From an uncultured Burkholderiales Genera incertae sedis bacterium (GTDB lineage Bacteria; Pseudomonadota; Gammaproteobacteria; Burkholderiales; Eutrophovitaceae), in contig CAJQIK010000057.1 of NCBI GenBank assembly GCA_905478365.1, positions 1 to 44,320 on the forward strand: a DNA stretch of 44,320 nt, written 5' to 3'. A model generated the notes under the pieces. That model was not told the origin of the DNA and did no database searches. It worked only from the letters and a program-made list of their open reading frames with translations. This document shows positions 1-44,320 of the stretch, piece after piece; the first letter of the stretch is position 1; every line of letters starts with the position of its first letter. A program made the translations under genes and the position numbers.

Positions 1-247
1 AGCAGCTAAAAAAGCGCCAGCTAAGAAAAAGCCAGCAGCTAAAAAAGCGCCAGCTAAGAAAAAGCCAGCAGCTAAAAAAGCGCCAGCTAAGAAAAAGCCA
101 GCAGCTAAAAAAGCGCCAGCTAAGAAAAAGCCAGCAGCTAAAAAAGCGCCAGCTAAGAAACCAGTTAGACGTGCTGCAGCAGCACCTCGCCCTTTGGCTG
201 CGCCCGCAGCTTGGCCATTTCCGGTTGCTGGTAACCGACCTGGTTAG
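1..247 (+). CDS. Lys/Ala/Pro-repeat histone H1-like protein, 3' end only
   Basis: The reading frame enters from the left edge (first full codon at base 2) and runs 81 residues to TAG at 245-247. It is missing from the ORF track because its start lies outside the window. The visible part is tandem AAKKAPAKKKP units, then a different tail ending in AWPFPVAGNRPG. Such basic repeats are known from histone H1-like/AlgP-type proteins and from tails of some PHA-granule proteins, where they bind DNA by charge. The N-terminal domain is not visible, so the exact family cannot be named. The last repeat lacks one lysine codon. A terminator-like hairpin follows the stop. Confidence 0.8.
   Translation, partial: AAKKAPAKKKPAAKKAPAKKKPAAKKAPAKKKPAAKKAPAKKKPAAKKAPAKKPVRRAAAAPRPLAAPAAWPFPVAGNRPG
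2..160 (+). repeat. 33-bp in-frame tandem repeat, four identical copies plus a partial fifth
   Basis: Units start at 2, 35, 68, 101 and 134. The first four are identical at nucleotide level, and each encodes 11 residues (AAKKAPAKKKP). The fifth matches for 27 bases and then lacks one AAG codon. The array continues off the left edge. Nucleotide identity, not just amino-acid identity, points to recent copy-number change or gene conversion. Confidence 0.95.
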
Positions 248-256
248 TCCTAGATG

Positions 257-313
257 CTCGCAGATTGGGGTTTAATTATTTAATTTGGCCGCTGATCTGC
301 GAGTTTATTTTTT
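257..313 (+). terminator. Terminator-like hairpin after the histone H1-like gene
   Basis: A perfect 9-bp stem, CTCGCAGAT (257-265) with ATCTGCGAG (295-303), is followed at once by TTTATTTTTT. The loop is long (29 nt, AT-rich), which is unusual, but the stem followed by a T-rich tract 10 bp past a stop codon fits an intrinsic terminator. Confidence 0.7.
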
Positions 314-416
314 ACTGATAATTTATTCATAGTCCTCTGTGAATTCTTAATGGTTCATTGAGTTGTTGATTCATTTGCGCTACGCTAACAATCATCAAAT
401 CTGAGCAACTTTGGCA

Positions 417-905
417 ATGCGACTAAAACTCTACGTATTTTTCATAATTTCCTGCTCTCTGACGTTTTCTCCAAATGGACTCCACGCCAGTGATTTAAAA
501 AAATTGGTTGAGGTTGTTACCATTAAGAGTACATTTGAAGATGTTAAAGAACGGGTTATATTTGCTGTTGAGAGCCAAGGGCTTGTAGTAGACCATACTT
601 CGGATGTGGGTGGGATGTTAGCCCGTACCGGTAAGGATTTAGGCGAGAGTCAGGTGATTTACGGGGATGCGGTAGTGCTGGAATTTTGCAGCGCGTTGTA
701 TTCTAGACGTATGGCTAAATTCTCGCCGGATCTGTTGGCTTTTTGTCCTTACGCAATCTCGGTTTATACCTTATATGGCCAACCAGAAACAACCTTTGTT
801 GCTTTCAAGCGTATTGCGAGAGGAGTTACCAATAAAGAGACTAGAGAGGTACTGCAACAAATTGACGATCTCTTAATGGTGATCGTGGAAGAGGCTGCTC
901 TATAA
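417..905 (+). CDS. DUF302 family protein with signal peptide
   Basis: The protein is about 162 aa. The N-terminus (MRLKLYVFFIISC...) is a charged start followed by a hydrophobic stretch ending near NGLHA-SD, so it is probably exported to the periplasm. The rest (TFEDVKERVIFAVESQGLVV ... GDAVVLEFCSA ... CPYAISVYT) has the alpha/beta layout of DUF302 proteins, whose biochemical role is not settled. The track starts at a TTG at 411, but I prefer the ATG two codons later because it begins the signal peptide directly. No strong Shine-Dalgarno sequence is visible for either start. The gene stands alone, between the upstream terminator and a convergent neighbour. Confidence 0.75.
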   Translation: MRLKLYVFFIISCSLTFSPNGLHASDLKKLVEVVTIKSTFEDVKERVIFAVESQGLVVDHTSDVGGMLARTGKDLGESQVIYGDAVVLEFCSALYSRRMAKFSPDLLAFCPYAISVYTLYGQPETTFVAFKRIARGVTNKETREVLQQIDDLLMVIVEEAAL

Positions 906-935
906 TTGTCTGTCCAATTAGTTTAGCTCCATACT

Positions 936-1538
936 TCAGCAATCTGGGTCGCCCAGGGGCGGTTCAGGGTGTGAGTCAAAGCCAAATAATTGACTAACCT
1001 CTATAGCATTGATAAATAGGATGTCATGAGTTTTCTGATTAATCGTTAAAGTAAGAGGCGTTTTACTCCTTGATGAAGTTTGCTGCTTGATTAAATCGAA
1101 TTCAACAGAATTCACTTTATCGAAAGGTTTATTCTCGTGAGCTAACTTTTCAGCTAGTAACGGAAGGTCACGATCAGACACTAATCCGACATTACTTTCC
1201 CATGACACGAGAAGACGGTCTTTGTCATCTATCCAAAATTTATCGATTGGCTCAACAATCTCGTTAGTCTGGGTCTTAAAATAAGTTAAAGAATCGCATG
1301 AAACAACGTTTAGAACGTATGGAGTGCATGCAAGTTTAACAAAAACTCTTTGCGGACCATTCTGGAAAAACCATCTTCCTTCATCGTCCACTGTATAGTG
1401 AGCATTTATAAAGTCTATTAAACCTTTATGAGATATTTTCTCTTTTTTAATCCGCCAATCTCCGCGTTCATCAAGCAGTAACCAATTGTATACATCAGGA
1501 ACATTAGGCCATTTGACAGCAGATTGATTTGGTAACAT
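936..1538 (-). CDS. DUF2946-type conserved protein
   Basis: The product is 200 aa, soluble, with no signal peptide or membrane segment. The N-terminal string KWPNVPDVYNWLLLDERGDW and the central GRWFFQNGPQRVFV resemble a short conserved protein of Burkholderiales that I associate, from memory, with the DUF2946 label. Its function is unknown. It is divergent from the GST gene with only 33 bp between the start codons, so the two promoters must overlap and the pair may be co-regulated. The family name is a recollection and was not searched. Confidence 0.65.
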   Translation of the reverse strand: MLPNQSAVKWPNVPDVYNWLLLDERGDWRIKKEKISHKGLIDFINAHYTVDDEGRWFFQNGPQRVFVKLACTPYVLNVVSCDSLTYFKTQTNEIVEPIDKFWIDDKDRLLVSWESNVGLVSDRDLPLLAEKLAHENKPFDKVNSVEFDLIKQQTSSRSKTPLTLTINQKTHDILFINAIEVSQLFGFDSHPEPPLGDPDC

Positions 1539-1571
1539 GAGTACAAAATAAATAAATTTATAAGGAAAACT

Positions 1572-2213
1572 ATGATTGATTTTTATTATTTATCAGGATC
1601 TCCCTTTACTTGGAGAGTCTGGTTAGCATTAGAGCACAAGGCGCTAAAATATAAAAGAATTGAGCTTTCGCTAGAAAAAGGAGATTTAAAATCCGATTCA
1701 TATCTTGCACTTAATCCTCGCGGTAAGGTACCTGTTCTCGTCGACGGAGATTTTTCTATTTATGAATCTGGGGTTATTCTTGAGTATTTAGAGGAAAAAT
1801 ATCCTGACTTCGGCGCCCACTTATTCCCTAAGGATATCCAATCCCGCACACTTAGCAGGAGATTAATCAATGAAATTGATTGTTATCTTTGGCCTACAGG
1901 TATGCGCCTACTGATGGCTACATTCTTTACACCAAAAGAGAAGTGGGATGAAGCAAAAATCTCTAACGCACTAGCAGGAGTATTGGCTGAGTTTAAGCGT
2001 TTTGACGATTATTTTTCGCACAATATCGGGAATGACGCATTAACCTCGGTCGAATTTTCTATGTTTCCAATCGTGGCATTGATGTTTCGTATCGAGGAAC
2101 GCAAGAAAGATTTGGGTTTTTCCCAGGCAGTCAATCCTGAACTAACCCGTTGGTTTACTGCGTTGAGTGGTTTATCCGTCTTTCAATTGACACGGCCGCA
2201 GCATTGGAGCTAG
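1572..2213 (+). CDS. Glutathione S-transferase family protein
   Basis: The protein is 213 aa, normal for cytosolic GSTs. The thioredoxin-like N-terminal domain (about 1-80) carries SGSPFTWRVWLALEHK, NPRGKVPVLVDGD with the cis-proline before V, and YESGVILEYLEEKYP, the glutathione-binding SNAIL/ESxxI region. The helical C-terminal domain follows. The substrate is unknown; family roles include conjugation of electrophiles and ring or ether cleavage. The start is supported by AAGGAA seven bases or so upstream of the ATG. It is divergent from the DUF2946-type gene and convergent with dusA. Confidence 0.88.
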   Translation: MIDFYYLSGSPFTWRVWLALEHKALKYKRIELSLEKGDLKSDSYLALNPRGKVPVLVDGDFSIYESGVILEYLEEKYPDFGAHLFPKDIQSRTLSRRLINEIDCYLWPTGMRLLMATFFTPKEKWDEAKISNALAGVLAEFKRFDDYFSHNIGNDALTSVEFSMFPIVALMFRIEERKKDLGFSQAVNPELTRWFTALSGLSVFQLTRPQHWS

Positions 2214-2312
2214 CACCGAGCAGTGTTGGTATTTATCAAATTAAGAAACTCTTGTGAGGCTAACCGGGCCGATAGAGGTAATGAGGTGGCCTTGATTTTT
2301 TAAGATGACCGT

Positions 2313-3299
2313 CTAGGCATGTAAGGAGCAGAAAAGTTCTTGGTATGTATGCATGATTAAATCCGGATTATTGCGTTTTAATAGATCAGGGTTGGATAAT
2401 TGTCGCCTCCATGTTCTAGCCCCCTTTTGTCCATGAAAGAGGCCTAAAAGGTGTCTCGTGATTGCCTTAAGAGGAACTTTCCTGTTGACTTGATTTACAG
2501 CGTAACGATGTATCTCTGCAATCACACTTTCTAAGTTTTGTGGGACGGAGTTATGAATTAATTGACTTAATTCTCCGAGGAACTCAGGTGATTGATAGAT
2601 GGAACGACCGATCATTACGCCGTTGACTTTTTGCAGAATTTCATTGTACTTGGCATGTTCATCCAGCCCACCATTCAGTACGAATGTGCAGTCTGGATAT
2701 TCATTTTTCAATCTGTAAACAAATTCGTAGTTTAGAGGTGGTACTTCACGATTTTTTTTTGGCGATAATCCCTTTAAAACTGCTATGCGGGCATGAACTA
2801 TAAAAGTTTTGCATCCTGCATCACGGATCGTCCCAACAAATCGAGATACAAAATCGTAGCTATCTGACTCATCAACCCCCAACCGATGTTTAACTGTTAC
2901 CGGAATGTTTGTAGCGTTTCGCATCGCATCGACGCAGTCGGCGACTAGTTTAGGCTCTAACATAAGAGACGCGCCGAAGTTCCCCTTTTGAACTCGTTCA
3001 GATGGACAACCGCAATTCAGGTTGATTTCGTCGTAACCCCATTGTGCGGCTAGTGTCGCGCATTGTCGCAGTTCTGCTATCGAGCTACCACCTAATTGAA
3101 GCGCGAGCGGATGTTCTTCACAAGAAAAGTCTAAATGTCGTTTACGATCACCAAAAATAATTGCCCCAGTAGTGACCATCTCGGTGTAGAGCATCGCTCG
3201 AGGTGCAAATAATCTAAATAAAAAACGACAATGCTTATCTGACCAGTCAAGCATAGGTGCTGTACAGAGTTTATGCGTATCGTTAATTTTTTGATTCAT
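2313..3299 (-). CDS. dusA: tRNA-dihydrouridine synthase A
   Basis: DusA is an FMN enzyme that reduces uridines in the D-loop of tRNA (U20/U20a in the DusA subfamily) using NADPH. At 328 aa it has the usual length. Visible motifs are APMLDWSDKHCRFL at the N-terminus, the active-site segment NCGCPSERVQKGNFGASLM with the proton-donating cysteine at C98, VKHRLGVDE, FIVHAR and LNGG for flavin-phosphate binding. The motif set and length fit DusA better than DusB or DusC. It lies downstream of the FAH gene on the same strand with a 147-bp gap, so it probably has its own promoter. Confidence 0.95.
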   Translation of the reverse strand: MNQKINDTHKLCTAPMLDWSDKHCRFLFRLFAPRAMLYTEMVTTGAIIFGDRKRHLDFSCEEHPLALQLGGSSIAELRQCATLAAQWGYDEINLNCGCPSERVQKGNFGASLMLEPKLVADCVDAMRNATNIPVTVKHRLGVDESDSYDFVSRFVGTIRDAGCKTFIVHARIAVLKGLSPKKNREVPPLNYEFVYRLKNEYPDCTFVLNGGLDEHAKYNEILQKVNGVMIGRSIYQSPEFLGELSQLIHNSVPQNLESVIAEIHRYAVNQVNRKVPLKAITRHLLGLFHGQKGARTWRRQLSNPDLLKRNNPDLIMHTYQELFCSLHA

Positions 3300-3446
3300 C
3301 GTGCATGATTACGTTTCAGATTATCGCTATTTATTAATAATTGGTTGAAGCAATCGAGAGCCTAAGCGTTTTAATTCGAACATGCACCTGGAGGCAGCGC
3401 GACATAACAATGGCATGTGACCTCTAGTTCATTCGGTTACAGGGCC

Positions 3447-4295
3447 TCATTGGTTTGCGATAACACTTTGTTTTTGCTCGCCCAAGCCATCGATACCAAG
3501 CCGCATCTCGTCCCCGATTTTGAGGAAAACTGGATCAGGTTTAACCCCCATACCTACCCCTGGTGGAGTGCCTGTAGAAATAACATCTCCAGGCTGCAAG
3601 GTTACAAAGTAAGAAAGGTAAGAAATTAATTTTTCAATACCAAATATCATGGTGCTAGTGTTGCCGGTTTGCATTCTTTTACCGTTGAGATCTAACCACA
3701 TCGCCAAGTTATGGGGATCAGGAATTTCATCTTTTGTAACTAACCATGGACCGACCGGTGCAAAGGTGTCGAAACTCTTTCCCTTTGACCATTGACTCCC
3801 GTGCTCCAGTTGCCACTCACGTTCAGACACATCGTTACAAATGGTATACCCAGCTACGTACGATAGTGCATCTGACTCTTCGACATTCCTTGCTGTTTTA
3901 CTAATTACGACAGCTAATTCAACTTCCCAATCTCCTTTAACAGACTTATTTGGAAGAATGACGTCATCATTGGGCCCATTGAGTGCGCTAATAGCTTTCA
4001 TAAAAACGACGGGTTCGGTCGGAATAGGCATATTTGATTCTTTGGCGTGATCAGAATAATTGAGTCCAATGCAAATGAGTTTAGGTGTTCCGTTAATGGG
4101 TATACCAAAGCGTGAGCTACCCGACACCTCGGGCAAGGTATCTAGATCCAAATTTTTTAGTTCATCGAGTCCCCCGCGGCCCAGAAATGCTCCATCAATA
4201 TCCGGAATGACATTAGATAAATCTCGAATCCGTCCATCTGTATCTATTACGCCAGGCTTCTCTGAGCCAAAGTCTCCATACCGTACGAGTTTCAT
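3447..4295 (-). CDS. FAH-family hydrolase, similar to 2,4-diketo-3-deoxy-L-fuconate hydrolase
   Basis: The protein is 282 aa with a short N-terminal lead and a C-terminal FAH fold. Metal-site and core motifs are IGLNYSDHAKE, DWEVELAVVI, NDVSEREWQ and STGTPPGVGMG. The N-terminus KLVRYGDFGSEKPGVID and the stretch WSKGKSFDTFAPVGPWLVT closely resemble, from memory, the C-C hydrolase of the non-phosphorylative L-fucose route, which splits 2,4-diketo-3-deoxy-L-fuconate to pyruvate and lactate. It sits 24 bp downstream of the SDR gene, in the order the pathway needs. Related FAH members act on ureidoglycolate or homoprotocatechuate intermediates, so substrate assignment is an inference. Confidence 0.85.
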   Translation of the reverse strand: MKLVRYGDFGSEKPGVIDTDGRIRDLSNVIPDIDGAFLGRGGLDELKNLDLDTLPEVSGSSRFGIPINGTPKLICIGLNYSDHAKESNMPIPTEPVVFMKAISALNGPNDDVILPNKSVKGDWEVELAVVISKTARNVEESDALSYVAGYTICNDVSEREWQLEHGSQWSKGKSFDTFAPVGPWLVTKDEIPDPHNLAMWLDLNGKRMQTGNTSTMIFGIEKLISYLSYFVTLQPGDVISTGTPPGVGMGVKPDPVFLKIGDEMRLGIDGLGEQKQSVIANQ

Positions 4296-4319
4296 TTGGA
4301 TTTTCCTTTTATTTTAAAT

Positions 4320-5075
4320 TTAAATAGTGATGCCGCCGTCAATCGTTATTGTTTGTCCTGTCATAAATTTAGATTCATCTGAAGCAAGATAAACCGCTAT
4401 ATTAGCAATTTCCTCCGGCGTTCCGAGACGTTTCATCGGTTGACGGTTTACAAAATTCTTTCGAGCGATCTCGATATCTCCTGTTGCTGCCATCCGTTCC
4501 GAAAGACTGGGGGTATCAATAGTGCCAGGACAGATTGCATTTACTCTGATTCCCGCTGCTACATAATCGGCTGCTATTGACTTAGTTAGTCCGATGACGG
4601 CAGCTTTTGTGGCCCCATAAGCAAATCGATTAACGAAGCCTTTGATTGAACTTGCCACTGAAGCGATATTTATAATACTGCCATTTTTTCTAGCTAAGAG
4701 CTGTGGCAGAAAGGATTGATTGATCATGAACATACTTTTTACATTCATATCGAAGGCGAAAGACCAATCCTTTTCGCTACATTCTAAAATGGTACCGTGA
4801 TGCACATACCCGGCACAGTTGAGAATTACCTCCACGTCTTTAAATTCATTTGCGATAGCGCGAATGGCGTGTTGGTCTAAGACATCCAGTGTCCTTGTTT
4901 TCACGCCGCTAATATTTTCTAGTTCTTCAAGTTTCTTCTCATTGATATCTGTTGCAATCACTGTTGCGCCTGCTTCAGCAAAAGCTATTGCTGAGGCTCG
5001 GCCGATACCCTGGGCGCTAGCGGTAACAAATATCGTTTTTCCATCAAGTCGGTTAGAGGGCATAGGACGTTCCAT
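4320..5075 (-). CDS. SDR dehydrogenase, similar to 2-keto-3-deoxy-L-fuconate dehydrogenase
   Basis: A classical short-chain dehydrogenase of 251 aa. The cofactor motif TASAQGIGRASA, ATDIN (acidic residue favouring NAD), NCAGYVHHGTILECSEKDW, catalytic Ser in NIASVASS and YGATK (Tyr-x-x-x-Lys) are all present. The segment after NCAG and the tail GTPEEIANIAVYLASDESKF resemble the Xanthomonas/Burkholderia enzyme that oxidises 2-keto-3-deoxy-L-fuconate at C4. It is the first gene of an SDR-FAH operon and divergent from the UxaA-family dehydratase. MPSNRLDG at residue 5 is an alternative start; neither start has a strong ribosome binding site. Confidence 0.85.
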   Translation of the reverse strand: MERPMPSNRLDGKTIFVTASAQGIGRASAIAFAEAGATVIATDINEKKLEELENISGVKTRTLDVLDQHAIRAIANEFKDVEVILNCAGYVHHGTILECSEKDWSFAFDMNVKSMFMINQSFLPQLLARKNGSIINIASVASSIKGFVNRFAYGATKAAVIGLTKSIAADYVAAGIRVNAICPGTIDTPSLSERMAATGDIEIARKNFVNRQPMKRLGTPEEIANIAVYLASDESKFMTGQTITIDGGITI

Positions 5076-5144
5076 TTAATTCTTAAGATATCTTCATTTT
5101 GCCATAGAATTGTGAAAGATCTGCCCTTCTATCAATCGCCCATC

Positions 5145-5189
5145 AACTCAACTTATGAATGCTTGCATTGAGTTACTCGGGTGTATACT
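5145..5189. promoter_or_regulatory. Putative operator/promoter between SDR-FAH and the UxaA-family gene
   Basis: Two nested inverted repeats lie in the 199-bp divergent region. The outer one is AACTCAA (5145-5151) with TTGAGTT (5168-5174), arm centres 23 bp apart. The inner one is AATGC-TT-GCATT (5158-5169). A TTGCAT hexamer at 5163-5168 and TATACT/TACTAC around 5184-5191 could be the -35 and -10 of the rightward gene. The repeat would then cover the -35 box, as expected for a repressor site. No regulator gene is adjacent. This is a pattern-based proposal. Confidence 0.4.
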
Positions 5190-5274
5190 ACGGATAGAAG
5201 ACGTGTTTGTGCTGCCATATTTGGAGTCCTTTGGCTCTGCATAAGAACTTAACTAAATATCGAGGAGTGGCTTT

Positions 5275-6798
5275 ATGCTTCAAACAGCGGACCTAACAAT
5301 AAGACTTAATGCTGCGGATGATGTTGTGATCGCCAGAACAGAGTTGCCGCAAGGCACAGAAGTTTTGAAAGAAAAAATACGGACTACAGGCGTCATACCT
5401 GCTGGCCATAAGGTCGCAACGAGAGCGCTCCACGTTGGCGATTCTGTTAGGCGATATAACCAGATTATTGGGTTCGTGGTTCAACCTATAGCTCCGGGCG
5501 ATCATGTCCATGTGCACAATTTGGCAATGGGTGATTTTGAGCGGGACTATGCTTTTTGTGAAGATTTTGTACCTACCGAATTAAATCCTAATCCTGCGAC
5601 TTTTATGGGTATTGAGCGCTCAGATGGCAGGGTAGCAACTCGTAATTATTTGGGTGTTGTTTCTAGTGTGAATTGTTCAGCACACGTATGTCGTTTGATA
5701 GCAAAATTTTTTAGTGATGAGTTTCTATCTGATTACCCAAATATCGACGGTATCGTACCAATACATCATCGAACCGGTTGCGGCATGGGGGCCGAGGGTG
5801 AGCCTATTGAATATCTAAGACGTACGCTCGGTGGGTATGCGATTCATCCAAACTTTTATTCAACATTGCTTATTGGTTTGGGATGTGAGGCAAATCAGAT
5901 TAACAATTTATTGGCGGCTCAAGGATTGACCCGCAGCGATCGACTTAAAGCTTTTACTATTCAGGAGGTGGGAGGAACGCGAAAAACTGTTCAGCAGGGT
6001 ATCGATATGATTAAGGAAATGCTGCCAGATGCGAATAAAATTGAGCGGAAACCAGCATCAGCTAGTCATCTGATACTTGGGCTCGAGTGTGGTGGCTCGG
6101 ACGGGTATTCTGGTATTTCCGCTAACCCTGCACTTGGCGCAGCGGCAGATCTATTAGTTCAGAATGGTGGTACTGCAATCTTGAGTGAAACGCCTGAGAT
6201 TTATGGTGCGGAGCATTTATTGACGCGAAGGGCTGCATCGAAGGAAGTTGGAGAAAAATTGGTTGAGCGAATTAAATGGTGGGAGGATTACACCACCAAG
6301 CTCGGTGGCGAGATGAATAATAACCCATCACCCGGAAATAAGGCTGGTGGGCTAACAACTATTTTAGAAAAATCACTCGGCGCGGTCGCGAAAGGTGGCA
6401 CCCAAAGCATGGTGGATGTGTATCAATATGCAGAGCAAGTAACCGCTAAGGGTTTTGTGTTTATGGATACTCCTGGTTACGATCCAGTTTCTGTGACAGG
6501 TCATGTTGCCGGCGGTGCAAATATTGCGTGCTTTACAACAGGAAGAGGGTCGGCATATGGCTGTAAACCTTCTCCAAGTATTAAGTTGTCAACGAACACT
6601 GCTCTATTTAATAAGCAAGAGGACGATATGGATATCAACTGCGGCTCCATTGTTGATGGCACCGCGTCAATCGAGCAGGTGGGTCAAGAGATTTTTGATC
6701 GCATACTCGAAGTGGCATCTGGAGATCAATCTAAAAGTGAGCAATGGGGATATGGTGAGGACGAATTTGCTCCGTGGGTTCTAGGCCCTACAATGTAG
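5275..6798 (+). CDS. UxaA/GarD-family sugar-acid dehydratase
   Basis: The protein is 507 aa, the full length of altronate/galactarate dehydratases (about 495-525). An N-terminal SAF-like domain (about 1-85, ending in GDHVHVHNLAMGDF) precedes the catalytic part with TRNYLGVVSSVNCSAHV, HRTGCGM, LGLECGGSDGYSGISANPALG and NPSPGNKAGG. The family removes water from sugar acids to give 2-keto-3-deoxy acids using a metal. The actual substrate cannot be read from the sequence; the divergent SDR and FAH genes argue for a 6-deoxy or related acid such as L-fuconate. GAGGAG seven bases before the ATG supports the start. phaM follows 31 bp downstream. Confidence 0.9.
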   Translation: MLQTADLTIRLNAADDVVIARTELPQGTEVLKEKIRTTGVIPAGHKVATRALHVGDSVRRYNQIIGFVVQPIAPGDHVHVHNLAMGDFERDYAFCEDFVPTELNPNPATFMGIERSDGRVATRNYLGVVSSVNCSAHVCRLIAKFFSDEFLSDYPNIDGIVPIHHRTGCGMGAEGEPIEYLRRTLGGYAIHPNFYSTLLIGLGCEANQINNLLAAQGLTRSDRLKAFTIQEVGGTRKTVQQGIDMIKEMLPDANKIERKPASASHLILGLECGGSDGYSGISANPALGAAADLLVQNGGTAILSETPEIYGAEHLLTRRAASKEVGEKLVERIKWWEDYTTKLGGEMNNNPSPGNKAGGLTTILEKSLGAVAKGGTQSMVDVYQYAEQVTAKGFVFMDTPGYDPVSVTGHVAGGANIACFTTGRGSAYGCKPSPSIKLSTNTALFNKQEDDMDINCGSIVDGTASIEQVGQEIFDRILEVASGDQSKSEQWGYGEDEFAPWVLGPTM

Positions 6799-6829
6799 GT
6801 AATTTTACTTTTTAGTGGATAGAAGATAG

Positions 6830-7120
6830 ATGAGTGATGATTTTGGAGCTAAAGACTGGAGTGAACAATTCCAGAAATTATTGAACCCGCTCGGAATACC
6901 TATGCCTGGATTGGGCCAACCGACGATAGATCCAGATGAAATCGAAAAAAAGATTGCGGAACTGCGTGTTGTCGAGAATTGGTTGAAAACGAATGCCGGT
7001 ATGTTAGAAATGACGATAAAGACTTTAGAAATGCAAAAGGCGGCGTTAGAAGCTATGCAGGCATCTGCAGATACAGTTAAGTCCTCTGAAAATAATCGGG
7101 CAAAGAAAAAAAAGAAGTAG
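6830..7120 (+). CDS. phaM: PhaM-type PHA granule regulatory protein
   Basis: The product is a short 96-aa protein. The core DPDEIEKKIAELRVVENWLK followed by NAGMLEMTIKTLEMQKAALEAM matches the conserved PhaM segment, a helical region. In Ralstonia, PhaM activates PHA synthase and tethers granules to the nucleoid through a long Lys/Ala/Pro tail. Here that tail is reduced to RAKKKKK, so DNA binding may be weak. The coding end is an A-rich run prone to slippage. It is between the UxaA-family gene (31 bp) and a GNAT gene. Together with phasin and bktB it indicates PHA storage. Confidence 0.8.
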   Translation: MSDDFGAKDWSEQFQKLLNPLGIPMPGLGQPTIDPDEIEKKIAELRVVENWLKTNAGMLEMTIKTLEMQKAALEAMQASADTVKSSENNRAKKKKK

Positions 7121-7190
7121 TTACTGTGACTATTGGAGATTAGCTACGCGATTCTTAGAGGTAAAGTTTGGAAGCGCTCTATATCGGGAG

Positions 7191-7580
7191 ATGCTCAAAT
7201 TACGAGAGCAAGAGCTTAGGATACCGATCGGTTTATCCTTGACTGAGCGCGACCTTGAGACTGAGGAATCACAACACCATTTTGGTATGTTTAATACTCA
7301 TGAGCAGTTATGCGCATGTTTAGTGTTATTGGTTGAGAAACGAAATGAGCGATATCAATTGCGACAAATGGTCGTTAAGCCGAACTATAGGGGGACCGGT
7401 ATTGGTCGTTTACTGTACGAAAAAGTGGAGTCCTGGTGTCTTAAATTAGGTGCTCATCAAATTCAGCTTAATGCCCGAGTATCGGCTAAAGATTTTTATG
7501 GAAAATTAGGCTTTAGTGAATTTGGTGTCGAATTTGATCACATCACTCTTCCCCACATTAAGATGATAAAAGTGCTGTAG
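7191..7580 (+). CDS. GNAT family N-acetyltransferase
   Basis: The annotated frame gives 129 aa. The acetyl-CoA motif A is clear: LRQMVVKPNYRGTGIGRLLYEKVESW. It is followed by INARVSAKDFYGKLGFSEFG-type sequence (here QLNARVSAKDFYGKLGF), as in ElaA-like GNATs. The acceptor is unknown. The frame is open for many codons upstream of the ATG, and EVKFGSALYREMLKLREQEL reads like a normal GNAT N-terminus, yet no ATG, GTG or TTG is available there. The true N-terminus is therefore uncertain. It lies 70 bp after phaM and 56 bp before maeB, probably in one transcription unit. Confidence 0.82.
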   Translation: MLKLREQELRIPIGLSLTERDLETEESQHHFGMFNTHEQLCACLVLLVEKRNERYQLRQMVVKPNYRGTGIGRLLYEKVESWCLKLGAHQIQLNARVSAKDFYGKLGFSEFGVEFDHITLPHIKMIKVL

Positions 7581-7636
7581 ATATCACGTTATCGTCTGAA
7601 TCAAAAAAATTTTCAATTTTAAGGAAAGAATAATTA

Positions 7637-9910
7637 ATGGATGAACAACTTCGCCGCTCGGCACTTCGCTATCACAGGTACCCAACTCCTGGAAAGCTCT
7701 CTATCAACGCGACAAAGGGATTAACAAATCAACGAGATCTCGCGTTAGCTTATTCGCCGGGGGTCGCTGCTGCTTGTGAAGAAATAGTGAGCGATTCTAC
7801 CAATGTTGATATCTATACGGGACGGGCGAATTTGATTGGTGTAGTTACAAATGGTAGTGCGGTACTTGGACTTGGTGCGATTGGTCCGCTCGCAGCAAAG
7901 CCGGTTATGGAGGGCAAGGCTGTTCTTTTTAAAAAATTCGCGGGTATTGATGTATTTGACTTAGAAATTAACGAGGATGATGAGGAACAGTTAATTAAAA
8001 TTATTGCCTCATTAGAGCCGACATTTGGCGGTATTAATTTAGAGGATATTAAAGCACCGGAATGTTTCCGAATTGAGCAGGAGCTTAGAGGGAAAGTTAA
8101 TATCCCCGTATTCCATGATGATCAGCATGGAACTGCAATAATTGTTGCCGCCGCTTTTTTAAATGCTTTAGAGGTCGTTGGTAAGGACATAAAAGAGGTC
8201 AAAGTCGTTTGTTCGGGCGCGGGCGCGGCAGCGCTTGCTTGCCTGAAACTCCTGGTCGAAGTTGGCTTACCAAACAGTAATATTTACGTCGCCGACATAC
8301 ATGGCGTCGTATACCAGGGACGAGAAATTGAGATGGATGAAATTAAGGCTCAATTTGCTCAGAATACCAAGGACAGAAGTTTGACTGATTTAATGGCTGA
8401 TGCAGATGTTTTCCTTGGTTTGTCTGCCGCTAACGTGTTAAGTGAAGACGCGATTAAGTGTATGAGTAAAAATCCAGTGATTCTCGCGTTGGCAAATCCT
8501 GATCCAGAGATTCATCCAGAGATTGTGCGACAGGCTAGGCCTGACGCGATAATGGCGACAGGTCGCTCTGATTATCCAAACCAGGTTAATAATGTCTTGT
8601 GTTTCCCATTTATATTTCGTGGAGCACTTGATGCTGGCGCTACTGAAATTAATGATGAAATGAAGCTGGCTGCCGTTAAGGCGATTGCCGAGCTTGCCAG
8701 AGAGGAGCAATCAGATGTTGTAGCCATGGCTTATGAGAATCTGGAAATGAAGTTTGGTCCGACTTACTTTATTCCAAAACCATTTGATCCGAGGTTGATA
8801 GTGCGTATTGCTCCTGCTGTTGCCGAGGCGGCAATGAAAAGTGGCGTATCCACGAGGCCGATACTCGATTTTGACGCATATAGAGATCGACTAACACAGT
8901 TTGTTTATCATTCTGGAATCATCATGAAGCCGGTATTTTTGGCGGCAAAGCAAAATCCACAACGGGTAGTTTACTGCGAGGGTGAGGATGAGAGGGTGTT
9001 GCGCGCGGTTCAGATTGTTGTTGATGAAGGTCTTGCAAGACCGATACTGATTGCGAGACCGCATGTTCTAGCGGATAGAATAGAAAAGGCAGGACTAAGA
9101 ATTAAAGCTCATCGTGACTTTGAGTTACTGGACCCAAATGCTGATCCTAGGATTGAGGGTTATTGGAAACAGTATTATCAAATTATGCAGCGCAAAGGTA
9201 TTTCTGAAGAATATGCTACTCGGGAGGCTTCGCGCAGAACCACGCTGATCGGTGCCCTGATGGTCAAGAACAACGACGCTGATGCAATGCTCTGCGGCAC
9301 CATTGCAAATTTTGACATACACCTTCGTTACATTAATGAAGTAATTGGTTTACGTAAAAGTGTGAGCCGCTATGCCACGATGAATGTTTTGATTCTTCCA
9401 GGAAGAACTATTTTTGTGTGTGACACTTACGTGAATATTAACCCTAATGCGGAGGAGATCGCAGATATTACGCTACTGGCTGCTGAGGAGGTCAGACGTT
9501 TTGGTGTAGAGCCCAATATCGCTTTATTGTCACATTCTAATTTCGGTACATCAAAAGATGCTTCAGCGCAAAAAATGTCATTAGCTAGAGAAATAATTAT
9601 TAAGCGAGATTCCACGCTGAAAGTGGAGGGTGAGATGCACGGCGATGCCGCTTTGGACGAAAAAATCCGTCAGCGGATTTTTCCTAACGCTCAGATCTCG
9701 GGTGAGGCTAATTTGTTGGTAATGCCGAATCTCGATGCGGCAAATATTGCTTTTAACTTAATGAAGGTTACCGCTGGAGAGGGGATCACGGTCGGTCCAA
9801 TACTGCTTGGTCCCGAAAGAGTAGTCCATGTTCTGACTCCAACTGCAACCGTTAGGAGACTGGTGAATATGTCAGCACTTTGCTCTGTTGACGCAATTAC
9901 AAATCGATAA
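7637..9910 (+). CDS. maeB: NADP-type malic enzyme with C-terminal phosphotransacetylase domain (copy 1)
   Basis: The protein is 757 aa, full length for MaeB. It catalyses oxidative decarboxylation of malate to pyruvate, supplying NAD(P)H and linking the TCA cycle to pyruvate. The malic N-domain holds [14 protein letters not shown] and [15 protein letters not shown]. The [15 protein letters not shown] segment and [14 protein letters not shown] Rossmann motif follow. From about residue 430 the phosphotransacetylase-like domain starts ([16 protein letters not shown]), usually a regulatory acetyl-CoA-sensing part. AAGGAAAG sits 8-9 bases before the ATG. A second full-length copy lies at 38751-41039 on the other strand. 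Confidence 0.95.
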   Translation: MDEQLRRSALRYHRYPTPGKLSINATKGLTNQRDLALAYSPGVAAACEEIVSDSTNVDIYTGRANLIGVVTNGSAVLGLGAIGPLAAKPVMEGKAVLFKKFAGIDVFDLEINEDDEEQLIKIIASLEPTFGGINLEDIKAPECFRIEQELRGKVNIPVFHDDQHGTAIIVAAAFLNALEVVGKDIKEVKVVCSGAGAAALACLKLLVEVGLPNSNIYVADIHGVVYQGREIEMDEIKAQFAQNTKDRSLTDLMADADVFLGLSAANVLSEDAIKCMSKNPVILALANPDPEIHPEIVRQARPDAIMATGRSDYPNQVNNVLCFPFIFRGALDAGATEINDEMKLAAVKAIAELAREEQSDVVAMAYENLEMKFGPTYFIPKPFDPRLIVRIAPAVAEAAMKSGVSTRPILDFDAYRDRLTQFVYHSGIIMKPVFLAAKQNPQRVVYCEGEDERVLRAVQIVVDEGLARPILIARPHVLADRIEKAGLRIKAHRDFELLDPNADPRIEGYWKQYYQIMQRKGISEEYATREASRRTTLIGALMVKNNDADAMLCGTIANFDIHLRYINEVIGLRKSVSRYATMNVLILPGRTIFVCDTYVNINPNAEEIADITLLAAEEVRRFGVEPNIALLSHSNFGTSKDASAQKMSLAREIIIKRDSTLKVEGEMHGDAALDEKIRQRIFPNAQISGEANLLVMPNLDAANIAFNLMKVTAGEGITVGPILLGPERVVHVLTPTATVRRLVNMSALCSVDAITNR

Positions 9911-9918
9911 ACTTGTAA

Positions 9919-10242
9919 CTAGTTTGTGGGCTGCTGACTTAAATCTTCAATCGGGATATTCTCCCAATCGAATGATCCGTTTGTTGGCTTGAGTCCTGCA
10001 AGTTCTCGAGCCGCATTAATCGCATCTATGGATTTTTCCTCTTCACCTCTAAAACAAAACTGTTTAGCGCGAAGAATTCGCTCTGATAGAAGGTGATTTT
10101 CATGAGAGGTGAATGTCTTTCCAATTAAATCGTCTCCTAGTATACGAATTTCTGACGAGCAACCAGCATTACTGTTTTGCTGACAACTAATAATGATCAG
10201 ACCCGTGGCAAATGCTATTTTTAGATAATTTTGGGTATGCAT
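9919..10242 (-). CDS. Small exported protein, possible lipoprotein
   Basis: The protein is 107 aa with a short charged start and a hydrophobic segment (YLKIAFATGLIIISC). IISC resembles a lipobox, which would make C19-C20 the lipidated residue; NSNA-GC just after is an alternative signal peptidase I site. The mature part has two further cysteines (C28 region and a later FCFRGEEEKSIDAINAARELAGL) and ends in WENIPIEDLSQQPTN. I do not recognise the family. It is convergent with maeB (8 bp gap) and divergent from the Nudix gene. Confidence 0.6.
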   Translation of the reverse strand: MHTQNYLKIAFATGLIIISCQQNSNAGCSSEIRILGDDLIGKTFTSHENHLLSERILRAKQFCFRGEEEKSIDAINAARELAGLKPTNGSFDWENIPIEDLSQQPTN

Positions 10243-10355
10243 AGATTCAGTATTTATATATATCTTGATTGAAATCTGGTTTTAAGTTTCTGATTAGGAT
10301 TGTGTAATACTATTGAGGTTCAAATTTAATTCACACTACATAGGAAGCTTTTTCA

Positions 10356-10949
10356 TTGCTTACTCGTTCCGCTATTACGGAAAAATTAGCACTATTTAAG
10401 CCTATTAGCGATTTAAGTGATGAGGCATCCTTTCAGTATCCAGCGGATGAAAGCCCTATCCCCGCAGCAGTATTGATTCCGATTGTTCACCGCCACGGTA
10501 GCCTATCCATCTTGTTGACAAAGCGGACCACGCACTTAAAACATCATGCGGGGCAAGTTAGTTTTCCTGGAGGACGCGTCTCGGAAGAAGATAATGGTAG
10601 ACAATTTACAGCACTTAGGGAGACAGAGGAGGAAATTGGGTTGAGGCTGGATGAATCTTCATTGATAGGCAAGCTTCCCGAATATGATATTCGAACAGGG
10701 TTTAGGGTCACTCCCATAGTCGGTTGGATAGAGTCTCCCTTTGACTGCACCATAGATCCTTATGAAGTAGAGTCGATATTTGAAGTACCCATGGAGTTAG
10801 TTTTAGGCCTAGAGAATTACGAGATGTCATCTAATTTTAGTGGGTTAGAGCTACGCTATTATTATCGTCTTCCTTACCAAGGCTATGAAATATGGGGCGC
10901 TACAGCTGGGATGTTACGTAATTTGGCGACGGCTCTTATTGAGGTATAG
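10356..10949 (+). CDS. nudL: Nudix hydrolase, CoA pyrophosphatase type
   Basis: The protein is 197 aa. The CoA-specific signature before the Nudix box is intact (LLTKRTTHLKHHAGQVSFPGG). The Nudix helix reads ALRETEEEIGL. Family members hydrolyse CoA and acyl-CoA to phosphopantetheine and 3',5'-ADP with Mg2+ or Mn2+. The start is a TTG at 10356, supported by AGGAAG eight bases upstream; no in-frame ATG precedes the conserved part. The ybaK gene starts five bases after its stop, so the two are almost surely co-transcribed. Confidence 0.9.
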   Translation: MLTRSAITEKLALFKPISDLSDEASFQYPADESPIPAAVLIPIVHRHGSLSILLTKRTTHLKHHAGQVSFPGGRVSEEDNGRQFTALRETEEEIGLRLDESSLIGKLPEYDIRTGFRVTPIVGWIESPFDCTIDPYEVESIFEVPMELVLGLENYEMSSNFSGLELRYYYRLPYQGYEIWGATAGMLRNLATALIEV

Positions 10950-10954
10950 GTCAA

Positions 10955-11449
10955 ATGAAATATCCCGTGACCGCTGCTATCCGATTTTTGAAAAGTCAGG
11001 GCGTTAAATATACGGAGCATTTATACACCTATGAAGATCGTGGTGGGACAGCTGTATCTTCTCGTGAATTGGGCATATCGGAGCACGTGGTTGTTAAGAC
11101 CCTCATTATGCAGACTGAGGATGACAAACCACTAGTTGTTCTCATGCACGGCGATAAGAAAGTGTCCACAAAAGGGCTTGCAAGGATCGTTGGCGTGAAA
11201 AGCGTTAGACCCTGCGACCCCAAAGTCGCGAATAAACATTCTGGGTATGTCGTGGGTGGTACTTCTCCTTTTGGCACGCGGAAGGTGATGCCGATTTACA
11301 TTGAAAAATCTATCTTTGATTTATCTGAAATTTATGTCAACGGAGGAGCGAGAGGCTTCTTAGTTTGCTTATCACCTCAGATTTTGATGGATCTACCCAA
11401 TGCTATTCCGGTGAGTGTTGCAATTGAAAGTTTATCGAAGACCTTTTAG
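10955..11449 (+). CDS. ybaK: Cys-tRNA(Pro)/Cys-tRNA(Cys) deacylase YbaK-type
   Basis: The product is 164 aa. It has the YbaK/EbsC fold motifs: HLYTYEDRGGTAVSSRELGI, VVKTLIMQTEDDKPLVVLMHGDKKVSTKGLAR with the conserved lysine in VVKTL, and GGTSPFGTRKVMPIYIEKSI. The enzyme edits mischarged Cys-tRNA(Pro) in trans. It follows the Nudix gene by five bases and is convergent with the HtrA gene, whose stop lies seven bases beyond. Confidence 0.93.
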   Translation: MKYPVTAAIRFLKSQGVKYTEHLYTYEDRGGTAVSSRELGISEHVVVKTLIMQTEDDKPLVVLMHGDKKVSTKGLARIVGVKSVRPCDPKVANKHSGYVVGGTSPFGTRKVMPIYIEKSIFDLSEIYVNGGARGFLVCLSPQILMDLPNAIPVSVAIESLSKTF

Positions 11450-11456
11450 GCGTATT

Positions 11457-12581
11457 TTATTTACCATTAACCTCAACTATAAAATCTAGAATTTCGCCAT
11501 GTCGATGAACAGAGATTGTAATTTCATCCCCATTCTTAAAATTATCCATGATCCCTTGATAATTGCTGACGGATTCCACTGAGTTTCCATTGATTTTAGT
11601 AATGATGTCGCCGGGTACAATGACGCCGTCAGACCTAAGTCTTGCTGCTTCAAGTCCGGCTTTTGCGGCAGGCGAGCCCGGAGAAATGCGAAGAATCGCA
11701 ACTCCATTAATACCCATCGTGCGCGTAATACGTCTGTTGAGACCTGGATCGAAATGAATACCAATACTTGGGGGAGTATATTTTTTATATTGTATTAATT
11801 GAGGTACCACTCGATTAATGGTATCCACTGGCACCGCAAATCCAATTCCTGCTGAGGCACCGGAGGGACTGAATATCGCGGTATTAATACCAATTAATCG
11901 TCCAGCAGAATCAAGAAGGGGGCCGCCGGAATTTCCTGGATTAATCGCTGCATCTGTCTGAATTAAATGTTCTATGTTCTGTCCGCCGTCAGTACTTAAA
12001 CTGCGATTTAGCGCAGACACAATACCGGTAGTCAGTGTCCAGTCTAAACCGAACGGATTACCAATCGCATATACTTTTTGCCCTACTTTTAAGTCTTCGC
12101 TTTCCCCGATTGGAATAGGCGGAGGCGCCTGATTGAGAACTGTTATTTTTAGGACTGCAAGATCATGCGAGGGACTAACTCCAACCAGTGAGGCCTTATA
12201 ATCTCTTCCGTCTTCGAGTCTGACAGTTGCTTCACTACTGCCTTTGATTACATGAAAGTTCGTTATTAAGTGACCGTGAGCATCCCAGATTAAACCAGAT
12301 CCAGTGCCGCTGGGTACGGAGAAGGTATTTCGTGTCCAAAAGTCTCTTACCCGTTGTTTCGTGCTGATAAACACTACTGATTTTTTTGATTTTTCAAAAA
12401 TAGATATTGTCGAGGTCTCTTCATTAGTCAGTGGACCTCTTGAAGATATTGGCCGGGGCTCGATTTTATTTGGGTCACTAGCGGCGTTGAGATACACCAA
12501 GCCCCCCGTTACGCAAATTACACACAGTATAAGGATCGTAGAGAGTGGCGACCGAGCGTTATCTTGATCGTTAAGTGACAT
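11457..12581 (-). CDS. Membrane-anchored HtrA (DegS/AlgW-like) serine protease
   Basis: The protein is 374 aa, with one N-terminal membrane segment (STILILCVICVTGGLVYL) and a periplasmic trypsin-like domain. The triad is complete: H110 in TNFHVI, D140 in SHDLAVL, S218 in GNSGGPL. A single PDZ domain follows (about 275-370). One PDZ and an uncleaved anchor fit the DegS/AlgW group, which starts the envelope-stress proteolytic cascade, although DegQ-type function cannot be excluded. It lies 20 bp downstream of the crotonase gene. It is an intact counterpart to the degenerate HtrA at 35834-36808. Confidence 0.92.
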   Translation of the reverse strand: MSLNDQDNARSPLSTILILCVICVTGGLVYLNAASDPNKIEPRPISSRGPLTNEETSTISIFEKSKKSVVFISTKQRVRDFWTRNTFSVPSGTGSGLIWDAHGHLITNFHVIKGSSEATVRLEDGRDYKASLVGVSPSHDLAVLKITVLNQAPPPIPIGESEDLKVGQKVYAIGNPFGLDWTLTTGIVSALNRSLSTDGGQNIEHLIQTDAAINPGNSGGPLLDSAGRLIGINTAIFSPSGASAGIGFAVPVDTINRVVPQLIQYKKYTPPSIGIHFDPGLNRRITRTMGINGVAILRISPGSPAAKAGLEAARLRSDGVIVPGDIITKINGNSVESVSNYQGIMDNFKNGDEITISVHRHGEILDFIVEVNGK

Positions 12582-12601
12582 ATCCGAATGACTTGAGTGA
12601 A

Positions 12602-13375
12602 TTAACTTTTATTTTTTTTTAGTGTTTCTAAGAGGCTATCTATTCTGTGATGATTTTCATCTGATCCTATGTACGTTCGAAATAACCATTCTTGTATACG
12701 CATACTACTATCGAGATCTTGATTTAAAATTTGATGCGAGAGTTGTTTTGTTTCAACCAAGGTTTGTCTGTCGAACTGTGACATGTCAGATGCGATTTTG
12801 AGGACGTTCTTTAAAAGCTCACCATTAGGATAAATATTATTAACGTAACCTATGAGCTTTGCTTCCGAGGCATCATAAATACGGCCAGTTAACGTTAACT
12901 CTTTCGCCCTACCTAGACCGATAATGCGCCATAGAGGGTCTAATATGGGAGTCAGAGACAGCGCTATTTCACGCTGTCCAAATTTAGCTCTATCGGAGGC
13001 ATAGCGAAAGTCGCACATCATAGTTAGATCGAAGCCCCCTGCAATAGCTGCGCCTCCAACTGCACAAATTACCGGGAGCGGACAAAATAATATGGAGCGG
13101 TAAGTTTCGTGAAACAATGCGGTATAGGATTCGTTATTAATTTTTTCGAGTTTTCGTATTTCATTTAAGTCAAAACCTGCTGAAAAATACTGCTCCCCTC
13201 CGGTTAAGACTATTACGTGTATTTCGGTATTTAGAGGAATTGATTGAAATGCTTGTGTGATTTCAGTTAGAACCTCTGGTGAGAGTGCGTTACGTTTCTC
13301 AGGACGGTGGATTGTCACTGTCGCGACTCTTTGATTAAGGTCGATATTTAGGTATTGATAATTTAATAAATCCAT
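12602..13375 (-). CDS. Enoyl-CoA hydratase/isomerase family protein, atypical active site
   Basis: A crotonase-fold protein of 257 aa. The oxyanion-hole segments are FSAGFDL and VGGAAIAGG. In classical enoyl-CoA hydratase two glutamates are catalytic: one in GGCELAMMCD, one in GQPEI. Here the first is Asp (D116 in AGGFDLTMMCD) while the second remains (E136 in GQREIAL). The usual PGAGGTQR region is replaced by LTPILDPLWRI. These changes suggest another reaction of the superfamily (isomerase, thioesterase or hydrolase type) or altered activity. It probably shares a transcript with the downstream HtrA gene. Confidence 0.85.
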   Translation of the reverse strand: MDLLNYQYLNIDLNQRVATVTIHRPEKRNALSPEVLTEITQAFQSIPLNTEIHVIVLTGGEQYFSAGFDLNEIRKLEKINNESYTALFHETYRSILFCPLPVICAVGGAAIAGGFDLTMMCDFRYASDRAKFGQREIALSLTPILDPLWRIIGLGRAKELTLTGRIYDASEAKLIGYVNNIYPNGELLKNVLKIASDMSQFDRQTLVETKQLSHQILNQDLDSSMRIQEWLFRTYIGSDENHHRIDSLLETLKKNKS

Positions 13376-13457
13376 AAGAACTTGATTGGTTTAATAATAA
13401 CGGTGCTCGTTACTACGCTCTAAGCCACTCCTGTTTAGTTTCTGAGTAAATGCTGAA

Positions 13458-13470
13458 TTGTTAATAACAA
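13458..13470. promoter_or_regulatory. 13-bp palindrome in divergent promoter region
   Basis: TTGTTA-A-TAACAA is a perfect palindrome about the central base. It lies in the 161-bp space between the divergent crotonase and CobD-like genes and three bases ahead of a TATACT hexamer (13474-13479). It could be an operator, but AT-rich palindromes of this size also arise by chance. Confidence 0.3.
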
Positions 13471-13536
13471 ATGTATACTGCTCTATATCTTGGCATAATT
13501 CAGAAAACTTTTTCAAAAGCTTAGGGCATTGATGGC

Positions 13537-14394
13537 GTGGAATTCTTGGTAATTATTGTGGCGGCAATTGTTGGGTGGGTTTTTGCTGATCTATTTAATA
13601 AGGCTAACCTATCAAAAGATAGGTTGTTTGATCAATTTATAGAGTCTGATCTTTTCTCGAAGAGTCCCTGGCAATCGTTGGTTTTTTTGGTTACTACATG
13701 GTTCGGAGTCTTATTGATAATGTGGGCTACGAAACAACTCATATTCCAAAATAGCCCGCCGTTATTGTTCCTGCTAGAAATCTTAGTACTGGCCCTGATG
13801 TTTAATATGTTTGACGTGCGAGAGGTAAGCTCGAATATTGAAGCTACAGAGGCCGCTCGACAAAAAGATTTGTCTGGGAGTGTCGCCACACTTTTTTCAG
13901 TCACTACATCGAGAATTTTTAGTGTGATATTTTGGTATTGCATAACGCCAGGACTATCTGGCGCCATATTCTTCTTTATTGTTTTAAGTATATCTAAAGC
14001 GCTCATCAAGGGTAACCTACTAGCTGTTTTTGCATCTAACGAGCTTGTGGTGCGTGGATACTCAGCGCTTGTTTGGGTGCCCCATAAAATCCTAGTTTTC
14101 ACGTATGCTTTCGTTGGGGATTTTGAGGCAGCACTAAGATGCTGGCGGATTCAGGGGCGCCAATCTGGACTCGGTTTGTGGTCGGACTTGTTATCTGCTA
14201 GTGGAGGGGCCCTTAATGTTCAGCTTGGGGGCGTGGGATCGGTCGGTCCAGAAAAAATTTATAAACCTGTCTTTGGAGTCCCAGGAAATATCGTAGACAA
14301 AGATACAATCCCAAGAGTCATCGGATTTTTCACAAGAAGTTTTCTATTATGGGTTGTGGTAATTTTTGTATTGAATGTTTGGGTTAGCCGCTGA
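13537..14394 (+). CDS. CobD/CbiB-family membrane protein
   Basis: The protein is 285 aa with several membrane segments (residues 2-20, about 47-65, 74-92, 130-160, 265-282). The region HKILVFTYAFVGDFEAALRCWR matches the conserved stretch of CobD/CbiB and related AmpE-like proteins. True CobD makes adenosylcobinamide phosphate in B12 synthesis, but Burkholderiales carry a homologue next to rsgA with no cobalamin genes nearby, as here, so the role is open. The start is GTG at 13537, because no in-frame ATG is available. It is convergent with rsgA. Confidence 0.78.
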   Translation: MEFLVIIVAAIVGWVFADLFNKANLSKDRLFDQFIESDLFSKSPWQSLVFLVTTWFGVLLIMWATKQLIFQNSPPLLFLLEILVLALMFNMFDVREVSSNIEATEAARQKDLSGSVATLFSVTTSRIFSVIFWYCITPGLSGAIFFFIVLSISKALIKGNLLAVFASNELVVRGYSALVWVPHKILVFTYAFVGDFEAALRCWRIQGRQSGLGLWSDLLSASGGALNVQLGGVGSVGPEKIYKPVFGVPGNIVDKDTIPRVIGFFTRSFLLWVVVIFVLNVWVSR

Positions 14395-14419
14395 GTTAAA
14401 GTACGTTTTTCTCTAAACT

Positions 14420-15298
14420 CTAGTGTTGTATTTCAAACAGTATTTTTTTATATTCATTCCATCTGCTAAGGTTAATACGATTATCGTGAACGGCATTAAT
14501 AACGTTACAGTTTGGTTCGACAGTATGTGTGCAGTTAGCGAACTGGCACTGATTGAGGTGTACTCTAAAGTCAGAGAAATAGTTGGCTAAATGTTGTGGT
14601 TCGATATGCTTCAATCCGAAGGATTGTAATCCTGGACAATCAATTAGAGACGTAGTCTCGTCTAGTTTATATAGTTGGGCATGGGTCGTTGTATGTCTTC
14701 CTGTGTGGAGTTTCGCTGAAATTGACGCGGTTCTAGCGTGTGCGGTAGCGATGATATTGTTGACAATCGTTGACTTCCCAACTCCTGATTGCCCAACGAG
14801 TACGACACGTTCATTTTTAATAATTTTCAATATTGCGTGTGTATTGGTAATGGCTGAAACGTCGATAGGTTCATAACCAAGATGCGAGTATTCTGCAATG
14901 AACTGCTTAATTAAAGACGTTAAACCTAGATCTGATTTATTAACGAGTATCCTGGCTTTAATACCTTGCTGCTCAGCCGCGATTAAGCAACGTGTCGTTA
15001 AAGAATGGTTAATGGGCAAATCAGTAGCGACCACCATAACAAGCATCGTAACATTGGCTGCTATGAGTTTTTGTTTGTAGGTGTCTGACCGATAGAAAAT
15101 TGATGAGCGGTCATCGACTTCCATGATCCTGCCCTCGGATCCCGATACGCTGATTACACATTCGTCCCCACAGGCGTATTTTGTTGCTTTCCCTTTGGGG
15201 TAGCCCAAAACCATAGAACCGTCCGCTAGTTCTACAGCGTAGTGCCTACCATGAGCCGATGTTATGGTCCCCTTTTTTTTAAGTGAATCAGGTTTCAA
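14420..15298 (-). CDS. rsgA: Ribosome small-subunit-dependent GTPase A
   Basis: RsgA helps late maturation of the 30S subunit. The protein is 292 aa with an N-terminal OB fold, then a circularly permuted GTPase: the G4 motif VNKSDL precedes the P-loop GQSGVGKSTIVNN and G3 DCPGLQ. The zinc-binding tail CQFANCTHTVEPNC is present. It lies in the rsgA / pterin dehydratase / M48 / orn neighbourhood typical of Burkholderiales. Confidence 0.96.
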   Translation of the reverse strand: MKPDSLKKKGTITSAHGRHYAVELADGSMVLGYPKGKATKYACGDECVISVSGSEGRIMEVDDRSSIFYRSDTYKQKLIAANVTMLVMVVATDLPINHSLTTRCLIAAEQQGIKARILVNKSDLGLTSLIKQFIAEYSHLGYEPIDVSAITNTHAILKIIKNERVVLVGQSGVGKSTIVNNIIATAHARTASISAKLHTGRHTTTHAQLYKLDETTSLIDCPGLQSFGLKHIEPQHLANYFSDFRVHLNQCQFANCTHTVEPNCNVINAVHDNRINLSRWNEYKKILFEIQH

Positions 15299-15351
15299 GC
15301 GTGTGGGTAATTTACTTTACAGGCGCTATAGAAATCCATAATTGCCTACAT

Positions 15352-15693
15352 CTACAGATCAAAAAGGTGATCAACCTTAGCCGCGCAAATAAAATCGTTT
15401 TCGCTTAAACCATTAATCGCGTGAGTAGTATAGGTCACGTTACATGTGTTATACCCGACAGAGATATCTGGATGATGATCTTCTCGATGTGAGATCCAAG
15501 CCAGCGCATTTACAAAGGCTAAGGTCTGATGGTGGTTTTTAAATTCGTAGGTTTTATTAATTCTGTCATTCATGTAATTCCAGCCTTCTAAACCGTTTAG
15601 CATCAGTTTCACTTGGGTTTCGGGAATAGGGTCGACGCCTCCTTCACAAGGCTTACATTTTTGTCTTACAAGATTCTCAGTAATTTTATTCAT
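15352..15693 (-). CDS. 4a-hydroxytetrahydrobiopterin dehydratase (pterin-4a-carbinolamine dehydratase)
   Basis: The product is 113 aa, the normal size. The signature [26 protein letters not shown] includes the catalytic HHP and the later histidine of TTH. In organisms with phenylalanine hydroxylase it recycles the oxidised pterin cofactor; no such hydroxylase is in this window, so its partner is unknown. It sits 22 bp after the M48 gene and 53 bp before rsgA on the same strand. Confidence 0.93.
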
Positions 15694-15715
15694 ATGTATA
15701 TTTGATATCTGCGTG

Positions 15716-16969
15716 TTAATTCATGGATGCCTCAAGCCTAGAAATCCGCGCTGAAGCAGGAGGGTGAGAGTCATAGAAGGCTGAATATAATTTATCCGGC
15801 GTTAATGTTGATGAATTGTCTTTGTAAAGTTTAATAAGTGCTTTGATCAGTTCGTTCGCTGGCGCCTGCTGTGCAGCATAAGCATCTGCCTCAAATTCAT
15901 TTTTTCTAAGATACGCAGCAAAGACTGGCCGAAATAAAAACAAAAATGGTGGCAAACCAAAATAAAATGCAGCCAGGAGCATTGCTGAAGAACCAAAAGC
16001 GTCAAGATTGAGCCCTTCATGCACGAAAGCCGACTGTTGAAGTACGCCTAACAGTCCAAAGAACAATAAACTGACGAGCACCATGAAGCATGTGAGTTTT
16101 AAAACATGTCGTAACTTAAAGTGCCCTAACTCATGCGCTAATACGGCCTCAATTTCATCGGCGCTATGCTTATTGATAAGCGTGTCAAAAAATACAATTC
16201 TTTTTGATTTGCCGAATCCAGTGAAATATGCATTCCCGTGGCTGCTTCGGCGGCTACCATCCATTACAAATAACCCACTTGACTGGAAACCGCATTTTTT
16301 GAGTAATCCTTCGATACGTTCTTTTAAGCTATCGTTTTCGAGTGGTGAGAACTTATTAAACATCGGCGCTAGAACTGTTGGAGAGATGTACTGGATAAAA
16401 AACCAGAACGAAACTGCAAGAAGCCATGCATACCACCACCAGTTTATACCTGCTGTTTCCATGACCCATAACAAACCTGCAATGAACATTGACCCAATAA
16501 CTGCAGTTACAATCATTCCGATAACAAGGTCTTTAACAAAAAGTGAGATTGACATTTTGTTAAAACCAAATTTTTCTTCAAGGATAAATGTCTTGTATAG
16601 ATCAATCGGTAATTGCACTGCTGTAATCAATAGTCCAAGGAGCCCAAAAAAAATTAAGCCAGATAAAATGTTGCCTTGCGATATCAACGTAGATTTCTCG
16701 AAGAGCCAATTTAATATGCCTCCAAATGTTAGCGCCAGTAGTAAGCTGGTCTCGACAGCAGTCGATACATTCGAAAGCTTCATTTTTGCCACTGTGTAAT
16801 GCGCGGCTTTTTGGTGAGCGTCTAGGGAGATATCCTCAGAAAATGCCTTAGGCACTTTGCCTTCGTGCGATTTTACTGTTGTTATTTGGCGCCATGAGAG
16901 CCAGAGTTTTATGGTTGCAGCCGACAATACGAAGAAAAGGAATATGTAGGAAAATGCGTTGCTCATCAT
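15716..16969 (-). CDS. M48 family (Ste24/CAAX protease-like) membrane metalloprotease
   Basis: The zinc-protease motif HELGH lies in [13 protein letters not shown], with the third ligand expected in [12 protein letters not shown]. Multiple membrane segments flank it, and the N-terminal Ste24-type domain is present ([21 protein letters not shown]). The track extends the N-terminus to 17053 with a hydrophilic Asn/His-rich lead that would overlap orn. I chose the double Met at 16966-16969 because [17 protein letters not shown] starts right at the first membrane helix, giving about 417 aa, the family length. It probably acts in membrane protein quality control. Confidence 0.9.
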
Positions 16970-17044
16970 ATTTTTTAAAGAATTATTAGAGATTAAATAG
17001 TTTATCGAAGAATACCGTTGTGAATGATCGTTATAATCATGATT

Positions 17045-17590
17045 ATGCCTCAAAGCGCTGAAAATTTAATTTGGTTAGATATGGAGATGACTGGGCTCAG
17101 GCCAGAGCATGATCACATTATTGAACTTGCAATGGTAGTAACCGACTCCGACTTAAATATAGTCGATGAGGGAGAGGTCTGGGTAGTGCATCAATCGGAT
17201 GATATTATCGATCAAATGGATAATTGGAATACTAGCACCCACAGCAAAAGCGGGCTCATAGAACGCGTTAAGGCGTCTGCTCTTGACGAAGTTGACGTTG
17301 AACAGTCAGCGCTTAAATATATGAAGAAATTCGTGTCGGAAAATTCCACTCCCATGTGTGGGAATACTATTTGCCAAGACAGACGCTTTATGGCGAGATG
17401 GATGCCACAATTAGAATCTTACTTTCATTACCGTAATCTTGATGTGTCTACGCTGAAGGAGTTAGCGAAGCGGTGGAAGCCAGAGGTAGTTAAGGGCTTG
17501 GTCAAACATGGAAAGCATGAGGCTTTAGCGGATGTGTACGAATCTATCGAAGAGCTCAGATTCTATAGAGAACATTTTATTTCTGGCTAG
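17045..17590 (+). CDS. orn: Oligoribonuclease
   Basis: Orn is a 3'-5' exonuclease of the DEDDh family that degrades RNA of two to a few nucleotides, including pGpG. Motif I is WLDMEMTGL, with later ...DRRFMARWMPQL and the HGKHEALADV region carrying the last His and Asp. The track begins at 17024 with an Ile/Met-rich lead; the ATG at 17045 (MPQSAENLIWLDMEM) gives 181 aa, the standard length. No good ribosome binding site is seen. Its 3' end overlaps the convergent pgi by 14 bp. Confidence 0.95.
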   Translation: MPQSAENLIWLDMEMTGLRPEHDHIIELAMVVTDSDLNIVDEGEVWVVHQSDDIIDQMDNWNTSTHSKSGLIERVKASALDEVDVEQSALKYMKKFVSENSTPMCGNTICQDRRFMARWMPQLESYFHYRNLDVSTLKELAKRWKPEVVKGLVKHGKHEALADVYESIEELRFYREHFISG

Positions 17591-19193
17591 CTCGGTATTT
17601 GGACAATTTAATGCGCTCCAATAGATTTGAATTCGGTGTAATGCTCTCGCTCTCTACATTTTCTTCGTCTAATTGTTTTTCAATAACTTTTGCTAAAGAT
17701 TTCCCAAGTTCAACGCCCCATTGATCAAATGAATTGATATTCCAGATTAATCCTTGGACGAATACTTTGTGTTCGTACAATGCGAGCAAGCTACCTATTG
17801 ATGATGCGTTAAGTTCGTCTAACAAAATGACGTTTGATGGCCGGTTACCTTCAATGATTCGCGACTGTTTTGCTTGACCTGAAGATTCTTGTTTTTGACT
17901 GCCAAATGCTAACGCTTCGATTTGAGCGAGACAATTAGCAAGTAACGATTTTTCGCTTTCATCACCTTCTATAGTCGTTATAACGCCTATGAAATCGCAT
18001 GGTGTGATTGTCGGACTCTGGAGAAGATGTTGGGCGAAGCTGTGCTGAAAGTTTGTACCACGTGAGCCCCAAATTATGGGAGAGGTGTTGTACTTGATAT
18101 TTTTTTCTGATCTGTCTGTCATCTTTCCATTACTCTCCATCTCAAGTTGTTGAAGATATTCTGGAAATATTGCAAGTCTCTCGGCATAAGGGAGTATTGC
18201 TTGAGCGGAGTACCCTTTGAAGTTGATATGCCAAATCCCTGTTAGCGCAAGTAAAATCGGCAAATTTTTGTCATTAGGAGCGCTTTTGAAGTGCAGATCC
18301 ATATCCTCAGCACCTTTTAATAGCGCTTTAAATTGTTGGAATCCCAGTCCTAAAGAAATGGGTAGTCCCACCGCCGACCATAGGGAATATCTGCCGCCAA
18401 CCCAATCCCAGAACTCAAAAATATTTTTTGGTTGAATTCCAAATTTTTTTGCAGCACGTGGATTTGCTGTGGTCGCTATGAAGTGATGTGTGATCGCATT
18501 TTGCTCGTCGATATTAAGGTTCTTGCACAGCCATGTTAATGCCGTGCTGGCGTTCGTCATGGTCTCTGCTGTTGTAAAAGTCTTCGATGCGACAATAAAA
18601 AGTGTTCGAGCTGGATTTGTGCCGTTCAGTTTCGAATCTAGATCTGATTCGTCGATATTAGATACGAATAGTATCCGAGGGTCTTCGCTCTTCTTGAGAG
18701 CGTTATAGATCAATTTCGGTCCTAAATCTGAGCCGCCAATACCGATATTAATTACTGTGTCAATTTGCTCACCGGTTGCCCCAAAGAGTTTTCCAGACCT
18801 GAATGTATCTGTGAGATGTTGCATTTGCTCTAGGTTCGCGTGAACTGACTTTCTGATGTCATCCAACGGCCCATCGGGATCAGTTTTCTCACTTGATCGA
18901 AGCGCTGTGTGTAAGACCGCTCTATTTTCGGAAATATTAATTTTTTTCCCAGAAAACATAGCGTTAATTTGGTCGCTTACGTGAGCTTGGTCACAGAGAC
19001 TCAAAAGTAATGATTTAATCCGTTTATCGATTTGGTTGCGAGAACAGTCGAGATAAAGTCCATTTAGCTCTAGCGAATGTTGTGTGCTGCGACTTGGGTC
19101 TTCTCTAAAGAGCTCCTCTATCGTACTGAGTTTCGTATCTTCTCCGAGTTGCTCAAGTTTTTTCCAAGAGTCTGATGTGTGAAGTCTGGGCAT
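17577..19193 (-). CDS. pgi: Glucose-6-phosphate isomerase
   Basis: Interconverts glucose-6-phosphate and fructose-6-phosphate. The protein is 538 aa, close to the usual 545-550. Conserved strings are IGIGGSDLGPKL, ASKTFTTAETM, the signature WDWVGGRYSLWSAVG, MESNGK and GTNFQHSFAQHL. The C-terminal signature lies in NSFDQWGVELGKSLA. It is convergent with orn, the last 14 bases being shared. It is separated from the phasin gene by the phasin terminator. Confidence 0.96.
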   Translation of the reverse strand: MPRLHTSDSWKKLEQLGEDTKLSTIEELFREDPSRSTQHSLELNGLYLDCSRNQIDKRIKSLLLSLCDQAHVSDQINAMFSGKKINISENRAVLHTALRSSEKTDPDGPLDDIRKSVHANLEQMQHLTDTFRSGKLFGATGEQIDTVINIGIGGSDLGPKLIYNALKKSEDPRILFVSNIDESDLDSKLNGTNPARTLFIVASKTFTTAETMTNASTALTWLCKNLNIDEQNAITHHFIATTANPRAAKKFGIQPKNIFEFWDWVGGRYSLWSAVGLPISLGLGFQQFKALLKGAEDMDLHFKSAPNDKNLPILLALTGIWHINFKGYSAQAILPYAERLAIFPEYLQQLEMESNGKMTDRSEKNIKYNTSPIIWGSRGTNFQHSFAQHLLQSPTITPCDFIGVITTIEGDESEKSLLANCLAQIEALAFGSQKQESSGQAKQSRIIEGNRPSNVILLDELNASSIGSLLALYEHKVFVQGLIWNINSFDQWGVELGKSLAKVIEKQLDEENVESESITPNSNLLERIKLSKYRASQK

Positions 19194-19310
19194 AGAATAA
19201 GAATGTATTTAATGTTATTCAACAATCAATACTATTTAAAAAGTAACGTAACTGTATCAAAAAGTATGTTGATAGGACTTGAATCGCTATGATTAACAAT
19301 TCGTCTTCAT

Positions 19311-19342
19311 AAAAAAACCCCTATCTAAAAGGATAGAGGTTT
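19311..19342 (-). terminator. Intrinsic terminator of the phasin gene
   Basis: Read on the minus strand, AAACC-TCTATC pairs with GATAGGGGTTT (11 positions, one mismatch, 6-nt loop) and runs into TTTTTTT. It lies 21 bp past the phasin stop. This is a textbook intrinsic terminator. Confidence 0.88.
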
Positions 19343-19363
19343 GTGAGAGAAGTTGCGTGTTGT

Positions 19364-19891
19364 TTAGCTTTTCTTTTTACTTTTTGTTGCTTTACTGCCT
19401 GAGGCTAAGGTTGTGTTAACTGCGTCTTGAGCCTGTTGTTGGACTTTAGCCGCATTATCAAATGTTTGATTTGCGAAAGACATCGCTGTTTTGATGGCGG
19501 ACGCCATAATCGGTCCCCCAGGGAACGCATTTTTTTCAAGTGCATCCAGATTTTCAGCGATCGCTAAATTAGTTTCTGTAACGGTCGCCTCAAATATTTT
19601 GGAAATTTCATTATTCGCTTTATTAACGATATCTGCACCTGCTTTCCAATAGCTGGTCACCTCATCTAAGTTTGGTTGAAGTGTCGCTTGGAGATCTTCT
19701 AATGACTTGACGTCTTTTAATTTCACCACTGTAGCTGTTGTTTGGGTAACTTTGCTTGAGCTTTCCTTGAGGGCTGCCATGTTTAATTCGATAAACTCGC
19801 TGCCCGTTGATGTTCCAATCGCATTGAGTTGAGAGAGCTTTGCTAATGTTTTCTCTTGTGCCACCGAGAATTGATCAAATGTTGTGGTCAT
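19364..19891 (-). CDS. phaP: Phasin family protein
   Basis: The product is 175 aa, mostly predicted helix, without membrane segments. FDQFSVAQEKTLAKLSQLNAIG, ELNMAALKESS and SYWKAGADIVNKANNEISKIFEATV fit the small phasin family that coats polyhydroxyalkanoate granules. The C-terminus is lysine-rich (KATKSKKKS). It follows bktB on the same strand after 277 bp that hold its own promoter, and it ends in a strong terminator, so it is likely an abundant single-gene transcript. Confidence 0.92.
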   Translation of the reverse strand: MTTTFDQFSVAQEKTLAKLSQLNAIGTSTGSEFIELNMAALKESSSKVTQTTATVVKLKDVKSLEDLQATLQPNLDEVTSYWKAGADIVNKANNEISKIFEATVTETNLAIAENLDALEKNAFPGGPIMASAIKTAMSFANQTFDNAAKVQQQAQDAVNTTLASGSKATKSKKKS

Positions 19892-19925
19892 GTTCTAGTG
19901 CCTCCGGTAATTGTAAGTTGATATT

Positions 19926-19933
19926 GTTGCAAC
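19926..19933. promoter_or_regulatory. GTTGCAAC palindrome in the phasin leader, possible operator
   Basis: A perfect 8-bp palindrome built on TTGCAA lies about 10 bases downstream of the expected transcription start of the phasin promoter. A related palindrome, TTGCACTGCAA, is at 20079-20089. PhaR-type repressors control phasin genes and favour TGC/GCA half-sites, so this is a candidate site. The match is by eye. Confidence 0.4.
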
Positions 19934-19950
19934 GCATCAAATTATCGACT

Positions 19951-19978
19951 ATTTTAGTTGAGTGGAAGTATTTGTCAA
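19951..19978 (-). promoter_or_regulatory. Sigma-70 promoter of the phasin gene
   Basis: On the minus strand, TTGACA (19978-19973) is followed by a 16-base spacer and TAAAAT (19956-19951). The -35 is a perfect consensus. The start of transcription would be near 19944, giving a leader of about 50 bases before the ATG at 19891. Confidence 0.7.
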
Positions 19979-20078
19979 CTATTATATAAAAATTAGGTTT
20001 AATTTTTTATCATTATAATCATGAAGTTATAAATTTTCGTATAAAACCTGTACAAACTAGGCCAGTGTAGTTTAGGAG

Positions 20079-20106
20079 TTGCACTGCAATGTGTGTGAGT
20101 ACACAC
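20079..20106. promoter_or_regulatory. Adjacent palindromes between bktB and phaP
   Basis: TTGCA-C-TGCAA (20079-20089) is followed by GTGTGT-GAGT-ACACAC (20091-20106), a 6-bp stem with a 4-base loop. Together they sit 60-90 bp after the bktB stop. The hairpin lacks a T-tract, so it is a poor terminator; the first palindrome resembles the one near the phasin start. Confidence 0.35.
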
Positions 20107-20168
20107 TTTGCTTTAAAACTTGTTTAATACAAAGAAATTAAAAAATATTATTATGAGGGAGGAATTGG

Positions 20169-21356
20169 TTACACGCTTTTGAATATAGCGGCAATCCCTT
20201 GCCCACCACCAATGCACATTGTGATCAGGGCGTGCTGTCCTTTAATCCGATTAAGCTCGTAGAGCGCTTTGATCGTAATAATCGCTCCAGTCGCTCCCAC
20301 TGGGTGTCCAAGTGCAACAGCTCCTCCGTTTGGATTTGTTTTTAACGGATCGAACTTCAGGCTTTGAGAGACTGCGCAGGCCTGAGCTGCGAAGGCTTCA
20401 TTAGACTCTACAATATCAATATCACTGATCTCTAAATTGCCCCTCTCTAACGCAGACTTGACCGCGGGTATAGGACCGAGCCCCATAACTCTCGGATCAA
20501 CACCGGCATGACCGTAACTGACCAGCTGGGCCAGAGGCTTAATCCCACGGCGCTCAGCTTCTTCCTTGTCCATCAATACAAGTGCTGCTGCGCCATCGTT
20601 AATGCCCGAAGCATTCCCAGCTGTAACCGTGCCGTCCTTCTTAAAAACGGCCCGTAATTTGGCTAGATTCTCTAAGGAAACATCTTCCCGAACATGCTCA
20701 TCTGTATCAAAGGTCACCGTAGCTCGCCCTTTTTTAACCTCGATAGGTAATATTTGTTCTTTGAATAGGCCATTTTGGATAGCACGGCTAGCTCTTTGAT
20801 GCGATTCGAGCGCAAATTTGTCTTGTACCTCACGTCCAAGTTCGTATTCTGAGGCAATGTTTTCGGCAGTTACGCCCATATGCATTCCTTCGAAAGGATC
20901 AGAAAGGGCTCCAACCATAGAGTCCACGATAGCCTGGTCGCCCATTTTTGCTCCCCATCGAGCAGAAGGTAACCAGTAGTTGGATCGGCTCATAGATTCG
21001 CCGCCCCCTGCAACAGCGATTTTCGCATCTCCCAGTTGGATCATTTGCGCGGCAGTGACAATTGCTTGTAAGCCTGTGCCGCATAGTCTATTCAAGGTCA
21101 ATGCCGGAACCTCCTTAGGAATTCCACCATTCATGCTGGCTACTCTGGCAAAATACATGTCCTTTGGTTCTGTGTGAATAACATTTCCAAAAACAACGTG
21201 ACCCACGTCTTTAGATTCAATTTTAGCTCTTGATAATGCCTCTTTGATGCATTGCGCGGCTAGGTCAGTTGGCGGAATATCTTTGAGAGAACCACCATAG
21301 TCTCCGATTGCTGTTCTAACACCGGATACAACAACCACTTCTCTCACGTCTGACAT
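20169..21356 (-). CDS. bktB: Beta-ketothiolase (acetyl-CoA acetyltransferase, BktB-like)
   Basis: The protein is 395 aa. The catalytic residues are C92 in NRLCGTGLQ, H351 in ALGHPVGATG and C381 in MCIGGGQG. REVVVVSGVRTAIGDYGGSL and VGHVVFGNVIHTEPKDMY resemble Ralstonia BktB more than PhaA, which suggests it also handles longer 3-ketoacyl-CoA. It supplies acetoacetyl-CoA or 3-ketovaleryl-CoA for PHA synthesis or degrades ketoacyl-CoA. It has a good ribosome binding site (AGGGGA) and a 184-bp leader region containing a stem-loop. Confidence 0.93.
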   Translation of the reverse strand: MSDVREVVVVSGVRTAIGDYGGSLKDIPPTDLAAQCIKEALSRAKIESKDVGHVVFGNVIHTEPKDMYFARVASMNGGIPKEVPALTLNRLCGTGLQAIVTAAQMIQLGDAKIAVAGGGESMSRSNYWLPSARWGAKMGDQAIVDSMVGALSDPFEGMHMGVTAENIASEYELGREVQDKFALESHQRASRAIQNGLFKEQILPIEVKKGRATVTFDTDEHVREDVSLENLAKLRAVFKKDGTVTAGNASGINDGAAALVLMDKEEAERRGIKPLAQLVSYGHAGVDPRVMGLGPIPAVKSALERGNLEISDIDIVESNEAFAAQACAVSQSLKFDPLKTNPNGGAVALGHPVGATGAIITIKALYELNRIKGQHALITMCIGGGQGIAAIFKSV

Positions 21357-21445
21357 TTTATTCCCCTGTTAAGTAGTTTTCGCAGCTACACCTGAGGTTT
21401 GAAAGGCGAACTACGTTGTTTCATAATTTTAAATTCTTTATTTAT

Positions 21446-21473
21446 TGCGACCACAAACCCACTTTGGGTCGCA
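21446..21473. promoter_or_regulatory. Inverted repeat in the bktB upstream region
   Basis: TGCGACC (21446-21452) pairs with GGTCGCA (21467-21473). Inside it, ACCCA-CTT-TGGGT (21457-21469) forms a competing 5-bp hairpin. It lies between hslR and bktB and could be an operator, a leader structure, or the end of the hslR transcript. No T-tract supports a terminator. Confidence 0.35.
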
Positions 21474-21540
21474 GCATTTAGCGCGTAAGTATAAATAATT
21501 TATTATTTTTTTTCATAGGTCAGATTTGTCATAAGAGCAC

Positions 21541-21936
21541 TCAACTGTCTTTTTGTTTAAATCGAATAATTTGTTTACGATCTCTTTTGGTTGGGCGACC
21601 TTTCTGAATTGGAATATTTCGCTTTTTTTCTAGCTTGAGTAGTTCAGTTAGTTCTGCTCGTATGGTCTGGCTTTCGACAGATTCCTCGTACATGGTTTTT
21701 GCCAAAACAGCAGAGACCCTGCGCTCCGCCAGGGACGTAACCTGGATATCCCAGGAATAAGGGGCTGACTGAATTATAAGTTTGTCATTAAGTCTGAGCT
21801 GCTTTGAGGGTTTGATACGAGCTCCGTTTAGCTTGACTCTTCCATTTGTTACTGCATTAGCCGCTAGCGTTCTTGTTTTATAAAATCGGGCAGCCCAGAG
21901 CCACTTATCGATACGAACTTGTTTATCGTCGTTCAT
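21541..21936 (-). CDS. hslR: S4-domain RNA-binding heat shock protein Hsp15
   Basis: The product is 131 aa. The S4 domain is at the N-terminus: RIDKWLWAARFYKTRTLAANAVTNGRVKLNG. The tail is rich in Lys/Arg/Glu, as in Hsp15, which rescues stalled 50S subunits carrying peptidyl-tRNA. It lies 35 bp after hslO on the same strand, the usual heat-shock pairing. Confidence 0.92.
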   Translation of the reverse strand: MNDDKQVRIDKWLWAARFYKTRTLAANAVTNGRVKLNGARIKPSKQLRLNDKLIIQSAPYSWDIQVTSLAERRVSAVLAKTMYEESVESQTIRAELTELLKLEKKRNIPIQKGRPTKRDRKQIIRFKQKDS

Positions 21937-21971
21937 CGCCTTACTTAAGGAGCAGATACGAAATGATTTGT

Positions 21972-22853
21972 TTAGTTAACAGAGCCATGAGAATCCTGAA
22001 CGGGATCAATCGATTTTCCAGAAAATATTCGATCGATACCCAGAGAAGAATAAATATAGTTTTTCCCACAAAATTCGCATGTAATGTTTACATTACCCTG
22101 CTCATTAAGAATTGACCGGACTTCTTCCTCTCCCAAAGACTGAAGCATACCGTCCGTTCTCTTTTCTGAGCAAGAACAAATAAACTGCATAGGACTTCCC
22201 TCAAAAACGCGAATCGTTTCTTCATGAAAAAGTCTATTGAGGATCATCTCAAAGTCTAATGAAATCAATTCTTGATTGGTAATTGTAGAAGCAAGTGTCG
22301 TAATTCTATTCCAATCATCAGACTCGACAGGCTCTTTTGTTGGCAATTTTTGGAGAAGCATGCCGCTAGCTCTTTGATCATTTGATGCTAGCCAAAGTCG
22401 GGTAGTTAATTGTTCAGATTGCTGCATATAGCCTTCTATAGATTCTTGGATAGATTCACCCTGAACTTGCACGAGACCTTGATAGGGTTGCCCGGATTTT
22501 TTCGGTGTAATGGTCACAGCGATAGCGCCGTCCTTCAGTAGATTTGTGTTTTCGAGGATCATTTCGTTGTCTTGACTCCACTTCGCGGTGGATCTAAAAC
22601 TATTTGAGCCTGTAGCCTCTGCCAAGGCTAGTTGTAGTCCTGAGTGGCCCTTTATTTGGATCGATAGCGTCCCATCGAGTTTAATTGTGGCAGCTAGTAG
22701 TGTTGTCGCAGCAGTCACTTCACCTAGTAATTTCCGCACGGAGACCGGGTATTTTCGGCGTTCTAAAACCTGACGCCACGAGCTGTCAAGGCTTACAATT
22801 TCACCTCGTATGTTTGCGTGCTCAAATAGAAACCTTTGTAGCGTATTCTCCAT
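21972..22853 (-). CDS. hslO: Redox-regulated chaperonin Hsp33
   Basis: The protein is 293 aa. The C-terminal zinc-binding redox switch is present as CSC followed by CEFC (ICSCSEKR ... ITCEFCGKN), the four cysteines that are oxidised to activate the holdase. The N-terminal core has RGEIVSLDSSWRQVLERRKYP and IQIKGHSGLQLALAEA. Its ATG overlaps the stop of the upstream glycosyltransferase by one base (TAATG), so the two are translationally coupled. Confidence 0.95.
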   Translation of the reverse strand: MENTLQRFLFEHANIRGEIVSLDSSWRQVLERRKYPVSVRKLLGEVTAATTLLAATIKLDGTLSIQIKGHSGLQLALAEATGSNSFRSTAKWSQDNEMILENTNLLKDGAIAVTITPKKSGQPYQGLVQVQGESIQESIEGYMQQSEQLTTRLWLASNDQRASGMLLQKLPTKEPVESDDWNRITTLASTITNQELISLDFEMILNRLFHEETIRVFEGSPMQFICSCSEKRTDGMLQSLGEEEVRSILNEQGNVNITCEFCGKNYIYSSLGIDRIFSGKSIDPVQDSHGSVN

Positions 22854-24517
22854 TACTTTGGCCTTGAATCTCTTTTATATAACCGGTAGCGCTCGTCGCG
22901 ATCTCCGGATCGCCCACCTTCCCATATAAGCTCCCACGGGGCCCCGATGTGATTGTCATCATCCTGTCGATCTTGGTAGATTAGGTAGTTACAGTTTTGA
23001 CTGTTATTGTCCAAATAAATATTAGTGGTCTCTATTCCTCCAAAATATTGAATCAAACCTCGTTGCGCAGGACCCACCTGCGTAATGATGCAGTCGTGCT
23101 CAGCATCTAGCTGTAACATTATCGACTTGACCATTGGAGCGTATGTCTTGCGCTCGTCAATCCAATGAAATAGGAGTATTACAGCGAGCATCCAACCAAA
23201 TGTAAGATTAATCGCCCAGATCACAACGGAGCGTTCGGGTCGTCTTTTTAGGTTGAAGAGTAGCAAAAACCAAGTAATTGACATGGCCGCGCCGATCAAT
23301 ATGCCAATAATCCTGTTACCAGGTTGATACCCTGGTTGTAAATTAGATAAGTGTGCAGATAACTCTTGAGGAAACCCGAAGTAAGACGCTGAAAAATAAA
23401 TCCAAGCTGCTATGGTGAAAAATAAAGCCGTCATAACGGCAAACCAATACAATGCATTGCCGGCGCCTCTTGGAATACGTGTGGCTGCAATCGACCCAAT
23501 TAAAGCAAGTGGCAGTAGGATCGGGGCAAGTCCTGATTCTTTGTTGATACCGGTAAAGCCCAACACCAGCATCATCGATAGCAAGAGTATGATCGGTAAT
23601 TGGAGTTCTTTACGCTTCAGGCCGTCTCTCCCTTCGATCCATATTGACCAGAATACAAAAATCCAAGTGGGCCATGTAAACCAAGGAAATATTGATAACG
23701 GATACGCTAAATCATCAAGCGATGGAGATCTAAAAAGGTGAAATGCCCCGTCCCAAGCGTAAGGTATCCAAAGCAAAGGTAGCGATGGGTCAAATTGATA
23801 AAGCACGATTAGCCAAATGCCAACTAAGACAAGCGTGACGAGTGCCCCGATACACAGAGAGTTTAAAAATCTAAACCCGCGATAACGAAAGTTCGCGAGT
23901 GCAATCAAAGTGATCGTGACTATTGGAATAAATATATTTTGTATTGTTGTTCCAAGAACGATGATTGACGTACCTGCACCAAGCCATAAGCCACCGATGA
24001 TTGATAAGCGTGGCGCTAAGCTCAGGCCATAAAAGAAAATCGATAACCCGGCCATAAGTAGAGGAGTAGCCGAAATCTGATGAGATTTCACTATTAGGCC
24101 TACCGAGCCCAAAAGTAGTAGGGGTGCTAGCCAAGATTGAGATCTTCCCCATAACTCATTAGCTGTAAGTCCTACGAATAAGAATGTGGAGAGTAGCCAA
24201 ATAGCCATGGTAAGTCTCGCGGCATCATGAGCCGCAAGCATGGGACTAAATAGTTCAATGAAACCAAGGGAGGCTGCATAAAATAATGGTCCCGCAAGGG
24301 GGATCTCTTCAAGACCTAATAATTCGAAATAGAAACTCGTATCTTTCAATTGAGAGAGATGCCCCATGAAAACTGCTTCTTCTGATTTCCAGGGATCGTG
24401 TCCTGTGAGACCAAATAAAGTCCAGGCGATGCAAACAGCAATGGTCAGAATAACCGGATGGTTTGTAATAACCTCTGCCGTCTTATCATGCCGAAAGAAA
24501 TGTCCTGGTCTTAGCAT
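22853..24517 (-). CDS. GT39/ArnT-like integral membrane glycosyltransferase
   Basis: The protein is 554 aa with about ten or more membrane segments across most of its length. GHDPWKSEEAVFMGHL near residue 40 is the extracytoplasmic loop with the acidic residue (D41) expected for dolichyl/undecaprenyl-phosphate-sugar dependent transferases of the GT39/PMT type. A soluble C-terminal part follows (HDCIITQVGPAQRGLIQYFGG). The acceptor (lipid A, glycan or protein) cannot be told. It is coupled to hslO downstream by a TAATG overlap. Confidence 0.82.
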   Translation of the reverse strand: MLRPGHFFRHDKTAEVITNHPVILTIAVCIAWTLFGLTGHDPWKSEEAVFMGHLSQLKDTSFYFELLGLEEIPLAGPLFYAASLGFIELFSPMLAAHDAARLTMAIWLLSTFLFVGLTANELWGRSQSWLAPLLLLGSVGLIVKSHQISATPLLMAGLSIFFYGLSLAPRLSIIGGLWLGAGTSIIVLGTTIQNIFIPIVTITLIALANFRYRGFRFLNSLCIGALVTLVLVGIWLIVLYQFDPSLPLLWIPYAWDGAFHLFRSPSLDDLAYPLSIFPWFTWPTWIFVFWSIWIEGRDGLKRKELQLPIILLLSMMLVLGFTGINKESGLAPILLPLALIGSIAATRIPRGAGNALYWFAVMTALFFTIAAWIYFSASYFGFPQELSAHLSNLQPGYQPGNRIIGILIGAAMSITWFLLLFNLKRRPERSVVIWAINLTFGWMLAVILLFHWIDERKTYAPMVKSIMLQLDAEHDCIITQVGPAQRGLIQYFGGIETTNIYLDNNSQNCNYLIYQDRQDDDNHIGAPWELIWEGGRSGDRDERYRLYKRDSRPK

Positions 24518-24583
24518 CGCAATTTTTTAAGATTAAGTAGATTTGGAGTTCATGCTCTTAAGTCCTCGAACCACCCTCAATTG

Positions 24584-24607
24584 AAAAAGGCAGCCTGAGC
24601 TGCCTTT
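24584..24607 (-). terminator. Intrinsic terminator of rpmE
   Basis: On the minus strand AAAGGCAGC pairs perfectly with GCTGCCTTT around a 4-base loop, and the stem continues into TTTTT. It lies 25 bp past the rpmE stop. Confidence 0.9.
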
Positions 24608-24631
24608 CTAACCCAAGTCACCGTAAACTAG

Positions 24632-24853
24632 TTATTCCCCAGTTTTGACTCCTCTGTTTGCGTACTTTTGCTTGAATCGCTCCACCCGACCAGCGGTATC
24701 CACAATTTTTTGTTTTCCGGTGTAGAAAGGATGGCATACTGAGCAAACTTCAATTGAAATATCTTTACTACTCGTTGAGCGTGTATTAAAAACTTCTCCG
24801 CAACTACAGGTCACTTTGACTTGAGCGTAGCTTGGATGGATATCTGCTTTCAT
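24632..24853 (-). CDS. rpmE: 50S ribosomal protein L31
   Basis: The product is 73 aa from ATG at 24853: [18 protein letters not shown]. The four zinc ligands are C16, C18, C37 and C40 (CSCGEVF and [12 protein letters not shown]), so it is the zinc-containing C+ form. The track start at 24961 adds 36 residues that do not belong to L31; the chosen ATG has AGGAAA upstream. It is transcribed from its own promoter after rho and ends in a strong terminator. Confidence 0.96.
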
Positions 24854-24926
24854 TTTAATTTTCCTAATATTTTTTGGCGGATTTTGCGCCGAGCACTCTA
24901 TATAACGGTGCTTGTCCTCAAAAAGG
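24854..24926 (-). promoter_or_regulatory. rpmE 5' leader with stem-loop
   Basis: The approximately 73-nt leader expected from the promoter contains AGCAC-(11 nt)-GTGCT on the minus strand. L31 leaders that bind L31 are known in several bacterial groups, so this may be an autoregulatory element. The structure is short and unproven. Confidence 0.35.
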
Positions 24927-24932
24927 GCGTTG

Positions 24933-24961
24933 ATTATGCTAGAAAATACTTCATTTGACAA
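24933..24961 (-). promoter_or_regulatory. Sigma-70 promoter of rpmE
   Basis: On the minus strand, TTGTCA (24961-24956), a 17-base spacer and CATAAT (24938-24933) lie between rho and rpmE. Spacing is ideal and each hexamer differs from consensus at one position. Confidence 0.7.
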
Positions 24962-24980
24962 GAAGTCCTGGTCGCTTGCC

Positions 24981-26240
24981 TTAACCTTTTTTCATGCTGT
25001 CAAAGAATTCATCGTTATTTTTCGTAGCTTTCAGCTTCCCTGTTAGAAATTCTGTCGCTTCCAGCTCATCCATTGGGTAAAGTAATTTCCTCAAAATCCA
25101 GATTTTTTGGAGCACATCTGGCTCAAGCAACAATTCCTCTTTTCTAGTTCCGGAACGATTTACATTAATCGCTGGATAAATCCGTTTTTCGGTCATTCGC
25201 CGGTCTAGGTGAATTTCCATATTACCAGTACCTTTAAATTCCTCGTAAATGACGTCATCCATGCGTGATCCTGTATCTATCAAGGCAGTCGCGATAATTG
25301 TGAGTGAGCCACCTTCCTCTATATTTCTGGCGGCTCCAAAAAAACGCTTTGGTCTTTGAAGCGCATTTGCATCCACACCACCTGTTAACACTTTTCCAGA
25401 TGCTGGCGCTGTTGTATTGTAAGCCCGAGCCAGTCGAGTAATAGAGTCAAGAAGAATGACGACATCTTTTTTACTTTCAACCAGACGCTTTGCTTTTTCC
25501 ATCACCATTTCAGCTACTTGAACATGACGTGTTGCTGGCTCATCAAAAGTGGATGAGACAACCTCCCCGCGGACTGAGCGCTGCATTTCCGTAACCTCTT
25601 CAGGCCGTTCATCGATCAGAAGCACAATGAGATAAACATCAGGATAATTTGAAGCAATCGAATGCGCAATATGCTGAAGCATCACTGTTTTTCCGCTTTT
25701 GGGACTTGCAACGAGAAGCCCTCTTTGTCCTTTTCCAACGGGAGCAATGATGTCGATAATGCGCCCTGTTAAATTCTCGTCTGATTTAATGTCTCTTTCC
25801 ATTTGAAGCCTGTCCGTAGGAAAGAGGGGTGTAAGGTTTTCAAAAAGAGTCTTGTGTTTGCTGTTTTCTGGAACTTCATCATTGACTTTATCGACCTTAA
25901 CCAGAGCAAAGTAGCGCTCTCCTTCTTTTGGCGTCCTGATTTCGCCCTCGACAGAGTCTCCGGTATGAAGATTAAATCTTCTAATCTGAGATGGACTTAT
26001 GTAAATGTCGTCTGGTCCGGCGAGATACGAGGTGTCTGGAGATCGCAGAAAGCCAAACCCGTCAGGAAGAACCTCTAACGTTCCTGAGCCCGAAATACTT
26101 TCTCCTTTTTTCGCCTGGTCTTTTAGTAGTGCAAATATGAGATCCTGCTTGCGGAGTCGGTTGGCATTTTCAACCTCGTTAGCGATTGCCATTTCAATTA
26201 ACTCGCTAATGTGGAGGTCTTTTAGGTCGGATAGGTGCAT
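24981..26240 (-). CDS. rho: Transcription termination factor Rho
   Basis: A hexameric RNA-dependent ATPase of 419 aa, normal length. The N-terminal RNA-binding fold has [14 protein letters not shown]. The ATPase core has Walker A (ASPKSGKT), Walker B ([16 protein letters not shown]) and the central-pore Q/R loops ([20 protein letters not shown]). The N-terminus [18 protein letters not shown] is typical for betaproteobacteria. The trxA-rho-rpmE order on the minus strand is also the beta arrangement. Confidence 0.97.
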
Positions 26241-26302
26241 AGATTTTGGAAAACTAAAGAGAGGGTGGATGGAATCTTGAGGTTCTAGGAGGAACGACTG
26301 AC

Positions 26303-26629
26303 TTAGATATTACTATCTATGAATGTTGTGAGTTGGGATTTAGAAAGAGCACCGACCTTCGTTGCTTCAGCGTTTCCTGATTTGAAGAGCATCAAGGTTG
26401 GAATACCTCGAATACCAAATTTTGGTGGCGTGCCTTGATTTTCATCAATATTTAACTTCGCAATTTTTAACTTTCCAGAATATTCCGACGCTATTTCGTC
26501 AAGGATTGGCGCTATCATTTTGCAAGGGCCGCACCATTCAGCCCAGTAATCGACCAACACCGGTAGATCAGAATTCAGAACTTCGGTTTCGAAGGAATCG
26601 TCCGTTACATGATGAATTTGTTCACTCAT
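26303..26629 (-). CDS. trxA: Thioredoxin 1
   Basis: The product is 108 aa. The redox site is WCGPC with C33 and C36, and the cis-proline is in [11 protein letters not shown]. It is a general cytosolic disulfide reductant. It precedes rho by 62 bp on the same strand. Confidence 0.96.
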
Positions 26630-26942
26630 TATAAAAAATCCGCTTTAGGTATTTAAAAAAGAAAGTATTTGGGAATGTAGAGTTTGGGGTCCGCACAAAC
26701 TTTGTAGTTTATTTTGTCCGACTTTGTAATTAAATTTCTATATCCATTCTCGCCGTGACGTTCGCTATTATAAAACATATTTTGGCGAGGGTTTACTTTA
26801 TTTGGCTTATGGTGAAGTAACAATGGTTTATACTTTCGTTTTACTACACTTGCGTTAACTTTTTTCCCCAATGGGGCGGATGATTTTGGTAAAATTCAAC
26901 CTGTAGACACAAATTTTTAAAAAAATAAATTAAGGTTATTCA
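26630..26942. other. Intergenic region between trxA and fdxA (313 bp)
   Basis: This divergent region must hold both promoters. A TAAAAT at 26890-26895 could be the fdxA -10, but no convincing -35 is seen. The only frame in it (72 codons, minus, TTG start) is Lys/Asn-rich and looks spurious. I see no RNA gene here. Confidence 0.5.
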
Positions 26943-27266
26943 ATGACTTATGTTGTAGTTGAGACTTGTATTAAATGTAAGTGGACAGATTGTGTGGACG
27001 TGTGCCCTGTGGATTGTTTTCGTGAGGGACCAAATATGTTGGTCATTGACCCAGATGAATGTATTGACTGCACCCTTTGTGTTGCCGAATGTCCAGAAGA
27101 AGCCATTTATGCGGATGATGATGTGCCTGACGATCAAAAGGATTTTATTGAGTTAAATGCTGAATTAGCGAAGGCGTGGCCAAGCATTACTGAGCGCAAG
27201 GATGCACCTGTAGATGCCTCAGAATGGCAAAATAAACCCAATAAGCGAGATCTCTTGGAGAGGTAA
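26943..27266 (+). CDS. fdxA: Seven-iron ferredoxin (3Fe-4S plus 4Fe-4S)
   Basis: The product is 107 aa. The cysteine pattern matches Azotobacter FdI-type ferredoxins: C9, C17 and C50 for the 3Fe-4S cluster, and C21, C40, C43 and C46 for the 4Fe-4S cluster ([20 protein letters not shown] and [13 protein letters not shown]). A low-potential electron carrier whose partner is not indicated by context. TAAGG seven bases before the ATG supports the start. The AddB-like gene follows 27 bp downstream. Confidence 0.95.
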
Positions 27267-27293
27267 TTCCATGCCTAGTATAAGCTGGGACTC

Positions 27294-30032
27294 ATGGGAA
27301 AAAAATTAATTTACGAAAAGGTATGGCCTCATGATTTGATCGATGTGTTGGCCGCAAGGATCTTAGATGATTCTGAGAAAACCTATTATGATTTTTCGGA
27401 TAAGGTCGTTGTTCTTCCATCTTTAAATACAGTTGCAGAGTGCTCACGCCGTTTAGTCGAGTTAGCAGGTTCTGGCCTGATCCTTCCTAGTTTTACCACC
27501 CTTGATTCTTGGGCGTGTCAAGTAGCGAAGCCATTTGAGGTGGAAACGAAACGTTACCTTACTCTATTGATTTATCATGAGCTTGAGAAGCATCAATGGC
27601 TGGAACGGGGGAACAATTGGAACCTCGCCGCAGATATGGCTCAGCTCATTGGTGAGTTAAACTCATACCAACCTGATGTTGAACTAGACCTAGAGTCGGT
27701 TAATGACCGATTTAATGAGGCGTATCAAACGCGTGCTCAAAAATTAGTCGGCTTTGAAGCAAAACTTTTATTTGATACATGGCATGCGTTCACAGGCGTC
27801 CGTAATGGGCGGACATCCGAGCAGAATGTATATCGACATAGGCTTTCGAGTTTATTAAAACTAGAGAAACGGTCTTTATATGTTGTTGTGTATCCCGATC
27901 TTAGCCCTTTAGAACGGGCATTTATAGAGAGTTATTCCAGTCAACATTGTGTTACCGTTTTAGAGGCCGACGTTAGCTCTATTCATGATGATACGAGAGC
28001 TGATTTTTGTAGATCGGTGTATCAAAATGAGACTCAAGACGGAGCTTTTCTAAATTCAGAGCCGACTTCTGGCGATCCAAATGTTTGGAAAGACACGATT
28101 TCCTATTTTCCAGCGGTCAATTTGGATCAAGAGGTTCGGGCAATTCAGGTTCAAATTCAAGATTGGATAAGATTAGGTATCAATACGATTGCCATCATTC
28201 CTTTTGATCGAAAGGTTGCGCGTCGACTGAGGGCTGTGCTGCAGCAATCTGGAATTTTGGTGCAAGATGAGTTCGGGTGGAAAATGTCAACAACTTCCGT
28301 TGCGGCTATGCTCGTCGACTGGTTGGAGCTTCTTACATCCGATATAGAAATAACAAAATTAATTGCATTTTTAAAGCGGCCCATTCTTCTCAAAACGTCA
28401 GGGGTAGAGGAGCTACGATTAAATTTAGAAAAGGCATTTAAAAAAAATAGACATTGGGCTATAAAAAGCGGATTTTACGAGGTCGCTCAGACTTGCTGCT
28501 CGGATCGCTCGTTAGAATTGGCACATATGCTGCGAGAGGCGAAGAGTCGATTCGACCGTGCTAAATCGAGGCGGCATCGGGATTGGATCGACGGGGTTTT
28601 AATGAGCTTGGAATTTATGGACCTTAAACTTAAGCTCGAGTATGACGATGCAGGTCTTCAAATATTGCAGTTACTGGATACGTTAAGGGGTGAAGTCGAG
28701 CTGCTGCAACGTGAGGTAAGTTTTGCAGCTTGGTTAGATTGGTTTAAGACGCAGCTTGAAGATAATACTTTTAAAGACACCAAGATCAATAGTCCAATCT
28801 GTTTCACTCATTTGAGCGCTGCGCGACTTCGGTGCTTTGATGGAATAATCTTTGCGGGCGCTGATGATGGTAATTTCCCGCTGGCGGAGACTAGGACTCC
28901 CCATTTTGGTGATGGAGTTCGGGCGCAACTAGAGCTTAGAACCACTGATGACTTTATACATGCCGACAAGGTTGATCTGATCGGGGCGTTACTCTCGAGC
29001 AGCAATATTTTAGTCACCTGGCAGAGCCAAAAGGATAATGAAAATAACTTGATAAGTCCTTGGTTTGAGAGCTTTCGTCTTTATTACACGCAACGATGGG
29101 GAGAGGGCCTTATCGATTCCGATCTGCAGTCTCGCGTCAACTTGTTTGATCGTCAACAGCGAGGGTTACAGGCCATGTATCAACCCTCATCCGAGCCGCA
29201 GGTTAGTCTCGCTGCTTCTGAGATACCCAGAAAAATATCGGTTAGTGGCTATCAGAGCTTGCTAGATTGCCCATACCAATTTTTTATTCGTTACGTGTTA
29301 AGGACGCGTGAGCCAGAGATACTTGATTTCGAGCCTAGTAATCGAGAGTTAGGGAATGTGCTTCATGTGACATTAGAAAAATTCCATGCGCGACACCCAT
29401 CTTGCGTTGGCGTTGATGTTGGTATCCTCCATCGAGAAATAATAGATATTACCCGTGAGACGTTAGAAACTCATATTGGAATAAGAGGTGTGACACATGG
29501 TTGGATAACTCGGTTTTATGATTTGCTTAGGCAGTATCTAGATTGGCAAATTCAGTGGGAAAAAGAGGGGTGGGATATTATTGACACGGAGAAAGACTGC
29601 GAGCGTACGTTCCTGACTGAAGGTGGGTTGAGCGTAGATTTTTTTGGGAGAGTGGACCGCATAGATGAGAAGCTTGCCGTTACAGGACCGGAGACAATGG
29701 TCATTGATTATAAAACGCAAGGTAAATCTCGATTAAAAAAAATGATCTCCACCTACGACGAGAATACGCAATTGCTGTCATACCTTGCATTGCAAACGGA
29801 AAATAAAGTCAAGGCTATGTATCTGTCTCTAGATAAAGACTCTCCCGATATGGTTACTTTAGAAGTGGATGATGTGAGTGGTATGGTTGAAACACACATG
29901 AGCCGCTTGAGAGATTTGTTTGGAAAGTTGGAGTCGGGCGAGGTATTGCCAGCGAATGGAGTGCCTTCAAGTTGCAAATACTGTGACGTGAAGGGTTCGT
30001 GCCGGAAGGATTATTCTTGGTTGCCGAAGTGA
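27294..30032 (+). CDS. AddB-like PD-(D/E)XK nuclease with Fe-S cluster cysteines
   Basis: The product is 912 aa. The N-terminal two-thirds is a degenerate helicase-like region without a visible Walker A. The C-terminal RecB-type nuclease has GNVLHVTLEKFH and VIDYKTQGK (about residues 803-810). Four cysteines in AddB-like positions, one in LLDCPYQFF (about 657) and three in SCKYCDVKGSC (about 892), predict a 4Fe-4S cluster around the nuclease. It pairs with the downstream helicase-nuclease, whose frame overlaps it, to form a double-strand-break end-processing complex for RecA-dependent repair. Confidence 0.88.
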   Translation: MGKKLIYEKVWPHDLIDVLAARILDDSEKTYYDFSDKVVVLPSLNTVAECSRRLVELAGSGLILPSFTTLDSWACQVAKPFEVETKRYLTLLIYHELEKHQWLERGNNWNLAADMAQLIGELNSYQPDVELDLESVNDRFNEAYQTRAQKLVGFEAKLLFDTWHAFTGVRNGRTSEQNVYRHRLSSLLKLEKRSLYVVVYPDLSPLERAFIESYSSQHCVTVLEADVSSIHDDTRADFCRSVYQNETQDGAFLNSEPTSGDPNVWKDTISYFPAVNLDQEVRAIQVQIQDWIRLGINTIAIIPFDRKVARRLRAVLQQSGILVQDEFGWKMSTTSVAAMLVDWLELLTSDIEITKLIAFLKRPILLKTSGVEELRLNLEKAFKKNRHWAIKSGFYEVAQTCCSDRSLELAHMLREAKSRFDRAKSRRHRDWIDGVLMSLEFMDLKLKLEYDDAGLQILQLLDTLRGEVELLQREVSFAAWLDWFKTQLEDNTFKDTKINSPICFTHLSAARLRCFDGIIFAGADDGNFPLAETRTPHFGDGVRAQLELRTTDDFIHADKVDLIGALLSSSNILVTWQSQKDNENNLISPWFESFRLYYTQRWGEGLIDSDLQSRVNLFDRQQRGLQAMYQPSSEPQVSLAASEIPRKISVSGYQSLLDCPYQFFIRYVLRTREPEILDFEPSNRELGNVLHVTLEKFHARHPSCVGVDVGILHREIIDITRETLETHIGIRGVTHGWITRFYDLLRQYLDWQIQWEKEGWDIIDTEKDCERTFLTEGGLSVDFFGRVDRIDEKLAVTGPETMVIDYKTQGKSRLKKMISTYDENTQLLSYLALQTENKVKAMYLSLDKDSPDMVTLEVDDVSGMVETHMSRLRDLFGKLESGEVLPANGVPSSCKYCDVKGSCRKDYSWLPK

Positions 30033-33000
30033 CACCAGAGGTCGCAGATAAAAGAACCATACTTGATCCGCGTAATGATGTAATTGTCGAGGCGTGTGCA
30101 GGTTCTGGTAAGACATGGCTGCTTACCTCGCGCATTATTCGGGCACTTTTGTCAGGTGCTAAGCCCTCGGAAATATTAGCTATCACCTTTACGCGTAAGG
30201 CGGCGCGTGAAATGAAAGCACGTTTAACCGACTGGTTGAGAACTTTAGCCTTATCTGATGACAAGAAAATCAGAGAGTTTTTGCTAGAGCGCGGTGTTAG
30301 CGGCGATGATATCGATGCATCAGTTCCTCGAGCGCGAAGACTATATAGGGAATATTTGTCTACCTCTGGGGGGCTGAATATTAATACATTCCACGGATGG
30401 TTTATACAAGTTCTAAGAATGGCACCTTGGTCTGCTCAGTCTGGTCGTGGAAGATCGCTATCGGACAATGACGACTTGCTTCTCCGAGACGTCTGGGAAG
30501 ATTTTTTTCAACAGATTGGCTCGAACCAGGATGTTTTCGACAGCCTTAATTACCTTTATTCACGATATGAGCTTCACAATACTCACGAAATACTCAAGCG
30601 GTTTCTGAATGCCCGTTTAGATTGGTGGGCTAGTTCGGAAAGTGACGATATCAGCAAGCTTATTGTCGCTTGGCGACGTGATCAGGATCGAGATCCTTTG
30701 GGTTACTTTTTGATGGACCAAGGCTTTCTATCAAAGTTAGTTACGTATAAGGCTCTTCTCAGAAAGAATAATTTAGCCAGCGAGATGCGAGCACTTGACG
30801 CAATGGAATCTATTGAGATAAACGAAAATCCGGACAGGTGGTTTTTGTCTTTGAGGAAAATATGTAAAGAGAAAAAAATCTCAAAGGCTATGACGAATAG
30901 AATGGGAGCGGACAAGGCAGAGCAGTATGTTCGTCTAAGTGCAGAGTTACAGTCGATGATCGATAAGCTAGGGATGGAAAGAGCGGATTGGCTCGCCCGC
31001 CAAATGGATCGTGCTGTAAAAATCGTAGGCGACGAGTTACTCAAAAAATTCCAGTCTTTTAAAACTGATACTAATGTCTTAGATTTCTCAGATTTAGAAT
31101 GGAATGTCAGATCATTATTGCTCGATGATGATCAAGCTGACTTTGTCTTGCATCGATTAGATTCTCGCTACACGCATTTATTGGTTGATGAGTTCCAAGA
31201 TACAAATCCCATCCAGTGGACGATCTTGAAGTCCTGGATTGGTGCGTCACATCAAGCGGGCACAACCATAAAATTATTTTTTGTTGGTGATCCAAAACAG
31301 TCTATTTATCGTTTCAGAAGGGCTGAGCCACGGCTTTTTGAAGTGGCTGAGGAGCTAATTGTTTCTGAAATGGGTGGGCTTAAGGTTGTTCAGAATTTTA
31401 GTTATCGAAACGCTGCTGGAATTACAAATCTAGTCAATGAATGTTTTCGGAAAAGGATCTCTAATTTTGTGCTGCAACAGTCTGTTGACCCCTCGTTACC
31501 CTCCGAAGTGGAAGTAATGCCACTGATCGAATCGGCTGAGCCGATTGTCGCCTCTGACGCTAGTATTTGGAGAGACCCATTAGTGACGCGCAGGTCAGAG
31601 CCCACGGATGATCGGCACTATCGAGAAGGCCTACTCATTGCTGAAAAGATTCACAATTTAGTGTCGAGAAAAAGTATCAATGTAGATAGTGAGTGTAGCC
31701 CGATAAAGTACTCAGACATATTGATTCTTATTAGGCGACGAACGCATCTAAAAAATTATGAAGATGCGCTCAGGTCATTAGATATTCCATTTGTAAGTCA
31801 AAGAAACGGAGCATTACTCGAATCTCCAGAGGTTCAAGATGTAATTGCTTTGCTTAGCTTTCTTTTTGCACCTCACGTTGATCATCACTTAATTAACGTT
31901 CTTAAATCCCCAATTTTTTCGATTGATGACGGACTTTTGAAAGTGTTTATTAATCGAGAAGAGAAGTCGATATGGACTCTTTTAATTGAGGATCAAGAAT
32001 CTAAGGAACAAAAATTACCCGCTGAACTATGCAGTGCTGCGGCCTCCTTATCGATCTGGATCAATTACGTGGATAAGTTGCCCGTCCATGACCTGCTGGA
32101 TATGGTCTATAGCGAATCGGATTTGATAAACCGTTATGCGGGATATGCGCTACCTGATATAGCTGAACGTGTACGTTCAAATTTAATTGCATTCCTCGAG
32201 TACTCCTTAGACTTTTCTGGAGGGAGGTTCCCGAGCATAGAGCGTTTTCTGGAGCAAATTAGAGTACTGCAGTTTGAGGAGGGAGCAGGGCCGGGGGAGG
32301 GGTCGCAGCCAGGGTCTCTAAATTCTGCACGTATCATGACTATTCACGGAGCTAAAGGTTTGGAAGCTCCTGTTGTTTTCTTGGCTGATGCAACCGCGTC
32401 GCCAGATGCTGATAATTGGAATATTTTGGTTGATTGGACTCCAGGTGATGATGTTCCGAATCATTTCTCTATCTACGGCGCTCGGAAGGATGCCGGACAA
32501 GTGCGAACAGAAGTTTTTCAGCGCCACGACCTGCTAAATAACGTCGAAGATATAAATCTTCTATACGTGGCGGTCACTAGAGCAAAGCAAGCATTTTTTG
32601 TATCGGGGGTGGCCAGTAAAAAGCAAGAGACGTCTAGTTGGTATTTCCAACTTAAGGACGCGGTAGCGGCTTGTAAGAAGACTTACGGTTTGGAGGACTC
32701 GTCCAGTATCCAGTGTAACCCTGAGGACGGTGTTGCTATTGGTACAGATGAGCATTCCCAAGAAATCAAGAAAGAGCATTTCTCGATAGGTACCAGAGTT
32801 GTGCAATTTAAAAACAGTAGCATGGATTTTGGAACGCTGGTGCATAAAATTTTGGAGATAGCCACACTTGATGTTGGCTCGATTAGTAAGGGCGAGATGG
32901 AGCAGATGTTTGAGCCAGTTCCTGATGACTTTGAGATGGCTTGGGAGGCAAGCTTAAGAATAATAAATGCACCGCCAATGAAACGATTTTTTGATTCGCT

Positions 33001-33268
33001 AGAATACTTAAAGGCTCAAAATGAGGTGGCTTATGTCAATCGTAGTGGCGATATGAGAAGAATTGATCGTCTTGTTGAATTTGATGAGGAGATCTGGATT
33101 GTTGATTATAAGATTTCGCTAGACCATCATTCGAAACCCAGTTCCGAAATGCGTCGCCAATATAAAAGTCAGTTAGTTCAATATCGAGATGATTTAGTTA
33201 ATATCGGGGTGGGTAAGCCCATTCGTATCGGTGTAGTTCTGAGTGGTGGTGAGCTGATAGAGCTTTAA
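29999..33268 (+). CDS. AddA-like UvrD-family helicase with C-terminal nuclease
   Basis: The protein is up to 1089 aa. Helicase motifs are in order: Walker A ACAGSGKTWLL (about 32-42), ITFTRKAAREMK, NTFHGWF, VDEFQDTN (about 393), VGDPKQSIYRFRRAEP, TIHGAKGLEAPVV (about 780) and LYVAVTRAKQ (about 853). The C-terminus carries a RecB-like nuclease motif (MRRIDRLVEF, IVDYK at about 1035). The start is unsure: GTG 29999 (used here) overlaps the previous gene by 34 bp, while TTG 30017 has a better Shine-Dalgarno (GGAAGGA, 6 bases away). Two nucleases in two subunits fit AddAB rather than RecBCD. Confidence 0.9.
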   Translation: MPEGLFLVAEVTPEVADKRTILDPRNDVIVEACAGSGKTWLLTSRIIRALLSGAKPSEILAITFTRKAAREMKARLTDWLRTLALSDDKKIREFLLERGVSGDDIDASVPRARRLYREYLSTSGGLNINTFHGWFIQVLRMAPWSAQSGRGRSLSDNDDLLLRDVWEDFFQQIGSNQDVFDSLNYLYSRYELHNTHEILKRFLNARLDWWASSESDDISKLIVAWRRDQDRDPLGYFLMDQGFLSKLVTYKALLRKNNLASEMRALDAMESIEINENPDRWFLSLRKICKEKKISKAMTNRMGADKAEQYVRLSAELQSMIDKLGMERADWLARQMDRAVKIVGDELLKKFQSFKTDTNVLDFSDLEWNVRSLLLDDDQADFVLHRLDSRYTHLLVDEFQDTNPIQWTILKSWIGASHQAGTTIKLFFVGDPKQSIYRFRRAEPRLFEVAEELIVSEMGGLKVVQNFSYRNAAGITNLVNECFRKRISNFVLQQSVDPSLPSEVEVMPLIESAEPIVASDASIWRDPLVTRRSEPTDDRHYREGLLIAEKIHNLVSRKSINVDSECSPIKYSDILILIRRRTHLKNYEDALRSLDIPFVSQRNGALLESPEVQDVIALLSFLFAPHVDHHLINVLKSPIFSIDDGLLKVFINREEKSIWTLLIEDQESKEQKLPAELCSAAASLSIWINYVDKLPVHDLLDMVYSESDLINRYAGYALPDIAERVRSNLIAFLEYSLDFSGGRFPSIERFLEQIRVLQFEEGAGPGEGSQPGSLNSARIMTIHGAKGLEAPVVFLADATASPDADNWNILVDWTPGDDVPNHFSIYGARKDAGQVRTEVFQRHDLLNNVEDINLLYVAVTRAKQAFFVSGVASKKQETSSWYFQLKDAVAACKKTYGLEDSSSIQCNPEDGVAIGTDEHSQEIKKEHFSIGTRVVQFKNSSMDFGTLVHKILEIATLDVGSISKGEMEQMFEPVPDDFEMAWEASLRIINAPPMKRFFDSLEYLKAQNEVAYVNRSGDMRRIDRLVEFDEEIWIVDYKISLDHHSKPSSEMRRQYKSQLVQYRDDLVNIGVGKPIRIGVVLSGGELIEL

Positions 33269-33280
33269 GACTTGATCTTT

Positions 33281-33311
33281 CAGGAGGCATGTCGATTCGA
33301 CGTATTTCCTG
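33281..33311 (+). terminator. Long stem-loop after the AddA-like gene
   Basis: CAGGAGGCATGTC (33281-33293) pairs with GACGTATTTCCTG (33299-33311), with one mismatch and three G-U pairs. The G-U pairs only form in plus-strand RNA, so it is likely part of the addA-like transcript, 12 bp past its stop. There is no T-tract, so it may protect or terminate the 3' end in some other way. Confidence 0.45.
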
Positions 33312-33329
33312 CGACTCAACTGATATTTG

Positions 33330-34100
33330 CTACATTGGTTTACCTAGATGTAATCCAGCGTCTACTAAGATGGTTTCCCCTGTGATTAATCTAGCTGAGG
33401 AAAGTAACCAAAGAATAGTTTCGGCAATATCTTCAGGCGTTGCCGCCTCCTTAAGGGGCACCGTCTTTTCATACTTTTCAAGAAATGATTTGTACTCTTC
33501 CTCAGAAAATCGTTTTGAGTGCCACTCGGTATCCACGAGCCCGGGACAGACTGCATTGATACGAATTTCTGGAGCTAATGCCCTAGCGAGGGCTACCGTC
33601 ATGGCGTTTAAAGCGGCTTTAGAGGCTATATACGCGGTAGATGATCCAATTGCTTTGATGCCAGCAATCGAGGAGACATTAACAACGGATCCTCTGGAGG
33701 TTTTAAGATACTCGGAACAAGCGCGAAGCATTTGGTAGGAACCGACAACGTTTGTTGAGTATAGATCGATAAAATCTTGTGAGCTTAAAGCGTCGAGATT
33801 GTTGGGTGCCGCGAATTTAGTGATGCCTGCATTGTTGACGAGCCCGTCGATCCTACCCCATTGATTGATAGTCTTCGACACTATGTTCTTGCAATCGTTA
33901 TCCAGAGCAACATTACCCTTTACCGTGATCGCATCTCCCCCTAAGGCTTTACATTTTTTTTCCGCAGCGATCGCGCCTTCTTTGCTTTTGTTATAAGCGA
34001 TGACAACTCTAGCCCCATATTTTGCTAACGCTTGCGCACAGGCTGATCCGACGCCTGTTCCTCCTCCTGTAATGATGATGACAGCTTCTTTAAGATCCAT
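33330..34100 (-). CDS. SDR family oxidoreductase
   Basis: A classical SDR of 256 aa. It has TGGGTGVGSACAQALAKYGA (cofactor; a following basic/Tyr-Asn stretch AYNKSKEG hints at NADP), NNAGITKF, catalytic Ser in NVSSIAG, YIASKAALN (Tyr-x-x-x-Lys) and NAVCPGLVDTEW. The substrate is unknown. It is the last gene of a three-gene minus-strand unit, 18 bp behind the amidohydrolase. Confidence 0.88.
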   Translation of the reverse strand: MDLKEAVIIITGGGTGVGSACAQALAKYGARVVIAYNKSKEGAIAAEKKCKALGGDAITVKGNVALDNDCKNIVSKTINQWGRIDGLVNNAGITKFAAPNNLDALSSQDFIDLYSTNVVGSYQMLRACSEYLKTSRGSVVNVSSIAGIKAIGSSTAYIASKAALNAMTVALARALAPEIRINAVCPGLVDTEWHSKRFSEEEYKSFLEKYEKTVPLKEAATPEDIAETILWLLSSARLITGETILVDAGLHLGKPM

Positions 34101-34118
34101 AATAATTTGATTAGTTAT

Positions 34119-35807
34119 TTATTTAAGGAGGCGTCCGGGTAGATTTCCGGTCTGCTCGTCTTGTTGAATAATTTCGATTCCCGACACCAATGTATGTTTA
34201 TAGCCCTTAGCTTTCTGAATTAGGCGCTTACCTCCAGCAGGTAAGTCATATGCAATCTCGGCATCTAATAAGGCTAATTCTTCATAATCTATGACGTTGA
34301 TATCAGCCTTGTACCCAGCTTTAATCAGTCCTCGATCAGATAAACCATAGCCTTTAGCGCTATCCAAGGTATGTTTCTTAATTAAAAATTCTAATGGGAT
34401 GGTCGGCCCACGTTTCCTGTCGCGCCCCCAGTGAGACAGTAAATAGGTCGGAGCCCCTTCGTCACATACAGTGCATACATGCGCCCCCCCGTCTCCAAGA
34501 CCCATAATGGTGCCTTCATCTAGCAACATGTCTCTTATAACCTCAAGGTCACCATCAAAATAGTTTTCAAATGTATGGGCCAATAACCCTTTCCCATTGT
34601 TGTTGAGCATTCCTTCAAGAGCAACTTCTAAGGGCTCCACACCTTTTTTCGCTGCGATGTCGCAAATATTGTCAACGGGCGATGGCTCGTAATCAAAACC
34701 TTTATGCATTAAGAATGTTTTAGGTAACCATTCTTTAACACGTCTTGTATGTTCATCGTCGGGCATTTTATGAACTAAATCATGCCGCAGGTTAGCATCA
34801 TATTTAATTTTCGCTAGCCGCTCGTCTGAGGATAGTGCGGACATTTCAATCCACCGAGGATGAGTCGAAAATGGGTTGATTGTAGTTTCAAGTCCCATGA
34901 TTATAACGATAGGCCGGCAGCCGACTTGACCATTTACGTTAAGGCCTTGGGATCGAGCCAAGTGAATTTGATCTCGTGTTTGTCTCCAAAGGTCAGGTGA
35001 ATTATTTGTTTGTAGAAGCAGGATAGACAGAGGTCGGCCCGAAACCTCGCTAACCATGCGCATTATTTCGAATTCACCCGGACCAAAATCAGAGTTGACT
35101 TCAATTATTCCTTTCCCTGCTCGTTTCATTGCTTCAGCTAATCCACGCATTTCGATACTTCCCGCTGATAGGCTGGGTGTATTTTTCCCATCGCGACTCA
35201 AGTGTTTTGTTGTTCTTGAAGTGGTAAACCCAAGAGCGCCTGCATTTAAAGCCTCCTCCAGTAGCACGCCCATTGACGTTATTTGAGCGTCAGTGGGAAT
35301 AGCGGTGTGATCCGCCCCTTTTTCACCCATGACGTAAAAGCGCAATGGCCCATGCGGAACCTGCGCGCCTATATCGATAGCTTTTGGGGATGAGTTAAGT
35401 ACATCAAGATATTCTGGAAAGGATTCCCAGTTAAATTTTACGCCCTCCGATAGAACAGCCCCAGGGATATCTTCGACACCTTCCATTAAGTTAATCAAGT
35501 AGGAAATATCGTTTTTACGGACTGGTGCGAATCCAACGCCACAGTTTCCGAAAATTGCTGTGGTTACTCCGTGAAAAGTAGATGGTGTCAAATAGGGATC
35601 CCAGGTTACTTGTCCGTCATAGTGGGTATGTACGTCTACGAAACCAGGGGTTACCAGAAGACCATCTGCGTCAATAATGCGTGAGGCTTGACCAAGATTC
35701 GAACCTACACCAGTAATTACGCCATCTTTAATTGAGACGTCTCCAATAAATCTGTCTTCGCCGGATCCATCGACCACCGTACCATTTTTAATTAATAAGT
35801 CATTCAT
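34119..35807 (-). CDS. N-acyl-D-amino-acid deacylase family amidohydrolase
   Basis: The product is 562 aa. N-terminal metal ligands are in VDVHTHYDGQ (H60, H62). C89 in FGNCGVGFAP matches the cysteine metal ligand of D-aminoacylases. The C-terminal GDGGAHVCTVCDEGAP holds the metal-site aspartate region, and GYKADINVID leads into the small beta-sandwich domain. Family members deacylate N-acyl-D-amino acids, but many paralogues act on other amides. Its gene lies 26 bp after the pseudo-HtrA gene and 18 bp before the SDR. Confidence 0.88.
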   Translation of the reverse strand: MNDLLIKNGTVVDGSGEDRFIGDVSIKDGVITGVGSNLGQASRIIDADGLLVTPGFVDVHTHYDGQVTWDPYLTPSTFHGVTTAIFGNCGVGFAPVRKNDISYLINLMEGVEDIPGAVLSEGVKFNWESFPEYLDVLNSSPKAIDIGAQVPHGPLRFYVMGEKGADHTAIPTDAQITSMGVLLEEALNAGALGFTTSRTTKHLSRDGKNTPSLSAGSIEMRGLAEAMKRAGKGIIEVNSDFGPGEFEIMRMVSEVSGRPLSILLLQTNNSPDLWRQTRDQIHLARSQGLNVNGQVGCRPIVIIMGLETTINPFSTHPRWIEMSALSSDERLAKIKYDANLRHDLVHKMPDDEHTRRVKEWLPKTFLMHKGFDYEPSPVDNICDIAAKKGVEPLEVALEGMLNNNGKGLLAHTFENYFDGDLEVIRDMLLDEGTIMGLGDGGAHVCTVCDEGAPTYLLSHWGRDRKRGPTIPLEFLIKKHTLDSAKGYGLSDRGLIKAGYKADINVIDYEELALLDAEIAYDLPAGGKRLIQKAKGYKHTLVSGIEIIQQDEQTGNLPGRLLK

Positions 35808-35833
35808 CTAAATATGCTCCTGAAACTGCATCG

Positions 35834-36808
35834 TTAATGAGTTTGCGGCTTGAGCAGAAAATCATTTCGATCTATAGAGTTGATCACAAGTTGCAGTTGA
35901 TTTCCATTGCGGTTTATATTTATCGGTACCGATACGCCCGCTGCGCCAAGAGTCCAAACAGATCGAAAAAAATTAGCTAGCGTTGATACGCTCTCTTCGC
36001 CAACTCCAACGACTTTATCTCCCTGTAAAACACCTGCGAGCTCGGCGGGTCCGTAGCGGGCCAGGCTATTCACGGTTAAAGTCTTCTCTGATTCGACTGC
36101 GTACATGCCCAGCCAAGGTCTCGCAGGTGCTGATGACCGCCCAAACTCTAACATGTCACCCATAATGGATTTTAAAATACTCGTGGGTATAGCTAAGTTA
36201 CCTTGTAGATTTTGTCCCTCGAATATTTCTTGGAGGAATAGTGAGCCTATACCAATGATATGTCCCTTTTTATTAAACACTGCCGCACCCCCCCATTGAG
36301 GGTGAGGAGGGGAGGTGTAGATCGCGGCCTCGAGAAGATACTCCCAATATCCGGCAAATTCGTCGATTCGACTAATCTTAGAGCACAATGAATGCTCGAT
36401 ACCGCCATAGCTGATGAAGAAAATGTCGTCATTTACGGTGACCAAATCACTCTGGTCTAACTCAGAGGCGTCAATATCTAGTGATCCTAAAGCTTGGACT
36501 AATCCCAAGCCCGAGCTCTGATCGTAGGCAACCACATGCCCGGGAATACTTTGGTTGAGGTTAGTTGTTAACCACACGGTTTCGGCCTCCGTGACTAAGT
36601 AACCCACCGTCAAGATTAGACCACTATTATTAATTAAGACCCCGCTACCGATTCGTTCGGTTCCAAGGACGTCTGCCGTAAACGCAGCAGCAGGGATTGA
36701 AGTTCTTACTTTTACAACAGAATTTATGGCGCTATCGAGATTAAATAGCAGTTTTTCAGGGTTAGGCCTCAAAGAATGAGGGAATTTCCACTCGTCGGCA
36801 TTTTCCAT
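35834..36808 (-). CDS. HtrA-like protein lacking the catalytic triad (pseudoprotease)
   Basis: The product is 324 aa. The trypsin-like fold is recognisable (GSGVLINNSGLILTVGYLV, GGAAVFNKKGHIIGIGS) and a PDZ-like domain follows (about 225-315: LARYGPAELAGVLQGDKVVGVG). By alignment with the intact HtrA at 11457-12581, His is replaced by Y70, Asp by G100, and GNSGG by PQWGG (Ser to W172). So all three catalytic residues are lost while the frame is intact. No signal peptide or membrane anchor is seen, implying a cytoplasmic binding or scaffold role. It heads an operon with the amidohydrolase and SDR genes. Confidence 0.82.
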   Translation of the reverse strand: MENADEWKFPHSLRPNPEKLLFNLDSAINSVVKVRTSIPAAAFTADVLGTERIGSGVLINNSGLILTVGYLVTEAETVWLTTNLNQSIPGHVVAYDQSSGLGLVQALGSLDIDASELDQSDLVTVNDDIFFISYGGIEHSLCSKISRIDEFAGYWEYLLEAAIYTSPPHPQWGGAAVFNKKGHIIGIGSLFLQEIFEGQNLQGNLAIPTSILKSIMGDMLEFGRSSAPARPWLGMYAVESEKTLTVNSLARYGPAELAGVLQGDKVVGVGEESVSTLANFFRSVWTLGAAGVSVPININRNGNQLQLVINSIDRNDFLLKPQTH

Positions 36809-36890
36809 ATCGAATTAAGTTGCCCGGAATTTAATAACTAGAATATCTTATTGTACTTCGAGTTAATCTAATTGGCCGTTCGACCCGTGT

Positions 36891-37844
36891 TCACGTTCTT
36901 TGAGATTTTGACCGTGACGCTCCAAGCGATGACGAGTATTTTCTTTTTTCCGATACGATTAGAGTGGATAGAAGTTCGAAGTCGGTTTTATTACTGTCTG
37001 TTTTTCTTTTCACTAACGCTATATCCCGAAATGGCGGTTTGTTTGAAAACGGTCTTGCGATGAGATCAGTTCCTAATAGAGCGCCAGATTTAATCACCAT
37101 TTCGGGTAGAAGCGTGCAACCTAAACCGTTATCAATCATTTGAAGGAGTGTATATAGGCTGGTTGCCGCAAAAGCTTGATCAACTGAGTTGGTTGGCCGA
37201 GTTCCGCACGCCTCGATAGCGTGGTCTCTCAGGCAGTGCCCTTCTTCCAGTAAGAGTAGCTCATTTAGGTCGACATCTTTTATTGAAATTTCTTTCAGTT
37301 TGGAAAGCTTCTGTCCTTTTTTCGCAACCCACCAAAATTCGTCCTTGAATAGTTTATTGACCGTGAGGCCTCTTGTTTCATAAGGCAGGGCGATAACAGC
37401 AAAATCGAGTACCCCAGACTTGAGTTGGTCTAGAAGGCGTGCAGAAAAATCCTCCTTTAGATACAACTTTAACTGTGGGTACGTCAACTTCAGCGCTGGT
37501 ATTACAATGGGCAGCAAAAATGGAGCAATCGTAGGAATAATTCCTAACTTTAAATTTCCACTTAGTGGCTTTTTTAAATGTTCCGTGATGCTGGCCAAGT
37601 CGTCGACTTGAGAAATTATCGATAACGCTCTGCTTAACACTTCTGCGCCAACATCAGTTAGGCGCACCGAGCGCTTAGTTCGCTCTAAAAGCACCGCTCC
37701 GAGGGTTGTCTCGAGTTCCTTTATTCCAGCTGAGAGTGTTGATTGCGTTATGAAAAGTTTCTCTGATGCTTGCCGAAAATTTAACGTTTCAGATACTACG
37801 ATTAGATATTTCAATTGCCTGATAGTCGGTACGGCTGCTCCCAT
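36891..37844 (-). CDS. oxyR: LysR-type regulator OxyR
   Basis: The protein is 317 aa with an N-terminal winged helix-turn-helix (NFRQASEKLFITQSTLSAGIKELE) and a LysR substrate-binding domain. The segment EEGHCLRDHAIEAC keeps both peroxide-sensing cysteines, C204 and C213, at the same spacing as C199 and C208 in E. coli OxyR. It should therefore sense hydrogen peroxide and activate oxidative-stress genes. It lies 23 bp downstream of the fatty acid hydroxylase gene on the same strand. No catalase or ahp gene is in the window. Confidence 0.92.
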   Translation of the reverse strand: MGAAVPTIRQLKYLIVVSETLNFRQASEKLFITQSTLSAGIKELETTLGAVLLERTKRSVRLTDVGAEVLSRALSIISQVDDLASITEHLKKPLSGNLKLGIIPTIAPFLLPIVIPALKLTYPQLKLYLKEDFSARLLDQLKSGVLDFAVIALPYETRGLTVNKLFKDEFWWVAKKGQKLSKLKEISIKDVDLNELLLLEEGHCLRDHAIEACGTRPTNSVDQAFAATSLYTLLQMIDNGLGCTLLPEMVIKSGALLGTDLIARPFSNKPPFRDIALVKRKTDSNKTDFELLSTLIVSEKRKYSSSLGASRSKSQRT

Positions 37845-37867
37845 GGTTTGAAATTTTTAATGACCCT

Positions 37868-38662
37868 TTAACTCGTGGAAACAGTTTGCTCGAATTCGAT
37901 GCCTTGATCTGATCGAAATTCAGTTTTTATATGCTCTTGATTGTATCCATTAAAAAGATGGCCAATCAACCCGCGGTCAAGGTCGCTCGTCCCCATATAC
38001 CAATCAGTGACTGGGTAGGTCAAATTCATATTCCTTGCCATCATAATATGCTGGCTGTGATGGGCAGCATGATGTCTTCGAATGGTGTTTATTAGAGGGC
38101 AGTGACGAACGAACCAGTTTTCCCTTACATGGCAGCATAAGTGAAACGTTTCATAGTTTAGATAGTAAAACGGAGTAGAGAGCATCAGCACGTAACCCGC
38201 GTTTGGACTCCATAAGTAACCTATGATGAGTGCCATAGGGACGGTACCGAAAACGAAGATTAATAAAGCATACGGCGGAAATAAAACGATTCGCCACTCA
38301 CGACTGGCGTCGTAAGTCATTCTTTTTGACGTGAAATATTGGTGATGTTGGTGCACGTGTCGATGAAAGACCGGTAAAAATGCGCCACCGAGACCCTTAA
38401 TGGGTTTATGCATCGCGTTCTTGTGTATCCACCACTCGTTAAAGTTGTACACCACAAAAACAGGAAGCAGCAGTAAGACTTCCGACCAATGTGGATTTTC
38501 AATTTGAGAAATACAAAACGCAATGACCGCTATTCCGGGTATATATATTGAGAGTAGATGTCCCCAACCCGAGTACCATTTCGCTATATTTTGCTTATAC
38601 TCTTCACGAAATAGACGCTGCTTTTCGGTCATCTCTCCGGAAAACAAATTTTGGTCAGACAT
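37868..38662 (-). CDS. Fatty acid hydroxylase / sterol desaturase superfamily membrane protein
   Basis: The product is 264 aa with at least four membrane segments. Histidine clusters that bind the di-iron centre are all visible: HKNAMH, HRHVHQHH, HLCCH and HHAAHH. The family uses O2 to hydroxylate or desaturate lipids, carotenoids or alkanes; the substrate here is unknown. A very strong ribosome binding site (AAGGAGGGAGG) precedes the ATG, suggesting high expression. It is followed by oxyR 23 bp downstream. Confidence 0.88.
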   Translation of the reverse strand: MSDQNLFSGEMTEKQRLFREEYKQNIAKWYSGWGHLLSIYIPGIAVIAFCISQIENPHWSEVLLLLPVFVVYNFNEWWIHKNAMHKPIKGLGGAFLPVFHRHVHQHHQYFTSKRMTYDASREWRIVLFPPYALLIFVFGTVPMALIIGYLWSPNAGYVLMLSTPFYYLNYETFHLCCHVRENWFVRHCPLINTIRRHHAAHHSQHIMMARNMNLTYPVTDWYMGTSDLDRGLIGHLFNGYNQEHIKTEFRSDQGIEFEQTVSTS

Positions 38663-38750
38663 CCTCCCTCCTTTCCAATACGCGTTATGGTGTGTGACTG
38701 TTGTTCTTCGTCGCTTTAACTATACGTCTGTATTTGTTCTTCTAAAACCG

Positions 38751-41039
38751 CTACTTTAACATTTCGCTATCTCTGGATGTTGCATCGACCGAGGCTAGGG
38801 CTGTCATATTAACAATCCTGCGAACAGTTACTGTTGGCGTAACGATGTGAACAGCTCTCCTTGCTCCGAGAAGGATCGGACCTACGGTAATGCCATCACC
38901 GCTAACCATCTTCAATAAATTATAGGCAATATTTGCTGCCTCAACGGTTGGCATAATCAATAAATTTGCTTCCCCTTTAAGCTTGGAGTCTGGATGTATG
39001 CGGTTTCGGATCATTTCATTTAAAGCGGCATCACCGTGCATTTCTCCATCAATTTCTATACTCGGATCTAGCTTCTCAATAATATCGAGGGCATCACTCA
39101 TTTTTGTTGCAGATGGGCTTACTTCAGTTCCAAAATTGGAATGTGAAACCAGCGCTACTTTTGGAGCTAAACCGAATCGCTTAACCTCATCCGCCGCCAT
39201 AATTGTTATTTCTGCAATTTCTTGTGCCGATGGGTCGTGGTTGACGTAGGTATCACTTATAAATAATGTTCGATTCTGCATGGGCAATAAATTCATTGCT
39301 GCAAATATTGAGGCATTTTCTTCTCTACCAATTACATCGTTTACGTGTTTCAAATGATCTTGGTATCTTCCAATTGATCCGCAAATTAGTGCATCGGCAT
39401 CACCTCTTCTTACTAACATGGCGCCAATGAGGGTTGTAGATGTCCGAACCGCAGTTTTCGCGTCTTCGGGGGACACGCCTTTTCGTCTCATGATTTGGTA
39501 GTAATCCGACCAAGTCTCTTTAAAACGCTCGTCATTTTCGGGATTAACTACCTCAAAGTGGTCCCCAGCTTTAATTCGTAATCCTGCTCTTTCAATCCTT
39601 GCTTTGATGACGTCTGGACGACCAATGAGAATCGGGATACATAGTTTCTCATCTGAGACGGCTTGAACCGCTTGCAAGACCCTTTCATCTTCCCCTTCGG
39701 CATAAATGACTCTCTTCAAGTCCGCTTTCGCAGCCTCAAAGACAGGCTTCATTACGAAGCCGGTTTGATAAACCAAGTTAGAGATTTTGTCACGATATGC
39801 AGCCATGTCTTGAATAGGTAATGTCGCGACACCGCTGTTCATGGCGGCTTGGGCTACGGCAGGCGCAATCAGTGTAATAAGTCTGGGGTCAAAAGGAGTT
39901 GGTATGATGTATTCAGGTCCAAAACTCAATTCTTGTCCTTCATACGCTGACGCCACTACGTCCGAGCGCTCTGCTTGAGCTAACTCGGCGATCGCATACA
40001 CGCAGGCTAGTTTCATCTCTTCAGTTATCTTCGTGGCCCCAACATCCAGAGCTCCTCTAAAAATAAAAGGAAAACATAAAACGTTATTGACTTGATTTGG
40101 ATAATCTGATCGACCTGTGGCGATCACGGCGTCTGGCCGAACCGATTTAATTTCCTCAGGCATAATTTCCGGTATCGGATTGGCAAGTGCTAACACTAAG
40201 GGTTTGTCAGCCATTTCAGCGATCCATTCTTTCTTGATTGTGCCCGGCCCCGATAACCCAAGGAAGATATCAGCGTTTCGCATGGCTTCATCTATTGTTA
40301 CGAAAGGCGTATCAATCGCATATATTGCTTTATTCTCGTCAAGAGTTCCCGCACGACTGGTCGAAATTACGCCTTTCGAGTCACAAACAATGATGTTTTC
40401 TTTTTTTATCCCCAAAGTGATGAGTAAGTTGAGGCAGGCGATAGCCGCTGCACCGGCACCCGAACAAACAACACGCACGTCTCTTAAGTTTTTACCAACT
40501 ACTTTTAGTCCGTTAATAATTGCTGCCCCAACAATAATTGCGGTGCCATGCTGATCATCATGAAAAACTGGAATCTTGAGTTTCTCTTTTAATTTTTTTT
40601 CAATATAAAAACACTCTGGAGCCTTAATATCCTCCAGATTGATTCCGCCTAGAGTGGGCTCGAGCGCCGCAATGATATCGACCAATTTATCTGGGTCTGT
40701 TTCCGCCAACTCAATATCAAAAACGTCAATACCGGCAAATTTTTTGAATAAACACGCTTTACCCTCCATGACTGGCTTGCCTGCTAGCGGACCAATATTG
40801 CCAAGACCTAATACAGCTGAGCCGTTAGTAACAACTCCCACAAGGTTTGCCCGAGACGTATATTTGGCCGCCAAAGTAGGGTCAGCCTCTATTGCTTTAC
40901 ATGCGTAAGCAACGCCTGGAGAATAGGCTAAAGCTAGATCTCTTTGGTTTGTTAGTCCCTTCGTCGGGACGACTGATATTTTTCCAGGTCTAGGACTTTC
41001 GTGGTATTCCAGTGCGGCGACTTTTAGTGCGTCAGACAT
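38751..41039 (-). CDS. maeB: NADP-type malic enzyme with C-terminal phosphotransacetylase domain (copy 2)
   Basis: The protein is 762 aa, full length. It has the same domain order as copy 1: [58 protein letters not shown], then the phosphotransacetylase-like part ([16 protein letters not shown]). Long stretches are identical to copy 1 (for example [18 protein letters not shown]), but other segments differ strongly, so it is an old paralogue rather than a fresh duplicate. The two may differ in cofactor or allosteric control. An 88-bp gap separates it from the hydroxylase gene downstream. Confidence 0.95.
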
Positions 41040-41277
41040 TCGTGCTTTCCCCCCGAGGTTGCGTCTGTTAATATGTTCAGCCTTATATTAGGGTTTAGGT
41101 GGCTAGAATGCTACTGAATACTCGAAATAAAAGCGTTGATCGGACGGTAATCAATTATTGTGCGATTAATTTTTGTTTCAATATGAGGCGCTTGCAAGAT
41201 TATCAAGCTGGGATGATGTTTAACGATGTCGTACTTTTTTTCCCGTTCATTTTTAAGAAAACAGTCTTAAGGTTCGG

Positions 41278-41298
41278 TCAAGAGTGGTCTCTTCTTGA
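41278..41298 (+). promoter_or_regulatory. Hairpin in the cold-shock gene leader
   Basis: TCAAGA (41278-41283) pairs with TCTTGA (41293-41298). An alternative AAGAG-TGGT-CTCTT stem uses the same bases. It lies some 30 bases before the ribosome binding site. Cold-shock mRNAs often have long leaders that refold with temperature, and the whole 298-bp upstream region lacks a credible gene. Confidence 0.3.
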
Positions 41299-41337
41299 AG
41301 TTTTGGCATTTATTTTTTTATTTTCAAGGAAAGACAC

Positions 41338-41544
41338 ATGAGTACTGGTACAGTTAAATGGTTCAACGATTCTAAAGGTTTTGGATTTATTACCCCTGAT
41401 GACGGTGGTAAAGATCTATTTGTTCATTTTTCAGCGATTCAATCGAATGGTTTTAAGACACTAGAAGAAAATCAAAAAGTGTCGTACGACGTCACAAGTG
41501 GCCCAAAGGGCGACCAAGCGACAAACATTCAGTCGATGGATTAA
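41338..41544 (+). CDS. cspA: CspA-family cold-shock protein
   Basis: The product is 68 aa. It has the single cold-shock OB fold with RNP1 ([11 protein letters not shown]) and RNP2 (LFVHFSAI). It binds single-stranded RNA and DNA and melts RNA structure. AAGGA seven bases before the ATG supports the start. It has a long leader and a strong hairpin after the stop, as single-gene csp units usually do. Whether it is cold-induced cannot be told. Confidence 0.95.
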
Positions 41545-41562
41545 TGTACTGACAAGCAATAC

Positions 41563-41589
41563 CTTGACGGGAGTCTGACTCCCGTCAAG
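41563..41589 (+). terminator. Strong hairpin after the cold-shock gene
   Basis: CTTGACGGGAGT and ACTCCCGTCAAG form a perfect 12-bp stem with a 3-base loop, 18 bp after the stop. The following bases (CATCCCTTCCGTT) lack a clear T-tract, so termination may be incomplete or the stem may mainly protect the mRNA end. Confidence 0.65.
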
Positions 41590-41701
41590 CATCCCTTCCG
41601 TTAGAACGCAGCATCCTCTGAGCTACGTTTCACAATATATTTCGATATTCCGTCTGGTTATTTTTTGTTAGCATTTCACTAACCCAAAAAAACTAAAGTC
41701 T

Positions 41702-43306
41702 ATGTTACCCAGAGTAAATTCCTACAAGACGCTTGTCGATCAGTTCCAGTGGTCTATTCCTCGCAACTACAATATGGCTTGGGATATCTGTGACAAGTGG
41801 GTTGAGGAGGAGAGTCGAGTTGCCCTGTTATATGAAACCAAGGATGGCGAGGTGGCGCGTTATACGTTCAAGGATATCCATTTACTCTCTAACAGACTAG
41901 CAAATGTTTTTGCAACACTTGGTTTGGCAGTTCGCGATCGGGTCGGCATTCTTTTACCGCAAAGACCTGAGGTAGGGATATCGCATTTGGCGACTTATCG
42001 GTCAGGGGCAATAGCAGTGCCTTTGTTTACGCTTTTTGGACAAGATGCCTTGCGATACCGACTGAAAGATTCCGGCGCAAAAATTGTGGTCACTGATTCG
42101 GTTGGCGCAAATTCTATCGCATCAATTCGCGATGAATTACCTGATCTGAGAACGGTAATTAATATTGATGGTGCGAGTGATGGAGCGGAAGATTTTTACG
42201 CATTATTAGAGCGCGGATCCGATTCTTTTAAGACTGTGCACACCGCCGCAGAAGATCCCGCATTAATTATTTATACATCAGGCACAACTGGAGACCCAAA
42301 GGGAGCGCTTCTGCCGCATCGAACGATGATTGGCCATATGCCCGGTGTTGAATTTTCTCATGATTTTCTTGGGCAACAAGGTGATTTGATATGGTCACCT
42401 GCAGATTGGGCATGGATCGGTGGTTTGGTAGATGTTCTTTTTGCGGCGTGGCAATTAGGTGTACCGGTGATCGCTAGACGTTTTGAGAAGTTTGACCCTG
42501 ATCAAGCATTATATTTAATGGAGCGATTTGCCGTTAGGAATGTCTTTATGCCGCCAACCGCACTAAGAATGATGCGAAATATCTCAAGTAAGAAATTTAC
42601 TGGTTTAAATCTCCGGTCGTTAGCTAGCGGTGGGGAATCTTTAGGGGCCGAGCTTCAAGATTGGTCTAAAAATACACTAGGGATTTTCATTAATGAATTT
42701 TATGGACAAACTGAATGCAATATGACGGTTAGTGGATGTTCATCGCTTTACGCTTTGAAGCAAGGCGCTATCGGTCGGGCGGCCCCTGGTCATTTAGTTG
42801 CAGTTATTGATCACGAGGGTAACGAGAAACCTCATGGCGAGTCAGGGATGATCGCTGTCGCCGCTCCAAACCCCGTGATGTTCTTGGGTTACTGGAATAA
42901 TGATCCGGCTACTCAGGATAAATTTATTGGTAGATGGCTGATCACTGGAGATACAGGATCGATCGATGAAGAAGGCTACATTACATTTGTCGGTCGTGAT
43001 GACGATGTGATTACCAGTGCCGGATATCGTATTGGGCCTGGACCGATAGAGGACTGTTTAACTGCACACCCATCCGTACAAATGGCAGCAGTTATTGGCA
43101 AGCCTGATGATGCTCGGACTGAAATTGTGAAAGCATTCGTTGTTTTAAGAGAGGGCTACGAATCAAGTGAAGCATTACGAGATGAACTCAAAGACTGGGT
43201 AAAAAACCGATTATCAAAACATGAATATCCTCGAGAAGTTGAGTTTTTACTAGATTTGCCAAAAACCAATACAGGTAAGATTATCCGTCGCTTGCTAAGG
43301 AATTAG
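41702..43306 (+). CDS. AMP-dependent acyl-CoA synthetase
   Basis: The protein is 534 aa. It adenylates a carboxylic acid and transfers it to CoA. The P-loop motif YTSGTTGDPKG is at about residues 191-201. EFYGQTECN (A5 region), GDTGSIDEEGYITFVGRDDDVI and the C-terminal lysine in PKTNTGKIIRR are intact. The sequence around GYRIGPGPIEDCL resembles short/medium-chain acyl-CoA synthetases. Substrate is unknown. It is convergent with the dioxygenase gene 68 bp beyond. No strong ribosome binding site is seen. Confidence 0.9.
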   Translation: MLPRVNSYKTLVDQFQWSIPRNYNMAWDICDKWVEEESRVALLYETKDGEVARYTFKDIHLLSNRLANVFATLGLAVRDRVGILLPQRPEVGISHLATYRSGAIAVPLFTLFGQDALRYRLKDSGAKIVVTDSVGANSIASIRDELPDLRTVINIDGASDGAEDFYALLERGSDSFKTVHTAAEDPALIIYTSGTTGDPKGALLPHRTMIGHMPGVEFSHDFLGQQGDLIWSPADWAWIGGLVDVLFAAWQLGVPVIARRFEKFDPDQALYLMERFAVRNVFMPPTALRMMRNISSKKFTGLNLRSLASGGESLGAELQDWSKNTLGIFINEFYGQTECNMTVSGCSSLYALKQGAIGRAAPGHLVAVIDHEGNEKPHGESGMIAVAAPNPVMFLGYWNNDPATQDKFIGRWLITGDTGSIDEEGYITFVGRDDDVITSAGYRIGPGPIEDCLTAHPSVQMAAVIGKPDDARTEIVKAFVVLREGYESSEALRDELKDWVKNRLSKHEYPREVEFLLDLPKTNTGKIIRRLLRN

Positions 43307-43374
43307 GTCTGAATATTTAAATGCAATTTGTTTTAGAGATAAGGTAAGGCGTGTAGTACCAATATTTTGAAATA

Positions 43375-44244
43375 TCAGGCGGGATCTCCAGCAACCGTTG
43401 TGCGTCTCATATCCCGTTTTTCTTTGGTATCTTCAAACCGTGTTGCTCGATGCATTGTGCGTCGGTTATCCCACATTACTAAATCGTAACGTTTCCATTG
43501 GTGCGTGTAGACATATTCTCTTTGCGTAGCCATTTCAGTCAGTTCCTCAAGAAGTAACTTAGCTTCTGTCACTGGCCAGTTGACAATACGACCAGCATGT
43601 GACGCGAGAAATAATGATTTTCGTCCCGTTGCGGGATGCTTTCGAACTAAAGGCTGAAGGACTGGCTTAAAATCTTCTTTTTCTTGCTCGGTAAAGTAGT
43701 CCATGCCGAGTCGAGCGCGAGAGTGCATCAGTGAATGTTCGCATTGCAGATCCGCGATTAACTCTTTCATTTCTGACGTTAGATTTTCATAAGGTGAATG
43801 CATGTCCGCGTATTGGGTATCGCCCCCTTTCGCCGGAATTTCTCTGGCTGACAATAGTGAATACCGAGCTGGATTAGGGCGAAAGGAGCTATCAGAATGC
43901 CATATGCGATTCCCTAAATTAAAGATTCTTTGTCTTGATTCTTGTTCATGTACTTCATCATTTTTATTTAGATTTGATATGTCAGAAAACATGTTGGATA
44001 GTCTGCGATCCTCTTGCTTCGTTATGTTATTTTTATTGTTCGCAATCTCTATCTCTCCGAAATATCGGCTGAATACTACTTGTTGTTCATCAGTAAACTC
44101 TTGATCTCGGAAAACTAAAATGCCGTGTCGATCGATTAAGCTTTGCAGCTCCGATTGTATTTCTGCTGTCAATGGCTCAGTGATGTTTACCCCCGTTACT
44201 TCTGCCACAAATAGAGGATGCATTTTTTTTACGTTTAGTGCCAT
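43375..44244 (-). CDS. TauD/TfdA-family alpha-ketoglutarate-dependent dioxygenase
   Basis: The product is 289 aa. Iron ligands are H116 and D118 in WHSDSSF and H265 in WDNRRTMHRATRF; the arginine cluster after it (KRDMRRTT) binds 2-oxoglutarate. Several strings (HSDSSFRPNPARYSLLSA, GGDTQYADM, YDLVMWDNR) resemble TfdA, the 2,4-D/alpha-ketoglutarate dioxygenase, more than TauD. Many TfdA-like enzymes act on other ether or sulfonate compounds, so the substrate is open. AAGGAA before the ATG supports the start. Confidence 0.9.
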   Translation of the reverse strand: MALNVKKMHPLFVAEVTGVNITEPLTAEIQSELQSLIDRHGILVFRDQEFTDEQQVVFSRYFGEIEIANNKNNITKQEDRRLSNMFSDISNLNKNDEVHEQESRQRIFNLGNRIWHSDSSFRPNPARYSLLSAREIPAKGGDTQYADMHSPYENLTSEMKELIADLQCEHSLMHSRARLGMDYFTEQEKEDFKPVLQPLVRKHPATGRKSLFLASHAGRIVNWPVTEAKLLLEELTEMATQREYVYTHQWKRYDLVMWDNRRTMHRATRFEDTKEKRDMRRTTVAGDPA

Positions 44245-44320
44245 AAATAATTCCTTTTTGGAAATATCAGTTCGGTTTTTCTTTTTTAAGTCATTAATGA
44301 AATCCTGTGACCGAGTCGGC

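Follow-up and report, generated by a model that had tools for sequence, protein, structure and literature searches.

Active proteases of the HtrA family (MEROPS S1C) assemble into trimers or higher oligomers, and bacterial HtrAs are extracytoplasmic. DegP, DegQ and DegS consist of a chymotrypsin-like domain followed by PDZ, and by both sequence and fold they are the best solved-structure matches of the protein described here, which shares this organization. It differs from them in lacking the catalytic His, the catalytic Asp and, in the present sequence, the catalytic Ser, in having no export signal and in carrying a single PDZ domain.

HtrA-derived pseudoproteases are already known. MamO of magnetotactic bacteria contains an HtrA-derived domain in which proteolysis was lost and which was kept for a binding function; it retains H116 and D149, has Thr as nucleophile, carries a TauE transporter domain and binds metal via H148 and H263 (PMC4794232). 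The present protein resembles MamO in being HtrA-derived and apparently non-proteolytic but differs in that MamO retains His and Asp and has TauE. The NCBIfam MamO model matched it at E = 6e-4 with 18 bits, far under the cut-off of 800, and no TauE domain was detected. PflC of the Campylobacter flagellar motor is a periplasmic scaffold with an HtrA fold that has no catalytic triad, with two PDZ-like domains and with the His loop entirely lost (PMC12222027). Both PflC and the present protein are thus HtrA folds without a triad, PflC being periplasmic with two PDZ-like domains and the present protein having one PDZ. In a 2008 survey, only 2 inactive trypsin-family homologues were reported in 91 genomes (PMC2605481).

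With its HtrA fold, lost triad and gene under selection, the protein belongs with MamO and PflC in the class of HtrA-derived pseudoproteases. The family is set apart from these by its apparent location, its breadth and a fixed Tyr/Gly replacement accompanied by a rebuilt hairpin. Searches of an open-access library gave no published description of the family, and subscription journals could hold one.

Organization of the Pseudoprotease and of the Intact HtrA

The window (the whole stretch of 44,320 nucleotides that was analyzed) contains the following features relevant to the comparison.

35834..36808, minus strand: HtrA-like pseudoprotease gene, family A, 324 aa (ORF and translation, Pfam, orthologues)
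36248..36649, minus strand: Trypsin_2 (chymotrypsin-fold) domain, residues 54-187 (Pfam PF13365, AlphaFold model, Foldseek)
35882..36115, minus strand: PDZ domain (PDZ_2), residues 232-309 (Pfam PF13180, above cut-off)
Residues 230-234, minus strand: conserved RPWLG motif, carboxylate-loop-like, ahead of the PDZ domain
35837..35869, minus strand: conserved C-terminal tail ending P-x-x-H (alignment A2; flexible in the model)
11457..12581, minus strand: intact membrane-anchored HtrA, 374 aa, with H110, D140 and S218, used as the comparison gene

Both the ORF list and the translation gave a clean frame of 324 codons at 35834-36808 on the minus strand, in agreement with the initial annotation, which had described an intact HtrA-like gene with a readable protease fold and PDZ-like domain. 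Both domains scored above their Pfam cut-offs (47.6 bits against 27.6 for PF13365), and no further domain was detected by Pfam in the 324-residue protein. The architecture of a trypsin-like domain followed by PDZ identifies the protein as an HtrA/S1C homologue; by contrast, the NCBIfam models for DegP, DegS, DegQ and HtrA all fell below cut-off, the best score being 59 bits against 416. An AlphaFold2 model built from a 99-sequence alignment had a mean pLDDT of 92.3 and a pTM of 0.90, and DegQ and DegP were the top Foldseek matches to it. The PDZ domain and the RPWLG loop, the latter presumably serving as the carboxylate loop by comparison with HtrA proteins, are retained by nearly all family members.

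The C-terminal tail is also conserved. In alignment A2, P321 was present in 98 of 99 sequences and H324 in all 92 rows that reach this position, and in Rhizobiaceae-like family A members Q replaces the terminal His of P-x-x-H. The last residues have a pLDDT of about 50 in the AlphaFold model. In a protein that carries PDZ, such a free and conserved C terminus could act as a ligand, either of the protein's own PDZ domain or of a partner's.

The intact HtrA that had been noted in the same window was found at 11457-12581, with its complete triad. In the genome as a whole (1.83 Mb in 156 contigs), two Trypsin_2 proteins were found, namely the pseudoprotease and this intact HtrA.

Residues at the Former Triad Positions

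36599..36601, minus strand: Y70, catalytic His position, invariant in 165/165 (HMMER, hhalign, conservation)
36509..36511, minus strand: G100, catalytic Asp position, invariant in 165/165 (HMMER, hhalign, conservation)
36290..36295, minus strand: W172-G173, W172 at the Asn of GNSGG and G173 at the catalytic Ser position (alignments, models)

Y70 and G100 paired with the catalytic His and Asp without gaps, both in HMMER alignment against solved DegP and in hhalign alignment against 13 canonical HtrAs, as had been proposed. The third position required correction. W172 had been taken as the replacement of Ser, but the HPQWGG segment paired with NPGNSG in both HMMER and hhalign, with W172 on Asn and G173 on Ser. 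In the AlphaFold model of the intact HtrA, the strand that follows S218 spans residues 221-223 and so begins at Ser+3; the corresponding strand of the pseudoprotease model spans 176-178, and therefore the Ser position is 173. W172 was rejected in favor of G173 on the basis of the two profile alignments and the strand register of the two models. The initial placement was thus right for His and Asp and one residue off for Ser, and the conclusion for this protein is unchanged: no His-Asp-Ser triad was found by alignment or modeling, the residues being Y70, G100 and G173. The statement that all three residues are replaced holds for this protein but not for every relative, since 18 of 138 family A members have Ser at 173.

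Conservation of the Remodeled Site

36338..36346, minus strand: W155-E156-Y157, within the invariant FAGYWEY hairpin (165/165; model strands 140-153 and 157-166)
36302..36304, minus strand: H169, unchanged in all 138 family A sequences but variable in B (conservation count)

Conservation was assessed in a set of 165 sequences, comprising 138 from family A, to which the protein belongs, and 27 from a sister family, B. Y70 and G100 were invariant in all 165, as were T67, E74, D96, F151, W155-E156-Y157, G174, W232, G234 and others. The relatives share the His and Asp substitutions seen in this protein, and none of the 165 has a normal triad, though Ser alone recurs at 173 in some. The FAGYWEY hairpin sits where an HtrA regulatory loop would be, a loop assignment that we infer. 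W172 is invariant in family A and is aromatic or His in family B. The blocks around the old active site are better conserved than random blocks: their entropy averaged 0.55 bits, compared with 1.47 for the whole alignment, and with block limits drawn by hand around the triad positions, 57 of 20,000 random block sets were as low.

Position 173 behaves differently. In family A it is Gly in 118 sequences, Ser in 18, Asn in one and Ala in one; in family B it is Ser in 14, Gly in seven, Ala in four and Gln in two. Loci L163 and L105 provide examples with Ser173. On a FastTree tree, at least 11 changes between Ser and the remaining residues were required. Ser thus comes and goes at this position, while His and Asp never return in either family. 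Given that both activating residues are gone in 165/165 sequences while the nucleophile position drifts, selection appears to act on the replacements and not on catalysis. Strict retention of the replacements, next to a nucleophile position that is free to vary, points to rebuilding of the site and not to erosion. The family offers a natural example of selection remodeling an active site, with the charge-relay pair uniformly replaced.

These data also bear on whether some residual or unconventional proteolysis persists, for example with Ser173 as a nucleophile that needs neither His nor Asp, or with the role of base taken by H169 or Y70. The intact fold and PDZ domain would suit such an activity, as would Ser at 173 in the 18 family A and 14 family B members. 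However, the protein of the window has Gly at this position, Ser changes at least 11 times with no co-varying change at the invariant positions 70 and 100, and most family B members lack H169, those bearing Ser included. Residual proteolysis is therefore highly improbable, and the triad replacements suggest that peptide hydrolysis has been lost.

Distribution of the Two Families

Family A occurs in Burkholderiales and Alphaproteobacteria and, outside Burkholderiales, in a small number of gammaproteobacteria. When 60 relatives were searched, close orthologues emerged in six further genomes from the genus, at 68-85% identity, and others at 44-51% identity across the rest of the bacterial family and in several other families of the order. 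Scanning one genome per species gave at least 575 confirmed relatives, a set biased toward the FAGYWEY and HPQWGG residues because these motif patterns were used in the scan; the best 80 of these came from Burkholderiales, Acetobacteraceae, Methylobacterium, Hyphomicrobiales, Stella and other Proteobacteria. The other searches for relatives used full-length sequence without motif patterns, and their results agree with those of the motif scan.

Full-length profile scores fell into three separate bands, with family A at 399-546 bits, family B at about 249-368 bits and canonical HtrAs no higher than about 103 bits. Judged by these bands, family A is present in 57 of 399 genomes of the order, and A or B in 94 of the 399; for the phylum, 28 of 299 genomes carry A or B. 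No intermediates linking the dead family to active HtrA were found among 369 genomes of the class, searched at E up to 1e-25: family members there scored 299-512 bits, and no canonical HtrA exceeded 103.

Family B shows the same His-to-Tyr and Asp-to-Gly changes, and its members mostly have hydrophobic N-terminal signals, indicative of secretion. Family B loci include L192-L211, L023-L025, L153-L155, L186 and L187, and several genomes have one A copy together with up to two B copies.

Members that are 43-48% identical over at least 90% of the protein were also present in plasmid records (PLSDB) of Rhizobium, Neorhizobium, Pararhizobium and Phyllobacterium. These entries belong to the same family and differ only in name, being labeled "S1C family serine protease" or "signal protein PDZ". 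Such names mislead: a large family of Alphaproteobacteria and Burkholderiales that is labeled serine protease cannot be a classical serine protease.

Selection and Gene Loss

Between genus members, the pseudoprotease gene had dN/dS values of 0.06-0.13 (Nei-Gojobori, pairs with finite dS), obtained only from unsaturated pairs, since many genus pairs were saturated at synonymous sites. These values are not neutral and are of the same scale as those of the intact HtrA of the same genus (0.045-0.12). Purifying selection on the pseudoprotease is strong. No internal stops were present in the listed family members from the 60-relative, order and phylum searches.

The gene has nevertheless been lost within the genus. 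In one genome (G001), the LysR and amidohydrolase genes that flank it elsewhere are adjacent and the pseudoprotease gene is gone; the gap between them (L226, 3577-3688) keeps only a remnant resembling the last codons of the gene, LDRNDFIVEPQTY, followed by a stop. This loss is a clean deletion. Given that both neighbors were kept, the gene is dispensable in that species. No pseudoprotease match was found in a second genome of the genus (G008), where the amidohydrolase lies at a contig end.

The deletion and this apparent absence are what might be expected of a decaying protease gene. That reading was rejected on dN/dS values of about 0.1 and the stop-free orthologues, and the occurrence of the same substitutions in different bacterial families and classes also opposes it; it is almost certainly wrong. 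The initial description of a gene maintained and not decaying is upheld by the low dN/dS, the stop-free orthologues and the invariant substitutions. Conservation by itself suggests that the gene product is working.

Cellular Location

The open frame spans 326 residues, leaving just two codons between the upstream stop and the ATG and thus no room for a signal peptide. The maximum 15-residue hydropathy of the N-terminal region is 1.14, compared with 2.69 for the anchored HtrA. On these two grounds neither a signal peptide nor a membrane anchor was found in the pseudoprotease, consistent with the initial annotation, and a cytoplasmic location is likely.

An alternative is that the protein is exported by a route that its sequence does not reveal, and that its target is the cell's own periplasmic HtrA, which it would regulate or block. 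The presence of an intact HtrA in this genome and the mostly secreted family B would accord with this. It is very unlikely, however, since there is neither a signal peptide nor a transmembrane segment nor room for one, and most members of family A have an N terminus that is itself conserved close to its beginning (W7, P10).

A broader proposal, which we put forward tentatively and hold to be somewhat doubtful, is that the two families form a widespread proteobacterial pseudoprotease pair, cytoplasmic A and exported B, whose dead site was rebuilt once (Tyr-Gly and the FAGYWEY hairpin) and which may recognize a common ligand or partner on both sides of the inner membrane.

Predicted Function

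With the PDZ domain and fold intact and the site rebuilt, non-catalytic binding is the likeliest role. The protein is probably a maintained, non-hydrolyzing pseudoprotease of an ancient HtrA-derived family, most likely acting as a cytoplasmic binding protein such as an adaptor, chaperone or scaffold. In this role it would act by binding through the PDZ domain and the rebuilt cleft and not by cutting. The PDZ domain would bind partner proteins by their C termini or by exposed tails. The remodeled, conserved former cleft (Y70, G100, the FAGYWEY hairpin and the HPxW loop) would provide a second, fixed surface for binding or assembly. MamO and PflC show that HtrA folds can take such roles.

The main rival to the binding-protein assignment is that the old cleft was rebuilt as a small-molecule, metal or catalytic site, making the protein a repurposed enzyme or a ligand sensor. 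An invariant polar and aromatic cluster surrounds the former active site (Y70, E74, D96, W155, E156 and Y157), joined in family A by H169 and W172, and there is a precedent in MamO, where metal is bound by a dead HtrA domain. However, family B, which shares the remaining invariants, does not keep H169 and W172 in all its members; no second conserved His or Cys pair points to a metal site; and no enzyme of other chemistry was matched in Pfam or in the structure search. We regard a new site of this kind as unlikely. Members of the family are present in culturable Methylobacterium, Rhizobium and Azospirillum; the orthologue of Azospirillum brasilense Sp7 lies on plasmid ABSP7_p1 at 627457-628434. 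In such hosts a function could be assigned for the first time to an HtrA-fold pseudoprotease of apparently cytoplasmic location.

Gene Neighborhood

36891..37844, minus strand: LysR-type (OxyR-like) regulator, upstream neighbor; adjacent throughout the genus and in some of the bacterial family
34119..35807, minus strand: amidohydrolase, downstream neighbor; adjacent throughout the genus and in some of the bacterial family, not elsewhere

No neighbor is conserved across orders or beyond the bacterial family to which the window belongs, conservation being confined to related lineages, and the gene contexts in Rhizobium and Pararhizobium differ from that of the window and from each other. Gene neighborhood was therefore rejected as a functional clue. 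The case for a functional link to LysR and the amidohydrolase is weakened by the species that keeps both and has lost the pseudoprotease. Anti-phage defense was likewise set aside, there being no PADLOC match.

At 37868-38662 on the minus strand lies a gene for a 264-aa protein with the His-rich motifs HKNAMH, HRHVHQHH, HLCCH and RRHHAAHH, which are typical of the fatty acid hydroxylase/sterol desaturase superfamily. Neither Pfam, even at E = 1, nor the PDB gave a match to this protein, and it is also found beside the pseudoprotease in another genus of the bacterial family. Elsewhere in the window, at 27294-33268 on the plus strand, the gene for a PD-(D/E)XK nuclease-domain protein (912 aa) overlaps that for a UvrD-type helicase (1089 aa) with a C-terminal nuclease domain, and the pair looks like a recombination nuclease of the AddB/AddA type.
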